64,000 nt of DNA from Cryobacterium levicorallinum (lineage in GTDB: Bacteria; Actinomycetota; Actinomycetes; Actinomycetales; Microbacteriaceae): assembly GCF_004402405.1 (NCBI RefSeq), contig NZ_SOFE01000023.1, positions 308,297 to 372,296 of the forward strand, read 5' to 3'. How positions within the stretch are numbered: the stretch's first letter is position 1; each line of letters starts with the position of its first letter. Below the pieces are notes generated by a model. The model had not been told where the DNA came from. It made no database searches and saw only the letters and a program-made list of their open reading frames with translations. Both the position numbers and the translations under genes were made by a program. Below are positions 1 to 64,000 of this stretch, piece after piece.

Positions 1-1
1 G

Positions 2-286
2 TACGTGTTCGACAAGGACGTCGCCGACTCCGGTGAGAGTACCTGCGAGGGTGACTGTCTCGTTAAGTGGCCGCCGGTCGTCGCGGAATCGGACACCCCG
101 ACGGTCGACGGAGTCACCGGTACCGTTGGCGTGATCACCCGAACGGATGGCACCAAGCAGGTCACCCTGAACGGTCTCCCTCTTTACTACTGGGCTGGCG
201 ATGCGGCGGCCGGTGACACCACCGGTCAGGCTGTCGGCGACGTCTGGTGGGTGGTGGCACCCAGCGGCGACAAGATCGCCGGCTAG
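2..286 (+). CDS. Secreted repeat / Lipoprotein_15-type protein, 5' partial
   Basis: This is the C-terminal part of a small exported protein whose start lies outside the window; the frame is open to base 2. The visible residues read YVFDKD, then STCEGDC and LVKWPP, and later LNGLPLYYWAGD with a closing VGDVWWVVAP. This pattern is typical of the 'secreted repeat of unknown function' family (COG4315-like), in which two such units follow a signal or lipobox peptide. The cysteine pair in STCEGDC could form a disulfide outside the membrane. The cellular role of the family is not known. The internal GTG at base 5 is not the real start. A perfect hairpin follows the stop. Confidence 0.75.
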   Translation, partial: YVFDKDVADSGESTCEGDCLVKWPPVVAESDTPTVDGVTGTVGVITRTDGTKQVTLNGLPLYYWAGDAAAGDTTGQAVGDVWWVVAPSGDKIAG

Positions 287-300
287 ACGGAACGCACAAC

Positions 301-340
301 CACCGTACCCATCGGCACCTCGAAGCCGATGGGTACGGTG
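301..340 (+). terminator. Hairpin terminator after the secreted repeat gene
   Basis: A perfect 16-bp stem (301-316 paired with 325-340) with an 8-nt loop begins 14 bases after the stop codon. There is no T-tract, as is common in high-GC actinobacteria. It separates the upstream gene from the polymerase gene. Confidence 0.7.
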
Positions 341-397
341 CCGTTCTGCCCGGCGCCGCGAACAGGTCAGCCACGCTGAATCGGGCAGAATAGACGG

Positions 398-2263
398 GTG
401 TATGTACTGGTGCGGCAGGCGGGCGGTGGCGACCTGGTCGTCGAACCCCGCGATGAGGCCGGAGCTTCGCTGCAACCGCCGCGCCGACTGAGTCTGGACG
501 AATTTCGAACGTTTGTGGCCGCCAGGGAATCCTGGGCCCTTGAAGGCCGCCCGCGCTGGGTCTGGGACGACACCGGCCACACCTATCCGCTGCTGCTCAG
601 TGCCGGAATCCGGGTGGAGCGCTGCCACGATCTGCGCCTGTGCCACGTGATCCTCAAGAATTCAGCCCTGACCCAGTTGAGCGAACTGGCCCTCGCCGCG
701 CCGGATCGCTGGGATGCAGCGAGCGCGGTGACAGCCGACCAGATCGAGCTCCGGGCGACCCTGTTCGAGTTTGATGTCGACGATGACCATGGCGGTGACG
801 ATCTAGCCGACCACGCCGCTGACGGCACCGGCGACTCTGGTGCCACCGAACCTGGCCCCGATTCTCGCGCCCCCGAATCGACGTCCGGGCGTGAGTTCCG
901 CCGTCAACTCGACGCCGTGGCATCCGCTGCCGAACCGGGCCGGTTGCGCCTGCTGCTCGCTGCGGAATCGGCGGGCGCGCTCGTGGCCGCCGAAATGCGC
1001 TTCGCTGGGCTTCCGTGGCGCACCGACGTGCACAATCATCTGCTGACGCGGGAGCTGGGACCCCGCGCCCTGCCGGGTGTGCGACCGGACCGTCTTGAAC
1101 TGCTCGCCCAGCGGATCCGGCTGGAACTGGATGATGATGCCCTCAACCCGGACTCGCCGCAGGAACTGTTCAAGGCCCTGCAACGCGCGGGACTGGCCGT
1201 GACCTCGACCAGGGGCTGGGAGTTGAAGAAGCTCGAGCATCCGGTGATTGAGCCCCTGTTGCAGTACAAGAAGCTTTCCCGGTTGCTCAGCGCCAACGGC
1301 TGGACCTGGATGGAGTCCTGGGTCGTCAACGGTCGATTCCACCCCGACTACGTGCCGGGAGGCGTGGTGACCGGCCGCTGGGCGACGCGCGGCGGGGGAG
1401 CGTTGCAGCTGCCCAGACAGATTCGCGGCGCGGTGGTCGCCGATGACGGCTGGAAACTCGTCGTCGCCGATGCCGCCCAGTTGGAGCCGCGCATTCTCGC
1501 CGCGTTGGCCCAGGACGAGCGAATGGCTACGGCCGGGCGTGGAACCGACCTCTATGCCGGAATCGTTGCGAGCGGCGTCGTGGAGACGCGCGATCATGCC
1601 AAGGTCGCCATGCTCGGAGCTATGTATGGCGCCACGACCGGGGAGAGTGGTCGGCTGTTGCCGCGCCTGGCGCGTGCCTACCCTCGGGCGATCGCCCTGA
1701 CAGAGTTGGCTGCCCGGGCCGGCGAGCGAGGCGAAGTCGTCACCACCCGGCTGGGGCGGTCGTCGCCGGTACCCGGGCAGGGTTGGCATGAGGTGCAAGC
1801 TCAGGCGTACGATCTGGCGGCCACAGCGACCGATGAGCGCCGGGCCCGCAGCCAGGCGAGGGACTGGGGCCGCTTCACCCGAAACTTCATCGTTCAGGGC
1901 AGCGCCGCGGAATGGGCGCTGTGCTGGATGGCCGAGATTCGCCGAGAACTTGCCGCCCTCCCGGCCTCCGGTGCCGGTGCGACCAGCGCACTCAGACGAG
2001 CGGATGCTGGGCCCGGCCTGGCTGCGTCGGCCGCGCGTCCCGCGGCACCAGGGCGGGCACGCGCGCCCTTCGATTACGCGCCGCACCTGGTGTTCTTTCT
2101 GCACGACGAGGTCATCGTGCACACGTTGGCAGCCCAGGCGGAGGTCGTGGCGAAGATCATCGTCACGGCCGCCGAAACCGCCGGTCGGCTTCTCTTCGGC
2201 GACTTTCCGGTCGATTTCATGCTCACGGTTGCGACCGTCGACAACTACGCCCAGGCCAAATAG
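398..2263 (+). CDS. Family A DNA polymerase, bifunctional 3'-5' exonuclease/polymerase type
   Basis: This 621-residue protein resembles the short actinobacterial DNA polymerase I relatives annotated as bifunctional 3'-5' exonuclease/DNA polymerase. Polymerase motif A is DAAQLEPRILA near residue 355 (Pol I has DYSQIELR). Motif B, the O helix, is RDHAKVAMLGAMYG near residue 400, with R, K and YG at the usual spacing. Motif C is HDEVIVH near residue 570. Leucine sits at the O-helix position where Pol I has Phe. The N-terminal 200 residues align in style with the exonuclease half of the family, but no clear DxE metal-binding motif is visible. No 5'-nuclease domain is present. GTG start at 398; the short gap to the upstream hairpin suggests its own promoter. 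A repair or lesion-tolerance role is inferred. Confidence 0.85.
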   Translation: MYVLVRQAGGGDLVVEPRDEAGASLQPPRRLSLDEFRTFVAARESWALEGRPRWVWDDTGHTYPLLLSAGIRVERCHDLRLCHVILKNSALTQLSELALAAPDRWDAASAVTADQIELRATLFEFDVDDDHGGDDLADHAADGTGDSGATEPGPDSRAPESTSGREFRRQLDAVASAAEPGRLRLLLAAESAGALVAAEMRFAGLPWRTDVHNHLLTRELGPRALPGVRPDRLELLAQRIRLELDDDALNPDSPQELFKALQRAGLAVTSTRGWELKKLEHPVIEPLLQYKKLSRLLSANGWTWMESWVVNGRFHPDYVPGGVVTGRWATRGGGALQLPRQIRGAVVADDGWKLVVADAAQLEPRILAALAQDERMATAGRGTDLYAGIVASGVVETRDHAKVAMLGAMYGATTGESGRLLPRLARAYPRAIALTELAARAGERGEVVTTRLGRSSPVPGQGWHEVQAQAYDLAATATDERRARSQARDWGRFTRNFIVQGSAAEWALCWMAEIRRELAALPASGAGATSALRRADAGPGLAASAARPAAPGRARAPFDYAPHLVFFLHDEVIVHTLAAQAEVVAKIIVTAAETAGRLLFGDFPVDFMLTVATVDNYAQAK

Positions 2264-2402
2264 GGCGAGACCACCAGCGCACCGACGTGACCAGGCCCAC
2301 GGGACGCGCCCATCCCGTCGGTCGAAATCTCAACAGGCTGGGTCCAAGCCCGGCATACGAGGCTAAGTCGATCAACGCAACCGATCTGCAGGGGAGGCAC
2401 GC

Positions 2403-2450
2403 AAAAGGGCGGGCCCCGCGGGCTGTGTGCACGTGGGGTCCGCCTGGTTT
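2403..2450. terminator. Hairpin terminator after the polymerase gene
   Basis: An 11-bp stem (2407-2417 with 2435-2445, two G-U pairs when read rightward) is flanked by AAAA on the left and GGTTT on the right, so it can act rightward. Read leftward it ends in TTTT, but the two wobble pairs become A-C mismatches. Confidence 0.5.
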
Positions 2451-2703
2451 CCTGCGAGGAAATTCTTGGTGGGAGCTAGCCGGGAGGTGAGTCCTGCGGC
2501 CTAGGCGCCCTTGCGGATGGTGACGGCGGCGCCGTCGGTGAAGAAATTGCGGAAGTGATGGAGACGGCAAAAGGAGTCGTACGAACATTCTTGAAGGACA
2601 TGGTTCACATTTCGTGTCGTGCACAGGTTCGGCCCGAGTTCGGGCACGCGGCCCAAGGCGGATCTGCCACTCGCGATCATCAGGTCGTAATGCCCGCACA
2701 CGC

Positions 2704-2733
2704 TTGTCAATCCATAGCTCCCTGGGGCATAAT
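2704..2733 (+). promoter_or_regulatory. Candidate sigma-A promoter for the DUF3145 gene
   Basis: TTGTCA (2704-2709) and CATAAT (2728-2733) are separated by 18 bases. The predicted transcript would carry a leader of about 140 bases before the DUF3145 start. Confidence 0.45.
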
Positions 2734-2880
2734 GGCGCTATCGACTGCACGGGATCTCCATAGGGGTGAACGCGACTGCCGCACAATTTCACATCCACCA
2801 TCGTGCTCACAGCTTCAGGTTGGGAGTCCGGTCGTTCCGAGGTCGTTGGGGAAGACGCACCTACAGAACGGAGAAACGCG

Positions 2881-3402
2881 ATGGACGCAAAACAGAACCG
2901 TCGGGCGCCGATCGCGCGGGGGGTGCTTTTTGTGCACTCTTCTCCGCGCGCCTTGTGTCCGCACGTCGAGTGGGCCGCTGGGCGTGCGCTCGGCGAGGCG
3001 GTGAACTTCGAATGGTCTGAGCAGCCCGCGCTGCCCGGATCCCAGCGGGCTGAATATTACTGGCAGGGCGCCCCAGGCACCGGCGCTGTTCTCGCTTCTA
3101 GCCTGAGAGGCTGGGAGCACCTGCGCTTCGAAGTGACCGAAGATGCCGGGCGGGGAACGGATGGCGGCCGTTGGCTGCACACACCGGGTCTGGGCATTTT
3201 TCATGCCCAGACGGACAGCGTGGGCAACATTGTCGTGCCGGAGGACCGCATCCGCTCTGCTATGGACAACGCCGGCGCCAATGCAATCGACCTGCACCGC
3301 GAGTTGCGGCTCGCCCTCGGGCAATCCTGGGACGACGAGTTGGAACCATTCCGGCAGGCGAGCGACCTGAACGCGGTGGTCTGGCTGCACCAGGTGGGTT
3401 GA
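2881..3402 (+). CDS. DUF3145 family protein
   Basis: This 173-residue soluble protein belongs to an actinobacterial family of unknown function. The start of the mature sequence, RGVLFVHSSPRALCPHVEW, is the family's conserved signature. No catalytic motif, signal peptide or membrane segment is seen. The start is the ATG at 2881, preceded by CGGAG; longer frames upstream have no support. In actinobacteria DUF3145 genes are often found next to fatty-acid synthesis genes, and here the gene converges on the fabF end of the fab operon. A link to lipid metabolism is therefore only contextual. Confidence 0.85.
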   Translation: MDAKQNRRAPIARGVLFVHSSPRALCPHVEWAAGRALGEAVNFEWSEQPALPGSQRAEYYWQGAPGTGAVLASSLRGWEHLRFEVTEDAGRGTDGGRWLHTPGLGIFHAQTDSVGNIVVPEDRIRSAMDNAGANAIDLHRELRLALGQSWDDELEPFRQASDLNAVVWLHQVG

Positions 3403-3507
3403 ACCGCCAGGCCGCGCAACGTGTGGTTCGCCGGTAGTGGCGCGGCCTGTCGACCGGTGACTTTACCCGGCGGCAAGATAACGAAGTCACCTGAACCGCC
3501 CGACAGA

Positions 3508-3537
3508 AATGACCCCGTCCAGCTGGACGGGGTCATT
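3508..3537. terminator. Bidirectional terminator between DUF3145 and fabF
   Basis: A perfect 13-bp stem (3508-3520 with 3525-3537) with the 4-base loop AGCT lies between two convergent genes. A second 9-bp stem (3409-3417 with 3440-3448) lies just after the DUF3145 stop. Confidence 0.8.
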
Positions 3538-3553
3538 CTCTATTCGCGCAAAA

Positions 3554-4789
3554 CTAGACCGAGCGGAACGCGACGACGGCGTTGTGACCGCCGAAGCCGA
3601 AGGAATTGCTCAGGGCGAGCAGGTCTCCGGCCGGCAGTGCGCGCGGCGTCGTCACTACGTCGAGGGGAATTTCCGGGTCCTGCGACGTGAGGTTGATCGT
3701 TGGTGGCGCGGTGCGCTCAGCGAGGGCCTTGACCGTGAAGAACGCCTCGAGGGCGCCGGCACCACCAAGCAGATGACCGGTCGACGCCTTGGTGGCCGAC
3801 ACCGGGATGCCGTCGAGCAGATCTCCGAAGACGCGCTTGAGGGCGTTGTATTCGGCAATGTCGCCGACCGGGGTACTGGTGGCGTGGGCGTTGATGTGCG
3901 AGACGTCGGCGAGCGAGGCGCCGGCGTTCTGAACGGTCGACACCATCGCACGGGCGGCTGCGGTCCCCTCGGGGTCCGGCGCCGTCACGTGGTAAGCATC
4001 GCTGTTGACTACGCCACCGACCAGTTCGGCGTAGATGTGTGCGCCACGTGCCTTGGCGTGCTCTTCGGTTTCGATGACGAGTGCGGCAGCGCCCTCACCG
4101 AGCACGAATCCGTCGCGGGTGACGTCGTAGGGGCGGCTCGCGGTTGCCGGGTCGTCATTGCGCGTCGACAGGGCGTGCATCGCCGCGAAGGATGCGATGG
4201 GCAGCGGGTGGATCGCGGCCTCAGAGCCGCCGGCGATGACGATGTCGGCCAATCCAGCCTGCAGACGGTTGTAGGCGTTGACCAAAGCCTCGGTACTGGA
4301 GGCACAGGCGGAGACCACGGTGGTGATGCCGGCCCGGGCGTGCAGGTCCATTCCGATGGCCGCTCCCGGGCCGTTCGGCATGAGCATCGGCACGGTCATC
4401 GGCAGCACGCGACGGGGGCCGCGTTCGCGCAGGGTGTCCCAGGCGTCGAGCAGAGTCCAGACTCCACCGATTCCGGTGGCCCAGTCCACGGCCAGGCGTT
4501 CCGGCTCCACCTCGGGGGCGCCGGCATCCGCCCAGGCTTCGCGCCCGGCGATGAGGGCGAACTGGCTGGACGGGTCAAGGCGTTTGACCTCAAAGCGCTG
4601 CAGCACATCCGCGGTCTTCACGCGGGCCTGTGCGGCAAAAGTTACGGGGATCGCCGTTTCGGCGACCCAGGCTTGTTCGAGGGTGGTAGCGCCCGATTCG
4701 CCGGCCAGAAGGGCCGTCCAGGTGTCGACCGCCGTGCCGCCCAGCGGCGTAGTGGCACCGATTCCGGTGATAACGATTTTCTTGGTCAT
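3554..4789 (-). CDS. fabF: 3-oxoacyl-[acyl-carrier-protein] synthase II
   Basis: The enzyme condenses malonyl-ACP with acyl-ACP in each elongation round of type II fatty-acid synthesis in the cytoplasm. The 411-residue length is normal. The Cys-His-His triad is visible: C162 in SACASS, H302 in NAHATSTPVGD and H339 in STGHLLGGAG, with the supporting lysine K334. The glycine-rich end SFGFGGHNAVV is present. The ATG at 4789 is preceded by GGAGAG. It is the last gene of fabD-fabH-acpP-fabF and is separated from acpP by a strong hairpin (4853-4879), which probably reduces its expression relative to the carrier protein. Confidence 0.97.
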   Translation of the reverse strand: MTKKIVITGIGATTPLGGTAVDTWTALLAGESGATTLEQAWVAETAIPVTFAAQARVKTADVLQRFEVKRLDPSSQFALIAGREAWADAGAPEVEPERLAVDWATGIGGVWTLLDAWDTLRERGPRRVLPMTVPMLMPNGPGAAIGMDLHARAGITTVVSACASSTEALVNAYNRLQAGLADIVIAGGSEAAIHPLPIASFAAMHALSTRNDDPATASRPYDVTRDGFVLGEGAAALVIETEEHAKARGAHIYAELVGGVVNSDAYHVTAPDPEGTAAARAMVSTVQNAGASLADVSHINAHATSTPVGDIAEYNALKRVFGDLLDGIPVSATKASTGHLLGGAGALEAFFTVKALAERTAPPTINLTSQDPEIPLDVVTTPRALPAGDLLALSNSFGFGGHNAVVAFRSV

Positions 4790-4852
4790 AAGTCAACTCT
4801 CCATGGAACGACAAACGTGTGGGCCGGCGCGATCTGCCACCAGCCCAATGAA

Positions 4853-4879
4853 CAGGTCGGCCGATTTCCGGCCGACCTG
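4853..4879 (-). terminator. Intra-operon hairpin between acpP and fabF
   Basis: A perfect 11-bp stem (4853-4863 with 4869-4879) with a 5-base loop lies in the 104-base acpP-fabF gap. It could attenuate read-through or protect the 3' end of acpP mRNA, giving more ACP than FabF. Confidence 0.55.
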
Positions 4880-4893
4880 GTTCAGGATCGGGC

Positions 4894-5142
4894 CTAGTCC
4901 TGTGCCTTCACGATGAACTCAACGGCGTCGCCGACGGTCTTGAGGTTCTTGACCTCTTCATCGGGGATCTTCACGTCGAACTTCTCTTCTGCGTTGACGA
5001 CAATGGTCATCATCGAGATGGAGTCGATGTCGAGGTCATCGGTGAACGACTTGCCGAGCTCAACCGTGTCGGTTGCAATTCCGGTCTCGTCGTTGATGAG
5101 CTCGGCCAGGCCGGTCAGAACTTCTTCGGTGGACAGTGCCAT
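4894..5142 (-). CDS. acpP: Acyl carrier protein
   Basis: This 82-residue acidic protein carries the growing acyl chain as a thioester on phosphopantetheine. The attachment serine is S41 in DLDIDSISMM; most bacteria have DSLD at this place and the DSIS form is seen in actinobacteria. The rest, including IPDEEVKNLKTVGDAVEFI, is canonical helix III and IV. A strong AAGGAG site precedes the ATG at 5142. It lies between fabH and fabF, and short hairpins on both sides fit the high, separately tuned expression usual for ACP. Confidence 0.97.
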   Translation of the reverse strand: MALSTEEVLTGLAELINDETGIATDTVELGKSFTDDLDIDSISMMTIVVNAEEKFDVKIPDEEVKNLKTVGDAVEFIVKAQD

Positions 5143-5162
5143 GTTTTTTCTCCTTGAGGGGT

Positions 5163-5180
5163 GTCTCGGTTGACCGAGAC
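5163..5180 (-). other. Small hairpin in the fabH-acpP gap
   Basis: GTCTCGG and its complement pair around the loop TTGA (5163-5169 with 5174-5180), just upstream of the acpP ribosome-binding site. The stem is short, so a processing or stability role is only a suggestion. Confidence 0.35.
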
Positions 5181-5201
5181 CTAGTTTAGGGGGTGGGTTG
5201 G

Positions 5202-6206
5202 TTAGGGCAGCACAACGACTTGCGCACCGAACACGAGTCCGGCACCAAAGCCGATCTGCAGAGCGAGGCCGCCGCTGAGCTCGGGGTGTTCCTCGAGCAG
5301 ACGGTGCGTGGCGAGCGGAATCGAAGCGGATGACGTGTTGCCCGTGTTAGCGACATCACGCGCGATGACCACGGACTCAGGCAGCTTGAGCTGCTTGGCG
5401 AACTCGTCGATGATGCGCATGTTGGCCTGGTGGGGAATGAACGCGGCAAGGTCGGCGCTCTCGATTCCGGCTACTTCGAGGGCTTTCTTGGCCACCTTGG
5501 CCATGTCCCAGACGGCCCAACGAAAGACGGTTTGCCCTTGCTGACGCAGGGTTGGCCAGTCGGCCTCGCCGCGACGGTACTCCTGAAGGGTGTGATTCAT
5601 GTGAATCGCGTCTGCTTTGGATCCGTCGGAGCCCCACACCGTGGTGGAGATACCCGGGTAGTCGCTCGGGCCGATCACGATAGCGCCGGCACCGTCGCCG
5701 AGCAGGAACGAAATGCTGCGGTCGGTCGGGTCAACGAGTTCGGAGAGCTTCTCGGCACCGATAACGAGTGCATAGTGCGCGGCCCCGGTGCGAATCAGCG
5801 CATCGGCCTGGGCGACGGCGTAGGCATAACCGGCGCAGGCCGCGTTGATGTCGTAAGCGGCGGCCGGGTTGGTGCCGACCCGATCGGCGACGACGGCAGC
5901 GATCGACGGGGTCTGGCGGCTGTTGCTGATGGTCGCGACGATCACGGCGTCGATGAGGGCTGGGTCGATGCCGCTTCTCTCGATGGCCTCGCGGGCGGCA
6001 TCCGTTGCCAGATCGACGGCATCGATGTCCTGGCCGGCCCGAGCACGCGTGATGATGCCGGTGCGCTGCTGAATCCACTCGTCAGACGAATCGATCGCTT
6101 CGACCAGGTCGTCGTTGGGCACGAGGTGTTCGCCGCGGGCGGCGCCGACGGACAGAATGCGGGTGTACTGCGGTCCGTGGGACTGCTGGAGTGTGGGCTT
6201 TGGCAT
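5202..6206 (-). CDS. fabH: 3-oxoacyl-[acyl-carrier-protein] synthase III
   Basis: FabH starts fatty-acid synthesis by condensing acetyl-CoA or a branched acyl-CoA primer with malonyl-ACP. The triad is visible as C124 (NAACAGYAYA), H259 (IPHQANMRI) and N290 (NTGNTS). I chose the ATG at 6206 (MPKPTLQQ), which has GAGAGA just upstream and gives 334 residues, the family length. The alternative ATG at 6218 lacks a ribosome-binding site, and the open frame further upstream overlaps fabD. Branched-chain primers are likely, as Microbacteriaceae membranes are rich in iso/anteiso acids, but specificity cannot be read from the sequence. Confidence 0.96.
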   Translation of the reverse strand: MPKPTLQQSHGPQYTRILSVGAARGEHLVPNDDLVEAIDSSDEWIQQRTGIITRARAGQDIDAVDLATDAAREAIERSGIDPALIDAVIVATISNSRQTPSIAAVVADRVGTNPAAAYDINAACAGYAYAVAQADALIRTGAAHYALVIGAEKLSELVDPTDRSISFLLGDGAGAIVIGPSDYPGISTTVWGSDGSKADAIHMNHTLQEYRRGEADWPTLRQQGQTVFRWAVWDMAKVAKKALEVAGIESADLAAFIPHQANMRIIDEFAKQLKLPESVVIARDVANTGNTSSASIPLATHRLLEEHPELSGGLALQIGFGAGLVFGAQVVVLP

Positions 6207-6223
6207 TGTCTCTCTCATAACAT

Positions 6224-7144
6224 TCAGGACTGCTGGTCGATCATGGCCCAGGCCGCGGGCAGGTCGTCCGGGGTCTTGATGGCGACACTCGGGACGCCTT
6301 TCAGGCCGCGTTTGGCGAGACCGACGAGGGCGCCGGCGGGTGCGAGCTCGATGATTCCGGTGACTCCCGCCGCAGCGAAAGTCTCCATGCACTTGTCCCA
6401 CCGTACCGGCGAGGACACTTGACCGACGAGTAGCTTCACAAAACGGATGCCCTCACTCACCCGGTCGCCGTCGCGGTTGGTCCAGATCGGGAGGGTCGGA
6501 TTGGCGGGGCTGAGCGAGTCGGCGACTACGGTCATCCGCTCGACGGCCGGTTGCATATAGCGAGTGTGGAATGCACCGGCGACCTGAAGCGGGATGACCC
6601 TGGCGCGGTGCGGGGGAGTCTCGGCGAGGGCGTCGAGGGCGTCGAGGGCACCGGCGACGACGATTTGGCCGCTGCCGTTGAAGTTGGCCGGTTCCAGACC
6701 GAGCTCGGCGACCCGGGCCAGCAGCTCGGTTTCGTCGGCCCCGATGACGGCGCTCATGCCCGTGGGTACCAGCGAGGAAGCCGCCTGCATGGCCAGGCCG
6801 CGTTCCCGGACAAAGTGCACCGCCTCGGCGTTGCTGAGGATGCCGGCGCCGGCAGCCGCGGTGAGTTCGCCGACCGAGTGTCCGGCGATACCGGCAATGC
6901 GGTCGCGGCGTCCATCCGTGAGCAGGGCCTCGAGGGTAAGGATGCCGGCGGCGACGATTAGGGGCTGGGCGATCGCAGTGTCGCGGATCGTGTCGGCGTC
7001 GCTGAGGGTGCCGTGGGCGACGAGGTCGAGTCCAGCGTCTTCGGAAATTTGGCGGAGGCCGGCACTGAAGGCCGGCATAGCTAGCCAGGGTTCGAGGAAT
7101 CCGGGGGTTTGGGAGCCCTGACCCGGGCAGACGACAACGATCAC
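6224..7144 (-). CDS. fabD: Malonyl-CoA:ACP S-malonyltransferase
   Basis: FabD loads malonyl groups from CoA to ACP. The serine-histidine pair is S90 in the GHSVGE nucleophile elbow and H193 in AGAFHTRY. R115 (RERGLAM), which binds the malonyl carboxylate, and Q9 in CPGQGSQ are also present. The protein has 306 residues and starts with GTG at 7144, about ten bases after GGAAGA. It is the first gene of the fab operon, 108 bases downstream of the regulator gene, and that gap carries a split palindrome. The stop lies 17 bases before the fabH start. Confidence 0.96.
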   Translation of the reverse strand: MIVVVCPGQGSQTPGFLEPWLAMPAFSAGLRQISEDAGLDLVAHGTLSDADTIRDTAIAQPLIVAAGILTLEALLTDGRRDRIAGIAGHSVGELTAAAGAGILSNAEAVHFVRERGLAMQAASSLVPTGMSAVIGADETELLARVAELGLEPANFNGSGQIVVAGALDALDALAETPPHRARVIPLQVAGAFHTRYMQPAVERMTVVADSLSPANPTLPIWTNRDGDRVSEGIRFVKLLVGQVSSPVRWDKCMETFAAAGVTGIIELAPAGALVGLAKRGLKGVPSVAIKTPDDLPAAWAMIDQQS

Positions 7145-7176
7145 TTAATTAGTCTTCCAATCTGGCAGCGCGAATG

Positions 7177-7193
7177 AGTGTGCAGATCACACT
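7177..7193. promoter_or_regulatory. Split palindrome upstream of fabD, possible operator
   Basis: AGTGTG and CACACT form perfect 6-base arms around a 5-base spacer, 33 bases before the fabD start. The position fits an operator for the fab operon. The neighbouring FasR-like protein is the obvious candidate binder, but this is inferred only from proximity. Confidence 0.4.
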
Positions 7194-7252
7194 AAGTATT
7201 CATGAAACCTTTGTTTACAGCAGCACAATTGGCCGGTGAGCTCGGGTGGCGG

Positions 7253-8455
7253 TCAGCGGCGGCGGGTGGAACCGTCGTGGTCGCTGATCGAGCCGATAAT
7301 CAGGGCGGACTGCAGAATGAGCGCCTCGCGGGCTCCGGTGGCGTCGTAGCCGATGACTTCGGAGACCCGCTTAAGGCGATAGCGCACGGTGTTGGGGTGC
7401 ACGAAAAGTTCCCGGGCGGTCGCCTCGAGTGAGCGCCCATTGTCGAGGTAACACCACAGCGTGGTGAGCAACTCGGTGGAATGCGCCTGCAACGGCCGGT
7501 AAATCCGGTGGATGAGCGTGGCTCGGGCGAGCGGATCGCCAGCAAGGGCGCGCTCGGGCAGCAGGTCGTCGGCTTGCACCGGGCGCGGCGCATTCCGCCA
7601 CGACCGAGCAACGGCAAAACCGGCCAGCGCCGCTTTGGCACTCTTGGACGCGTCGACCAGGTTGGGCACCTCGTGCCCGAGCACCAAATGTCCCGGCCCG
7701 AAGATGGGCTCGAGCGCCATGGCGATCTCCATGAAGGTCAGCGCTGCGGCTGTGCCGACGTCCTCACTGTCGACCGGCGCCGGGCGGGCACGCCCGATCA
7801 CGAGCACCAGCCGATTTCCCTGCACACCGATGAGCACATCGGCCGCCATGTGGCGTGCGGCGCGGCGCAACTGGTCGACATCGAGCATCTGCGGTGTGGT
7901 GCCGACGAGCACACAGACCTCGCCGTGGCCGTGCCAGCCGAGGGCCGCGATGCGACTGGGCAGCTCATCGTCGTATTCCCCGCTGAGAATGGAATCGACG
8001 ACGAGGGCCTCGAGGCGGGCGTCCCAGAGCCCGCGCGCCTCGGCGGCGCGCGCGTAGACATCCGCTGCCCCGAAGGCAATCTCGCGTGAGTAGAGCAGGA
8101 TCGCTTCCCGGAGAGACTCTCCACCGTCCTTGACGCGTTCCTCGACGACCTCGACGGTCACTCGAATGAGCTGCAGCGTTTGCTGCAGGCTCACCGAGCG
8201 CAGCAGCTCGCGCGGAGCGGCGCCGAAGACGTCTGCGGCGATCCACGGGGTTGACCGCGGGTCGTCGAACCACGAAATGAAGCTCGTAATTCCGGCCTGG
8301 GCGACCAGGCCGACAGCGGACCGCCGCCCTGGTGGCATATCGCCATACCAGGTGAGCGTGTCTTCGAGTCGTTTCAGCGTCTGCGTGGACAACTCACCGG
8401 AGATGGTGCGCAACCAGTTGAGAGTCTGCTCTTTCGTCTTGGGCGCCGGTGCCAC
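7253..8455 (-). CDS. fasR: PucR-family regulator, FasR-like activator of fatty-acid synthesis
   Basis: This 400-residue DNA-binding regulator ends in a PucR-type helix-turn-helix: LDNGRSLEATARELFVHPNTVRYRLKRVSEVIGYD, split here as LDNGRSLEATAREL and HPNTVRYRLKRV. The middle region matches the GGDEF-like/CdaR domains of the family. In Streptomyces coelicolor the homologue FasR sits beside fabD-fabH-acpP-fabF and activates it, and the same order here supports the name. The chosen start is the GTG at 8455, five bases after the aceE stop. The longer frame to 8932 only overlaps aceE. The gene is probably co-transcribed with aceE, coupling acetyl-CoA production to fatty-acid synthesis. Confidence 0.85.
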   Translation of the reverse strand: MAPAPKTKEQTLNWLRTISGELSTQTLKRLEDTLTWYGDMPPGRRSAVGLVAQAGITSFISWFDDPRSTPWIAADVFGAAPRELLRSVSLQQTLQLIRVTVEVVEERVKDGGESLREAILLYSREIAFGAADVYARAAEARGLWDARLEALVVDSILSGEYDDELPSRIAALGWHGHGEVCVLVGTTPQMLDVDQLRRAARHMAADVLIGVQGNRLVLVIGRARPAPVDSEDVGTAAALTFMEIAMALEPIFGPGHLVLGHEVPNLVDASKSAKAALAGFAVARSWRNAPRPVQADDLLPERALAGDPLARATLIHRIYRPLQAHSTELLTTLWCYLDNGRSLEATARELFVHPNTVRYRLKRVSEVIGYDATGAREALILQSALIIGSISDHDGSTRRR

Positions 8456-8460
8456 TGCTT

Positions 8461-11187
8461 TTAGCTCTCGCCCCCGGCGGAGCCGGTGGTGCCCGCGCTC
8501 ACGTCGTGCAGGCGATACTTTGCGATGGCCTGGCCGGCCAGGCTTCGGTCGACCTCGCCGCGGCGGGCGAGCAGCTCGAGAGTGCGCACCACCATCGACG
8601 GGCCGTCGATCTTGAAGAATCGACGCGCTGCCGGGCGGGTGTCCGAGAAGCCGAAGCTGTCGGCGCCGAGGGTGGCGAAGTCGCTCGGCACGAACTGGCG
8701 AATCTGGTCGGGAACGGCGTGCATGAAGTCCGACACGGCCACGAACGGGCCGGCAGCTCCCTCGAGCTTCGAGGTGACATACGGAATGCGTGGCTCGTCG
8801 TCGGGATTGAGAAAGTTGTGTTCCTCGGCGGCCAAGCCATCGCGACGCAGCTCCGTCCACGACGTGACCGACCAGACATCGGCCGAAACGCCCCAGTCGT
8901 CGGCGAGAAGCTTCGCAGCTTCCAGTGCCCACGGAACGGCAACACCCGAGGCCAGCAACTGGGCCTTCGGTCCGCTGACCGTCGACGTGCTCACCCGGTG
9001 GATACCGCGCAAAATGCCGTCAACGTCGACATTTTCGGGCTCGACCGGCTGCACGGCCGGCTCGTTGTAGACGGTGATGTAGTACATGACGTTCGGGTCG
9101 GTGTGGGCGCCGCCGTACATGCGCTCGAGGCCGGCGCGCACGATGTGGCCGATCTCGTACCCGTAGGCGGGGTCATACGAGACGACGGCCGGGTTGGTCG
9201 ACGCTAATAGCGGCGAGTGGCCGTCGGCGTGCTGCAGGCCTTCTCCGGTCAACGTCGTGCGCCCGGCCGTAGCGCCAATGATGAACCCGCGGGTCATCAT
9301 GTCGCCCGCTGCCCACAGGGCGTCGCCCGTGCGCTGGAATCCGAACATGGAGTAGAAAACGTACACCGGAATGAGCGGTTCACCCTGGGTGGAATACGAC
9401 GTACCGACGTTGGTGAATGCTGCGGCGGCGCCGGCCTCGTTGATGCCCACGTGCAGGATCTGGCCCTGCGGGCTCTCCTTGTAAGACAGCAGCTGGGCGT
9501 GGTCAACGGACGTGTAGTGCTGGCCGTTGGGGTTGTAGATCTTGGCGGTCGGGAAGAACGCATCGATACCAAAGGTGCGTGCTTCGTCGGGGATGATCGG
9601 CACGATGCGATTGCCAAAGTCCTTGGCCCGCACGAGCTCCTTGAGGAGCCGCACGAACGACATCGTCGTAGCGATCTCCTGGGTGCCTGAACCCTTCTTG
9701 GCGACCTTGTAGGTGTCGTCGCCGGGAAGGTTAAGCTTGGCGTGCTTGGTGCGACGTTCGGGCAGGTAACCACCGAGCGCACGACGACGCTCGTGCATGT
9801 ACTCGATCGCCTCGTCCTTGTTGCCGGGGGTGTAGTACGGCGGAAGGTACGGGTTTTCCTCGAGCTGGGCATCCGTGATCGGCACGTGCATGCTGTCTCG
9901 GAACGACTTGAGGTTGTCGAGGGTCATCTTCTTCATCTGGTGGGTCGCGTTGCGGCCCTCGAAGCTCGGACCGAGGCCGTAGCCCTTAATCGTCTTCGCC
10001 AGGATGACGGTGGGCTGGCCCTGGTGCTCGGACGCTGCCTTGAACGCGGCGTACACCTTGCGGTAATCGTGGCCGCCGCGTTTGAGGTTCCAGACCTCGT
10101 CGTCGCTCAAGTGTTCGACGAGCTTGAGCGCACGCGGATCGCGACCGAAGAAGTTCTCACGCACGTAGGCGCCGCTCTCGGCCTTGTAGGTCTGGTAGTC
10201 GCCGTCGGGCGTGACGTTCATCAGGTTGATCAGGGCGCCGTCGACGTCATTCTTGAGCAGGTTGTCCCACTCGCGACCCCAAACGACCTTGATGACGTTC
10301 CAGCCGGCACCGCGGAAAAAGCTTTCCAACTCCTGGATGATCTTGCCGTTACCGCGCACGGGGCCATCGAGTCGCTGCAGATTGCAGTTGATCACGAAAT
10401 TGAGGTTGTCGAGGCCCTCGTTGGCGGCGACCTGCAGCTGGCCGCGGCTTTCGACCTCGTCCATTTCGCCGTCGCCGAGGAACGCCCAGACCTGCTGGTC
10501 GCTCGCGTCCTTGATGCCGCGGTTGGTCAGGTAGCGGTTCAGCTGCGCCTGGTAGATCGCGTTGATCGGGCCGAGGCCCATCGACACGGTGGGGAACTGC
10601 CAGAATTCCGGCATCAGACGCGGGTGAGGGTACGAAGAGATGCCGTCGGGGGCATGCGACTTTTCCTGGCGGAAACCGTCGAGTTGGTTCTCGGTCAGGC
10701 GGCCCTCGAGGAAGGCGCGCGCGTAAGTGCCGGGGGAGGCGTGGCCCTGGATGAAAATCTGGTCGCCGCCGCCCGGGTGGTCCTGGCCGCGGAAGAAGTG
10801 GTTGAAACCGACCTCGTAGAGGGCAGCGGATGACGCGTACGTCGCGATGTGCCCGCCGACGGCGATGCCGGGGCGCTGGGCCCGGTGCACCAGAACGGCA
10901 GCGTTCCAGCGGATCCAGGCACGGTAGCGGCGCTCGATGTCTTCGTCGCCGGGAAAATCGGGTTCGTTCTCCGTAGCAATGGTGTTGATGTAGTCCGTCG
11001 TCGGAACCATCGGCACTCCGAGGTGCAACTCCTTCGAGCGCTTCAACAGGCTCAGCATGATCTCGCGCCCGCGTTCGTGGCCGTGTTCGGCAACGAGCGA
11101 ATCGAGGGATTGCGACCACTCAGCAGTCTCCTCCGGATCTGAGTCGGCGTTGTTCGTCGAATACGGGTCCTGGTCGTTGACCGTCAT
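8461..11187 (-). CDS. aceE: Pyruvate dehydrogenase E1, homodimeric type
   Basis: The enzyme decarboxylates pyruvate with thiamine diphosphate and passes the acetyl group to the lipoyl E2. The 908-residue single chain is the homodimeric class. The TPP/Mg site is seen as GDGEMDE followed about 30 residues later by [10 protein letters not shown]. Other family landmarks are [21 protein letters not shown] near residue 115 and the transketolase-like central domain. The ATG at 11187 has GGAGAGG upstream; the longer frame has no support. The E2 and E3 partners are the sucB and lpdA products encoded at 38.7-41.6 kb, as expected for actinobacteria with a mixed PDH/ODH complex. Confidence 0.97.
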
Positions 11188-11422
11188 AGTCGACCTCTCC
11201 TCTGTGGTTGATGCAGCCTGGGGTATATGCAGCGATGATGCCCCGCGGCTTGAACACAACGGTGGCAGGTGCCGTAACAGAGCAGGTTGGATTGCAACCG
11301 GCGGCACCACGTAAGCCTACAGATTTCGCAACTTGTCCGTGCGCGGGGGTGGCTAAACCAAAATGCGTGTTCGCTGTGACACCGGACATATTGCAGAGCT
11401 AGAGTGTGTCACCGGCCAATCC

Positions 11423-11923
11423 ATGCGCCCGGCACCGAGGAAAGAAGCTCTCATCGCTCTCGAAAATGACACCCAGGCCCCCGATTTCAAGCTCATCAAT
11501 CAGTTTGGTGAAACGGTTCAGTTGAGCCAGTATCGGGGGATCAAATCCGTCGCTCTGGTATTCTTCCCGCTGGCGTTCTCCGGCATCTGCAGTGGCGAAC
11601 TGTGTGAACTGCGTGACAACCTGGCCCTGTTTGAAGACGGCGGAGTCGAGCTCATCGGAATTTCGGTGGATTCCCGTCATGCACTGCGGGCCTTCGGTGA
11701 GCAGGAAAAATACACCTTCGACCTCGTGGCCGATTTCTGGCCGCACGGCGCCGTTGCGAAAGAATACGGCGTCTTTCTTGAGGACAAGGGCTTCGCTAAC
11801 CGCGCCACGTTCCTGATCGATCCGAGCGGCATCATTCGGGCCAGTTTCATCACAGCACCGGGCGAAGCTCGTCCGATCGACGCCTACCGGGCAGCCCTTG
11901 GACAGCTCGTACCCGCCCTCTGA
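11423..11923 (+). CDS. AhpE-type peroxiredoxin
   Basis: A thiol peroxidase that reduces hydrogen peroxide and organic peroxides. The signature is FFPLAFSGICSGELCELRD, with peroxidatic C56 and a second cysteine C61 five residues later, followed by the thioredoxin-fold end. The in-frame ATG at 11423 gives 166 residues with an unusual 11-residue lead. The family's normal first residues (MALE...APDF) correspond to IALENDTQAPDF, where an ATC codon at 11453 sits 8 bases after GAGGAAAG. The real start may therefore be ATC. The gene is divergent from aceE and ends 39 bases before tRNA-Val. Confidence 0.88.
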   Translation: MRPAPRKEALIALENDTQAPDFKLINQFGETVQLSQYRGIKSVALVFFPLAFSGICSGELCELRDNLALFEDGGVELIGISVDSRHALRAFGEQEKYTFDLVADFWPHGAVAKEYGVFLEDKGFANRATFLIDPSGIIRASFITAPGEARPIDAYRAALGQLVPAL

Positions 11924-11962
11924 CCTATACTGAACAGACCCGGTGACCTTGAGTCGTCGTCG

Positions 11963-12035
11963 GGGCCTTTAGCTCAGTTGGTAGAGCGCCACGTTTACAC
12001 CGTGGATGTCATCGGTTCGAGCCCGGTAGGGCCCA
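11963..12035 (+). tRNA. tRNA-Val (anticodon TAC)
   Basis: The 73-base cloverleaf is complete. The acceptor stem pairs GGGCCTT with AGGGCCC (one G-U), the D-arm stem is GCTC/GAGC, the anticodon stem is CCACG/CGTGG with loop TTTACAC (anticodon TAC), and the T arm is ATCGG/CCGGT around TTCGAGC. CCA is not encoded. The 3' half from 11994 to 12038 is repeated with two changes at 14888-14932, which suggests an integration site. Confidence 0.97.
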
Positions 12036-12038
12036 CAG
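11994..12038 (+). repeat. Left copy of the tRNA-Val 3' repeat (attachment-site-like)
   Basis: These 45 bases, from the anticodon loop through the tRNA end and three bases beyond, recur at 14888-14932 with two mismatches; the last 28 bases are identical. Integrases of mobile islands commonly use tRNA 3' ends in this way. No integrase lies between the copies, so the element would be old and reduced. Confidence 0.7.
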
Positions 12039-12171
12039 TATAAATACCTGATCAGAGTAAGCATCTGAGTAATACGCAGTCTCCGCGACACTCAGCTTGC
12101 CGTGGTTCGACTTGGCATTCGTATTGTGGCCCTTGGCGATTATTCGCGTTTTGTGGGACGGCGGCGCCTCG

Positions 12172-12357
12172 CTGACCGCCACCGAGCACCACAGCAGCAA
12201 CGAGCCCGATCTCGTGCGTCAGATCAGCGACGCGGTCGCACCGACCGTGGGTCGTCTGGTCTTCAACGGCTTCTCGACGGGGGTTCGGGTGTCATGGGCT
12301 CAGCATCACGACACGATTCCCCGTCACATCGACGGTGCCACGGTGCTGCCCCGCTGA
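12172..12357 (+). pseudogene. C-terminal remnant of an aldehyde dehydrogenase (NADP-dependent type)
   Basis: The frame reads LTATEHHSSNEPDLVRQI and then GRLVFNGFSTGVRVSWAQHH. This matches the last 80 residues of ketoglutarate-semialdehyde-type aldehyde dehydrogenases, in which GRLVFNGxPTGVxVSWAQHHGGPWP is typical. After AQHH the sequence decays: the GGPWP segment is missing and the frame stops early. Nothing of the catalytic domain is present upstream. It lies inside the tRNA-bounded region and is a gene fragment, not a working gene. Confidence 0.65.
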
Positions 12358-12412
12358 CCCGGCGGGTCGAGATGGCCCGGCGCCTCCTACTGCGCACCGG
12401 GACGGACGAAAA

Positions 12413-12437
12413 CGCTCCTGAGGGGTTCTCAGGAGCG
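12413..12437 (-). terminator. Terminator of the PA-domain propeller gene
   Basis: A perfect 10-bp stem (12413-12422 with 12428-12437) with a 5-base loop is followed in the leftward direction by TTTTCG. This is a canonical intrinsic terminator 34 bases after the leftward gene's stop. Confidence 0.85.
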
Positions 12438-12471
12438 ATTGCGTGTGGGTAATTCAGATCAGGCTGTCGGC

Positions 12472-14343
12472 TCAGTTTCCCGTGTATCGGAAGATGTAGA
12501 GCCCAAAGTCACGGTCGCTGGCGGCAACGTATTCGACGCCGTTGTTCTCGAACACGTCCACACCCCAGAAGTTGTTGCCGCCCTGGTCAATGAAGCGACC
12601 CGTCTCGACGAGTTTGTCGTCGATGATTTTGGTCACTCGAAAACCTCCCGCGTAATACGAGAAGTACGCCAGGTCGGCCCGCTGCTTGGACGTGGCCACC
12701 TCGTGAACCGAAAGGTCGCCGAAGCCCGCAGCGTAGGCCGGGTCCATGGCTTCGGGAATTGCATAGGTGTCCAGCTCGGACATCTTTCCCGTCGAGTTGT
12801 CGAAGAGGTGCACATAACCCCAACCGTCAAAGAACGCGCGCACGGAAACGAGGTCTCCGACGGCGCCTAGGCTCAGGCCGGGAATCACGCTGGCAGCACC
12901 AGCGAGGCAGGCCGCGTTATCGTACGAGGCCTCGAGGTCGAAGAAACCGAATCCGGTTTGACGGTCGACCGAAGAGGTCGGGATGGTGCCGGCAACGCTC
13001 ATCCCGAACGCGCCGCATCCGTCGGAACCCTCGCGGTTGATAATGACGATTCCGTCATAGCCGCCGGCCGCTTCAACGTTCGCCACCTTCTCGGTGAACG
13101 CGCAGAGGCCACGGGTGACGATCGCGATCTGGCTGCCGCTTGCGGTGACCGGTGCTGGTAGCACAATCGGATCACCGGAACATGCCTGTCCCGCGTAGAC
13201 GGCATCACCGGTCAGCGACTCGCCGCCTTGCAGCTGCGGGGTGTCGCTGCCCTGCGAGATCTGAAACGGCGTCGCGGAATCATCCGTGGTGCCCTCCGCG
13301 CCGTTGGGCGCGAAGTCCTCGTCGGCACCGATTATGAACCTGTTGTCGAGGGTGAACTCGCCCTGGTGGCCGTTACCTTCGGGCTTCTCGATCAGGCCTG
13401 CCGACTCCTGAAGCTGCGGGTCGGGGTTGGTGAAGTCCGTATCGCCGATATAGATCGGGGTGTGCACGTCGGTCATGTCGACCGTGACGTATCCGGCGTC
13501 CCAGTACGACAACAGCATCACCTGTTTTCCGTCGATCTGCTTGACGACAAGGTCATGCAGAAACACGTCGGTCAGGTTCGCCGGTGCGTTTTGGAGGATC
13601 TGCGGAAAGGTCTTGTCCAGATCGTATTCGGCGGTCAGGAACGGCTTCTTCGGGTTGGTGATGTCCATAATGTCGACATCGGTGCCCTCGTCGTTGTCAA
13701 CGATGACCGCGTACGCCTTCTCGCCGGCATCCCAGGCGAAGACGCTGTGGGTCTGGTTGGCGGTCTTCTTGCCCTGACCATCGGCTGTTGAATCGCCAAT
13801 GCCCACGGCCAGTGGTGTGGGGTGCTCGGGATTCGTCACGTCATAGAGATTCATGCCGCCGAAACCTGCTTTGTCCTTGCACTTCTCATTGTTGGTGACG
13901 AGCACGTCGCCGGTAAAGGCTGGCGTATCGAGTTGAAGGGTCTGGACACCCTCGCCCGGGTAGCTGCCCTCCTTGGACTGGATAAACGCGACCTCCTTCG
14001 GCTTCGCGGGGTCCTTGATATCCACGACGTGCACCCCGTTGTAGGTGCACGATACGACGCCCCACGCAGCAAGGTAGGCGTAATTCTTAAAGACGCCTAC
14101 GTCGGCGATCTTTTCAGGCACCGCGTTCTTCATCTTCAGTTTGGAGACTACGTTGACATTGGACTGTGTTGCCGGCAGATGACCGGCGGTTCCGCCGTGC
14201 TGGTGGGCGTCGCGAGCGCCGTCGGCGGTCGATATCGAGCCGTCGTCCCCGGGTCGGGCCGATGCAACGGATGTTGTGGCGAGGATCAACGCTGCGACGG
14301 ACACCAGCGTCAGTCCAGCGCGAATGGCAGGTGATTTGACCAT
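12472..14343 (-). CDS. Secreted LVIVD-type beta-propeller protein with inserted PA domain
   Basis: This 623-residue exported protein has a clear Sec signal peptide (residues 1-29, ending SVASA). The body contains propeller repeats such as GVHVVDIKDPAKPKEVAF, MNLYDVTNPEHPTPLAV and DIMDITNPKKPFLTAEY, the LVIVD pattern. A protease-associated (PA) domain is inserted at about residues 376-472 (YAGQACSGDPI, VTRGLCAFTEKVANVEAAGGYDGIVIIN). The propeller resumes afterwards (GYVHLFDNSTG, FGLYIFRY). No protease catalytic motif is seen, so it is probably a binding or surface protein. The ATG at 14343 has AAGGAG upstream. It is the only intact gene between the two tRNA-Val repeat copies. Its function is unknown. 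Confidence 0.8.
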   Translation of the reverse strand: MVKSPAIRAGLTLVSVAALILATTSVASARPGDDGSISTADGARDAHQHGGTAGHLPATQSNVNVVSKLKMKNAVPEKIADVGVFKNYAYLAAWGVVSCTYNGVHVVDIKDPAKPKEVAFIQSKEGSYPGEGVQTLQLDTPAFTGDVLVTNNEKCKDKAGFGGMNLYDVTNPEHPTPLAVGIGDSTADGQGKKTANQTHSVFAWDAGEKAYAVIVDNDEGTDVDIMDITNPKKPFLTAEYDLDKTFPQILQNAPANLTDVFLHDLVVKQIDGKQVMLLSYWDAGYVTVDMTDVHTPIYIGDTDFTNPDPQLQESAGLIEKPEGNGHQGEFTLDNRFIIGADEDFAPNGAEGTTDDSATPFQISQGSDTPQLQGGESLTGDAVYAGQACSGDPIVLPAPVTASGSQIAIVTRGLCAFTEKVANVEAAGGYDGIVIINREGSDGCGAFGMSVAGTIPTSSVDRQTGFGFFDLEASYDNAACLAGAASVIPGLSLGAVGDLVSVRAFFDGWGYVHLFDNSTGKMSELDTYAIPEAMDPAYAAGFGDLSVHEVATSKQRADLAYFSYYAGGFRVTKIIDDKLVETGRFIDQGGNNFWGVDVFENNGVEYVAASDRDFGLYIFRYTGN

Positions 14344-14370
14344 GACACTCCTTCGGTGCGGAATTTTGAA

Positions 14371-14382
14371 TCGAACGTTCGA
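14371..14382. promoter_or_regulatory. 12-base palindrome upstream of the propeller gene
   Basis: TCGAACGTTCGA is perfectly self-complementary and lies 28 bases before the leftward start. It resembles half of a LexA-type box but lacks the 4-base spacer, so I only call it a possible operator. Confidence 0.3.
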
Positions 14383-14666
14383 ACCGTAGTCCGCCCTTAC
14401 ACACTTTGGCAAGGAAGTACAAATCGACCAGGGTGGGGCCGCCATGGCGATACGGTGCGCATGCGTCGCCATGGCCTACCCCTCGCGGTGGATTTCGATC
14501 CGAATTCCTGCCGGACGCTTGTTCATCGCAAGCGTGGTTCAACGGACAGCAGAACGGCCGAGAGCGCGACCAGAACCCGTGGGGAGAAGGTCCTCTGGAC
14601 GCGTGCATCCCGTGGCCTCATGAAGGTCTGATGCCCTCGGTCCGCGGGAGTCCCGGGTCACGAACA

Positions 14667-14692
14667 GCGGCACCGCCGGTGTTCGGTGCCGC
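14667..14692. terminator. Hairpin in the intergenic region
   Basis: A perfect 9-bp GC stem with an 8-base loop and no T-tract. No gene ends nearby, so its role is unclear. Confidence 0.35.
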
Positions 14693-14887
14693 CAAGCTCG
14701 TTATGCTCGGCTAGTGTTGCGTACAGGCAGAACAAATGTGCTGGGTGTTTTGAGTTGGCGAGGCGTTGGTGTTCCAGCAGCAGGATTCGCCACAATCCCG
14801 GATTTCGGGCAAGTTACCGCAAATGCGCAGTCTCTCGAAAGTTCGTGTTCTTGCGGATTCTCATTGAATTTGATTGCGACCGGACCT

Positions 14888-14932
14888 TTTACACCGTGGA
14901 TATTATCGGTTCGAGCCCGGTAGGGCCCACAG
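14888..14932 (+). repeat. Right copy of the tRNA-Val 3' repeat (attachment-site-like)
   Basis: This is a 45-base direct repeat of 11994-12038 with two transitions. It starts inside the anticodon loop, so it cannot fold into a tRNA. It marks the probable right end of an integrated segment of about 2.9 kb. Confidence 0.7.
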
Positions 14933-15009
14933 AGAATTCTTCCAGGACTTGTGATCGTGAGGTCGAATGACACGCACGATGCAGGGCTTCTGGGTTGGGC
15001 TGGTGCGTT

Positions 15010-16434
15010 GTGCCTGATCGGCTGGCATTCGGGGCCGCGGTCGAACAACTGTCGCTCGCTCACGAAAGCCGCACCAGTATCTGTGCCCCTTTCATGCAGG
15101 TGCTGCCGGTCAATGCAGCAGCGGTGTGCACGCTCGGGGCCCCGTTTGGGTCCGAGACCGTGAGCGCGAGCAATGCCATGGCCGCCCACTTCGACGAGCT
15201 GCAATTCGACCTGGGTGAGGGGCCTGCCTGGGCGGCGCTGGCCACCAGACGGCCCGTACTCGTCGACAACTTTGCGACGTCGTCGGGTGCGACCTGGCCG
15301 GCGCTGATGAAAGCCGCACGGAACACCGAAGTGCACGCTGTCTACACCTTTCCACTCATCATGGGGTCGGTCGATATCGGAGCTGTCTCGCTGTTTTCGA
15401 CCCGCTCGGGCGGCTTCACACCCGCGCAGATTCTGGACGCGGAAGTGCTCGCACAGATAGCCGCGCTCCAGGTCTTGCGTCGATCCCTCACCGCGCAAAC
15501 ATTGAAAACAAATCTGGAAGATAATGAAGGATATTCGCGGCGTGTCGTTCATCAAGCGACCGGAATGGTTCTGGCCCAGCTCAATCTTTCCGCGGCCGAC
15601 GCGCTTCTGATAATTCATGGACATGCTTTTGCTCATGGACGAACTGTTCGGGAAGTCGCCGCAGATGTAGTGACACGACGATTGGATTTCTCGTCGATTC
15701 CCGAGTCTGAGAATGGAAATATGGTGACAAAAACCCGGGAGGGTCATTTCCTTGAGACCTTCGTTACCCTGGCCGACACACTCGTCGCCGTCTACGATGT
15801 CGTCGACCTCTTGCACACCCTGGTTGAAAAATGCGCCGCCCTGCTGGAGGCTTCGGCGGCGGGCATCATCCTGTCGGCCGGTGACGGCGAGCTGGAAGTG
15901 GTGGCGTCGACCAACGAACGCAGCCGCCTGGTCGAAATTCTGCAGCTGCGAGCCGGGAGCGGCCCGTGCGTTGAGAGTTTCACCTCCGGGCTGGCCGTCG
16001 CCGTTCCCGACATCGACAGCACTGGCGATAAATGGCCCAAGTTTCGCCAGGGGGCACTCGCCCAGGGCTTCGCCTCGATGCACGCCGTACCGCTGCGCCT
16101 GCGGGCAACGACCATCGGCTCACTCAATCTGTTCTGGGATCGCACCGGCGGCTTGAGTACGGCCGACACCAACACGGTGCAGGCACTCGCGGATGTCGCG
16201 ACCATAGGCATCCTGCAGGAGCGGGCTATTCGCGAAAGCGACATCGTGCGCCAGCAACTTCAGCACGCGCTGAGCAGTCGAGTGTTGATCGAACAGGCCA
16301 AGGGCGTCGTGGCGTACACCCACGGGGTGCACATGGGCGATGCCTTCGACAAGATTCGCGAGTATGCCCGTCATAACGGTCTTCCACTGGCCGATGTGGC
16401 CGAGAGTATCGTCAATCGCGTACTGATCCTGTAG
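15010..16434 (+). CDS. Double GAF-ANTAR regulator
   Basis: This protein of about 474 residues holds two complete GAF-ANTAR modules in one reading frame. Module 1 has a GAF domain at about 5-155 (LQFDLGEGPAWAALATRRPVLV) and an ANTAR domain at about 172-232 (VVHQATGMVLAQLNLS, ADALLIIHGHAFAHGRTVREVA). Module 2 begins with LETFVTLADTLVAVYDVVDLL, the normal N-terminus of stand-alone proteins of this family, and ends in ANTAR VLIEQAKGVVAYTHGVHMGDAF. ANTAR domains bind paired hexaloop RNA hairpins and prevent termination; GAF domains sense small ligands. An internal ATG at 15721 could give module 2 alone. The start is uncertain (GTG 15010 or TTG 14995, neither with a clear ribosome-binding site). 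Confidence 0.8.
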   Translation: MPDRLAFGAAVEQLSLAHESRTSICAPFMQVLPVNAAAVCTLGAPFGSETVSASNAMAAHFDELQFDLGEGPAWAALATRRPVLVDNFATSSGATWPALMKAARNTEVHAVYTFPLIMGSVDIGAVSLFSTRSGGFTPAQILDAEVLAQIAALQVLRRSLTAQTLKTNLEDNEGYSRRVVHQATGMVLAQLNLSAADALLIIHGHAFAHGRTVREVAADVVTRRLDFSSIPESENGNMVTKTREGHFLETFVTLADTLVAVYDVVDLLHTLVEKCAALLEASAAGIILSAGDGELEVVASTNERSRLVEILQLRAGSGPCVESFTSGLAVAVPDIDSTGDKWPKFRQGALAQGFASMHAVPLRLRATTIGSLNLFWDRTGGLSTADTNTVQALADVATIGILQERAIRESDIVRQQLQHALSSRVLIEQAKGVVAYTHGVHMGDAFDKIREYARHNGLPLADVAESIVNRVLIL

Positions 16435-16561
16435 CGTTGCAGCGACTAGTTGCGAACTAGCCGAGACTGACCTCCCGTTTATGCTGGGCGGGCGTATGGT
16501 GGCATTGGCCGCCCCGGACCCTGGCAGCACACGCACTAAACGTGAGCTTGCGAGGGAGATC

Positions 16562-16897
16562 ATGAAACGTATATTTCACCCCGGTGGGTCAGTGATTACC
16601 GGCAGCGATCTGGCTGATGCGGTCTTGCTGTATGCCGAGGCACTGTGTAACCGTCGACAAGTCGACGTCGTTGATATACCGGTCATGGGCGACGGCGGTA
16701 CTCTCCTTCGTGCTCAGTTTTTGATCGGTTCCGCGAGTCAGCTGGTCAGCGTCACCGCGGACAGTCTGTCGCCAGAACTGGTCGAACCGGAAACCACGGA
16801 CTTTCTGCACCGCAAGGCCCAAACCGGAGCCATGATTCCGGCGGCGTGGACCCGAGAGGAATCGGCTGCCGCGCAGTTCGACGAGTTCGACTACTGA
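16562..16897 (+). CDS. Hypothetical protein, 111 residues
   Basis: A small acidic soluble protein that I recognise only as a common type in Microbacteriaceae, without known function. It has no cysteine motif, membrane segment or signal peptide. The sequence MKRIFHPGGSVITGSDLADAV opens it and the tail is rich in Glu, Ala and Asp. The ATG at 16562 has a good GAGGGAG site; the longer frame to 16481 has none. It follows the GAF-ANTAR gene by 127 bases and precedes the Nif3-like gene, possibly in the same direction of transcription only. Confidence 0.7.
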   Translation: MKRIFHPGGSVITGSDLADAVLLYAEALCNRRQVDVVDIPVMGDGGTLLRAQFLIGSASQLVSVTADSLSPELVEPETTDFLHRKAQTGAMIPAAWTREESAAAQFDEFDY

Positions 16898-16977
16898 CCT
16901 ATCTTTTCGCGGACCCGACGCATCGGTTGCGTCCTGTCCGCGAAACCTTGGCACCGGTCGCCCGGTAGGCTGAATGG

Positions 16978-17796
16978 GTGCCATTCTCGCTCGCCGACGT
17001 TACCCTCGTCGCTCATACCCTCTGGCCCCCGGGCGGTGCCGAAGCGTGGGATGCACCGGGGCTGGTCAGTGGCGATCCGGCCCGGCCGATTCGCAGCATC
17101 CACTTGGCCGTCGATACCGTCGCCGACACGGTCGACGAGGCTATTGCGGCCGGCGCCGACCTGTTGCTGACGCATCATCCGTTACTGCTGCGCGGTGTCA
17201 CGAGTATCGCCGAGGACACCTACAAGGGCGCACTGCTCAGCCGGCTGATTCGCGCCGACTGTGCCCTGCTGGCCGCCCACACCAACGCAGACGTGGTTGC
17301 TGACGGCGTGTCCGACGTGATCGCCAGTCGGCTGGGGCTGATCGACGCACTGCCCATCACGAGTGGCGCTGTGCCGGGCACCGGCATCGGACGGGTTGGT
17401 CGTCTGCCGAAACCGACCACGCTCGGACACCTGGCACACACCGTGCTGGCCCTGTTGCCGGCCACGGCTTCAGGGGTTCGCGTCGCCGGTGACTATGCAG
17501 CCCCGATCACGACGGTTGCTCTCTGTGGCGGTGCCGGTGATTCCCTGCTTCGCAATCCGCAGGTGCTGGCAGCAGATGTCTACATTACCTCCGATCTGCG
17601 CCATCACCCTGCGCAGGAGGCACGCGAGCAGGCGCTCTGCGTCGGCGGACCCGCCCTCATCGACGTCGCACACTGGGCCAGCGAATGGCTCTGGCTGGAG
17701 CCGGCGGCCGTGCAGTTGCGGGCGAACCTGCCGGGGGTGTCGGTCACGGTGAGTGAGTTGAACACCGACCCGTGGGATTTTTCCGTCGTGCACTAA
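16978..17796 (+). CDS. Nif3-like dinuclear metal centre protein
   Basis: This 272-residue protein belongs to the Nif3/YbgI/DUF34 family, which forms toroid hexamers with a two-metal site. Metal-binding motifs are visible: LLLTHHPLLLRG (H66, H67), AAHTNAD (H101), ITSDLRHHPAQEA, and the C-terminal DVAHWASEW with a closing acidic region. A GTP cyclohydrolase-like activity has been proposed for the family, but the physiological role is not settled. The start is the GTG at 16978. In actinobacteria it is usually followed by the zinc-ribbon coiled-coil protein, as here. Confidence 0.9.
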   Translation: MPFSLADVTLVAHTLWPPGGAEAWDAPGLVSGDPARPIRSIHLAVDTVADTVDEAIAAGADLLLTHHPLLLRGVTSIAEDTYKGALLSRLIRADCALLAAHTNADVVADGVSDVIASRLGLIDALPITSGAVPGTGIGRVGRLPKPTTLGHLAHTVLALLPATASGVRVAGDYAAPITTVALCGGAGDSLLRNPQVLAADVYITSDLRHHPAQEAREQALCVGGPALIDVAHWASEWLWLEPAAVQLRANLPGVSVTVSELNTDPWDFSVVH

Positions 17797-17848
17797 TTCT
17801 TTTTTCTTTCGTCAGTACAACTCAATTCCAGCGTTAGGTCAGGACATC

Positions 17849-18586
17849 GTGAAGGCATCACCACTCCAGCAGAAAGAACTTCTGCGGCTTCAGGCCCTCG
17901 ACATCAAGGTTCTTCAGCTCAGCCACCAGTCAAAATCACTCGCGGCGCACACCGAGCTTGCCGCGCTCAACCGGGAGGCTGAGGCCAGCCGTATGAAGCT
18001 GCTCGGCCGGTCCGGCGAGCTCGACGACGTGCGCACCGAATTGGGACGCATCGAGAGCGACGTTGAGGTCGTCGAGAAGCGCATTGCCCGCGATACCGAC
18101 CGCCTGCAGAACACCTCATCGATCAAGGACATCCAGGCCCTGGACTCCGAGGTGGCCTCACTCAAGAAGCGCCTGTTCGATCTCGAGGAGATTGAGATTG
18201 CCGTGCTTGAGCGCCAGGAAGAGCACGAGGCGGCCGTCGCTGTGGTGGAGCAGGAACGCGACGCCATCGCCGAGCGGGTCGCCGCGACGGAAGCCGTTCG
18301 GGATGAGTCGCTGGTCGACCTCAACCGTCAGCTCGGCGAGTTGACCCGTGATCGCGCGACGATCGCGGCCACCATCCCCGATGACCTCGCTGCCCTGTAC
18401 GAGCGCCTGCGCATCAGCGGCCACGGCAACGCCGCGGCGCTGCTGCGTGCCCGCACCTGCAGCGGATGCACGATGACTCTGACCGGGAGCGACCTCGCTG
18501 ATGCCCGTCAGGCTCCGGCGGACGAGGTCATCTTCTGCCCCGACTGTGGCGCCGTGCTGGTGCGCACCGAAGAGTCCGGAATCTAG
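17849..18586 (+). CDS. Coiled-coil protein with C-terminal C4 zinc ribbon (CdsZ-like)
   Basis: The 245-residue protein has a long antiparallel coiled coil over about residues 5-185 (heptad-rich Leu/Glu/Arg). It ends in a zinc ribbon with cysteines in TCSGCTM and FCPDCGAV. The family is widespread in actinobacteria next to the Nif3-like gene and rnpB. It resembles a nucleic-acid-binding or ribosome-associated adaptor, but no activity is established that I can support here. The GTG at 17849 is preceded only by a weak AGGTCAGGA. Confidence 0.88.
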   Translation: MKASPLQQKELLRLQALDIKVLQLSHQSKSLAAHTELAALNREAEASRMKLLGRSGELDDVRTELGRIESDVEVVEKRIARDTDRLQNTSSIKDIQALDSEVASLKKRLFDLEEIEIAVLERQEEHEAAVAVVEQERDAIAERVAATEAVRDESLVDLNRQLGELTRDRATIAATIPDDLAALYERLRISGHGNAAALLRARTCSGCTMTLTGSDLADARQAPADEVIFCPDCGAVLVRTEESGI

Positions 18587-18630
18587 CGCCGGTTCGCACG
18601 TCGCCTGCTCGCCCGGTAGGCTTTGTACTC

Positions 18631-19016
18631 GGAATGGGTCGGCAAGACGGTCGCGTCATTCGGGAGATCTTCGGGTCTAGCGGATGCCGAGGAACGTCCG
18701 GGCTCCATAGAGCAGGATGGTGGGTAACACCCACCCGGGGTAACCCGCGAGACAGTGCCACAGAAAGTAGACCGCCACCAGCGCGAGCTGGGGGTAAGGG
18801 TGAAACGGTGGTGTAAGAGACCACCAGAGGCCAGGGTGACCTGGTCGGCTCGGTAAACCTCGTCCGGAGCAAGGTCAGACAGAAAGCGTTGAGGCGGCTC
18901 GCCGAGCTTTCGGGTAGACCGCTAGAGGGCTGCGGCAACGTAGTCACGAGATAGATGGCCGTCGACGGTGCGCAAGCACCTGGACAGAACCCGGCGTACT
19001 AGCCGGCCCATTCCAC
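18631..19016 (+). ncRNA. rnpB: RNase P RNA, bacterial class A
   Basis: This is the catalytic RNA that trims tRNA 5' ends. Universally conserved blocks are present: GAGGAACGTCCGGGCTCC (18691 on), GGGTAACACCCACCC, GTGAAACGGTGGTGTAAGAG, CTCGTCCGGAGCAAGGTC, then AGATAGATGGCCG and ACAGAACCCGGCGTAC. Helix P1 pairs 18631-18643 with 19002-19014 with one G-U, which sets the ends. Mature length is about 385 bases. The 3' end lies only a few bases from the stop of the convergent response-regulator gene, and I see no separate terminator. Confidence 0.96.
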
Positions 19017-19021
19017 TTCAT

Positions 19022-19774
19022 TCACCCCGCGGTCCAGTGATACAGCTTCTCCGGACGCCCGGCGTGACCATATTTTTGGGTGATGCCGGCACGTTCGGCT
19101 GCGACCAGGAATTCAAGATATCTGCGGGCGCTCACCCGAGCCAGACCCAGGTTTTGGGCCACGTCGCTGGCCGAGATGCCCACGGTGGCGCGCTTGAGCG
19201 TGGCCACGACGGCGTCGAGCGTCACCTCGGACAGCCCCTTGGACAGCGCCAACCCGGTGGGCTCAGGGGCACTGGCTGGCTGCGCGACCGTGCCGGGTTG
19301 CAGCATCCGGTCTATTCGGGCCTGGTCGAGCATCGATGCTGTTACGGCGGCGTGTTCGTGCAGGTCCAGCCGATGTTGAACGTACTGGTCCAGTCGCTCG
19401 AGCAGCACGGTCGAGGTGAACGGTTTGACCAGGTAATGCATGACCCCACCGGCCATCGCCGCCCGCACGGTATCGAGCTCCCTGGCAGCGGTGATGGCAA
19501 TGATATCGACCGGGTCGCCGGGAAGATTACGCGCAGCCCGCAGCACCTCGATGCCGGATATACCGGGCAGATGGATGTCCAACAGCACCAGGTCTGGCTT
19601 CAGCCTCGTGATCAGATCGAGGCCGTCGGTGCCGGTATAGGCGACGCCGACGATCTCGAACCCACCGTGTGCGAGCAGAAAACCGGTGTGAATTCCCGCG
19701 ACTGCACGGTCATCGTCGATGACGACCGTGCGGATGAGAGCCGTGCAAACGGGAGCCGTGCGAATGAGTGTCAT
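19022..19774 (-). CDS. CitB/DctR-family response regulator
   Basis: This 250-residue regulator has an N-terminal receiver (about 15-135) with acidic pocket D20-D22, phosphoacceptor D66 in VLLDIHLPG and K117 in LVKPF. Its C-terminal helix-turn-helix (GISASDVAQNLGLARVSARRYLEFL) is the type found in CitB/DpiA/DcuR proteins. Its start overlaps the end of the sensor kinase gene by 4 bases, so the two are translationally coupled. The adjacent divergent tctCBA operon makes control of tricarboxylate uptake the likely job. Confidence 0.92.
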   Translation of the reverse strand: MTLIRTAPVCTALIRTVVIDDDRAVAGIHTGFLLAHGGFEIVGVAYTGTDGLDLITRLKPDLVLLDIHLPGISGIEVLRAARNLPGDPVDIIAITAARELDTVRAAMAGGVMHYLVKPFTSTVLLERLDQYVQHRLDLHEHAAVTASMLDQARIDRMLQPGTVAQPASAPEPTGLALSKGLSEVTLDAVVATLKRATVGISASDVAQNLGLARVSARRYLEFLVAAERAGITQKYGHAGRPEKLYHWTAG

Positions 19775-21360
19775 GAGGCGGTTCCAATGGGGTCGGGCGA
19801 AGATGGTACGGCAGCGAGGAGCACAGTGAAGGTTGCTCCGCCGTGCTGCGACGGCTTGGAGGTGACGAATCCGGTGCGGCGCACGGCTACGCGCTGCACG
19901 AGTGCCAAGCCGAAACCGCGTGCTCCGGGGCGGCTGGCGTCCCGGGTGGACTGGCCGGCTTCAAATATTCGCACGCGGTCCTTCTCCTTGATTCCGGGGC
20001 CGTCATCGGAAACGACGATGGTGGCACCGGTCCCTTCTTCACTGAGGCGAACGTGGATGGTGCCGTCGGAGCCGATCGCCTCCATAGCATTGTCGATGAG
20101 ATTGCCGAGTACAGTGACCGGATCCGTCGTTCCATCGGGTGCCAGAGTAGAATTTTCGTCGATTACCAGATTGATGCCCTTCTCCGCTGCGATGGTGCTC
20201 TTGGCCATGAGCAGACTCGCCACGTCGGGGTCGGTGATGCCGGGGGAGAGCGCACGGGAGAGCACGGAACCACCGTGCCCGGCGCGAGTGATGAAATCCA
20301 CCACCTGTTCGGTGCGCCCCAGTTCGATTAACCCCGAAATGACATGCATCTTGTTGGCGAATTCGTGGGCCTGGGCGCGCAAAGCCTGCGTCACATCCCT
20401 GGCGCCATCCAGGTCTTGCAGAAGCTGGTGCAGCTCGGTCCGGTCCCGCAGAATCAATACCCGGCCGACCAGTCGACCATCGACGGCGGCATCGTTGGAC
20501 CGCGCCAGCAGAACGCGTTCACCGACGAGCACGGTCTCATCGCTTTCCCCGCTCTCGGCCAGCATCCTGGCCAGTTCCGCACCGACCACGTCCGTCGCCG
20601 GACGCCCCACCGAGTCATCGTCCGCGCCGAGAAGTCTGCGAGCCTCGTCGTTGACCAGCGCGACGGAACCGGCGGCATCCACCGCGACGAGGCCCTCGCC
20701 GATACCGTGCAGCATCGCCTCGCGGGTCTCCAGCAGGGAGGCGATCTCTTCGGGCTCCAGCCGGTGGATCCGGCGCCACACCATCCGAGAGATCATCGTG
20801 GCCCCGGCTGTTCCCACCAGGGCAGCCCCGAGGAGCCAGATCACCAGTTCGGGCAGCACCTTGTATAGGTCGGCGCGCAGCGTCTGCTCCAGAATTCCCA
20901 CCGAGGCCATGCCGATGATGACTCTGGACTCGTCGTAGATGGGTAGTTTGACCCGCCAGGTTTCCCCGAGCGTGCCGGTCTGCGTGCCGACATAGGTCGC
21001 ACCAGACAGCGCAATCGACGGATCGGTCGAGGTTACGTGGCCGATCATGGCCGGGTTTGGATGCGAATAGCGCACGCCGGTGTCGTCGGTAACGACGACG
21101 TAGGTCACATTGGCGGCCTCGGAGATCAGCTCGGCAATGGGCTGAATGGTGGCGCTGGGATCACTATCGTCAAAGGCATCCACGATCGCGGGCAGCTCGG
21201 CCACCGACTGCGCGACTCCCACCATGCGGGCTTGATAGGCATCACGAATCTGCTGCTCCTGCAAGCGGATGGCGACCGACCCGGCAACGAGGACGACGAT
21301 GAGAACAATAAAGAGTTGCAGAAAGAACAACTGTGTTCTCAGCGACATCGACTGAATCAT
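19771..21360 (-). CDS. CitA/DcuS-family sensor histidine kinase
   Basis: This 529-residue membrane sensor probably detects citrate or a similar carboxylate. It has TM1 at about 11-31 and TM2 at about 171-191, which enclose an extracytoplasmic PDC domain containing the RYSHPNP motif (R97, H100) typical of carboxylate sensors. A cytoplasmic PAS domain follows (about 206-310). The phosphoacceptor is H331 in RAQAHEFANKMHVISGL, and a HATPase domain ends the protein (N box NLIDNAMEAI, DDGPGIKE, GFGLALVQ). I chose the ATG at 21360 (MIQSMSLRTQ); the longer frame has an unlikely composition. Confidence 0.92.
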   Translation of the reverse strand: MIQSMSLRTQLFFLQLFIVLIVVLVAGSVAIRLQEQQIRDAYQARMVGVAQSVAELPAIVDAFDDSDPSATIQPIAELISEAANVTYVVVTDDTGVRYSHPNPAMIGHVTSTDPSIALSGATYVGTQTGTLGETWRVKLPIYDESRVIIGMASVGILEQTLRADLYKVLPELVIWLLGAALVGTAGATMISRMVWRRIHRLEPEEIASLLETREAMLHGIGEGLVAVDAAGSVALVNDEARRLLGADDDSVGRPATDVVGAELARMLAESGESDETVLVGERVLLARSNDAAVDGRLVGRVLILRDRTELHQLLQDLDGARDVTQALRAQAHEFANKMHVISGLIELGRTEQVVDFITRAGHGGSVLSRALSPGITDPDVASLLMAKSTIAAEKGINLVIDENSTLAPDGTTDPVTVLGNLIDNAMEAIGSDGTIHVRLSEEGTGATIVVSDDGPGIKEKDRVRIFEAGQSTRDASRPGARGFGLALVQRVAVRRTGFVTSKPSQHGGATFTVLLAAVPSSPDPIGTAS

Positions 21361-21523
21361 TTTCCCATTCTCCCATCTGGCCAGGCGTGCAGTCCGACGG
21401 GCGCTGTCCGTAATGACCAATATGCGCACTATGACCGAATTCTTCCGCGGGCCGATGGGGCTCCATACGCTGGGGCACAGCGTAGCTATACGCATCACAG
21501 TGAAGTGAATAGAGGAAGACAGC

Positions 21524-22531
21524 ATGAAACAAGGCTCAGGGACGCGTCGAACCGGTTTGATCGTGACGGCGGCAGCATCCGTTCTGCTACTCGCCGGGTG
21601 CAGTACCCCGGCAGCGACCAGCGGCGGCAGCGATGAGGCAGCAGCCGGCATCGACAAGCTCAACATCATCGTTCCAGCCGACCCGGGCGGTGGCTGGGAC
21701 CAGACCGGTCGGGCCATCGAAAAGGACCTGCAGGCCAACGACCTCGTGACGAGCGCCTCCGTCGTCAACGTCGGCGGCGCCGGCGGCACCAACGGGCTCG
21801 CCGCCATGAAGACCGAGAAGGACATCAACACCCTCATGGTCATGGGCTACGTCATGGTCGGTGCTGTCGAAACGAACAGCGCGGCCAACCGCATCGAAGA
21901 CACCACCCCGATCGCCCGCCTCACCGACGAACCGCTCGTCGTGGTCGTTCCGGCGGATTCCCCGTACGACACCATTGGCGATCTGCTCGACGACATCGGC
22001 GAGACCGGCCAGGCCGTCTCGATCACCGGCGGATCGGCCGGCGGTGCTGACCATATTCTGGCCGGCATGATGCTCAAGGAACAGGGCATCGGCGCTGACA
22101 AGCTCAACTACATCCCCTACTCGGGCGGCGGAGAGTCCCTGGCCGCGCTGCTTGGCAACAAGGTCAACGCCGGCATCTCCGGCGTCGGCGAGTATGCCGA
22201 GCAGGTCAAGGCTGGCAAGCTACGGGCCCTGGCCGTGTCGGGATCGGATGCTGCCCCGCAGCTTCCCGACACCGAAACACTGACCGAGCAGGGGATCGAC
22301 GTTGTGCTGACGAACTGGCGCGGAGTGGTCGCCCCCGGATCCATCGATGCCGCACAGGCGAAAATCCTCACCACGCTGATGGAAGACCTGCACGCCACCG
22401 ACACCTGGCAGACCACCCTCACCGATAACAACTGGGCGGATGCCTTCATGATCGGCGACGAGTTCGCCGATTTCCTCACCGAAGACATCGCGACGGTGAA
22501 GGTCACGCTGAAAGACATCGGTCTACTGTAA
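21524..22531 (+). CDS. tctC: Tripartite tricarboxylate transporter substrate-binding protein
   Basis: TctC captures the carboxylate outside the membrane and delivers it to TctBA. The 335-residue precursor has a lipoprotein signal with lipobox LLAGC (cysteine at 26), as expected for a Gram-positive anchor. Family features are VPADPGGGWDQTGRAI, SVVNVGGAGGTNG and GGSAGGADHI. GAGGAAG precedes the ATG at 21524. It is the first gene of tctC-tctB-tctA and is divergent from the two-component pair that probably regulates it. The substrate is likely citrate or another tricarboxylate; the sequence alone does not decide. Confidence 0.93.
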   Translation: MKQGSGTRRTGLIVTAAASVLLLAGCSTPAATSGGSDEAAAGIDKLNIIVPADPGGGWDQTGRAIEKDLQANDLVTSASVVNVGGAGGTNGLAAMKTEKDINTLMVMGYVMVGAVETNSAANRIEDTTPIARLTDEPLVVVVPADSPYDTIGDLLDDIGETGQAVSITGGSAGGADHILAGMMLKEQGIGADKLNYIPYSGGGESLAALLGNKVNAGISGVGEYAEQVKAGKLRALAVSGSDAAPQLPDTETLTEQGIDVVLTNWRGVVAPGSIDAAQAKILTTLMEDLHATDTWQTTLTDNNWADAFMIGDEFADFLTEDIATVKVTLKDIGLL

Positions 22532-22535
22532 CCCG

Positions 22536-23087
22536 ATGACCGCTCCCACAGCCGAGTCGCTGGGCGGGGGTGGCCCGCACTGGGCTGCTCCCGCCCGGCC
22601 CGTCGGAGAAATAGTTTTCGCGTGTGTCATCCTCAGCCTGGGAGTCGTCGGCTTCGTGGCCGGCGCCGATATCCGCACGCCGCCATCAGCCAGTGACATC
22701 GGTCCCCGCGCGTTCCCCTTTGTGGTCTCCGGACTGCTCGTCCTGATCGGCGTCGGCCTGATTTTCCAGCTGCTGCGCGGCCACGTCGGCGTCGCTGAAG
22801 AGGGCGAAGACGTTGACCCGAGCATCAAAACCGACTGGCTCACGGTCTTGAAACTGGTTGGCTTCGTCATAGTTCATATCGTGCTGATCGTGCCGCTTGG
22901 CTGGCCCGTCGCGGCCGCCGTGTTGTTCTTCGGCGCGGCCTGGTCACTCGGCGCCAAGCCCTGGTGGCGCAACGCCCTGACCGGCATCGTGCTGGCGTTG
23001 ATTCTGCAATTCGTGTTCGCGGGCCTCCTCGGCGTGTCCCTGCCGGCCGGTTTCCTCCTGGAAGGGGTGACCATCTTCAATGGATAA
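22536..23087 (+). CDS. tctB: Tripartite tricarboxylate transporter small membrane subunit
   Basis: This 183-residue membrane protein is the small, poorly conserved subunit of the TTT family. Four hydrophobic segments are visible (about residues 25-48, 61-84, 107-134 and 144-170) with the family's early [19 protein letters not shown] motif. The ATG lies 4 bases after the tctC stop, and its end overlaps the tctA start by 8 bases, so the three are one translationally coupled unit. Confidence 0.9.
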
Positions 23088-24630
23088 CTTCATCAACCTG
23101 ATGAATGGCTTCAGCGTCGCGATGCAGCCGATGTATCTGCTCTACGCCCTCGGCGGGGTCTTCATCGGCACTGCCATCGGCGTGCTGCCGGGCATCGGCC
23201 CGGCCATGACCATTGCCCTGCTGATGCCGATCACCTACAGCCTCGAACCGACAGCGGCCATCATCGTCTTCGCTGGCATCTACTACGGCGGCATGTATGG
23301 CGGGTCAACGACATCGATCCTGCTCAACACCCCGGGGGAGTCGGCGTCGATCGTGACGGCCCTCGAGGGCAACAAGATGGCCAAGGCCGGGCGGGGCGCT
23401 GCGGCTCTCGCCACGGCAGCTCTCGGGTCGTTCGTCGCGGGAACCCTCGCGACGGTGCTGCTGAGCTTCCTGGCACCGTTTGTGGCTGAGTTCGCCATCC
23501 AAATCGGACCGGTTGAGTACGTGGCTCTGATGCTTGTCGCCTTCCTCACGGTAGGAGCCTTGCTCGGGGCATCCGTTCTGCGTGGGCTGGCCTCACTGGC
23601 CCTCGGTCTGTTCATCGCGCTGATCGGCGTCGACGCCCTCACCGGTCAGCAGCGCTACACCTTCGGTAATCCGTTTCTGGCCGACGGTATCGACGTTGTG
23701 CTCGTCGCCGTTGGCCTGTTCGCCGTCGGCGAGGCCATGTACGTGGCGTCCCGGCTGCGGCACGGTCCGGTCAAGGTGATTCCGGTCACCGGCGGCTGGA
23801 CGACCTGGATGAAGAAGGACGACTGGAAGCGGTCTTGGAAGCCGTGGCTGCGCGGCACCTTCATCGGCTTTCCGATCGGTACGATTCCCGCTGGGGGAGC
23901 GGATGTCGCCACCTTCCTCTCGTATGCGGCCGAACGTCGACTGGCCAAGGGCAAGAACAAGAAGCAGTTCGGCAAGGGCGCCATCGAGGGCGTCGCCGGC
24001 CCGGAATCGGCCAACAATGCGGCGGCGGCCGGAGTTCTGGTGCCGTTGCTGACCCTGGGAATTCCGACGACGGCCACGGCCGCGATGATGCTCGTCGCGT
24101 TCCAGCGCTATCAGATTCAACCGGGGCCGTTGCTCTTTGAAACCCAGGGCGCACTGGTTTGGACGCTCATCGCCAGCCTGTACGTCGGCAACCTGATGCT
24201 GCTGATTCTCAACCTGCCGTTGGTGGGCATCTGGGTCAAGATTCTGCAGATCCCGCGCCCGTACTTGTATGCCGGAATTCTGGTGTTCGCCGGGCTGGGT
24301 GCCTTCTCGCTCAATTTCACGCCGGTTGACGTGGGTATTCTGCTCGTCGTTGGCGTGCTGGGCTTCTTCATGCGGCGTTACGGCTACCCGATCGCGCCGA
24401 TGGTGGTCGGGCTCATTCTTGGCCCGATCTTTGAGAACCAGCTGCGTCGGTCGCTCGCGATCTCGCAGGGGGATCCAACGGCGCTCATCGCGTCACCGAT
24501 CGCGGCAACCATCTACGTTTCGCTGATCGTGATCTTCGCTCTGTCCTATTGGATGAAGCGTCGCCAGCGTGCGATGGAGTCTGAGCGAGTTTCCGAGGAC
24601 GACCCCGTCGACGAACGGATGGCACGGTAG
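23080..24630 (+). CDS. tctA: Tripartite tricarboxylate transporter large membrane subunit
   Basis: TctA is the main permease, 516 residues with about 11-12 membrane segments, and uses the cation gradient. Family motifs include [21 protein letters not shown] near residue 31, the [18 protein letters not shown] loop near residue 68, and the second-half repeat [13 protein letters not shown] followed by [10 protein letters not shown]. The highly charged C-terminus is cytoplasmic. It is the last gene of the operon and ends just before a long hairpin shared with ppgK. Confidence 0.95.
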
Positions 24631-24646
24631 CGTTCGTCTAGTTCAA

Positions 24647-24694
24647 ACGTCAGCAGGACCGACACCACAAAAGTGATGTCGGTCCTGATGACGT
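24647..24694. terminator. Bidirectional terminator between tctA and ppgK
   Basis: An 11-bp perfect inner stem (24654-24664 with 24677-24687), one mismatch, then six further pairs outward (24647-24652 with 24689-24694). It lies between convergent genes. Confidence 0.8.
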
Positions 24695-24721
24695 TGAGCG
24701 GTGCGACTCAGCTGGTGCGAA

Positions 24722-25480
24722 TCAGCCGGGGAACCTGGCGGCGAGGGCGGCCGCACCGAGGATGCCGGCGTTGTTGCGGTGCACGGCCGGGATAATCCTG
24801 GTTTTCAGGCGCAGAAGCGGCAGAAAGTCCTCGTGATGTTTGGAGACGCCGCCGCCGACGATGAACAGGTCGGGAGTGAACAACAGTTCCAGGGTTGTGT
24901 AGTACTTCTGCAGGCGTGACGCCCACTTGTCCCAGCTGAGGTTCTCGCGTTCCTTGGCCGAGTACGCCGCCCGGGTCTCATAGTCGTGACCGTCGATTTG
25001 CAGGTGGCCGAGTTCCGTGTTCGGAACCAGCACACCGTCATTGAGCAGCGCCGAACCGATTCCGGTGCCGAGCGTGGTTAGCAGCACGACGCCGGCAACG
25101 TCCCTCGCCGCCCCGAACTGCGCTTCGGCGTATCCCGCGGCATCCGCGTCGTTGATGAAGTGGATGGGGAGCCCCAGGCTCTTTTCGAACAATGCCTCAG
25201 CGGCCAGGCCGATCCACTTCGACGACACGTTCGCCGCCGACATGGTGTGCCCGTTCTTGACAACCGCGGGAAAACAGATGCCGACCGGCAGGTCGCCGAC
25301 TCCCTGGGACACCGTCCCGAGCAGCGTGCGCGTGGTTTCAATGATGTCCTGCGGTCGGCCGCCCTTGGGTGTCGGCAGCTTCACCCGCTCCGAGAGCAGG
25401 TCACCGGTCGACAGATCGACGACGGCTCCCTTGATTCCGGTGCCACCGATGTCGATGCCGATTGCCGTCGTTGCAGTCAT
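24722..25480 (-). CDS. ppgK: Polyphosphate glucokinase
   Basis: This enzyme phosphorylates glucose with polyphosphate or ATP and is typical of actinobacteria. The 252-residue ROK-fold protein shows the phosphate-binding DIGGTGIKGAVV (residues 9-20), the catalytic aspartate in FINDADAAG, the second phosphate loop TTLGTGIGSA, and NTELGHL, the shortened ROK sugar/zinc motif found in PpgK. The tail RLQKYYTTLELLFTPDLFIVGGGVSK is also typical. The ATG is at 25480. It lies 29 bases downstream of map and may be in the same leftward transcript. Confidence 0.95.
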   Translation of the reverse strand: MTATTAIGIDIGGTGIKGAVVDLSTGDLLSERVKLPTPKGGRPQDIIETTRTLLGTVSQGVGDLPVGICFPAVVKNGHTMSAANVSSKWIGLAAEALFEKSLGLPIHFINDADAAGYAEAQFGAARDVAGVVLLTTLGTGIGSALLNDGVLVPNTELGHLQIDGHDYETRAAYSAKERENLSWDKWASRLQKYYTTLELLFTPDLFIVGGGVSKHHEDFLPLLRLKTRIIPAVHRNNAGILGAAALAARFPG

Positions 25481-25509
25481 GAAGTGAACCTATCTGGTCG
25501 AAAGAGCGG

Positions 25510-26373
25510 TCAGGGCAGGGTCAGAATTTCGGCGCCCCGTTCGGTCACCACGATGGTGTGTTCGAACTGCGCCGTGATGCTGCGGTCGCGGGTGAGGACC
25601 GTCCAGTCGTCATCCCAGATGTCCCAGTCGCTCGTGCCGAGGGTGAGCATCGGCTCAATGGTGAAGACCATGCCGACCTCCATCACGGTGTCGTACTGCG
25701 GGGCGTCATAGTGCGGAATGATCAGGCCGGAGTGGAAGGCTTCGCCGACGCCGTGCCCGGTGTAGTCGCGCACCACGCCGTAGTTGAACCGTTTCGCATA
25801 GGACTCGATCGTGCGGCCGATCACATTGACCTGCCGGCCGGGGGCGACGGCCTTGATGCCGCGGGCCAGTGCCTCGCGAGTGCGCTCGACCAACAGGGTG
25901 ACCTCTTCGCAGGCTTCGCCGACGATGAAGGTGACGTTGGTATCGCCGTGCACGCCATTCTTGAAGGCGGTGATGTCGATGTTCACGATGTCACCGTTTT
26001 CGAGCACGGTGTTATCGGGGATTCCGTGGCAGATGACCTCGTTCACCGAACTGCACAGCGACTTCGGGTAGCCGCGGTAGCCGAGCGTCGAGGGGTAGGC
26101 GTCGTTGGCGACCATGTAGTCGTGACCGATTTGGTCGAGTTCCTCGGTCGTCACGCCGGGAACGATTGCCCGGCCGACAGCGGCAATGGCCTCGGCGGCG
26201 ATGCGGCCCGACTCACGAATGAGCTCGATCTTCTCGGCCGAGTAAACGTCGGAGCCGGTGAACGGGCTCGGGCCGGTCTTGCCGACGTACTCCGGGCGAA
26301 CGATCTGGGAGGGAACGGAACGGGTCGATGACACCGTTCCCGGGATGAGGTGACCGATTGAATCCTTAGGCAT
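25510..26373 (-). CDS. map: Methionine aminopeptidase, type I
   Basis: The enzyme removes the initiator methionine from nascent proteins. The 287-residue protein carries an N-terminal extension of about 40 residues ([18 protein letters not shown]), as in actinobacterial MetAP1c. The five metal ligands are in [19 protein letters not shown] (two Asp), GHGVGEAFH (His), FTIEPM (Glu) and QFEHTIVV (Glu). The ATG at 26373 begins only 12 bases from the divergent ATG at 26386, so at least one of the two messages must have a very short or absent leader, and the promoters must lie inside the opposite coding regions. Confidence 0.95.
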
Positions 26374-26385
26374 AGGATCAAGCTT

Positions 26386-26574
26386 ATGGCCGAGGACAAA
26401 GAACACGCATTCTGGTACAACATGCGCACCGGCGAGGTCGAGCACGGCCTGCAGTCGACGTCGCTGGATCGGGTCGGTCCGTTCAATACCCGCGAGGACG
26501 CCTCCCACGCCCTGGAGAAGCTGCGGGCGAACAGCGCCAAGTGGTCTGAGGACGACGCGCGAGACGCTCGCTAA
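26386..26574 (+). CDS. Small SPOR-like actinobacterial protein
   Basis: This 62-residue acidic protein resembles short proteins annotated as SPOR domain-containing in Microbacteriaceae. The aromatic [13 protein letters not shown] start and [18 protein letters not shown] helix are typical. It has no signal peptide or membrane segment, so it is probably cytoplasmic. It has no upstream ribosome-binding site and sits 12 bases from the divergent map start, which suggests a leaderless message. Function unknown. Confidence 0.8.
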
Positions 26575-26589
26575 CGGCCCGAAGGCGCG

Positions 26590-27471
26590 TTACTCATAGC
26601 TGTGCTCTGGAGCCGGGTAGGCGCCGGAGGCGACATCGGCGGTGAACCGTTGCACGGCATCCGTTAGCACCGCTCGCACGTCAGCATACTGGCGCACAAA
26701 TTTTGGTACCCGGCCGCTGGTCATGCCGGCGAAATCGGTCCAGACCAGCAATTGACCGTCAACGGATGGTCCGGCACCGACCCCGATAGTCGGGATCGAC
26801 AGGCGTTCGGTCACCTGGGCAGCGACCGAGGCCGGGACCATTTCGAGGACCACGGCAAAGGCACCGGCCTCCTGAACGGCGAGGGCGTCGATAATGAGTG
26901 CTTCGGCCGCTTCGCCGCGGCCCTGGATAATGTGACCGCCAAGCCCGTGCTCGCTCTGCGGGGTGAAGCCGATATGCCCCATCACCGGGATGCCGGCCGA
27001 CACGATGCGCCGAATCTGTTTGTGGCTGCGCTCCCCACCCTCCAGCTTCACCGCGTGCGCCTGGGATTCCTTCATGAACCGCACAGCCGTGGCCAGGGCC
27101 TGATCCGGACCGCTCTCGTAGGACCCGAACGGCAGGTCCGCGACGACGAGCGCGCGGCTGACCGCGCGCGCCACGGCGCGGGTCAGCGGAATGAGCTCGT
27201 CAACGGTGACCGGCAGGGTGGTCTCGTAACCGAAGACGTTGTTGCCGGCCGAATCACCGACCAGGAGAAAGTCGATACCGGCCTCATCAAAAATCTGTGC
27301 GGTGAGCATGTCGTAGCTGGTCAGGCCGGTAATCGGGATGCCTTGCAGCTTCGCGGTCTGGAAATGTCTGGTGCGTACCCGCTTGGGGCCCTCGGGAGCG
27401 TGTCCATACGGCTGCTGAACCGGGACATCGGCGGGAGGGACTATGGGCTCTGGCACTGTCAACTCTGGCAT
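26590..27471 (-). CDS. panB: 3-methyl-2-oxobutanoate hydroxymethyltransferase
   Basis: PanB adds a hydroxymethyl group from methylene-tetrahydrofolate to ketoisovalerate, the first step of pantothenate synthesis. The 293-residue protein has a proline-rich N-terminal extension of about 38 residues before the barrel. Metal and substrate residues are in LLVGDSAGNNVFGYETTLPV, VADLPFGSYE, AVKLEGGE and GHIGFTPQ, and the C-terminal GVGAGPSVDGQLLVWTD matches the family. It is convergent with the SPOR-like gene (15-base gap) and divergent from glnA2. The panB-glnA2-glnE-glnA1 neighbourhood is conserved in actinobacteria. Confidence 0.95.
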   Translation of the reverse strand: MPELTVPEPIVPPADVPVQQPYGHAPEGPKRVRTRHFQTAKLQGIPITGLTSYDMLTAQIFDEAGIDFLLVGDSAGNNVFGYETTLPVTVDELIPLTRAVARAVSRALVVADLPFGSYESGPDQALATAVRFMKESQAHAVKLEGGERSHKQIRRIVSAGIPVMGHIGFTPQSEHGLGGHIIQGRGEAAEALIIDALAVQEAGAFAVVLEMVPASVAAQVTERLSIPTIGVGAGPSVDGQLLVWTDFAGMTSGRVPKFVRQYADVRAVLTDAVQRFTADVASGAYPAPEHSYE

Positions 27472-27502
27472 GCGACAAGTTTAGTCAGGCAAGCAATCGT
27501 CC

Positions 27503-27530
27503 TTGGAGCCAGTAGCCTAGGCAGTAGTTA
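27503..27530 (+). promoter_or_regulatory. Candidate promoter of glnA2
   Basis: TTGGAG (27503-27508) and TAGTTA (27525-27530) with a 16-base spacer lie 30 bases before the glnA2 start. The match is moderate. Confidence 0.3.
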
Positions 27531-27560
27531 TTAAAGTTGGAGCAATCAGAAAGAGCGTGA

Positions 27561-28898
27561 ATGGACAAGCAGCGCGACTTCGTTCTTCGGACCATCGAGG
27601 AGCGAGGAATCAAGTTCGTTCGACTCTGGTTCACCGATGTCGTCGGCACCCTGAAATCGGTCGCCATCGCGCCCGCCGAGGTTGAAGGTGCCTTCAACGA
27701 AGGCCTCGGTTTCGATGGCTCGGCCATCGAAGGTCTCACCCGTTCTTTCGAAGCGGATGTCTTGGCTCACCCGGATCCCACCACGTTCCAGATTCTGCCG
27801 TGGCGCGGCGAGGTCGACCCGACCGCCCGCATGTTCTGCGACATCACCACGCCCGACGGGCAGCCCGCCGTGGCCGACCCGCGCAACGTGCTCAAGCGCA
27901 CCCTGGCCAAGGCAGCCGACCGCGGCTTCACGTTTTACACCCACCCCGAGGTGGAGTTCTACCTGCTCAAGTCCTCGAAGTACGGCAAGAACGGGCCGAT
28001 CCCGGTCGACTCGGCGGGCTACTTCGACAACGTTCCCGGCGGCACCGCGCACGACTTCCGTCGCCGGTCCGTGCGCATGCTCGAAGACCTGGGTATCTCG
28101 GTGGAGTTCAGCCACCACGAAGCGGGACCCGGCCAGAATGAGATCGACCTGCGGTACGCCGATGCGCTGACCACCGCCGATAACATCATGACCTTCCGCA
28201 CCGTGGTCAAGGAAGTCGCCATTGAGCAGGGCGTTTACGCGACATTCATGCCCAAGCCCATGTCTGAGCACCCCGGATCCGGCATGCACACCCACATGTC
28301 GTTGTTTGAGGGCGACGCGAATGCGTTCTACGAGGCTGGTGCCAAGTACCAGCTGTCCAAGATCGGCCGCCAATTCATCGCCGGACTGCTGAAGCACGCG
28401 CCGGAGATCACCGCGGTGACCAACCAGTTCGTCAACTCCTACAAGCGGCTGTGGGGCGGCGACGAGGCCCCGAGCTTTGTCTGCTGGGGCCACAACAACC
28501 GTTCGGCCCTCGTGCGAGTACCGCTGTACAAGCCGAACAAGGGCCAGAGCGCTCGCGTCGAGTACCGCGCGATCGACTCAGCGGCCAACCCCTACCTTGC
28601 CTACTCGCTCATGCTGGCTGCCGGCCTCAAGGGCATCGAGGAGGGCTACGAGTTGCCGCCCGAAGCCGAGGACAACGTCTGGAGCCTGAGCGACACGGAG
28701 CGCCGTGCCCTCGGCTACACTCAGCTGCCGGCGAGCCTGGACCATGCCATTCAGTTCATGGAGGAGTCCGAACTCGTCGCGGAGACGCTCGGGGAACAGG
28801 TCTTCAACTACGTCCTGCTGAACAAGCGCCAGGAATGGCGCGACTACCGGTCGCAGGTCACTCCGTTCGAGCTGCAGAAAAATCTGGAGATGCTCTAA
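27561..28898 (+). CDS. glnA2: Glutamine synthetase, GlnA2 type
   Basis: A 445-residue type I glutamine synthetase of the second actinobacterial kind. It shows the FDGSAIEG latch, metal ligands HPEVEFYLL and GPGQNEIDL, the HTHMSLF ATP/Mg region, NRSALVRVP and the flap KGQSARVEYR. The region corresponding to the adenylylation site reads GYELPPEAEDN instead of NLYxLPP, and GlnA2 proteins are regarded as not being the main assimilatory enzyme. The gene is followed 37 bases later by glnE in the same direction, matching the mycobacterial order. No GlnR-type box is seen upstream. Confidence 0.93.
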   Translation: MDKQRDFVLRTIEERGIKFVRLWFTDVVGTLKSVAIAPAEVEGAFNEGLGFDGSAIEGLTRSFEADVLAHPDPTTFQILPWRGEVDPTARMFCDITTPDGQPAVADPRNVLKRTLAKAADRGFTFYTHPEVEFYLLKSSKYGKNGPIPVDSAGYFDNVPGGTAHDFRRRSVRMLEDLGISVEFSHHEAGPGQNEIDLRYADALTTADNIMTFRTVVKEVAIEQGVYATFMPKPMSEHPGSGMHTHMSLFEGDANAFYEAGAKYQLSKIGRQFIAGLLKHAPEITAVTNQFVNSYKRLWGGDEAPSFVCWGHNNRSALVRVPLYKPNKGQSARVEYRAIDSAANPYLAYSLMLAAGLKGIEEGYELPPEAEDNVWSLSDTERRALGYTQLPASLDHAIQFMEESELVAETLGEQVFNYVLLNKRQEWRDYRSQVTPFELQKNLEML

Positions 28899-28935
28899 CT
28901 CGCAACCCTGTCGATGATCGAAGGAATCACCCGCG

Positions 28936-31900
28936 ATGGAGCGTTCGTATTTAACACTGACCGAGCTTGTTCGGGTCGGGTTCGTGGACCTCACAGAGGT
29001 GCGCGGTCGGCTCGACGAGGTCGAGCGCCTCGGTGCGAGCAGCCCACACAGCGCGTCCGAGGCGACCGACCGGTTGACCGACACGCACCAGCTGCTTCCG
29101 CTCCTGACGAAAACGGCCAGTCCGGATGCTGCGCTGGTCGCGCTGGTCGCGCTGCTCCGGCAGGGATCCGCTGAACTGTTCCACCTGCTGCAGTCGTGCG
29201 CTGCGGCCGGGCGTCTGCTCCGGGTTCTCGGGGCGTCGAGTGGCCTCGCCGAATTCTTCCTGCGACACCCGAACGAATTGTCCGTCCTCAAGGTACCGCT
29301 GGCCGTGCTGCCCAGCGTCGATGACCTGGTGCGCGACCTGTTGGACTCGGTGGGCGCGAGCGACGGATTCTCCCGCCTGGTGGACGAGGAGGCCTGGATC
29401 GCCCTTCGGGTGCGATACCGCCGCCGGCTAGCACAACTTGCGGCCTTCGACCTCGAACAAGATGACCCCGTGGCCGGGCTCGACGGCGTGGCCCGCACCC
29501 TGTCCGACCTCGCGACGGCGGCTCTCGAGGCCGCCCTCGCTGTCGCGCGCACCATGTGCAGCGGCGAGTCGGCCGGCCGCGGCGTGTTCCCCACCGAACA
29601 GGTGCGCGCGACCCGGCTGGCGATTATCGGTATGGGCAAGGCCGGCGCGAGTGAACTCAACTACGTCAGTGATGTCGATGTCATCTTCGTCGCCGACGGT
29701 GATCACACGGTCGGGCTGGAAAGCTCCCGCGCCGTCGAAATAGCGACCCGGCTGGCCGTACTCATCATGCGTGCACTCAACGAGTCCGCTGTCGAACCGG
29801 AACTCTGGGAGGTCGATCCCAACCTGCGCCCGGAGGGCAAGAGCGGTGCGCTCGTGCGTTCGATCGAATCCCACCTCGCCTACTACGATCGCTGGGCCAA
29901 GAGTTGGGAGTTCCAGGCCCTGCTCAAGGCGCGCACGCTCGCGGGGGACCGCGAGCTCGGGGGACGCTACATCGACGCCGTCACACCCAAGGTCTGGAAC
30001 AGCGCCAGCCGCGAGAATTTCGTCGAGTCCGTGCAGCGGATGCGGGAACGCGTCACCGACAATATCCCCGACGATGAGGTCGATGTGCAGCTCAAGCTCG
30101 GGCCGGGAGGCCTGCGCGATATCGAATTCACGGTGCAGCTGCTGCAGCTCGTGCACGGCCAGACTGATCCGGAGGTGCGCCAAGCCGGCACCCTCCCCGC
30201 CCTGACCGCACTGGCCACGGCCGGCTACGTCGGGCGGGCCGAAGCGACCGAATTCGCCCAGGACTACCGCGTGCTGCGCCTGATGGAGCACCGGCTGCAG
30301 CTGCAGAAGCTGCGCCGCACCCACCTGGTCCCCCGGGACGAGGCGAACCTGCGGGTGCTGGCCCGGTCGACCGGTCTGGCGACGAGCGCTGCGGGGCTGA
30401 CCATCCGCTGGTCAGAGACCAAGCAACGCGTGCGCGGCCTGCACGAGCGGTTGTTTTACCGTCCGCTGCTCTCGGCGGTTGCCTCACTGCCGGCCGAGGG
30501 TCTGAATCTGACCAGTGCGCAGGCCGAGGCTCGGCTGGCCGCGATTGGTTTCCTTAACACCAAGGGCGCCCTCGCCCACATCGCGGCGCTCTCGGGTGGG
30601 GTCTCACGACGCGCGGCAATTCAGCGTCATCTGCTGCCCGTCCTGCTGCAGTGGCTGTCCCAGGGGGCTGACCCCGACTATGGCTTTCTCGCGTTTCGGC
30701 GGCTCAGCGACAACCTTGGCTCGACCTACTGGTTCCTGCGCATGTTGCGCGACTCGTCCGGCGCTGCGGAGCGACTCACCCGCGTGCTGTCCGGCAGCCG
30801 CTACATCGGGGAACTGCTCGAGAAGATCCCCGAAGCGGTGGCCTGGTTGGAAGACGAGGACGACCTGCAGCCTCGTCCACTCAGGGCCCTGCGGGACGAA
30901 ACACGCGCGGTACTCGGCCGACACGAAAGTGCGGATGCCGCTAGCACCATCCTTCGGGCGGCGCGCCGGCGCGAGATGCTCCGCCTGGCCTTCGCCTCGC
31001 TCCTCGGCCAGATCAACCTCGACCAACTGGGTCAGGGCCTCACCGATGTCAATGCGACCTATATCCAAGGAGTGATCGCGGCCATTCGCGGCGGCGAACT
31101 CAGCGATTCGGCTGAGAGCCCAGCATCAGCTTCTCCCGATGGCATTGAATTTGCGGTTGTCGGAATGGGCCGCTTCGGTGGTGCTGAACTCGGTTTCGGC
31201 TCCGACGCCGATGTCATGTATGTCTTTCGTGCCGGCACCCTTGAGGGTGAAGCCGCCAACGAGCGTGCCAGGTTTATCGTTCGTGAACTCAACCGGCTGA
31301 GCGATGACGCCCGCCTGCCGTTGGATCTGGACATCGGCCTGCGCCCGGAGGGCAGCAATGGGCCGGTGGTGCGGTCGCTTGAGTCGTACCAGGCCTACTA
31401 CCGGCGCTGGTCGCTCACCTGGGAAGCCCAGGCGCTGCTGCGCGGCCGCGGAGTCGCCGGGGATGCCGCTCTGCTGCGCGACTTCGAGGCCGTGGCCGCC
31501 GAGGTGCGGTATCCGAGCAATATCAGCGAGCAGGCCGTGCGTGAGGTCCGCCGCATCAAAGCGCGGGTCGAGAACGAGCGTCTGCCGCAGGGAGCCGACT
31601 CGAACCGGCACCTCAAGCTGGGGCGCGGGTCGCTCAGCGACGTCGAATGGCTCGTGCAATTGCTGCAACTGCAGCACGCCGCGGCCATTCCCGCGCTCCG
31701 CACGACGTCGACTCTGCACGCCCTGACCGAGGCAGTGACTGCGGGTTTGATTCCGGCAGCGGATGCCGCGGTCTTGCGCAGCGCCTGGGTCTTCGCGTCC
31801 CGCGCGCGCTCGGCCATCACCCTGTGGACCAATCACACCTCGAACGTGCTCCCGACGGATCGCGCAGCCCTCGAAGGCATCGCCCGCGTGATGGAATACC

Positions 31901-32019
31901 CACCGGGGTCGGGCAATCAGCTGGAAGACGACTACCTCGCCGTCACGCGGCGCGCCCGCGCCGTGTTTGAGCGTTTGTTCTATGGCCCGGTGGAGCGCCC
32001 GGGCCCGACGGCCGGCTGA
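28936..32019 (+). CDS. glnE: Glutamine synthetase adenylyltransferase/deadenylyltransferase
   Basis: GlnE switches GlnA1 off and on by adding or removing AMP on its tyrosine. The 1027-residue protein has two nucleotidyltransferase domains. The first has GMGKAGASELNYVSDVDVIFV near residue 232 (deadenylylation half), split as GMGKAGASELNY and SDVDVIFV. The second has GMGRFGGAELGFGSDADVMYV near residue 742 (adenylylation half), split as GMGRFGGAEL and SDADVMYV. Each is followed by an EVDPNLRPEGKSG-like or DIGLRPEGSNG stretch. The target GlnA1 is encoded next door and convergent. The gene is likely co-transcribed with glnA2. Confidence 0.96.
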   Translation: MERSYLTLTELVRVGFVDLTEVRGRLDEVERLGASSPHSASEATDRLTDTHQLLPLLTKTASPDAALVALVALLRQGSAELFHLLQSCAAAGRLLRVLGASSGLAEFFLRHPNELSVLKVPLAVLPSVDDLVRDLLDSVGASDGFSRLVDEEAWIALRVRYRRRLAQLAAFDLEQDDPVAGLDGVARTLSDLATAALEAALAVARTMCSGESAGRGVFPTEQVRATRLAIIGMGKAGASELNYVSDVDVIFVADGDHTVGLESSRAVEIATRLAVLIMRALNESAVEPELWEVDPNLRPEGKSGALVRSIESHLAYYDRWAKSWEFQALLKARTLAGDRELGGRYIDAVTPKVWNSASRENFVESVQRMRERVTDNIPDDEVDVQLKLGPGGLRDIEFTVQLLQLVHGQTDPEVRQAGTLPALTALATAGYVGRAEATEFAQDYRVLRLMEHRLQLQKLRRTHLVPRDEANLRVLARSTGLATSAAGLTIRWSETKQRVRGLHERLFYRPLLSAVASLPAEGLNLTSAQAEARLAAIGFLNTKGALAHIAALSGGVSRRAAIQRHLLPVLLQWLSQGADPDYGFLAFRRLSDNLGSTYWFLRMLRDSSGAAERLTRVLSGSRYIGELLEKIPEAVAWLEDEDDLQPRPLRALRDETRAVLGRHESADAASTILRAARRREMLRLAFASLLGQINLDQLGQGLTDVNATYIQGVIAAIRGGELSDSAESPASASPDGIEFAVVGMGRFGGAELGFGSDADVMYVFRAGTLEGEAANERARFIVRELNRLSDDARLPLDLDIGLRPEGSNGPVVRSLESYQAYYRRWSLTWEAQALLRGRGVAGDAALLRDFEAVAAEVRYPSNISEQAVREVRRIKARVENERLPQGADSNRHLKLGRGSLSDVEWLVQLLQLQHAAAIPALRTTSTLHALTEAVTAGLIPAADAAVLRSAWVFASRARSAITLWTNHTSNVLPTDRAALEGIARVMEYPPGSGNQLEDDYLAVTRRARAVFERLFYGPVERPGPTAG

Positions 32020-32042
32020 GCCTGCGCGGGGACGTCAGCTAC

Positions 32043-32080
32043 GAGGAAAGGACCGCATCCGAGGATGCGGTCCTTTCCTC
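32043..32080. terminator. Bidirectional terminator between glnE and glnA1
   Basis: A perfect 18-bp stem (32043-32060 with 32063-32080) with a minimal loop lies between convergent genes. Leftward and rightward read-outs are equally structured. Confidence 0.9.
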
Positions 32081-32091
32081 ACACGTTGGGC

Positions 32092-33516
32092 TTAGACGCC
32101 GTAGTAGAGCTCGAACTCGAATGGGTGCGGGCGCTGAGCGAGCGGCTTGATCTCGTTTTCGCGCTTGTACTCGATCCAGGTCTCGATCAACTCAGGGGTG
32201 AAGACGTTTCCTGCCAGCAGAAAGTCGTGGTCCGCTTCGAGGGCCTGCAGGGCTTCTTCGAGCGAAGCCGGAACCTGGGGGATGTTCTTGGCTTCTTCGG
32301 GCGGCAGCTCGTAGAGGTCCTTGTCGACGGGCTCGTGCGGTTCGGTGCGGTTCTTGATCCCGTCGAGGCCGGCCATGAGCTGCGCGGCGAACGCGAGGTA
32401 CGGGTTGCCGGAGGCATCGGGTGCACGGAACTCGAGGCGCTTGGCCTTCGGGTTGGTGCCGGTGATCGGGATGCGGATGGACGCTGACCGGTTGCCGGCC
32501 GAGTAGACCAGGTTGACCGGTGCTTCGAAGCCGGGAACGAGGCGGTGGTAGGAGTTCACCGTCGGGTTCGTGAACGCGAGCACTGCCGGAGCGTGCTTTA
32601 GCAGGCCTCCGATGTACCAGCGGGCCACATCGGAGAGTCCGCCATAGCCGGCCTCATCGTAGAACAGCGGCTTGCCGTCGGCCCAGAGAGACTGGTGGGT
32701 GTGCATGCCAGAGCCATTGTCGCCGAACAACGGCTTGGGCATGAAGGTCGCCGTCTTGCCCCAGTCGTGCGCGGTGTTCTTGACGATGTACTTGAACTTG
32801 AGCAGGTCATCGGCCGCGTGCACCATGGTGTCGAACTTGTAGTTGATCTCGCCCTGGCCGCCGGTGCCGACCTCGTGGTGGCTGCGTTCGAGGATGAGGC
32901 CGGCTTCGATCAGCTTGAGGCAGATGTCGTCGCGCATGTCGACGTGCTGGTCGACCGGGCTGACCGGAAAGTAGCCGCCCTTGAATGGCGTCTTGTTGGC
33001 GAGGTTTCCGCCTTCTTCTTTCTTGCCCGAGTTCCAGGCGCCTTCGCTGGAGTCGACGGAGTAGAAGCTGGTGTGCTGGTTAACTTCGTAACGCACGTCG
33101 TCGAAAATGTAGAACTCGGCTTCGGAGCCGAAGAATGCGGTGTCGCCGATGCCGGTGGAGGCGAGGTACTTCTCAGCCTTCTTAGCTACCTGGCGCGGGT
33201 CTTTGGAGTAGATCTCGCCGTTGCGCGGGTTGTAGATGTCAAACAGCATGATGAGCGTGCGCTCGGTGCGGAAGGCGTCGATGTATGCGGTCGACACGTC
33301 GGGGATGAGCTGCATGTCGGATTCGTGGATCGACGCGAAACCGCGGATCGACGAGCCATCGAACATCTGGCCAACGGTGAAGAATTCTTCATCAACGGTG
33401 GATGCCGGGATGTTGAAGTGCTGCTGCACACCGGGAAGATCGGTGAAACGGATGTCAAGGAACTTGACGTCCGTGTCTTTGATGAATTTGAGCACTTCTG
33501 ACGAATCGCGGAACAT
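32092..33516 (-). CDS. glnA: Glutamine synthetase, main assimilatory GlnA1
   Basis: This 474-residue type I-beta enzyme makes glutamine from glutamate and ammonia. It shows [12 protein letters not shown], metal and substrate motifs [10 protein letters not shown] and [16 protein letters not shown], the [12 protein letters not shown] loop, and NRSASIRIP. The adenylylation tyrosine is Y402 in [14 protein letters not shown], the target of GlnE. I chose the ATG at 33516 ([12 protein letters not shown]), with GGAG upstream. A four-half-site GlnR-type operator lies about 80-115 bases upstream of the start codon, so nitrogen control is both transcriptional and by adenylylation. Confidence 0.96.
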
Positions 33517-33594
33517 GCGGGTAAACTCCAGACGACGTGGGCGTGTAAATTGCCGAATCGGACACATCGGCTTTATTGAGATTAGTAGCGCTGC

Positions 33595-33632
33595 GTTACT
33601 TGTCCGTGACGCTTATGTTTCACACATGTTAC
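33595..33632 (-). promoter_or_regulatory. GlnR-type operator upstream of glnA1
   Basis: Read leftward, four half-sites GTAAC, GAAAC, GTCAC and GTAAC are each separated by exactly 6 bases (33632-33628, 33621-33617, 33610-33606, 33599-33595). This matches the actinobacterial GlnR arrangement gTnAC-n6-GaAAC-n6-gTnAC-n6-GaAAC, with one deviation in the last half-site. TACTAAT just downstream could be the -10 region. Confidence 0.75.
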
Positions 33633-33660
33633 AGGGGAGCCTGCTCGGTAGACTTATCGG

Positions 33661-34089
33661 GTGCCAGACTCCAGCTCCCGCCCGAACACTTTTGGTCCAG
33701 TGCCACCGAGCAAATGGCCGGGGGAGCGCCTCGGGCTACCCCAGCACGGGCCGAGTTCGATCGGTCGGCCTGGACGGCGAATTCTGGGCTTCGCCATCGA
33801 CTGGGCCATCGCGATCGCGGTGTCGGCGATCTTCTTCAACTACGATCCGGCCGCGAACCTAATCATCTTCGTCATCCTGCAGATCGTGTTTATTCCGACC
33901 ATCGGGGCCAGTATCGGCCACCGGCTCGTTGGCCTGCGGCTCATCTCCCTTCACGGCGGTTGGATCGGGCTGTGGCGGCCGGTGGTGCGCTCGCTGCTGC
34001 TCGGGATCGCGCTTCCCGCCTTGGTCTGGGATTCCGATCAGCGCGGCTTCCACGACAAGATCGCCGGAACGGCCCTCATTCGTCAGTAG
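33661..34089 (+). CDS. RDD family membrane protein
   Basis: This 142-residue protein has a soluble proline-rich N-terminus and three hydrophobic segments (about residues 41-58, 64-86 and 105-122). The RDD signature appears as RRILGFAIDWAIA, with Arg and Asp in the first segment and WDSDQRGFHDKIAGT near the end. Function of most RDD proteins is unknown; some act in ion or solute exchange. The start is the GTG at 33661. It is divergent from glnA1 and its upstream region overlaps the GlnR-type operator, so nitrogen-linked control is possible. Confidence 0.85.
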   Translation: MPDSSSRPNTFGPVPPSKWPGERLGLPQHGPSSIGRPGRRILGFAIDWAIAIAVSAIFFNYDPAANLIIFVILQIVFIPTIGASIGHRLVGLRLISLHGGWIGLWRPVVRSLLLGIALPALVWDSDQRGFHDKIAGTALIRQ

Positions 34090-34118
34090 CGGTCCGGTCT
34101 GTGCCGCACAGTCCGAAC

Positions 34119-34164
34119 AACCAAAAGAAGGGCCGCACGCGAAGCATGGGCCCTTCTTTTGGTT
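34119..34164. terminator. Bidirectional terminator between the RDD and DUF4191 genes
   Basis: A perfect 16-bp stem (34119-34134 with 34149-34164) with a 14-base loop; the arms contain AAAAG/CTTTT, so each direction ends in a T-rich arm. Confidence 0.8.
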
Positions 34165-34192
34165 CCCCGGAATCGGGTGAATCTGTCTGGAG

Positions 34193-34900
34193 TCAACCGC
34201 GCTGCGGGCGCGCCTTCATCGGGTCGACGCCCTTGGGAATGGGAAGCTTGGTGCCCATGGAATTCAGGCGGTTGTTGACCGCAAGAACTTCGGCCTTGGT
34301 CAGGGTGGGCTTGATCCGGGTTAGACGGCGGGCCAGCTTGTGCAGCGGCACGGCGTCGTCGTCGGGTCCAACCGAGATCACGGTCACGCCGACGTTGCCG
34401 CCGATGCGCACGATCTTGCGCTTCTCTTCTTCGAGCATGCGTGTGGTGCGCGTTTTCGGGCCCTCGCTGATCAGCACGACTCCACCGCGACCGACAGCCC
34501 GATAGACAGCATCCTGAGTCTTGCCGTTTACGGCGACCGGCATTTCACTGCCGACCCACCCCCGCTTGAGCGAGCTGCGCAGCACGGCACCGACAGCACC
34601 GGGCTGGCCCTCGATCTGCGAATAGGCGGCTTTCTCGGCCCGCCGCCCCAGAATGATGAGCATCGCCAGGATTCCGGCGAGCACGCCGGCGACGATCCAC
34701 AGCACCATCGTGAAGACGTTGCTGCCGGGAATCAGCAGGGCCAGGGCCAGGCTGATCAGAACGGGGATTAGGAAGGCCAGAACCAGAATCCAGACGATAT
34801 TCGAGTCATATCGTCTCGTCATCTGGAAAACCTGCCACATTTGCTTCAAGCGGCCGGGTTTCTTCGGTTTTTTGGGGGTCTTTTCCTTGCTGCGTGCCAT
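34193..34900 (-). CDS. DUF4191 domain membrane protein
   Basis: This 235-residue protein has a very basic N-terminus (MARSKEKTPKKPKKPGR), two adjacent membrane segments (about 36-58 and 65-85), and a cytoplasmic domain. The domain contains AAYSQIEGQPGAVGAVL, RGWVGSEMPVAVNGKTQDAV split across two turns, and GRGGVVLISEGP. It is an actinobacterial family of unknown function that is typically adjacent to lipA, as here (59-base gap in the same direction). The ATG is at 34900. Confidence 0.85.
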   Translation of the reverse strand: MARSKEKTPKKPKKPGRLKQMWQVFQMTRRYDSNIVWILVLAFLIPVLISLALALLIPGSNVFTMVLWIVAGVLAGILAMLIILGRRAEKAAYSQIEGQPGAVGAVLRSSLKRGWVGSEMPVAVNGKTQDAVYRAVGRGGVVLISEGPKTRTTRMLEEEKRKIVRIGGNVGVTVISVGPDDDAVPLHKLARRLTRIKPTLTKAEVLAVNNRLNSMGTKLPIPKGVDPMKARPQRG

Positions 34901-34959
34901 GGGTATAAGACTACCCAGTCACTCGAATGCCGAGTGACCGAATTCACCCCATCCTCGCA

Positions 34960-35949
34960 TTAGGAGACGGCCTGGGCGAACCCAAGTTGGGCATCCGCCA
35001 GCTGGCGCAGGTCGGCCGGAATCTCCCGGCCGGTCGCGACCATGGACTGGGCCCACAGCCGACCAGCCCGATAGGACGACCGCACCAGCGGACCGGAAAG
35101 CACGCCGAGAAAGCCGATTTCTTTGGCCTCCTCATTGAGTTCGACGAATTCCTCCGGGCGCACCCAGCGGGCGACCGGCAGGTGTCGGGCACTCGGCCGC
35201 AGGTACTGCGTGATGGTGATGATGTCGGTGCCGGCTTCGTACAGGTCGTGCAGGGCCTGGGTGATTTCCGCGCGTTCTTCACCCATTCCCAGGATGAGGT
35301 TGGACTTGGTAATCAGACCGGCGTTACGGCCCTGGGTGAGCACGTCGAGCGACCGGTCGTAGCGAAAGGCGGGGCGGATGCGCTTGAAGATGCGCGGCAC
35401 GGTTTCGACGTTGTGCGCGAAAACTTCCGGTTGGGCTGAGAACACCTGCGCGAGATGATCCGGGTTGCCGGAGAAGTCCGGCACCAGAATCTCGACGCCG
35501 GTTCCGGGGCTCTGCTGGTGGATCTGGCGAATGGTCTCGGCGTAGAGCCAGGCCCCCTCGTCGGGCAGGTCGTCCCTGGCCACACCGGTCACGGTGGCAT
35601 AGCGAAGGTTCATGGTGACAACCGATTCACCGACGCGGCGGGGCTCGTCGGTGTCGTAGTCGGCCGGCTTCCCGGTGTCGATCTGGCAGAAGTCACAGCG
35701 TCGTGTGCACTGGGAGCCGCCGATCAAAAAGGTTGCTTCGCGGTCTTCCCAGCACTCGAAGATGTTGGGGCAGCCGGCTTCCTGGCAGACCGTGTGCAGG
35801 TTCTCGCTTTTCACGAGACTCTGCAGCTTCTGATATTCGGGGCCCATTTTGGCGACGGTCTTGATCCAGGCCGGCTTACGTTCGATCGGAGTTTCGGCGT
35901 TGCGAATTTCCAGGCGTAGGAGTTTGCGGCCTTCGGGTACTGCGTTCAT
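34960..35949 (-). CDS. lipA: Lipoyl synthase
   Basis: LipA is a radical-SAM enzyme that inserts two sulfurs into octanoyl groups bound to E2 proteins. The auxiliary 4Fe-4S cluster cysteines are C55, C60 and C66 in [12 protein letters not shown], and the radical-SAM cluster cysteines are C81, C85 and C88 in CTRRCDFC. The C-terminal RSSYRAG contains the serine that ligates the auxiliary cluster. The protein has 329 residues. Its ATG overlaps the lipB stop in an ATGA junction, so the two are coupled. Its substrates include the sucB product encoded 3 kb away. Confidence 0.97.
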
Positions 35950-36626
35950 GCGTTCGTCCTGACGTTGTCGAGGCTGACGGGGTTAAGGCTGTCGGTGTCG
36001 GCTCCCAGCGTGCGCTGAAAGCCAGCGGTGATGGGGTCGATCAGGTCACTCGGGTCTACGGTGCGGCCGAGGACGCGGGACATTGTGGTGACTCCGGCAT
36101 CGCGAATTCCGCAGGCGATGATGCGGTCATACGGCTCGAGGGAGTTGCTGCAGTTGAGCGCGAAGCCGTGCATGGTGACACCCTGTGCCACTCGAATTCC
36201 AATGGCGGCGATCTTGTCTTCGTGGCCGGCCGGTCCGACCCAGACTCCCGAACGTCCGGCTACCCGGACGGCGTCGATGCCGAAGCCGATCAGCACCTCG
36301 ATCAGCATGCCCTCGAGAGATCGAACATAGCCGACGACGTCGACCGGTTCTGCGAGGTGCAGGATGGGGTAGCCGACCAGCTGCCCAGGTCCGTGCCAGG
36401 TGATTTTACCGCCGCGGTCGACGTCGATCACCGGGGTGTCGTCGACGGGGCGTTCTTCCGGCAGGGTGCGTTTACCCGCTGTGTACACGGCGGGATGCTC
36501 CAAAAGGAGGACGGTGTCCGGTCGCTCACGGGCGACGACGGAACGGTGGACTGCGCGTTGGAGCTCTAGGCCCTCAACATACGGCACGGAGTTGGCGCTT
36601 AGCCCCGCGACGACAAAGTCGAGCAT
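35946..36626 (-). CDS. lipB: Octanoyl-[acyl-carrier-protein]-protein octanoyltransferase
   Basis: LipB moves octanoyl groups from ACP to the lipoyl lysine of E2 subunits. The catalytic lysine is K138 in [12 protein letters not shown] and the nucleophile is C159 in [11 protein letters not shown]. The family motif [18 protein letters not shown] starts at residue 71. The protein has 226 residues, with an ATG at 36626. It is the first gene of lipB-lipA and uses the acyl-ACP supplied by the fab operon at 3.5-7.1 kb. Confidence 0.97.
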
Positions 36627-36792
36627 TGGCCCAGTCTAGGGGGCTCCGGGGGAGTTGGGGCGAGCTGCAGACGTTTGTCAGTCTGGCTGCCGTCAGGTTT
36701 CTGCGCTCCTCCCCGCTTTCCTGGTTCGCCCGTTGTGCACCGGTGCGTGCCGGCCAGGTCTGTGCACCGGATTCCCGCGAGAACATGGTCTC

Positions 36793-38694
36793 GTGAAACG
36801 ACGCAGCGCAGCGCCCTCGGCTCCGGTCGATGACCCGATCCAATTCAGAGACCCGATCCAATTCAGAAACCCGATCCGACTTGGTGACCCGATTCGCTTC
36901 GGTCCTCGGCCGCAGCTGGAGGTCGACGGAAATCGCGCGCCGGGGTCGGCAGCGCTGCAGAGCGAATGCGTCGTTGCCGGCTACCGACTGATTCGGCTGC
37001 TTGGCACGGGGGACCGCGCTGCAATCTATCTCGGACATTCCGGCAGCGGCGCCATGGTCGCCCTCAAGATATTCCGTGCCGACACCGAGTCGGCGAGCAT
37101 CGAGAGCGACATCGCCGTCCTCACCTCGGCAGCAGCGCCGGGGCTGGTCCGGCTGCTCGATGTCGCGCAGCTCGGTGATGGTCGAATCTGCCTGATCTTG
37201 GAACGGCTCGCCGGCGGGTCGTTGGCCCGCTATTTGATCGAACATCCCGTGCTGTCGCCGGGCGAAGCGGTGACCCTCCTCGCCCCCGTCGTGGTGGCCC
37301 TCAACGCGCTGCATTCGGCCGAGTTCGCACACGGCAGCCTCAGCCAGGCCACCGTACTGCTCGACGCGACCGGCCGCTCCGTGCTGACCGGATTCGGTGC
37401 GATCCGCCAATTCAGCGACGCCCTACGAGAGCGGATGCCGCTCCTCCGCGCCGATTACACCCGGCTGGCGACCATCGGGCGGTGCGTCTGTGCTGGGCTC
37501 GCCGAGACTGACGCGCGCAGCCACGGCGGGGCAGAATTGATCCGGCGGTTCCACGAGGCGGTGGATCCGAGCGACGGTGCGGGTCGGTACGGTGCTGGTC
37601 AAACCAGTGTTGGGCCGTACGATGTTGGCCGGTACGGCGCAGAACCTGGAGCGTTCCTCGCACTGAAACCGACGGAATCGATCCTGGTGGATCTGGAACG
37701 CGCCCTGTTCGACTGGGCCGACGCGGAACCGCTGCGGGGCTTTCGACTCGTCACCGAACCGGATCCCGACAGCGCCGGGTCGGCTGACCCGTCGATCGGT
37801 GGCCAGGAGGTTGCGGAGCCCGCTCGGCGAATCGGAAACCTGCAGATCCGAGGCACGTTCAGCGAACGCGGCCACGCCACCGAACGGACTGCGCCGGGCC
37901 CGTACGCCCCGGAACACGACGACCCCGTTCTGCACGACCCCGACCCGTATCCTTCTGCTGTCAATGCGGGCCTGAGACCGCCCTCCCGGGCCCTCGGTAA
38001 CCTGGTGGCGAGGGTCGCCGGGTTACGGCATCTCCTCAGCTGGCTGCTCAGCCGGCTGCTCAACAGCCTGGTTGATGCACGTCCGGTCGCGGCACTCGGG
38101 CATGGCCTGCGTAAACGACTTCACGGTCGTCGAAGGCCTATCCTGGTGGCGGGATTGGTCGGTGTCAGCGTGCTCGTGTTGGCTCTGACGTTGTTTCCGC
38201 TCTCCGGTCATTCCGGGCGCCCCGGTCCCGCGGCCGACCCGGTGGCGGCCGGACCGCCCGCAACGTCCGCGACACCGGATAATAGCGACCATTCTTCAGA
38301 CCACAGCCAGGCTGGTGGTGCCGTCTCCGACCTTGAAACGCCGGACGCGGCTGCGATTGCGGGGGACGATCCGATTGCGGCCGTGGTGGCGCTGCTCGCC
38401 GGCCGGGCCGCTTGCCTCGCTGCGGCGTCCCTCGTCTGCCTGGTGGGCGTCGACCAGACCGGGTCGGCCGTGCTCGCTCTGGACAGCTACGACGCGCGTC
38501 AGCGGCAACAGGGCGGGTCAGGACCGCAACTGCCGGACTACGTAGGCCACCTGCCGACCCTCGCGGAACGAACCGGCAACCTGGCCGTTGTCGCACTCGC
38601 CCCGGGCGCCGGGAACGAAAAAGGCCAGCCAGCCTCGGTCCTTGTGGTCAAGGGCGAGGGCGGCTGGCGTCTTCGTGAGATTTTCGACTACTGA
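36793..38694 (+). CDS. Membrane-anchored protein kinase-like protein, probable pseudokinase
   Basis: This 633-residue protein has a Ser/Thr-kinase-like fold at about residues 64-320, a single membrane segment (about 449-470) and an extracytoplasmic C-terminal domain of about 160 residues. The N-lobe keeps a glycine loop remnant (GTGDRAAIYLG) and the ATP-anchoring lysine K92 (VALKIF). The catalytic loop reads HGSLSQATVLL where active kinases have HRDLKPxNVLL, and DFG is replaced by GFG (200-202), so it should not phosphorylate. The N-terminus carries four DPIQF-like repeats. The start is uncertain; I prefer the GTG at 36793 over the TTG at 36655. It is divergent from lipB and convergent with sucB. 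Confidence 0.75.
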   Translation: MKRRSAAPSAPVDDPIQFRDPIQFRNPIRLGDPIRFGPRPQLEVDGNRAPGSAALQSECVVAGYRLIRLLGTGDRAAIYLGHSGSGAMVALKIFRADTESASIESDIAVLTSAAAPGLVRLLDVAQLGDGRICLILERLAGGSLARYLIEHPVLSPGEAVTLLAPVVVALNALHSAEFAHGSLSQATVLLDATGRSVLTGFGAIRQFSDALRERMPLLRADYTRLATIGRCVCAGLAETDARSHGGAELIRRFHEAVDPSDGAGRYGAGQTSVGPYDVGRYGAEPGAFLALKPTESILVDLERALFDWADAEPLRGFRLVTEPDPDSAGSADPSIGGQEVAEPARRIGNLQIRGTFSERGHATERTAPGPYAPEHDDPVLHDPDPYPSAVNAGLRPPSRALGNLVARVAGLRHLLSWLLSRLLNSLVDARPVAALGHGLRKRLHGRRRPILVAGLVGVSVLVLALTLFPLSGHSGRPGPAADPVAAGPPATSATPDNSDHSSDHSQAGGAVSDLETPDAAAIAGDDPIAAVVALLAGRAACLAAASLVCLVGVDQTGSAVLALDSYDARQRQQGGSGPQLPDYVGHLPTLAERTGNLAVVALAPGAGNEKGQPASVLVVKGEGGWRLREIFDY

Positions 38695-38722
38695 TTTGCT
38701 CAGCGTCGGCAGAACCTGGAGC

Positions 38723-40141
38723 TTAGATGCCGAGGTTGCCCTCGAACGCTCCAGCTTCCAGACGTGCCTTCATCGTGGTGAGGAAGCGGGCAGCATCCGC
38801 TCCGTCGATGATGCGGTGATCATAAGACAGGGCGAGGTACACACTCGAACGAATCGCGATCGCGTCGAGGCCGTCGGTCGTGACGACGAGTGGCTTCTTG
38901 TACACGATGCCGGTGCCCAGGATGGCGCTCTGCGGCAGGAACACCACGGGAGTGTCGAACAGGGCCCCGCGCGAACCGGTGTTGGTCAGCGTGAACGTTC
39001 CGCCGCTGAGCTCGTCGGGCTTGAGCTTGTTGTCCCGGGTGCGGGCAGCGAGGTCCGCGATCTGGGCGGCAAAGCCGGCCAGATCGAGTTCGCCGGCGTT
39101 GCGCACGACTGGAGTCAGCAAGCCACGTTCTGTATCGACCGCGATGCTGATGTTTTCCTGGGCCGGGTAGACAATCGTGTCGCCCTCGATCGTGGCGTTC
39201 ACGATCGGGATGGCACGAAGCGCCTCGGCTGCGGCCAGGGCGAAGAACGGCAGGAACGAGAGCTTGTTGCCGGTTTTCTCGGCGAACGCACCCTTGACCC
39301 GGTCGCGCAGCATGGCCACCCGGGTGACATCCACCTCGACCACGGTCGTGAGCTGAGCGGATGACTGCATCGAGATGACAGCACGCTCGGCGACGACCTT
39401 GCGCAGGCGTGACATCGGCTGGGTAGTTCCGCGCAGCGGTGAGACCTCCACGACCGGGGCGGCCGCGGCCGGCCGCGCTGACGAAGCCTGCACGATGTCT
39501 TCCTTGCGGATTCGTCCGCCCACCCCGGTGCCGCTGATGGTCGACAGGTCGACACCGGCCTCGTTGGCGAGCTTGCGCACGATCGGGGTGACGTACCCGC
39601 TGGTCCCTGCGTGCGAACCGCGAGCGACCGGGGCGTCCACAACCGCAGCGGGTGCTGCGGCAACGGGGGCGGGTGCTGCAACCGGAGCCGGAGCGACAAC
39701 CGGAGCGGGAGCGGCAACCGGTGCGGGCGATGCGACCGGTGCGGGTGCGGCAACCGGTGCGGCTGCGGCAACCGGTGCGGGCGCTGCGACCGGCTCGGGG
39801 GCGGCAACAGGAGCTGCAACCGGCTCCGGTGCTGCAACCGGCTCTGCCACGGGGGCTGCGGTTGCCTCGACCGGTGCCTCGGCTGCCGGAGCGGCAGCGC
39901 CGGACCCGTCGCCGATCGTCACGAGGGGTGTTCCGACCTCGACGGTCTCGTCTTCCTGCACCAGGATGGCCTCAATAATGCCGGCGACCGGGGACGGAAT
40001 TTCCGTGTCCACCTTGTCGGTCGATACCTCGAGCAACGGCTCGTCGACCTCCACGCGGTCGCCCACGTTCTTGAGCCAGCGGGTGACCGTGCCCTCTGTA
40101 ACACTCTCTCCGAGTGCCGGGAGGCTGACGGATTCGCTCAT
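38723..40141 (-). CDS. sucB: Dihydrolipoamide acyltransferase E2 (PDH/ODH complex)
   Basis: This 472-residue E2 core has one lipoyl domain (lipoyl lysine K43 in STDKVDTEI), an unusually long Ala-Pro-Val linker (about residues 83-170), a peripheral-subunit-binding domain ([22 protein letters not shown], split as [15 protein letters not shown] and STISGTG) and a catalytic domain. The acyltransferase residues are H442 and D446 in [15 protein letters not shown] chose the ATG at 40141 (MSESV), since AAGGAG is 8 bases from it and only 2 bases from the ATG at 40147. In actinobacteria one E2 usually serves both pyruvate and 2-oxoglutarate dehydrogenases, with AceE and Lpd, both encoded in this window. 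Confidence 0.94.
39640..39890. repeat. Imperfect tandem repeats encoding the E2 linker
   Basis: Short GC-rich units encoding variants of [11 protein letters not shown] follow one another through the sucB linker. The units drift in sequence and are coding, not a CRISPR or satellite. Copy number could vary between strains by slippage. Confidence 0.75.
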
Positions 40142-40201
40142 GCGCATGTCTCCTTCAAAACCGTTTGATTGTCTAAAAATGGGATAAGAATGGGATTCCG
40201 A

Positions 40202-41575
40202 CTACATCGCGTGAAGCGGTTTGCCGGCGAGAGCCAGGAAGGCCTCACCCATCGCTTCATTCTGCGTCGGGTGGGCGTGCAGGAACGGAGCAATGTCCTC
40301 CGGGTACGCTTCCCAGTTCACAACGAGCTGGCCTTCGCCGATGAGTTCGCCGACGCGGGCACCGATCATGTGGATGCCCACGATGGGGCCGTCCTTGACT
40401 CGAACGAGCTTGACCGACCCGGCGGTACCGAGAATCGAGCTCTTGCCGTTTCCGCCGAGGTTGTACTCGTAGGTCGAAATCTGGTCGGCACCGAACTTGT
40501 CGGCAGCCTTCGCTTCGCTGTAGCCGACGGATGCAACCTCGGGGTCGCAGTAGGTGACCTTGGGAATGTTGATGTCTTCGACGATGATCGGATTCAGTCC
40601 GGCGATTTCTTCGGCGACGAAGATGCCCTGCTGGAAACCGCGGTGGGCCAGCTGCAGGCCAGGAACGATGTCGCCGACGGCGTAGACGCCGGGAATATTC
40701 GTGGCGAGACGCTCATCGGTGATAACGAAGCCACGATCCATGGTGACGCCGACCTCGTCGAAGCCGAGTCCGGCCGTGACCGGGCCGCGGCCGACAGCGA
40801 CGAGCAGAAGGTCGGCCTCAACCGTTGCCCCGTTTTCCAGGGTGACGACGACGCCGGAGTCGCTCTGCGTGACACTCTGAAAGCGGATGCCGAGGGAGTA
40901 CTCGATGCCGCGCTTGCGGAATGCACGTTCCAGCTGCTTGGAGATGGACTCTTCCTCGTTCGGAACGAGGTGCGGGAGCGCTTCGATGATCGTGACGTCG
41001 GCGCCGAAGGACCTCCAGACGCTCGCGAACTCGGCACCGATGACGCCGCCGCCGAGCACGGCGACCTTTTTGGGCACGTAGTCCAGGGCGAGCGCGGTCT
41101 CGCTCGTGATGACGCGGCCGCCGATCTCGAGGCCGGGCAGCGAACGGGCGTAGGAGCCGGTCGCGAGGATGACGTTCTTGCCGACGATCGTGTCCTCACC
41201 GACCTGAACGGTCGTGGGGGAGACCAGGTGGCCTTCACCTTCGATCACGGTGATGCCGCGAGCCTTGACCAGGCCTTGGAGGCCCTTGTACTTGCTCGCG
41301 ACGATGCCCTCGCGGAACGCGGTGACCGCTGCCATGTCAATGCCCTCAAACGTGGTCTTGACACCGTATTTGGCCGACTCGCGGCTGACATCGGCGACCT
41401 CAGCCGAGTGCAGGAGAGCCTTGGTCGGAATGCAGCCGACGTGCAAGCAGGTGCCGCCGAGTTTGCCCTTCTCGATCAGACCAACGGTGAATCCCAGCTG
41501 CACGGCGCGCAGCGCTGCTGCGTATCCACCGCTTCCGCCACCGAGAACGACAATGTCAAAATTCTGATCCGACAC
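40202..41575 (-). CDS. lpdA: Dihydrolipoyl dehydrogenase
   Basis: The E3 flavoenzyme reoxidises dihydrolipoyl groups on E2 and reduces NAD. The 457-residue protein has the FAD loop VVLGGGSGGYAAALRA, the redox disulfide C43/C48 in GGTCLHVGCIPTK, the NAD loop VLGGGVIGAEFASV and the active-site histidine-glutamate in HAHPTQNEAM near the C-terminus. The start is GTG at 41575 with GAGGGAG upstream. The gene is 60 bases upstream of sucB in the same direction, so the E3-E2 genes are probably one unit. Confidence 0.97.
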   Translation of the reverse strand: MSDQNFDIVVLGGGSGGYAAALRAVQLGFTVGLIEKGKLGGTCLHVGCIPTKALLHSAEVADVSRESAKYGVKTTFEGIDMAAVTAFREGIVASKYKGLQGLVKARGITVIEGEGHLVSPTTVQVGEDTIVGKNVILATGSYARSLPGLEIGGRVITSETALALDYVPKKVAVLGGGVIGAEFASVWRSFGADVTIIEALPHLVPNEEESISKQLERAFRKRGIEYSLGIRFQSVTQSDSGVVVTLENGATVEADLLLVAVGRGPVTAGLGFDEVGVTMDRGFVITDERLATNIPGVYAVGDIVPGLQLAHRGFQQGIFVAEEIAGLNPIIVEDINIPKVTYCDPEVASVGYSEAKAADKFGADQISTYEYNLGGNGKSSILGTAGSVKLVRVKDGPIVGIHMIGARVGELIGEGQLVVNWEAYPEDIAPFLHAHPTQNEAMGEAFLALAGKPLHAM

Positions 41576-41676
41576 TCAGCTACTCCCTCGCGCTTAACGC
41601 TTTGTCACGACGGCCGATGAAATTGTGCTGATCGGCCACGTGGTTTGACAAGCTTTTTCTTGCCCCTACGACTGTA

Positions 41677-43164
41677 CTACGGGCGTGAAAAGTCCTCGGC
41701 CAGTCGGAGCAGGGCCCGGACGGATACCCCGGTCGGTCCGGCCGCGGTGAACCCCCACCCCGCACCCGAGTTCTGCGCAGGCCCGGCGATGTCGAGATGA
41801 GCCCAGGGGATCGTCGTTCCGCTAACATCCGTTCCGATGAATTCCCGCAGAAACACGCCGGCCAGCAGCATGCCGCCGGCGGTGCTGCCGATCTTGGCGT
41901 TGGCGATGTCAGCCACATCGGAGTTGAGGGTGGCGCGCAGCTCATCGGGGAACGGCATCGGCCAGGCTGCCTCACCGACGGCAGCGCTGGCAGCGAGAAC
42001 CCGCTGCACCAGGGCATCATCGCCCATGGTTCCGAAATACCGGGTGCCGAGAGCGACGACGGCTGCTCCGGTGAGGGTGGCGACGTCGATGATCGCGTCT
42101 GGCTGTTCTTCGGCAGCGGCGACCAGACCGTCGGCGAGTACGAGGCGACCCTCGGCATCGGTGTTGAGAACCTCGACGGTGCGTCCGCCGCGCATGCGCA
42201 GCACATCGTTGGGTCGGATGGCCGAACCGGAGGGCATGTTCTCGGCGATGCACATCCAAGCCGTGATGCGCACCGGCAGTTCCCGCCGCGCCGCGGCCAG
42301 CACAACGGCGAGCACGGTGGCCGCACCGGTCATGTCGTATTTCATGCCGACCATGGATGCCGGCGGCTTGAGCGAGAGTCCGCCGGTGTCAAAGGTGATG
42401 CCCTTGCCCACAAGGGCGAGATGCTTGTCGGCTCCGGCCGGTGTGTAACTGAGCTTGACCAGGCGCGGCGGGCGAGTGGACCCAGCACCGACGCCGGCGA
42501 TACCGCCGAAGCCGTCGGCCGCGAGCTGCTGCTCGTCCCAGACCGTCACATCGATCGGCAGACCGGTGGCGGCCTCAACCGCTGCGTCGGCGAGCGAGGC
42601 GGGGTAGAGGTCGAGGGGGGGCATGTTCACGAGGTCCTTCACCAGGCGGATCGCCTCGGCGCTCGCGCTGGCCCGCGCAATGGCGTTGGGTGCCGCGACC
42701 CCGGTGTGCACGACCACACTCGACGCCGGCAGCTTGGCCGCGGCGAGCGAGCTATGTCGGTACGCGGTGTAGGAGTAGCCGCCGAGAGCTGCGCCCTCGA
42801 GAACGGCCTCGACCTGATCGGCATCGGTCAACGAGATGGCGAAGGCGACGGCACCGACGCCGGTCAGCTGACGAACCGCGGAACCGGCAGCGTGCCGTAG
42901 CGCATCGGTATCGACGGTACGTCCGAGTCCAACGATCGCGATCGCGCGCGGCGAACCGTCATCAGTGACCAGCCGCACGACCTCATCGCGGGCGCCGGTC
43001 ACGCCGAGCAACGGAAGCTGGGCCGTGATCGCGGCCATCAGCGTGTCGCTTCCGGTTTCGATGAGGCGCACACCGTCATCCGTTTGTTGGGCAGCGACGA
43101 TGAGAATCGCGGCGGGAGAGTCGACGGCGGACTTGGTGGACAGGGACAGGGTGGGAACGGTCAT
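41677..43164 (-). CDS. pepA: Leucyl aminopeptidase
   Basis: An M17-family, two-zinc aminopeptidase that acts in cytoplasmic peptide turnover. The 495-residue length is normal. The catalytic signatures are GKGITFDTGGLSLKPP followed by MKYDMTGAATVL, and NTDAEGRLVLADGL, which contains the family fingerprint and the catalytic arginine. The N-terminal domain is less conserved, as usual. The ATG is at 43164. It is about 100 bases upstream of lpdA in the same direction, and divergent from the PAC2 gene. Confidence 0.95.
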   Translation of the reverse strand: MTVPTLSLSTKSAVDSPAAILIVAAQQTDDGVRLIETGSDTLMAAITAQLPLLGVTGARDEVVRLVTDDGSPRAIAIVGLGRTVDTDALRHAAGSAVRQLTGVGAVAFAISLTDADQVEAVLEGAALGGYSYTAYRHSSLAAAKLPASSVVVHTGVAAPNAIARASASAEAIRLVKDLVNMPPLDLYPASLADAAVEAATGLPIDVTVWDEQQLAADGFGGIAGVGAGSTRPPRLVKLSYTPAGADKHLALVGKGITFDTGGLSLKPPASMVGMKYDMTGAATVLAVVLAAARRELPVRITAWMCIAENMPSGSAIRPNDVLRMRGGRTVEVLNTDAEGRLVLADGLVAAAEEQPDAIIDVATLTGAAVVALGTRYFGTMGDDALVQRVLAASAAVGEAAWPMPFPDELRATLNSDVADIANAKIGSTAGGMLLAGVFLREFIGTDVSGTTIPWAHLDIAGPAQNSGAGWGFTAAGPTGVSVRALLRLAEDFSRP

Positions 43165-43287
43165 ACTTCGATGGTAGCCACCGGGTGCAGGATCGCCGGT
43201 GGCCGGCAGCCCCAGCGCGCGAGGTGTTCGCTCTCGGCACTCCGTCAGAAGCCACCCAAAAACGGCAGTGCGGATTAGAGTTAAGGA

Positions 43288-44211
43288 ATGTTAGACCCTG
43301 CTGAGCTGTACGAACTGACCTCTGACGCCGATGGCGTTCCAGAGGGATTACACCTGGTCGCGGGGCTGACCGGCTTCGCGGATGCCGGTGGTGCGGTCGC
43401 GCAATTCACTGACTATCTCCTCACCACCCTCGAGCACACCGTTGTCGCGTCGTTCGACACCGACGCTCTGCTGGATTACCGAGCGCGACGCCCGATCATC
43501 TACTTCGATCAAGACCACCTGACCAATTATCAGCCGCCGTCACTGCGCCTGTATCTGGCTCGTGACGAAATCGGGCAGCCGTTCCTGTTCCTGGCCGGGT
43601 TCGAGCCCGACTTTCGCTGGGAACAATTCACGGCCGCCGTGATGCAGCTGGTGGAACGGTTCACCGTTACCTCGACCACCTGGGTACACGCCATCCCGAT
43701 GCCGGTTCCGCACACCCGTCCGATCGGCGTCACGGTGAGCGGCAATCGCTCCGACCTGATCGAGAATCGGTCGGTGTGGCGGCCGCACACGCAGGTCGCG
43801 GCCAACGTGCTGCACCTGCTTGAATTTCGGCTGCAGGAGCGCGGTGCCGGGGCGGTCGGCTACGTTCTGCTGGTGCCTCACTACCTGGGCGACGCCGAGT
43901 TTCCCGCCGCAGCACTGAGCGCGTTGGAGAGCACGAGCGCGTCGACCGGGTTGATCTTCCCCACCGATCGTCTGCGCGAAGCCAACCGTGAATTCGTCGC
44001 CCGCATCGACGACCAGGTTCGGGATAACCCCGAACTGGCCAAGCTCGTTGGCACCCTGGAGCAGCGCTATGACGCCTACATGGAGGGCAGCACATTACGG
44101 TCGCCGCTGACCGATGAAGACGGCGAACTGCCCTCGGCCGACGAAATCGCCGCCGAGCTGGAAAATTTCCTGGCCCTGCGTCGCAGCCGCGACGACGGCC
44201 CGTCTGCTTAA
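43288..44211 (+). CDS. PAC2 family protein
   Basis: This 307-residue soluble protein belongs to the PAC2 family, which is related to proteasome assembly chaperone 2. Visible family features are HLVAGLTGFADAGGAVAQF near the start, RRPIIYFDQDHLTNYQPP, FLAGFEPDFRWEQF and VHAIPMPVPHTRP. In actinobacteria PAC2 proteins are common, but a proteasome link is not proven for most of them, and no proteasome genes lie in this window. A ribosome-binding AAGGA precedes the ATG at 43288. Confidence 0.9.
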   Translation: MLDPAELYELTSDADGVPEGLHLVAGLTGFADAGGAVAQFTDYLLTTLEHTVVASFDTDALLDYRARRPIIYFDQDHLTNYQPPSLRLYLARDEIGQPFLFLAGFEPDFRWEQFTAAVMQLVERFTVTSTTWVHAIPMPVPHTRPIGVTVSGNRSDLIENRSVWRPHTQVAANVLHLLEFRLQERGAGAVGYVLLVPHYLGDAEFPAAALSALESTSASTGLIFPTDRLREANREFVARIDDQVRDNPELAKLVGTLEQRYDAYMEGSTLRSPLTDEDGELPSADEIAAELENFLALRRSRDDGPSA

Positions 44212-44273
44212 CAACAAGTGCCGGCGGGGCGTTCCGAAACCGGGGCAGGCGCAAGCGCGGTAAGTTGGGACAA

Positions 44274-45608
44274 GTGAACTCCCGGCGATCTACCCTGATC
44301 TTTGTCATCGGATCGTTCGCGTATTTGTCCGCCGTGTTGCAGCGCACCTCGATGGGCATTGCGGGAGTGGCGGCCACCGAGCGTTTCGGCGGCTCGGCTG
44401 CCGTGCTCTCGAGCCTCGCCGTTGTGCAACTCCTGGTCTATGCCGCGGCACAGATCCCGGTGGGCGTTCTGATTGATCGTTTTGGGCCTCGGGTGCTCAT
44501 GATCACCGGCACGGCACTCATGGTGATCGGGCAGATCACCCTCGCGCTCGCACCGGACATCACCCTTGCCGTCGTAGGGCGTATTCTCGTGGGCGCGGGC
44601 GATGCGACCATCTTCATCTCCATGATTCGCCTGATCAGCTCGTGGTTCAGCGGACGCATCGTTCCGCTGCTGTCCCAATGGATGGGCAATATCGGCCAGC
44701 TCGGCCAGGTTCTATCCGCGGTCCCCCTGGCCTGGCTGCTGCACACGAGCGGATGGGTGCCGGCTTTTCTCTCGGCCGCCTCCGTCGCCGTCATCGCCCT
44801 GATCGTGGTCGTCATCTTTGTGCGGGACCGCCCCAGCGACCTGACCGAGCAGGTCAGGACGAACAGCCTGGCCATCGCGCTGACCCAGCTGCGGCACAGT
44901 TTCAAACGTCCAGGCACCCAGCTCGGGTTCTGGTCGCACTATGTGACGCAGTCCGCCGGCACCGTGTTCAGCCTGCTTTGGGGCTATCCGTTCATGGTTT
45001 TCGGCCTCGGCTACGAACCGGCCTTCGCTGCCGCCATGCTGACAGTGCTGGTCGGGGCCGGGCTCGTGTTCGGGCCGATTCTCGGCCTGCTGACGGCACG
45101 TCATCCCCTGCGCCGCAGCAATATCGTGCTGGGAATAGTCGCGGGCATAGCCGCCGCCTGGGCGCTCGTTCTACTCTGGCCGGGTATTCCACCACTCTGG
45201 ACTATTGTGCTTTTGCTCGTGGTACTCGGCATCGGCGGACCGGGTTCGCTCATCGGCTTTGATTTTGCCCGCACCTTCAACCCGCAACGCAGTCTCGGTT
45301 CGGCAAACGGTGTGGTCAACGTCGGCGGGTTTACCGCGAGTTTCGTCACGATGTATCTGGTGGGGCTGCTGCTCGACCTGCAAAACGGATGGAAGGTCGC
45401 CGGGGGAGCGGCCAGCGACCTGTACGCCCTCGATGCATTCCGGGTGGCGTTCTCGGTGCAATATCTCGTGGTCGGCATCGGAGTCGTATTTCTGCTGCAC
45501 GCCCGCCGCCGCACCCGTCGCCAGCTCTCCCGCGATGAGGGAATAGAGGTGGCGCCCATCTGGGTTGCACTATCACGCACCTGGAAACGACGTAACGGAG
45601 AATCCTAG
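44274..45608 (+). CDS. Major facilitator superfamily transporter
   Basis: This 444-residue permease has 12 predicted membrane segments. The first-half loop motif GVLIDRFGPRVLM is the classic MFS G-x-x-x-D-R-x-G-R signature between segments 2 and 3. The early LQRTSMGIAGVAATERFG resembles nitrate/organic-anion or multidrug-type MFS members of actinobacteria, but the substrate cannot be named. The GTG at 44274 (MNSRRSTL) is preferred over the TTG at 44265. It follows the PAC2 gene by 62 bases in the same direction. Confidence 0.88.
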   Translation: MNSRRSTLIFVIGSFAYLSAVLQRTSMGIAGVAATERFGGSAAVLSSLAVVQLLVYAAAQIPVGVLIDRFGPRVLMITGTALMVIGQITLALAPDITLAVVGRILVGAGDATIFISMIRLISSWFSGRIVPLLSQWMGNIGQLGQVLSAVPLAWLLHTSGWVPAFLSAASVAVIALIVVVIFVRDRPSDLTEQVRTNSLAIALTQLRHSFKRPGTQLGFWSHYVTQSAGTVFSLLWGYPFMVFGLGYEPAFAAAMLTVLVGAGLVFGPILGLLTARHPLRRSNIVLGIVAGIAAAWALVLLWPGIPPLWTIVLLLVVLGIGGPGSLIGFDFARTFNPQRSLGSANGVVNVGGFTASFVTMYLVGLLLDLQNGWKVAGGAASDLYALDAFRVAFSVQYLVVGIGVVFLLHARRRTRRQLSRDEGIEVAPIWVALSRTWKRRNGES

Positions 45609-45817
45609 TGCGTGGCGTGGCTTGTCGTCCAGACAAACCGTGCAATAATTGTTCAAGGACCCGTTCTGGTCCGGGGCATCTCCACACCGTGTGGTACTTA
45701 CAGTGTTGGTTTGGGCATCCCTGGGCTTGACATGGGTCCAAGTTCTGCCCAAAAACGCATCTGGCGCCGTCACCGGTCGCACAGAAGCAGGTAAGACTCC
45801 GCATGAGAGGTGCTCCA

Positions 45818-47080
45818 ATGGCAACCACCGTAAAGACCGAGGCGACCGACGAGGCGCCCACGACGACGGTCAAGAAGACCGTCACCAAGGCTCCAGCAGC
45901 CAAGGCCGCCGCGACGAAGAAGTCCGCGGCCACCGCAGCTGGCGTCGACAAGCCTGCTCCCAAGAAGCGCGTCACCAAGGCCAAGGTCGTCAAGAAAGAC
46001 GAAGAAGCCGACGTCGACAGCGCGCCGGACGGCGAGGAATACGACTCAGACGACGAAGGCACCAAGCGCCCGGCCTCGGCCGAGCCATTGCCGAGCGGCG
46101 CCCTCGTGCTGTCGCTGGTTGACGACGACGATGAGGTTCCGGTCTACTCGAGTGCCATCACCGGCGCGACGGCCGACCCGGTCAAGGACTATCTCAAGCA
46201 AATCGGTAAGGTCGCCCTGCTGAACGCTGCCGAGGAGGTCGAACTGGCCATGCGCATCGAGGCCGGCCTGTTCGCTGAGGACAAGCTGTCGGTCATGACC
46301 GATGTCGAGAAGAAAAACGCGCTCGGCCGCGAGTTGCAGTGGGTCGCCAAGGACGGCGCCCGCGCCAAGAGCCACCTGCTCGGTGCCAACCTCCGCCTCG
46401 TTGTCTCGCTGGCTAAGCGCTACACCGGTCGCGGAATGCAGTTTCTCGATCTGATCCAGGAGGGCAACCTCGGGCTCATCCGCGCCGTCGAGAAGTTCGA
46501 CTACACCAAGGGCTTCAAGTTCAGCACCTACGCCACTTGGTGGATTCGTCAGGCGATCACCCGCGCCATGGCCGACCAGGCCCGCACCATCCGCATTCCG
46601 GTGCACATGGTCGAGGTCATCAACAAGCTCGCCCGGGTGCAGCGGCAGATGCTGCAAGACCTCGGCCGTGAACCCACGCCCGAAGAACTCAGCCGCGAAC
46701 TCGACATGACGCCGGAAAAGGTCGTCGAGGTACAGAAATACGGTCGCGAGCCGATCTCCTTGCACACCCCGCTCGGTGAAGATGGCGACAGCGAGTTCGG
46801 CGACCTCATCGAAGACACCGAGGCCGTTGTACCAGCGGATGCGGTCGGTTTCACGATGCTGCAGAAGCAGCTCGAGAGCCTGCTCGATTCGCTCTCCGAG
46901 CGCGAAGCCGGCGTCATTCGAATGCGCTTCGGCCTCGGCGACGGCATGCCCAAGACACTGGACCAGATCGGCGACACCTTCGGTGTCACGCGTGAACGCA
47001 TCCGTCAGATCGAGTCCAAGACGATGGCCAAGCTGCGCCACCCGTCCCGGTCGCAGTCCCTACGCGACTACCTCGAGTAA
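45818..47080 (+). CDS. sigA: RNA polymerase primary sigma factor
   Basis: This is the housekeeping sigma factor, 420 residues. The first about 110 residues are a Lys/Ala/Asp-rich disordered region, as in actinobacterial HrdB/SigA. Region 1.2 is [16 protein letters not shown]; region 2 contains the core-binding [13 protein letters not shown] and -10 recognition [13 protein letters not shown]; region 4 ends with [14 protein letters not shown] for -35 binding. I chose the ATG at 45818, with GAGGTG upstream; the ATG at 45803 is itself next to that site. A leader of about 200 bases precedes it, with TTGACA at 45728 but no good -10. Confidence 0.96.
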
Positions 47081-47124
47081 AGAGTGGCGTTGACACGGCG
47101 GTCCCGGATCGTGACTCTTCTCTC

Positions 47125-48405
47125 GTGAAGTCGGTGAAGTACGCTCCGGCGATTCTGATTGGTCGAGCGGTTCGGGTTCTAGCCCGCTGGCGCAAACCGG
47201 GTGGTGGCTCGGCCATCCCCGGCGTCGTCGTCAACCGCATCGCGCCTCGTTTTTTGGCCGACACCCTCAACGGCTTTCCGCTCGGTTTGGTCATCGTGAC
47301 CGGTTCGAGCGGCAAGTCGACGACGACCAAGATGCTCGTGGCCATTCTGCGGGCGCACGGCCTGACCGTGTTCACCAACCAGTCGACGGCCAATATCAGC
47401 CAGGGTTTGACCAGCGCACTGCTTGAACGGGTCACTCTGACCGGGCGCATCGCGGGTGACGTTGCCGTTCTTGAAATGGACGAAGGGCACGGTGCCTTGA
47501 TCGCCGGGTCGCTGAGCCCGCGCGTTGTCGCCCTTACCAACGTCATGGTCGACCAAATCGACCGGTTCCACGACTCAGAGATGGTCGCGGCCCTGCTCGG
47601 CAAGATCGCTGCCCGCGCCACTGAAACCGTGGTTCTCAATGCCGACGACCGCTACCTCGCCGACGTCGGCTCCAGGCTCGAACCGAGCATACGGGTGTCC
47701 AGCTACGGCGTCACCGCCCACGTTCTCACGCTGCACCCCCGTGGCCTGGGCTACGCCGACACCGCCGAATCGCGTCTGCCCGCTGGAAGGGGACTCCAAC
47801 TGACCGGAATGGCGGGGCGAACTGCCGAAGTGGAATTCCCTTCCAACGGCGGCAGCCACAGCATTGCACTGCCGGCCCGCGGCATCCATTACGCCGTTGA
47901 TGCTCTGACCGCGCTCGGCGCCGCCGAGGCCACGCTGGGGGAGACTTTCAACCCTGCCACCGCCTGTGCCGCACTCTCGGCTATGCCGGCCGTCTTCGGT
48001 CGCGGCGAAGTCGTCACCGTCGGCGGTAAAACGATCGAATTCGTGCTCGTGCAAAACCCGTCGAGCTTTCAGCTCAACGTGGACAGCCTCGAGGCCGGCA
48101 CGGAGCAGATCATCGTGATCATCGGCTCCGATGTGCGGGATCCCTCCTATTTCTGGCCGGTCGATACCTCGGGGCTTGGCCACGTGCTGATCGCCTCCGG
48201 ACTGAAGGCGCACGACATCGCCCTGCAGCTGGCCTACGACGGCGTGGCGGTCGATCGCATCGAACCCGACGTCCCGACCGCGCTCGATGCCTTCCTGGCA
48301 CTGCCGGATCCCGTGTCCGGGGTGAAAACGATCATCTTCTCGGCTGACGGCATGCGGCGCACCCGCGCCCACCTCGGCCTCGTCTCCAACGTTGAGGAAT
48401 CGTAA
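47125..48405 (+). CDS. murT: MurT-like Mur-ligase (lipid II D-Glu-modifying subunit), zinc ribbon absent
   Basis: MurT activates the alpha-carboxyl of D-Glu in lipid II with ATP, and in other bacteria ammonia from GatD then gives isoglutamine. This 426-residue protein has the P-loop VTGSSGKSTTTK (residues 58-69), the Mur-ligase EMDEGH and TNVMVDQIDR stretches, NADDR, and a C-terminal DUF1727 domain with SDVRDPSYFWPVD. Characterised MurT proteins carry a four-cysteine zinc ribbon after the NADD motif; here that stretch has no cysteine, and the protein has only one cysteine, in the motif TACAALSA. It lies directly before the GatD-like gene with no gap. The partner also lacks its nucleophile, so a different amine donor is plausible. 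Confidence 0.85.
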   Translation: MKSVKYAPAILIGRAVRVLARWRKPGGGSAIPGVVVNRIAPRFLADTLNGFPLGLVIVTGSSGKSTTTKMLVAILRAHGLTVFTNQSTANISQGLTSALLERVTLTGRIAGDVAVLEMDEGHGALIAGSLSPRVVALTNVMVDQIDRFHDSEMVAALLGKIAARATETVVLNADDRYLADVGSRLEPSIRVSSYGVTAHVLTLHPRGLGYADTAESRLPAGRGLQLTGMAGRTAEVEFPSNGGSHSIALPARGIHYAVDALTALGAAEATLGETFNPATACAALSAMPAVFGRGEVVTVGGKTIEFVLVQNPSSFQLNVDSLEAGTEQIIVIIGSDVRDPSYFWPVDTSGLGHVLIASGLKAHDIALQLAYDGVAVDRIEPDVPTALDAFLALPDPVSGVKTIIFSADGMRRTRAHLGLVSNVEES

Positions 48406-49167
48406 ATGACCGCCACGTCGATTGAGCGCCCCTTCACGGTGGTCTCGCTGCTGCCTCGTCTCCTCGACACCAACGGCGATGCCGGCAACGCTCGCGTGTT
48501 CGCCCAGCGCGCCCGGTGGAGCGGCCGCGAAGCGCGAGTCGTCGACGTGCATACCCGGGCCGATCTGCCCGAACACGTCGACGCGGTGTCGATCGGATCG
48601 GGAACGGATGCTGCGCTGCTGCCTGCGAGGGATGCCCTGCGCACCGTGCTGGAAGACCTGCGAGTCTGGTCGAATTCCGGCGTGCCCATTCTGGCCGTCG
48701 GCACCGGCTGGGAGCTGATCAGCTGGGGGATAGACCTCGCTGGCGGAAGCGTAATCGAGGGACTCGGACTGGTCGCGGGCCACGCCGTTCCCCGCACGAA
48801 ACGCGCCACCGACGACATCATCGTGTCGTCAAAGTTTGGGCGGCTGATCGGGTTCGAGAACCACGCCCGCGACTATGTCGGCGCTGAGGCGAGCCCGCTG
48901 GGCCGGGTGCTCCATGGTACAGGCAATGCGGATGCTCCGGCGAGCGGACCGCAGATCGAGGGCCTGACCATGGGTGAGGTGTTCTGCACCCACCTGCACG
49001 GTCCCGTTCTGGCCAGAAACCCCGGGCTGGCCGATCACCTGCTCAAGGCGGCATTCCGTCGCCGCGGTCTCGTCTATTCCCGCGGCGCTGTGGCCGAGTC
49101 CGTCGATGAGACGGCGCGCACCGCGCGCAACCAGGTTGCGTTGCGGCTCGGGCAGCCGACCGAATAG
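48406..49167 (+). CDS. gatD: GatD-like amidotransferase lacking the catalytic cysteine
   Basis: GatD is the glutaminase that feeds ammonia to MurT. This 253-residue class I amidotransferase-fold protein keeps the opening LLPRLLDTNGDAGNA, the SIGSGTD loop, GFENHARDY and the histidine motif THLHGPVLARNP (H198). The nucleophile elbow, normally AICGGYQ, reads AVGTGWE (97-103), so glycine G99 (codon at 48700) replaces cysteine. A cysteine at 194 lies beside the histidine motif but not at the nucleophile position. It should therefore be unable to hydrolyse glutamine. The ATG directly follows the murT stop, so the pair is coupled. Confidence 0.85.
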   Translation: MTATSIERPFTVVSLLPRLLDTNGDAGNARVFAQRARWSGREARVVDVHTRADLPEHVDAVSIGSGTDAALLPARDALRTVLEDLRVWSNSGVPILAVGTGWELISWGIDLAGGSVIEGLGLVAGHAVPRTKRATDDIIVSSKFGRLIGFENHARDYVGAEASPLGRVLHGTGNADAPASGPQIEGLTMGEVFCTHLHGPVLARNPGLADHLLKAAFRRRGLVYSRGAVAESVDETARTARNQVALRLGQPTE

Positions 49168-49276
49168 CAGCCGGCCGGGCGTTAATGAGGAAACCGCACC
49201 CGAGACTGGCCTGAGCCAGCCGCGCGTGCGGTATCCGTTCTTTCGTCAGCTCGAGCCGAACGAGATTATTGACCAG

Positions 49277-49528
49277 CTAGGAACGCTGGTCTTCGAGCAG
49301 ACGACTTGACTCGTCGTGCCAGCTCTCGGCAATGCTCGCGAGCTTCTCCTGGTGCTTGCGGCCGTGGTGAGCACAGAACAGCAACTCACTGTTCTTCACG
49401 ACGACGCGAATGTAGGCCTGGGCACCACAGGCATCGCAGCGGTCGGCTGCGGTGAGCTGGTGGGGGGCGCCCTGCTTGTTCTCAGCACCGTTGTCTACAG
49501 CACCATTTTCGGTGGCGATCTGGGACAT
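49277..49528 (-). CDS. DUF7455 small zinc-binding protein
   Basis: This 83-residue protein has a C-x2-C motif (DRCDACGAQAYIRV) and a C-x-H-H motif (LFCAHHGRKH), which together suggest one structural zinc. The first 25 residues look disordered and the tail is charged and helical. The family is found throughout actinobacteria near the primary sigma factor gene and the topoisomerase genes, as here. Function unknown; there is no signal peptide. GAGGAGGA precedes the ATG at 49528. Confidence 0.85.
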   Translation of the reverse strand: MSQIATENGAVDNGAENKQGAPHQLTAADRCDACGAQAYIRVVVKNSELLFCAHHGRKHQEKLASIAESWHDESSRLLEDQRS

Positions 49529-49571
49529 ATTCTCCTCCTCCAGACTTTATTACTTGAACCCTTTGACTAAT

Positions 49572-49628
49572 GTAAACACGGCCTGGCTGGGTTTACGCGG
49601 TGATTGGGTGCTATTTCGCTCACCGCGT
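49572..49628. promoter_or_regulatory. Inverted repeats between DUF7455 and the topoisomerase B gene
   Basis: Two inverted repeats lie in the divergent 193-base gap: GTAAAC/GTTTAC (49572-49577 with 49591-49596) and ACGCGGTG/CACCGCGT (49595-49602 with 49621-49628). They may be operators or leader hairpins. I cannot name a binding protein. Confidence 0.3.
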
Positions 49629-49721
49629 AGCCATGTTGCTCAGTTGTGACCCACGCGAGACACGAGGCGCGGCAGGCGATGCGCGAAGGCACCCCGGTTG
49701 GCCCCGGTATTCTTGGTTGTT

Positions 49722-51800
49722 GTGAGTTCTGACTATTCTGCGCGCCACCTATCCGTCCTCGAAGGACTGGAGGCAGTGCGCAAACGCCCCGGCATGTACA
49801 TCGGCTCGACCGACTCTCGCGGTCTGATGCACTGCCTGTGGGAGATCATCGACAACTCGGTTGACGAGGCCCTCGGTGGCCACGGCGCGAGCATCAATAT
49901 CGAGCTGCACCCCGATAAGAGCGTCGAGGTGCGCGACACGGCCCGCGGTATCCCGGTCGATATCGAACCCAAGACCGGCCTGACCGGCGTCGAGGTCGTC
50001 TTCACCAAACTGCATGCCGGCGGCAAGTTCGGCAGCGGATCCTATGCCGCGTCCGGCGGATTGCACGGGGTCGGAGCATCCGTCGTCAACGCCCTGTCCG
50101 AACGTCTCGATGTCGAGGTCGACCGGGACGGCAAGACCTGGGCCATGTCCTTCCACCGCGGAGAGCCCGGCCTGTTCGCCGACACGGGGGAGAAAAGTCC
50201 GGACGCCCCGTTCACTCCGTTTGAGAACCAGAGCGAGCTGCGGGTGATCGGCAAGGTCAAGCGCGGCGTCACGGGCACCCGCATCCGCTATTGGGCCGAC
50301 CGGCAGATTTTCACCAAAGGTGCAGCCTTTCAGACCGACGAGGTGCTGAACCGGGCCCGGCAGACGGCGTTCCTGGTTCCGGGCCTGGCGATCGAGGTCG
50401 CCGACCGGCGCACCGAAGAGCAGGTGGTCAGCCTGTTCCAGTTCGATGGCGGGATCAGCGAATTCGTCGAGCATCTTGCGACGGATGCCCCGATCACCGA
50501 CACCTGGCGGCTGACCGGCAGCGGCACCTTCAGCGAAACCGTACCGGTGCTCACCGACAAGGGCGCCATGGTGCCCACCGAACTCGTGCGCGACTGCGAG
50601 GTGGATATCGCCCTGCGCTGGGGGACCGGCTACGACACAATCGTGCAGAGTTTCGTGAACATCATCGCCACGCCGAAGGGAGGCACGCACCAGGCCGGCT
50701 TCGACGCCGGGCTGCTTAAATTTCTGCGCGGTCAGCTGGAGCTGAATGCCCGTCGGCTCAAGGTCGGCAGCGACAAGCTCGACAAGGACGACGTGATGGC
50801 CGGCCTCACCGCCGTGCTCACCGTGCGCCTGCCCGAACCGCAGTTCGAGGGCCAGACGAAAGAGGTGCTCGGCACGCCGGCCGTGCGGGCGATCGTTGCC
50901 AGCGTTGTCGCCAAGGCCATGGCGGAGCGCTATGCCTCGGCAAAACGTGACGACAAAACGCAGTCGGCGCTGTTGCTCGACAAGATCGTCGCCGAAATGA
51001 AGTCGCGCATCTCCGCCAGGGCGCACAAGGAAACCCAGCGGCGTAAGAACGCCCTGGAGAGTTCCTCCCTGCCGGCCAAGCTGGTCGATTGCCGCAGCAA
51101 CGACGTGTCCACGAGTGAGCTGTTCATCGTCGAGGGCGACTCAGCGCTCGGCACCGCCAAGCTCGCGCGCGACAGTGAGCATCAGGCGCTGCTGCCGATC
51201 CGCGGCAAGATTCTGAACGTGCAGAAGGCATCCGTTTCGGACATGCTCTCCAACACCGAGTGTGCCTCGATCATCCAGGTGATCGGTGCCGGCTCCGGGC
51301 GTAGCTTCGACCTGGCGGCGGCGCGCTACGGCAAGGTCATCATCATGAGCGACGCCGATGTCGACGGCGCCCATATTCGTACCCTGCTGCTCACCCTGTT
51401 CTTTCGCTACATGCGCCCGATGATCACCGAGGGCCGCGTGTTCGCTGCGGTGCCGCCGCTGCACCGGGTGGTCGTGATAAACCCGGGCAGCAAGCCCAAC
51501 GAGACCATCTATACCTATTCCGAAACCGAGTTGCACGCGGTGTTGACGGCGCTCGAGAAGAAGAATCGCCGCTACCAAGACCCGATCCAGCGCTACAAGG
51601 GCCTCGGCGAAATGGATGCCGACCAGCTCGCGACAACGACCATGGAACGCGCCCACCGCACCCTGCGCCGGGTGCGCGTCGACGATGCCGAGGCGGCCGG
51701 CAAGGTGTTCGAACTGCTCATGGGGAACGATGTGGCCCCGCGCAAGGAGTTCATCATCGACAGCTCCGACAAGCTCTCCCGCGATCGCATCGACGTCTAG
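49722..51800 (+). CDS. Type IIA DNA topoisomerase subunit B (ParE/GyrB-like)
   Basis: This 692-residue ATPase subunit works with an A subunit to pass DNA through a double-strand break. It shows LEAVRKRPGMYIGSTD, the GHKL ATP site EIIDNSVDEA and GLHGVGASVVNALS, and the Toprim domain EGDSALGTAK and MSDADVDGAHIRTLLL. The start is the GTG at 49722, with no ribosome-binding site, possibly leaderless. The A-subunit gene faces it at 51984-54473. The pair is not next to dnaA or recF, and the primary gyrase is expected elsewhere, so a topoisomerase IV-like (ParE) role is likely but cannot be proven from the sequence. Confidence 0.9.
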   Translation: MSSDYSARHLSVLEGLEAVRKRPGMYIGSTDSRGLMHCLWEIIDNSVDEALGGHGASINIELHPDKSVEVRDTARGIPVDIEPKTGLTGVEVVFTKLHAGGKFGSGSYAASGGLHGVGASVVNALSERLDVEVDRDGKTWAMSFHRGEPGLFADTGEKSPDAPFTPFENQSELRVIGKVKRGVTGTRIRYWADRQIFTKGAAFQTDEVLNRARQTAFLVPGLAIEVADRRTEEQVVSLFQFDGGISEFVEHLATDAPITDTWRLTGSGTFSETVPVLTDKGAMVPTELVRDCEVDIALRWGTGYDTIVQSFVNIIATPKGGTHQAGFDAGLLKFLRGQLELNARRLKVGSDKLDKDDVMAGLTAVLTVRLPEPQFEGQTKEVLGTPAVRAIVASVVAKAMAERYASAKRDDKTQSALLLDKIVAEMKSRISARAHKETQRRKNALESSSLPAKLVDCRSNDVSTSELFIVEGDSALGTAKLARDSEHQALLPIRGKILNVQKASVSDMLSNTECASIIQVIGAGSGRSFDLAAARYGKVIIMSDADVDGAHIRTLLLTLFFRYMRPMITEGRVFAAVPPLHRVVVINPGSKPNETIYTYSETELHAVLTALEKKNRRYQDPIQRYKGLGEMDADQLATTTMERAHRTLRRVRVDDAEAAGKVFELLMGNDVAPRKEFIIDSSDKLSRDRIDV

Positions 51801-51983
51801 GCGGACACCCGCTTTGGCTCGGAGCCCAGTCCATGGACGCGCACCGGGGGCTAATTCAGGAGGTCTCTTCCGGTCGCCGAAAAACTACCGCGTGTTTTTG
51901 GGCCCGGAGAGTGGCGGCGATTCGTTCTTCCTTAACTCGCAATGAATCGGGCCGGATCCGCTCCACAGCTACGCCCGTCGAGC

Positions 51984-54473
<2,490 letters not shown>

Positions 54474-54595
54474 TCGCGAATTCTGCTTCAAGCGTGCGGC
54501 GGCGACCGAGCGATCCGGTCGTGCTGCACTACGTCTGGGGCGCTCTCGGGAGCGCTGGAGGGCGCGGGTTCGTCCCTGTGAAAGAATAGAACCCG

Positions 54596-55741
54596 ATGCC
54601 CACCATGCTACCGGCCCGCCAATTCAGTGCCCTGCGCCTGGCCGATGTTCTCACCAGTTCTCTCGATGCCGTCTGTGCCAGACCGAATTCGCTCGGGTTG
54701 CCCGCGGTGCGCAAAGCGGTCGTGATTCTGGCGGACGGCCTCGGCGTCAGCTCGATCCGGGCTCGGGCCGGGCACGCCCGTTTTCTGGCTTCCCGCCTCA
54801 ATAAATCCAGCATTATCGACGGGGTCTTCCCGGCAACGACCGTGGCGGGGATAGCGACTTTGACCACCGGGGTGGAACCGGGCCAGCACGGTCTGGTCGG
54901 CTACCAGGTGCTCGATGCGGCTCGCGACCGGGTCGTCAACCAGTTGACCGGCTGGGACGCGGGTATGCAGCCCGCGACCTGGCAGCGGGCCCGGACCGTT
55001 TTCGACCGGGCCGCCGACGACAACGTTCCCAGCTTCGCCGTCGGCCCGAAAAAGTTTTTGGACTCGGGCTTCACCCAGGCGGTATTGCGCGGGGCTCAGT
55101 ACGTGTCCGCCGAGAAGGTGGCCGATCGTTTTACCGCTGCGCGCAGGATCCTGAATGAGAACCCCACCGCCCTGATCTACCTGTACGTCGCTGAACTTGA
55201 CGTTGTCGCCCACGCGCACGGCTGGGAATCGGACCGCTGGCTGGCCGTGCTCGAGTACCTCGACTCGGAGGTGACCCGGTTCGCGGCGACTCTGCGCTCC
55301 GATGAGGGGCTGCTTCTCACCGCGGACCACGGCGTGATCGACGTGCCGAGCACCAAACACGTTCTGTTGGACACCGAGCCGGCACTCGTCGCCGGGGTTC
55401 GCCACGTGGCGGGGGACCCGCGCTGCGTGCAGCTCTACCTCGAACCGAAGCAATCCGCGGTCGACGCTGACTCACTCGCGGATGCCTGGCGGCAGTCGCA
55501 GGGGGATCGCGCCTGGGTCTACACTCGCGCTGAGGCGGTGGCGGCCGGCCTCTACGGGCGCGTCGCCGACGAGGTGCTGCCGCGCATTGGCGATGTGCTC
55601 ATTGCCGCCCGCAAGGGCATCGCCTACTACGATTCCCGGCCGGCGAACCAGAAGGCGCGCAACATGATCGGGCAGCACGGTTCCCTCACCGATGAGGAAG
55701 TGCGCGTGCCGCTGATTCGTGCTGGTGCCTTCGAACGATAG
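54596..55741 (+). CDS. Alkaline phosphatase superfamily nucleotide pyrophosphatase/phosphodiesterase
   Basis: This 381-residue protein resembles actinobacterial NPP-like enzymes. The nucleophile is the threonine in [17 protein letters not shown]. Metal ligands are the aspartate of VVILADGLG, the Asp and His of [11 protein letters not shown], and the Asp and His of [12 protein letters not shown]. No signal peptide is evident, so it may act in the cytoplasm. The substrate is not determined. The ATG at 54596 is divergent from the topoisomerase A gene and 122 bases from it. Confidence 0.88.
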
Positions 55742-55749
55742 CGAAGACA

Positions 55750-55777
55750 CTCCGGCGCCCCGCGTGGGGCGCCGGAG
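55750..55777. terminator. Bidirectional terminator between the phosphodiesterase and DUF3043 genes
   Basis: A perfect 12-bp GC-rich stem (55750-55761 with 55766-55777) with loop GCGT, between convergent genes whose stops are 39 bases apart. Confidence 0.85.
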
Positions 55778-55780
55778 CGG

Positions 55781-56374
55781 TCAGACCGGGTACTGACGGC
55801 GCTTGACCTGCGGCTTGGGCAAACGCATCGGCCGCAGCTGCAGCGCGCGCATGGCTGCATACCAGCGGATGCGCTCGGCCTTGTCCTCGCCGAATTTGGC
55901 CTCGATCTTCTTGGTGAGAATGAAGCCGAGTGCGACGCAGTCGATAACGGCGAGGATGAAGAATGCCCAGAGCGCGAAGATCGCGTAGACGTCAATGCTC
56001 GGAATCGTCGTGAGCAGAATCACCAGGAACATGATCGGGATCATCAGTTCGCCGACGTTGAACCGCGCGTCGACGTAGTCGCGGGCGTAGCGCTTCTGCG
56101 GACCGCGTTCGCGCAGCGGCAGATATTTGTCGACTCCGGCAGCCATGCCGGCCCGAGCGACATCCCGAGCTGCTGTGGATTTGGCGCGCGCCTGCTTGGC
56201 GGCGAGCTTGCGGTCGTCCGGCACCAGCGGGCGCTTGTTGGCCGCTTCCTGCTTCTTGCGGGTGGGGGTCGCCTGACCCTTGCCGGCAGTGGGCGCGAGA
56301 CCGAGGCGCGCTGCGGTCTCGTCTGCGCTTTCAATCGACGGCTGGGCGTCGGGGTTTACGGGAGTCTTAGCCAC
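55781..56374 (-). CDS. DUF3043 membrane protein
   Basis: This 197-residue protein has a long charged, disordered N-terminus with KKQEAANKRPLVPDDRK, then RDYVDARFNVGELMIP leading into two membrane segments (about residues 105-122 and 127-149), and a basic C-terminus (MRLPKPQVKRRQYPV). The family is restricted to actinobacteria and has no known function. I chose the GTG at 56374 (MAKTPVN), with AAGGAT upstream, over the TTG at 56389. It is divergent from the dipeptidase gene. Confidence 0.87.
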   Translation of the reverse strand: MAKTPVNPDAQPSIESADETAARLGLAPTAGKGQATPTRKKQEAANKRPLVPDDRKLAAKQARAKSTAARDVARAGMAAGVDKYLPLRERGPQKRYARDYVDARFNVGELMIPIMFLVILLTTIPSIDVYAIFALWAFFILAVIDCVALGFILTKKIEAKFGEDKAERIRWYAAMRALQLRPMRLPKPQVKRRQYPV

Positions 56375-56412
56375 ATCAAATCCTTGCAATTGGGTGCTTT
56401 AAGATTACCCGT

Positions 56413-57861
56413 ATGACTGGTAACCCACAGACAAATTCCCCAACCACGGGCTCCGCCGCACACTCGGAAGCGGATTCGGGGGCGCAAAACGCCCTCCGCA
56501 CCGCCGTCGAGCAGGGGCTCCCCACCACGATCGCCGACCTGTGCGCGTTGGTGCGCATCCCGTCGGTATCCTGGGCCGCTTTCGACCGTGCCCACGTCGC
56601 CGCCAGCGCCGACGCCGTAGTCGCTCTCGTGCGCCACCTCGACGTGTTCGAGTCCGTCGACATCGTGCAGGCAGGTATACCGGGCGGGACCGAAGTCGGC
56701 CAGCCCGCCATTCTCGCCTCTCGTCCGGCGCGCAACGGCCGGCCGACCGTGCTCCTCTACGCTCACCACGACGTTCAGCCTCCCGGCAAGGACGAAGACT
56801 GGGAGTCCGACCCGTTCACCCCAACCGTCCGCGGCGACCGGCTTTACGGGCGCGGTGCCGCCGACGACAAGGCCGGGGTGATGGCGCACATCGCCTCCAT
56901 TCGAGCTCTCGTCGCCGCTGTCGGCCGCGACTTCGATCTGGGGCTCGCGCTGTTCATCGAGGGCGAAGAAGAGTTCGGCAGCCGCTCGTTCGCCACGTTC
57001 CTGAACGAAAACCGCGAAGCCCTGCGCGGCGATGTTATCGTCGTGGCCGATTCCAACAACTGGGACGTGAACACGCCCGCCATCACGACTGCACTACGCG
57101 GAAACGTCACCCTGCGGTTGACCGTGCGCACGCTCGAGCATGCTTCGCACTCCGGCATGTTCGGCGGAGCAATCCCGGACGCCATGCTGGCCATGATCAA
57201 ACTGCTCGCGACGCTGTACGGCGATGACGGTTCGGTTGCCGTCGCCGGACTGACCAGCATCGACGTGCCCACCCCCGACTACTCCGAGGAGCAGCTGCGC
57301 GCCGAGACCGGGCTGTTGCCCGGCGTCAGCCCGATCGGACACGGTTCCATTCTCAGTCGAATCTGGTCGCAGCCGGCTCTCACCGTCACCGGCATCGACG
57401 CCCCGAGCGTCGACAACGCGTCGAACACGCTCACACCGAGCGTCAGCGTTCGAATCAGCACGCGCATCGCCCCCGGGCAGTCCTCAGTCGAGGCCGCGGT
57501 CGCCATCGAAACGCACCTGCGTGAGCACGCCCCCTTCGGCGCGTCAGTCGAGATCGACGATATCGACACCGGCGAACCCTTCCTGGTCGACACCAGCGGC
57601 TGGGCCGTGACCGAAGCGCGAACGGCCATGACGGATGCCTGGGGCACGCCGCCGGTGGACATTGGCGTCGGCGGTTCGATACCGTTCATCGCCGACTTGG
57701 TGCGCGTTTTTCCGGCCGCCCAGATTCTCGTGACTGGCGTGGAAGACCCCGACTCCCGCGCACACAGCCCGAATGAATCCCTGCACCTGGGAGTTTTTAA
57801 ACGGGCCGTACTGAGTGAAGCCTTCCTGCTCGGTCGCCTGAATGAGCGCACCGGGCATTGA
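56413..57861 (+). CDS. M20-family dipeptidase
   Basis: This 482-residue zinc peptidase is of the ArgE/DapE/CNDP type and probably hydrolyses dipeptides in the cytoplasm. Zinc-site motifs are LLYAHHDVQPPG (H118/H119, D120), RGAADDKAGVMAHI (D151/D152) and FIEGEEEFGSRSF (E185-E187). The dimerisation domain follows (TLEHASHSGMFGGAIPDAM), then the C-terminal half with VGGSIPFIADL and a closing histidine region (SRAHSPNESLHLG). The ATG is at 56413. The upstream gap to the divergent DUF3043 gene is only 38 bases. Confidence 0.92.
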   Translation: MTGNPQTNSPTTGSAAHSEADSGAQNALRTAVEQGLPTTIADLCALVRIPSVSWAAFDRAHVAASADAVVALVRHLDVFESVDIVQAGIPGGTEVGQPAILASRPARNGRPTVLLYAHHDVQPPGKDEDWESDPFTPTVRGDRLYGRGAADDKAGVMAHIASIRALVAAVGRDFDLGLALFIEGEEEFGSRSFATFLNENREALRGDVIVVADSNNWDVNTPAITTALRGNVTLRLTVRTLEHASHSGMFGGAIPDAMLAMIKLLATLYGDDGSVAVAGLTSIDVPTPDYSEEQLRAETGLLPGVSPIGHGSILSRIWSQPALTVTGIDAPSVDNASNTLTPSVSVRISTRIAPGQSSVEAAVAIETHLREHAPFGASVEIDDIDTGEPFLVDTSGWAVTEARTAMTDAWGTPPVDIGVGGSIPFIADLVRVFPAAQILVTGVEDPDSRAHSPNESLHLGVFKRAVLSEAFLLGRLNERTGH

Positions 57862-57991
57862 CCTCGAGAACCTCGCTCAGGGAAATATGAGAGCGTGGGA
57901 ATGCCCAGGTCGACTTTCTGGTTGTCCCGGATAGCATTGTCAAGACCAAAACCTGCGTGCGAAGCAGTCACTGCGCGAACCAAGGAGAAGC

Positions 57992-58375
57992 ATGACCGAC
58001 ACCATGACCCCGACTATCAGCTCCGCTGACATAGCGACGCATAGCGCCGCGCACGGCATCGCCCTCACCGAGGTCGCGGCACTCAAGGTGCGCAGCCTGC
58101 TGACCCAGGAAGGCCGCGAAGACCTCCGTCTGCGCGTCGCCGTGCAGCCCGGCGGATGCTCCGGCCTGATCTACCAGCTGTACTTCGACGAGCGGGTTCT
58201 CGATGGCGATGCCGTCGTCGACTTCGACGGTGTCGAGGTCGTCGTGGATAAGATGAGCGTCCCGTACCTCGATGGCGCCTCGATCAACTTTGAAGACACG
58301 ATCGAGAAGCAGGGGTTCACCATTGACAACCCGAACGCCGGCGGCAGCTGCGCCTGCGGCGATTCCTTCAGCTAA
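57992..58375 (+). CDS. erpA: Iron-sulfur cluster insertion protein, A-type carrier
   Basis: A-type carriers receive and hand over Fe-S clusters to target enzymes. This 127-residue protein has the three invariant cysteines: C56 in QPGGCSGLIYQL, and C120 and C122 in GGSCACGDSFS. The LRVAVQPGGCSG core and DGASINFEDTIEKQGF are canonical. An N-terminal extension of about 23 residues precedes the fold. AAGGAG lies just before the ATG at 57992. Likely clients in this window include LipA and the QcrA Rieske protein expected beyond the window. The erpA rather than sufA name is by convention. Confidence 0.93.
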   Translation: MTDTMTPTISSADIATHSAAHGIALTEVAALKVRSLLTQEGREDLRLRVAVQPGGCSGLIYQLYFDERVLDGDAVVDFDGVEVVVDKMSVPYLDGASINFEDTIEKQGFTIDNPNAGGSCACGDSFS

Positions 58376-58399
58376 GCATCCGCTTTAGAAAACCTGCAG

Positions 58400-58439
58400 G
58401 GCAGGAACATTATCACCCGATAATGTTCCTGCCTTTTTT
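58400..58439 (+). terminator. Intrinsic terminator after erpA
   Basis: A perfect 15-bp stem (58400-58414 with 58419-58433) with loop ACCC is followed at once by six T residues. It is the most canonical terminator in the window. Confidence 0.95.
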
Positions 58440-58587
58440 GCTTTCAGCCCGTCATTCCCCCGCCGTTTTCCCGTGGTCTCGCCTAATTTAGCCAGCCATC
58501 AGCGGTGGCGCTGCAGAAAACCTCGCCGCCACGACCCGAGGGTGCACGTCGGGCACGTTCTCGCGGAGTAGGCTGGGATGGATCAAA

Positions 58588-58605
58588 ACACTTCCTGAGA
58601 AGTGT
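58588..58605. promoter_or_regulatory. Inverted repeat in the ctaC leader
   Basis: ACACTTC and GAAGTGT pair around CTGA (58588-58594 with 58599-58605), 26 bases before the chosen ctaC start and across an alternative GTG at 58602. It may be an operator or leader hairpin. Confidence 0.35.
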
Positions 58606-58631
58606 CCTCGAATCTCCCGAAAGGTCCCCCG

Positions 58632-59522
58632 GTGCGCAATAATCACCGCCTTCGTTGGGCTGCTATTCCGCTCGCAGCGACGTTAGCCGTTGTACTGGCC
58701 GGATGCACGCAGGCCCAGCTCCACGGCTTCCTGCCCGGCTTTATTGAAGAGGGTGAAGCGCCGGTCAGCAATCAGACCGATCGCATCGCCGGACTGTGGA
58801 CCACGGGGTGGATCGTTCTCCTCGTCGTCGGCCTCATCACCTGGGGGCTGATCATCTGGACAATCGTGGTCTACCGCCGCAGGAAGGGCCAGACCGGACT
58901 CCCGGTTCAGCTTCGCTACAACATGCCGATCGAGATTTTCTACACGGTCGTGCCGCTCATCCTGGTCGTCGGATTCTTCGCATTCACGGTTCGCGACCAG
59001 ATCGCCATTGAGACCCGATTCGAGACCCCCGACGTCAAGATCGAGGTGCAGGCCAAGCAGTGGGCCTGGGACTTCAACTATGTCGACGAAGACGTCTATT
59101 CACCGGGCATTCAGGGCCAGCCGGATCCCGACGGTGAACGCGGTTCACTCATCGAGTCCGAACTTCCCGTCCTGGTTCTGCCCGTCGACCAGAAGGTTGA
59201 AATCGCTCTCGAATCTCGCGATGTCATCCACTCCTTCTGGGTCATCGATTTCCTGTACAAGAAGGACGTCGTTCCCGGCAAGACCAACTACATGTCGGTC
59301 ATCCCCGAACGCATCGGTACCTTCAAGGGCAAGTGTGCCGAGCTGTGCGGCGAGTACCACTCGCTCATGCTCTTCAACGTCGAGGTCGTCTCTCAGGAGG
59401 ACTACGACACCTACATCCAGACTCTGCGTTCCGCGGGCAACGTCGGCCAGCTCGACAACAATTACGACCGCAATCAGAATCAGCCGGGCACGAGTGCCCC
59501 GACGGCTCCGGAGGGCAACTAA
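58632..59522 (+). CDS. ctaC: Cytochrome c oxidase subunit II
   Basis: This CuA-bearing subunit accepts electrons from the cytochrome bcc complex. The 296-residue precursor has a lipoprotein signal (lipobox VVLAGCTQ), two membrane helices (about residues 57-83 and 104-121), and a cupredoxin domain. CuA ligands are the histidine of VIHSFWV and the CAELCGEYHSLM motif. I chose the GTG at 58632, which has AAAGG 8 bases upstream and gives a clean signal peptide; the GTG at 58602 is less likely. It heads ctaC-ctaD-ctaF and is separated from erpA by a strong terminator. Confidence 0.95.
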   Translation: MRNNHRLRWAAIPLAATLAVVLAGCTQAQLHGFLPGFIEEGEAPVSNQTDRIAGLWTTGWIVLLVVGLITWGLIIWTIVVYRRRKGQTGLPVQLRYNMPIEIFYTVVPLILVVGFFAFTVRDQIAIETRFETPDVKIEVQAKQWAWDFNYVDEDVYSPGIQGQPDPDGERGSLIESELPVLVLPVDQKVEIALESRDVIHSFWVIDFLYKKDVVPGKTNYMSVIPERIGTFKGKCAELCGEYHSLMLFNVEVVSQEDYDTYIQTLRSAGNVGQLDNNYDRNQNQPGTSAPTAPEGN

Positions 59523-59525
59523 ACC

Positions 59526-61256
59526 ATGAGCACGACCATCGCACCAGTCGAGTCACGTCCGGCACTGCCGGTCTCTCCGTCTGCGGAGCCCAAGGGAAAT
59601 ATCCTCGTTCGGTGGATCACCTCCACCGACCACAAAGTCATCGGGTACATGTACCTGATCACGTCGTTCATCTACTTCTGCCTCGGCGGCGTCATGGCAC
59701 TCATCATTCGCGCCCAGCTGTTCGCCCCCGGACTCGACGTCGTGCAGACGAAGGAGCAGTACAACCAGCTGTTCACGATGCACGGCACAATCATGTTGCT
59801 GATGTTCGCGACACCGCTGTTCTTCGGATTCGCCAACTTCCTCGTTCCGCTGCAGATCGGCGCTCCCGACGTTGCGTTCCCGCGCCTCAACGCGCTCGCG
59901 TACTGGTTCTTCAACTTCGGCAGCCTCATCGCCGTTGCCGGGTTCCTGACCCCGCAGGGTGCTGCGTCCTTCGGATGGTTCGCCTACCAGCCGCTCGCCA
60001 GCACGACATTCTCACCGGGAATCGGCGGCAACCTGTGGATGGTCGGGCTGGGCCTGTCGGGCTTCGGTACCATTCTCGGCTCGGTCAACTTCATCACCAC
60101 AATTATCACCATGCGCGCCCCTGGAATGACGATGTGGCGGATGCCCGTCTTCACTTGGAACACGCTCATCACGGCCCTGCTTGCCTTGATGGTGTTCCCG
60201 GTGCTTGCCGCAGCCATGCTCGCTGCCGCATCCGACCGGATCTTCGGCTCGCACATCTACGACTCGGCAAACGGTGGTGCCATACTCTGGCAACACTTGT
60301 TCTGGTTCTTTGGACACCCCGAGGTGTACATTATCGCCCTGCCGTTCTTCGGCATCGTGTCCGAAGTCTTTCCGGTGTTCAGCCGCAAGCCGATGTTCGG
60401 GTACAAGACGCTGATCTACGCGACCATCTCCATCGCCGCGCTGTCTATCTCGGTCTGGGCGCACCACATGTACGTCACCGGCTCGGTGCTGCTACCGTTC
60501 TTCTCGCTCATGACCATGCTCATCGCGGTCCCCACCGGGGTGAAAATCTTCAACTGGATCGGCACCATGTGGCGAGGGTCGCTGACCTTCGAGACGCCCA
60601 TGATCTGGGCCATCGGCTTTCTCGTCACGTTCACCTTCGGTGGTCTCACCGGCGTGATTCTGGCCTCGCCGCCGCTCGACTTCCACGTATCCGACACCTA
60701 CTTCGTCGTCGCCCACTTCCACTACGTGGTCTTCGGTACCGTCGTATTCGCCATGTTCAGCGGGTTCTACTTCTGGTGGCCCAAGTGGACCGGCAAGATG
60801 CTCAACGAGAGTCTCGGCAAGTGGCACTTCTGGTTGCTGTTCATCGGCTTCCACACCACATTCCTGATCCAGCACTGGCTCGGAGTTATGGGAATGCCGC
60901 GTCGGTACGCCACCTACTCGCCAGAGGATGGTTTCACCTGGATGAACCAGGTATCAACCATTGGCGCCATGATCCTCGCCGTGTCCATGATCCCGTTCTT
61001 CCTGAACGTGTACATCACGGCCCGCAAGGCGCCCCTGGTCACGGTCAACGACCCGTGGGGCTACGGCTCCTCGCTCGAGTGGGCTACGTCCTGCCCGCCG
61101 CCGCGACACAACTTCACCTCCATTCCCCGCATTCGGTCCGAACGCCCGGCCTTCGACCTCAACCACCCCGAAGCTGGCATCCCCGTCGGAATCGGACCCG
61201 GCAAGGATGCGCCCGATGCGCCCGTCTACGACATCGACTCGAATCAGGTGAAATAA
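59526..61256 (+). CDS. ctaD: Cytochrome c oxidase subunit I (aa3 type)
   Basis: CtaD holds haem a and the haem a3-CuB centre where oxygen is reduced. The 576-residue protein has 12 membrane helices. Ligand motifs are [12 protein letters not shown] (haem a), [14 protein letters not shown] (CuB histidine and cross-linked tyrosine), WAHHMYVTG (CuB histidine pair) and [11 protein letters not shown] (haem a3 and a). It begins 3 bases after the ctaC stop. The C-terminal tail extends into the cytoplasm, as in other actinobacteria, which use a bcc-aa3 supercomplex. Confidence 0.97.
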
Positions 61257-61679
61257 GTGAAGACCAACGTCAACCTGCTCTGGGTGCTCACCGTCTTCTT
61301 CGGAATCGTCACGGTTGTGTACGTCGTCTGGGGCCTGCTCGATCCCTTCCACGGCCAGATTGAGTGGGCCGGAACGTTCATGCTTGGCCTGTCCACGCTG
61401 CTCACGGCCTTCGTCGCCTTCTACCTGGACAAGGTGCACGCCGCTCAGGGTGCGGAGCTTCCCGAGGACCGTCTCGATGGGAACGTCGACGACGGGGATC
61501 CCGAGATGGGCTTCTTCAGCCCGTGGAGCTGGTGGCCGATCTTCTTGGCCGCCGCCACGGCGCTCGTCTTCCTCGGTCTCGCGGTGGGTTTCTGGGTCTC
61601 CTTCATTGGACTCGGCCTGGGTCTGGTCTCCCTGACCGGATGGGTGTACGAGTACTACCGCGGCCTGTTCGCCCGCTAA
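61257..61679 (+). CDS. ctaF: Actinobacterial cytochrome c oxidase subunit IV
   Basis: This 140-residue membrane protein is the small subunit found only with actinobacterial aa3 oxidases. It has four hydrophobic segments (about residues 7-28, 35-55, 87-107 and 109-130) and the family GFFSPWSWWPIF stretch in the middle. The GTG start at 61257 follows the ctaD stop with no gap (TAAGTG), so translation is coupled. It is the last gene of the oxidase operon. Confidence 0.93.
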   Translation: MKTNVNLLWVLTVFFGIVTVVYVVWGLLDPFHGQIEWAGTFMLGLSTLLTAFVAFYLDKVHAAQGAELPEDRLDGNVDDGDPEMGFFSPWSWWPIFLAAATALVFLGLAVGFWVSFIGLGLGLVSLTGWVYEYYRGLFAR

Positions 61680-61694
61680 GCACACAACACCAAC

Positions 61695-61730
61695 CGATAC
61701 CGATCTGCTGCTGCTGGCAGGTCGGTATCG
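61695..61730 (+). terminator. Terminator of the ctaC-ctaD-ctaF operon
   Basis: A 14-bp stem (61695-61708 with 61717-61730, one G-U pair) with an 8-base loop, followed by TCGTTTAAC. It starts 16 bases after the ctaF stop. Confidence 0.8.
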
Positions 61731-61775
61731 TCGTTTAACGTTCGGCCACGCCGTGTCAGGGCAGGTGCATGTTTT

Positions 61776-61860
61776 GGTCAGGCTGTGACAGCGCCGGGCA
61801 GTCTCCGGGCCGGAGCGTACCAGCGCAGGAAATGTCCCGGTCGGGCTGTGTCAGCGCGGG
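61776..61860. repeat. Imperfect 22-base direct repeat near the rlmA 3' end
   Basis: Two copies (61776-61798 and 61839-61860) share GGTCnGGCTGTGnCAGCGC followed by GGG. The second copy runs into the end of the leftward methyltransferase gene. The meaning is unknown. Confidence 0.4.
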
Positions 61861-62690
61861 TCCGTGGCGCGGCGCCGAAACCCGAAGATGTCGAATGCGA
61901 TCGTCACGTCCTGCGCCGAAGCGGGGGCCGGCTCATGACCCGTCGGTGCAGCGTGGTGCGACGACGGTCCCATGCCGATGAGCGAGGCCACCTCGGCCAC
62001 GCAGAGCGCTACGGTTTGTTCGAGGTGCTGGGCACTCTCCAGGGCGAACCAAGCCGCGAGGCTGGCTTCGAGGTGCGCGGCCTTGTCAGCCTGCATCTCC
62101 ACGGCCAGGCCGGCCCGCCGGAGCTCTCGCAAATGCGTCGGTCGAGGGACCACCACGAGCAGCAGCCCGCCAGGTCGGAGAACGCGATGGAATTCCGCAG
62201 CATTGCGGGGCGCGAAAACGTTGAGGATGACATCGACCGACGCGCCCTGCACGGGCAGCGGGGACCAGACATCTGCTACCAGCCCGTCGATGCGGTCATG
62301 CGAGCGGATGGTTCGGCTCACCGCAGTGGGGGAGAGGTCCATGCCGAGCGCCCGGACGTCCTCGCCTAGGGGCAATGCCTCGCGCAGATAGTAGCCGGTA
62401 CCGCAGCCTACGTCCAGAATACGTCGGGGATGCTCGGGGGAAATGACGGTGCGAATGGCGGCCTGGAGCGGCTTGTACCAGCCGGCTGCGAGGAAACTGT
62501 CGCGGGCATCGAGCATGGCTGCGCTGTCGCCGATGAACTTGGGCGGGCCGGTGAGGAGGTTGATGAAACCGCGCTTGTTGACGTCAAAGGAATGCCCCGT
62601 GCTGCATCCCAATCGGAGTGCGCCCGTCGGAGCGAGGGGCAGAAAGCAGTTCGGGCACCGAAGCCACTCCGATAACGTCTGGAGTGACAT
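61851..62690 (-). CDS. RlmA-type 23S rRNA guanine-N1 methyltransferase
   Basis: This 279-residue methyltransferase has the family's N-terminal zinc-binding site, C12, C15, C29 and H33 (RCPNCFLPL and CSTGHSFDV). The KRGFINLL stretch and the SAM-binding motif ILDVGCGTGYYL (residues 91-102) follow. This family modifies G745 (RlmA-I) or G748 (RlmA-II/TlrB) of 23S rRNA; in Gram-positives the G748 form is usual and can give tylosin resistance, but which base is modified here cannot be decided. The ATG at 62690 lies 33 bases downstream of the qcrB stop, in the same direction. Confidence 0.88.
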   Translation of the reverse strand: MSLQTLSEWLRCPNCFLPLAPTGALRLGCSTGHSFDVNKRGFINLLTGPPKFIGDSAAMLDARDSFLAAGWYKPLQAAIRTVISPEHPRRILDVGCGTGYYLREALPLGEDVRALGMDLSPTAVSRTIRSHDRIDGLVADVWSPLPVQGASVDVILNVFAPRNAAEFHRVLRPGGLLLVVVPRPTHLRELRRAGLAVEMQADKAAHLEASLAAWFALESAQHLEQTVALCVAEVASLIGMGPSSHHAAPTGHEPAPASAQDVTIAFDIFGFRRRATDPR

Positions 62691-62723
62691 CGATGCCCGA
62701 TCTGTGGTGGTGCCTGAAGAGCG

Positions 62724-64000
62724 CTACTTATCGGTGATCGCCGACTGGTGTTCCTGGTCGGTGATCGCTGAGGGGTGGTCGCCATGAGCGCGATTCAGCT
62801 CGGTCTGCGTGACCGGAGTGATCCGGTCTTCGAAGAACCAGCGGGACAGTCCGGCGCGAACTTTCTCGGCGGGGCCGATCTTGCCCTGGGCGTTGGGCCG
62901 AAGCATGAGTGGCTTGAAGTCGCTGTAACTCACCAGCTTCCAGCGCTCGTACTCATCGACCGGCTGGTGCACTTCGACGAACTCGCCGCCGGGCAGTCGA
63001 ACGATGCGGCCTGACTCGTAGCCGTGCAGTACAATCTCGCGGTCCTTCTTCTGCAACGCGAGGCAGACGCGCTTGGCGATGAAGAAAGCCAGAATCGGTC
63101 CCAGCAACGTTGTGGCCTGGAGGGTGTGGATAACACCTTCCATGGTGAGGTGGAAATGCGTGGCCATGATGTCCGACGAGGCCGCCGCCCAGAGTGAGGC
63201 GTAGAACGTGACGCCGGCAGCACCGATAGCGGTGCGGGTCGGGGCGTTGCGCGGACGATCCAGTACGTGGTGCTCGCGCTTGTCCCCGGTGATCCAGGCT
63301 TCGATGAAGGGGTAGACCATGACGGTGACGATGAATAGTCCGACCACGGCCAGTACGACCACGATGTTGAGCGAGTAGGTGTGGTTCAGCCACACGACCT
63401 CCCACCCCGGGGGAATCAGGCGCATGGCGCCGTCAGCGAAACCGATATACCAGTCGGGTTGAGTACCGGCAGACACCGGTGACGGGTCATACGGACCATA
63501 ATTCCAGATCGGGTTGATCGTGAATAGGGACGCGATCAACATGACGACGCCGAAGACGATGAAGAAGAACCCACCGGCCTTGGCAGCGTACACGGGGAGC
63601 ACCGGATATCCGACCACATTCTGGTTGGTGTGTCCGGCCGCCGGGTACTGGGTGTGCTTGTGCACGACGACGAAGAGGAGGTGCATCGCGATCAACGCGA
63701 CGATGATCGCCGGCAGCAACAGGATGTGCAGCGAGTACAGCCGTCCGACTATATCGGTGCCGGGGAATTCGCCGCCGAAGAGCAAGAAGGAGGTCCAGGT
63801 TCCGATAACCGGGATGCCCTTGACCAGACCGTCGATGATGCGCAGGCCGTTACCGGAGAGCAGGTCGTCAGGGAGGGAGTAGCCGGTGAATCCTTCAGCC
63901 ATTGCGAGGATGAATAGGATGAACCCGATGACCCAGTTGAGCTCGCGCGGCTTGCGGAACGCACCGGTGAAGTAGATCCGCAGCATGTGCAGCCCGATGG
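62724..64000 (-). CDS. qcrB: Cytochrome bc1/bcc complex cytochrome b subunit, 5' partial
   Basis: This is the C-terminal part of QcrB, which oxidises menaquinol and passes electrons to the Rieske protein and haem b. The start lies outside the window. The visible part contains the GFTGYSLPDDLLSGNG loop and haem-ligating histidines 15 residues apart in SLHILLLPAIIVALIAMHLL, split as SLHILLLPAI and ALIAMHLL. The quinol-site neighbourhood follows (TNPIWNYGPYDP region, here INPIWNYGPYDP), then further helices and a long hydrophilic C-terminal extension of about 130 residues typical of actinobacteria. It feeds the aa3 oxidase encoded beside it. Confidence 0.95.
   Translation of the reverse strand, partial: IGLHMLRIYFTGAFRKPRELNWVIGFILFILAMAEGFTGYSLPDDLLSGNGLRIIDGLVKGIPVIGTWTSFLLFGGEFPGTDIVGRLYSLHILLLPAIIVALIAMHLLFVVVHKHTQYPAAGHTNQNVVGYPVLPVYAAKAGGFFFIVFGVVMLIASLFTINPIWNYGPYDPSPVSAGTQPDWYIGFADGAMRLIPPGWEVVWLNHTYSLNIVVVLAVVGLFIVTVMVYPFIEAWITGDKREHHVLDRPRNAPTRTAIGAAGVTFYASLWAAASSDIMATHFHLTMEGVIHTLQATTLLGPILAFFIAKRVCLALQKKDREIVLHGYESGRIVRLPGGEFVEVHQPVDEYERWKLVSYSDFKPLMLRPNAQGKIGPAEKVRAGLSRWFFEDRITPVTQTELNRAHGDHPSAITDQEHQSAITDK

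Follow-up and report, generated by a model that had tools for sequence, protein, structure and literature searches.

What does a MurT-GatD pair do when the glutaminase cysteine of its GatD is gone? The question is raised by two adjoining genes in a 64,000-nucleotide stretch of DNA from Cryobacterium levicorallinum (hereafter the window), whose products resemble the two subunits of the lipid II isoglutaminyl synthase known from S. aureus, S. pneumoniae and M. tuberculosis. Group B cell walls, which have marked the Microbacteriaceae for decades, need a bond on the alpha-carboxyl of D-Glu, and the original prediction, made from the window alone, was that the altered pair might be the ligase for the group B bridge. 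Here we followed the pair through 80 Microbacteriaceae genomes, searched with the window MurT, and 119 genomes of the order, searched with the MurT_C profile. The glutaminase-dead pairs to which that of the window belongs are referred to below as the clade. The features of the locus are these:

45803..47080, plus strand: sigA-like gene, the locus anchor, directly upstream of murT; named from its sequence, without a family call
47125..48405, plus strand: murT, the Mur-ligase-like subunit of the glutaminase-dead clade; GTG start, 426 amino acids, Pfam Mur_ligase_M and MurT_C above cut-off
47302..47328, plus strand: ATP loop GSSGKSTTT, MurT residues 60-68, with G60, G63, K64 and T68 in 53/53 clade members
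47479..47484, plus strand: D119-E120, the Mg site, equivalent by motif to S. pneumoniae D112/E113 (role as given in PMC6085368)
48139..48141, plus strand: D339, the putative triad Asp, equivalent by HMMER alignment to S. aureus MurT D349 (role as given in PMC6113224)
48406..49167, plus strand: gatD, the GATase-fold subunit without nucleophile; 253 amino acids, GATase_3 above cut-off
48700..48702, plus strand: codon of Gly99 at the catalytic Cys position of GatD, from the sequence and the alignment column
48997..48999, plus strand: His198 of THLHGP in GatD, present in the window protein
49698..51800, plus strand: the other locus flank, which from its sequence we take to be a parE/gyrB-like gene

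The window pair and known enzymes

Both genes lie on the plus strand and are immediately adjacent, as had been read from the window, murT ending at 48405 and gatD starting at 48406. Their Pfam matches (Mur_ligase_M, 2.2e-16; MurT_C, 1.2e-6; GATase_3, 4.3e-11) and their adjacency give the window pair the two folds and the gene arrangement of a lipid II isoglutaminyl synthase. NCBIfam equivalog scores fall well under their cut-offs, at 85 bits against 800 for MurT and at 103.8 against 450 and 69.9 against 400 for GatD. The likeness to the isoglutaminyl synthase takes in both folds, gene order, the ATP loop, the Mg acidic pair, the triad-Asp equivalent and the HGP motif in the window, whereas the differences are the missing nucleophile Cys, the loss of further glutaminase-site positions, a reshaped loop before D339, a place behind sigA and the lack of a zinc ribbon, although most of the Cys-intact relatives that we read have none either. 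With the Mur ligases MurC-MurF the clade MurT has its fold in common, and would share an amino-acid nucleophile; unlike them it has a GATase-fold partner, and its substrate is a presumed one. By description only, we also set beside the clade the archaeal pseudomurein MurT-like proteins of Methanopyrales and Methanobacteriales, reported as a lineage without GatD that is basal to MurT (PMC11915815).

In a SigA tree (FastTree) the window organism groups with Cryobacterium, joined to G072 and to Cryobacterium sp. PH31-L1 (L126) with support of 99 for the three. Its own genome has a single MurT_C match (32.1 bits, cut-off 25), so this profile search found no second intact murT-gatD pair, which the original prediction had named as evidence that would count against it. 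Other GATase_3 matches in the genome were set aside as a second GatD, the GatD profile giving 23 bits for L004, 18 bits for L005 and nothing for L003.

Glutaminase site and ligase residues

The alignment holds 54 clade rows, one of which (L095) has no GatD in the piece read, leaving 53 clade GatD proteins. They were compared with 33 Cys-intact rows, 25 from other families and 8 from Microbacteriaceae. This set does not include L061-L064, L096, L097 and L105, seven Cys-intact rows of greater divergence, nor L065, which duplicates L105. In the glutaminase Cys column the clade proteins have Gly (38), Ala (11), Ser (2), Thr (1) or Asn (1), whereas the Cys is present in 33/33 rows of the comparison set. 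Since it is absent from 53/53 clade GatD and present in all 30 relatives read from other families of the order, its loss is not a matter of chance. The window protein carries Gly99 here and keeps His198, exactly the Cys to Gly change (codon 48700) with THLHGP retained that the original prediction described. His198 is retained in 37/53 clade GatD, so that of the glutaminase Cys and His of an isoglutaminyl synthase the clade has the first in 0 and the second in 37 of 53 members. Other positions that are invariant in the 33 Cys-intact proteins have likewise been lost, Q67 being kept in 0/53, D68 in 15/53, Q71 in 16/53 and Y196 in 1/53; we take these four and H198 to line the glutamine site. N28, G149, G199, L202 and P206 are unchanged in 53/53. 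The model of the window GatD (pLDDT 93.7) has S. aureus GatD as its top PDB match (6h5e_A, Z 30.8, 237 aligned, rmsd 2.3). Because this model is confident and closest to a solved partner GatD while the glutaminase-site positions are lost, the clade GatD looks like a pseudo-glutaminase retained for structure. In S. aureus GatD the changes C94G and C94S are reported to abolish amidation (PMC6113224).

The ligase subunit is well conserved. Residues K64, N90, D119, E120, D143, Q144, R147, N172, R293 and D339 of MurT are present in 53/53 clade members, among them the Mur-ligase catalytic residues of an isoglutaminyl synthase (K64, N90, D119, E120 and D339), and D119-E120 and D339 are found in 33/33 Cys-intact rows too. 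With the Pfam matches, this upholds the earlier reading that MurT keeps its ATP loop and ligase motifs. Features of the clade are N318 (53/53), S314 (52/53), Asp or Glu at 408 (53/53) and a loop before D339 that is shorter by one residue. The MurT model (pLDDT 92.3) matches MurT 9sqj_AAA best (Z 29.6, 349 aligned, rmsd 3.9), in a tie with MurC 7bvb_A (Z 29.4) and followed by MurF 3zl8 (Z 26.6) and MurE 2wtz_D (Z 25.9); fold and ATP motif are thus also those of a Mur-type amino-acid ligase. Two attempts to read more from MurT were abandoned. Residue 312 and the loop before D339 looked suggestive, by genus, as a code for DAB as against Orn/Lys walls but follow the tree, and the pattern is broken by Salinibacterium soli (L174) and Rhodoluna (L145). 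We do not claim a place in the substrate pocket for H255 and D259, whose motif presumably lies in the ATP-site region of Mur ligases.

The original prediction had also made the absence of a four-Cys zinc ribbon part of the change. The window MurT does have a single Cys and no CxxC, and no ribbon-form CxxC was found in the 53 clade rows, but 28 of the 30 Cys-intact relatives lack the ribbon too, which unties its loss from that of the Cys, and we rejected it as part of the innovation. Two CxxC within MurT occur only in L062 and L064, those of L043 being located in upstream read-through outside MurT. In an alignment of the kind first proposed, here against order relatives, the Cys loss was seen in the clade (53/53) and in none of the relatives read (0/30), and the ribbon loss did not coincide with it. 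The ribbon tetrad is reported from some Actinobacteria (PMC6085368).

Distribution and the gene behind sigA

A single MurT clade (SH-aLRT 100, in a tree whose 54 clade rows include two extra genomes) is present in 52 of the 80 family genomes, of which G050 and G060 also hold a Cys-intact pair. The remaining 28 comprise 8 with a Cys-intact pair only, 4 with a divergent Cys-less pair and 16 with no pair, so the clade pair is not the sole solution in the family. That 28 of 80 genomes would be without the clade had not been foreseen when the window was first read. We identify the family as the Microbacteriaceae because among the named relatives (the best 80 of 426) most bear genus names such as Agromyces, Rathayibacter, Cryobacterium, Curtobacterium, Microbacterium and Leifsonia. 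Among these best 80 of 426 the Cys occurs only in L173 and L182-L185, which by motif lie outside the clade, and three (L116, L170 and L177) show no visible GatD, L170 and L177 ending at a contig edge. The third, Naasia lichenicola (L116), has murT without gatD beside it, which suggests that the clade GatD is not always needed, unless its gene lies elsewhere. Of the 119 order genomes, 39 outside the family matched MurT_C and the Cys was present in all 30 that were read; this profile scores the Cys-less clade poorly and may therefore have overlooked Cys-less pairs of other families. Judged from these sequences, the Cys loss would be that of one old clade, seen only in Microbacteriaceae. Weak MurT matches of 23-25 bits near sigA in G045 and G049 were artefacts of N-terminal read-through in the local profile.

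The position of the pair is nearly fixed. The sigA gene lies directly upstream of murT in 53/54 clade loci, the exception being a 697-base gap in L034, and, within the short flanks available, in 2/4 divergent pairs, 0/10 Cys-intact family loci and 0/30 other-family loci. We read the region behind sigA in 20 further genomes (14 of the 16 pair-less, 2 divergent and 4 Cys-intact), and matched parE downstream of sigA in 19 of them, L216 not reaching it within 7.7 kb. In 11 of the 14 pair-less genomes this region contains a distant relative of CofE/FbiB (F420-0:gamma-glutamyl ligase, PF01996), a family with no match to the MurT or GatD families; it is not there in G017, G045 and G047. G040 has the gene on another contig than sigA. 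Most of the regions with the CofE-like gene also contain a PF14397 ATP-grasp gene, several contain alanine-racemase-family genes, and that of G077 includes a MurJ gene. The example at L228:2639-3370 scores 47.5 bits with F420_ligase (cut-off 25), and a profile comparison matches the CofE-like gene to solved CofE at E about 8e-4. The gene is not CofE itself, since the NCBIfam F420_cofE equivalog (cut-off 180.65) gives only 31.3 and 28.1 bits, the L226 and L100 proteins having no match.

The CofE-like gene and the clade pair exclude each other. A family-wide search matched 32/80 genomes, 13 of them above 300 bits and the next at 30 bits, and the weak matches were set aside. One of the 13 is the divergent G049 and the others are 12 of the 16 genomes that lack a pair; 0/52 clade and 0/8 Cys-intact genomes are among them (12/16 against 0/52, Fisher 2.5e-10 with phylogeny ignored). 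On the SigA tree, which is weakly resolved and covers 76 of the 80 genomes, the divergent four being left out, there are 17 changes of state for the pair and 10 for the CofE-like gene. In the 3 supported independent pairs on this tree the two never went the same way, but three such pairs are too few for the exclusion to become significant. In 15/80 genomes we found neither the clade nor a CofE-like gene (8 with Cys-intact pairs, 3 with divergent Cys-less pairs and 4 with nothing found), so other answers exist or our reading of these genomes is incomplete.

The same alternation is seen within Microbacterium, the genus to which G114 is assigned by its SigA neighbours. The clade GatD is present above 230 bits in 10/59 genomes (49/59 match at E ≤ 0.001, the next best at 34 bits), with Gly at the Cys position in 10/10. 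All of the remaining 49/59, and none of these ten, have the CofE-like gene at more than 360 bits (53/59 match, the next best at 31 bits), without overlap or gap. Treating the genomes as independent, although they are not, puts the chance of this partition at 1.6e-11. The gene order is sigA-murT-gatD-racemase in six loci of the one kind and sigA-CofE-like-ATP-grasp in six of the other.

Two other replacements were considered. A PF14397 ATP-grasp gene accompanies the CofE-like gene, by strong match, in 10 of the 12 pair-less genomes that have it; strong matches (at least 95 bits) were found in 11/16 pair-less genomes, 1/52 clade genomes (G016), one Cys-intact genome (G012) and one divergent genome (G029), with none in G033 and a weak one elsewhere in G054 (23/80 match at E ≤ 0.001, most of the rest weakly). 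Because it is missing from some pair-less genomes and occurs in G016, G012 and G029, we rejected it as the sole replacement and regard it as an accompanying gene. An extra Mur ligase is not a general replacement either, as 14/16 pair-less genomes hold 5 Mur_ligase_M matches; G018 and G020 hold 6, and 20 genomes with a pair hold 6-8 (36 genomes compared).

Racemase genes, and in some genomes a diaminobutyrate transaminase gene, are neighbours of both kinds of ligase. In 8/17 clade genomes we found alanine-racemase-family genes no more than about 3 kb from gatD, and in 7/9 genomes with the CofE-like gene they lie downstream of it (4 to 6 kb away in G077). Nine order relatives have one or two racemase copies, more than 30 kb from MurT where both are on one contig (G095, G110 and G156). 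The six members of the clade that are closest to the window (G000, G072, G058, G022, G041 and G046) were found to have no racemase beside the pair. A diaminobutyrate transaminase lies near sigA in G018 (624.5 bits, cut-off 438), G053 has a protein 67% identical to it, and L141 has such a transaminase beside its clade pair.

Reported wall compositions vary across these genera. Diaminobutyrate (DAB) is listed for Cryobacterium (B2-gamma, Table 3) and Glaciihabitans, D-Lys for Frigoribacterium, Lys and Orn for Salinibacterium and an unknown structure for Lysinibacter (all PMC7033078); L-DAB connected to D-Orn is given for Agreia and DAB for Subtercola, both B2-gamma (PMC5945732), D- and L-DAB with B2-gamma for Herbiconiux (PMC10011130), B2-beta with DAB for Rhodoluna (PMC4156110), type B with DAB for Leucobacter (PMC4804768), D-Orn, L-Lys or DAB for Microbacterium (PMC10757982) and B2-gamma with D-Glu-L-Dab for Agromyces aureus (PMC5217419). 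That the clade spans walls with differing bridge amino acids agrees with a ligase that takes different amino acids in different members. Agromyces has a MurT of the same type as the six racemase-less genomes nearest the window, and its reported L-Dab bridge fits, but does not prove, an L-amino-acid substrate there. For Pontimonas salivibrio, which we take to be G027, a streamlined genome within the clade, a direct crosslink without bridge enzymes was inferred by its authors from annotation (PMC6106888).

A candidate ligase for the group B bridge

The open-access literature within our reach, subscription journals lying outside the search, yielded no enzyme for the group B bridge. With the glutaminase lost, the ligase kept and an unrelated amide ligase excluding the pair at the same place, the suggestion is that an amino acid has replaced ammonia as the nucleophile. 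MurT would still ligate at the expense of ATP, activating D-Glu of a peptidoglycan precursor at its alpha-carboxyl; having no ammonia source, it would accept the amino group of a free amino acid, and its product would be the start of the group B interpeptide bridge (a diamino acid, or Gly where Gly comes first), with GatD as a structural partner that completes the MurT site. We think it probable that what the clade pair attaches to the D-Glu alpha-carboxyl for the group B bridge is an amino acid instead of ammonia, and that GatD acts as a scaffold. Lipid II as acceptor, an amino acid as nucleophile, GatD as scaffold, the timing and catalysis itself are inferred in this proposal. Against it count the 15 family genomes with neither ligase, the six clade genomes without a neighbouring racemase and the lone murT of Naasia lichenicola. 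The original idea of a bridge ligase thus gains independent support from the clade-wide Cys loss, the retained ligase residues, the fixed locus, the CofE-like replacement and the racemase and DAB-transaminase neighbours, and loses the part it gave to the ribbon.

Among other readings, the pair might form another amide of the pathway, adding Gly or a second bridge residue to the bridge amino acid or acting on a soluble precursor, with the D-Glu alpha-carboxyl ligase encoded by a different gene. Some group B walls carry Gly in the bridge, and the PF14397 gene that travels with the CofE-like one hints at more than one ligation. We consider this unlikely, given that known MurT enzymes act on the D-Glu alpha-carboxyl and that we saw no other ligase generally accompany the clade pair, which has a strong PF14397 match in a single genome and in most genomes no extra Mur ligase.

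Alternatively, the pair could have remained an amidase, with free ammonia in the place of glutamine as its substrate and D-isoglutamine as its product; the S. aureus enzyme is reported to use ammonia at pH 8.5 with GatD still required (PMC6085368). The conserved ligase residues would serve such an enzyme, and the conservation pattern fits free-ammonia use too. Amidation would, however, block the carboxyl that, as we understand it, the group B bridge uses; the racemase and DAB-transaminase neighbours also speak against it, and so does mutual exclusion with a CofE-like family whose known relatives, we assume, add an amino acid. We therefore regard an ammonia-dependent amidase as quite improbable.

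A complex without catalytic activity that serves to regulate or scaffold the wall machinery would account for the lost GatD active site, but appears very improbable when the MurT ligase residues stand in 53/53 and genomes without the pair usually hold another amide ligase. Decay of a functionless pair is scarcely credible: the best SigA tree, weak as its support is, does show 17 changes of state for the pair, and three clade genes (MurT of G038 and G048, GatD of G042) have a stop inside the match, two perhaps just the gene's own end, but the ligase residues are conserved clade-wide, even in the 927303-base genome L094, and loss of the pair is usually accompanied by a replacement gene.

Returning to the amino-acid ligase, we lean, by a little, towards the wider proposal that two unrelated, interchangeable ligases begin the group B bridge. 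One would be a former MurT amidase that now ligates an amino acid and has a pseudo-glutaminase as its scaffold, the other a CofE-like enzyme; genera would have swapped them behind sigA, with neighbouring racemases and transaminases supplying the bridge amino acid. If this is true, a missing step in building group B walls has been identified, with two concrete, mutually exclusive candidates for the bridge ligase and a natural experiment within one genus. The clade pair would then also be a clear case of an amidotransferase in which loss of the glutaminase has put a whole amino acid in the place of tunnelled ammonia as the nucleophile.

Variants of the clade pair and doubtful record titles

In Naasia lichenicola, murT* of the Microbacteriaceae clade in which GatD* lacks the glutaminase cysteine is located near sigA (locus L116):

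L116, positions 2992-4248: murT*

The adjacent gene is MFS-like, as named from its sequence, and no gatD was found beside murT* within the L116 locus. GatD* may be dispensable in this organism, or encoded elsewhere. The clade pair is retained despite strong genome reduction in genome G013 (locus L094, contig of 927303 bases), where GatD* has serine at the cysteine position.

The record titled Planococcus sp. APC 4015 (L165) clusters with Microbacterium by SigA and is probably mislabelled. Another, titled Candidatus Saccharibacteria (L173), has a cysteine-intact MurT-GatD of actinobacterial appearance, and its assignment is perhaps a binning error.

ATP-grasp and CofE-like genes at loci of cysteine-less pairs

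We noted that a PF14397 ATP-grasp gene directly adjoins gatD of a cysteine-less pair at L082, L106 and L099 (G016, G029), loci that possibly represent intermediate states of ligase replacement. At L100 (G049), a CofE-like amide ligase gene is clustered, distant from sigA, with divergent MurT and a divergent cysteine-less GatD.

Racemase genes and ATP-grasp doublets

At several loci (L216, L218, L220, L225 and L226) the CofE-like gene is followed by two neighbouring genes of the alanine racemase family, and two adjoining genes of this family also occur beside gatD*, in genomes other than those with the CofE-like gene. These adjoining genes possibly encode paired diamino-acid racemases.

The clade pair is absent from G012 and G047. 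Both have two PF14397 ATP-grasp genes close together and distant from sigA (L240, L260, L244 and L262), doublets that could constitute a third solution.
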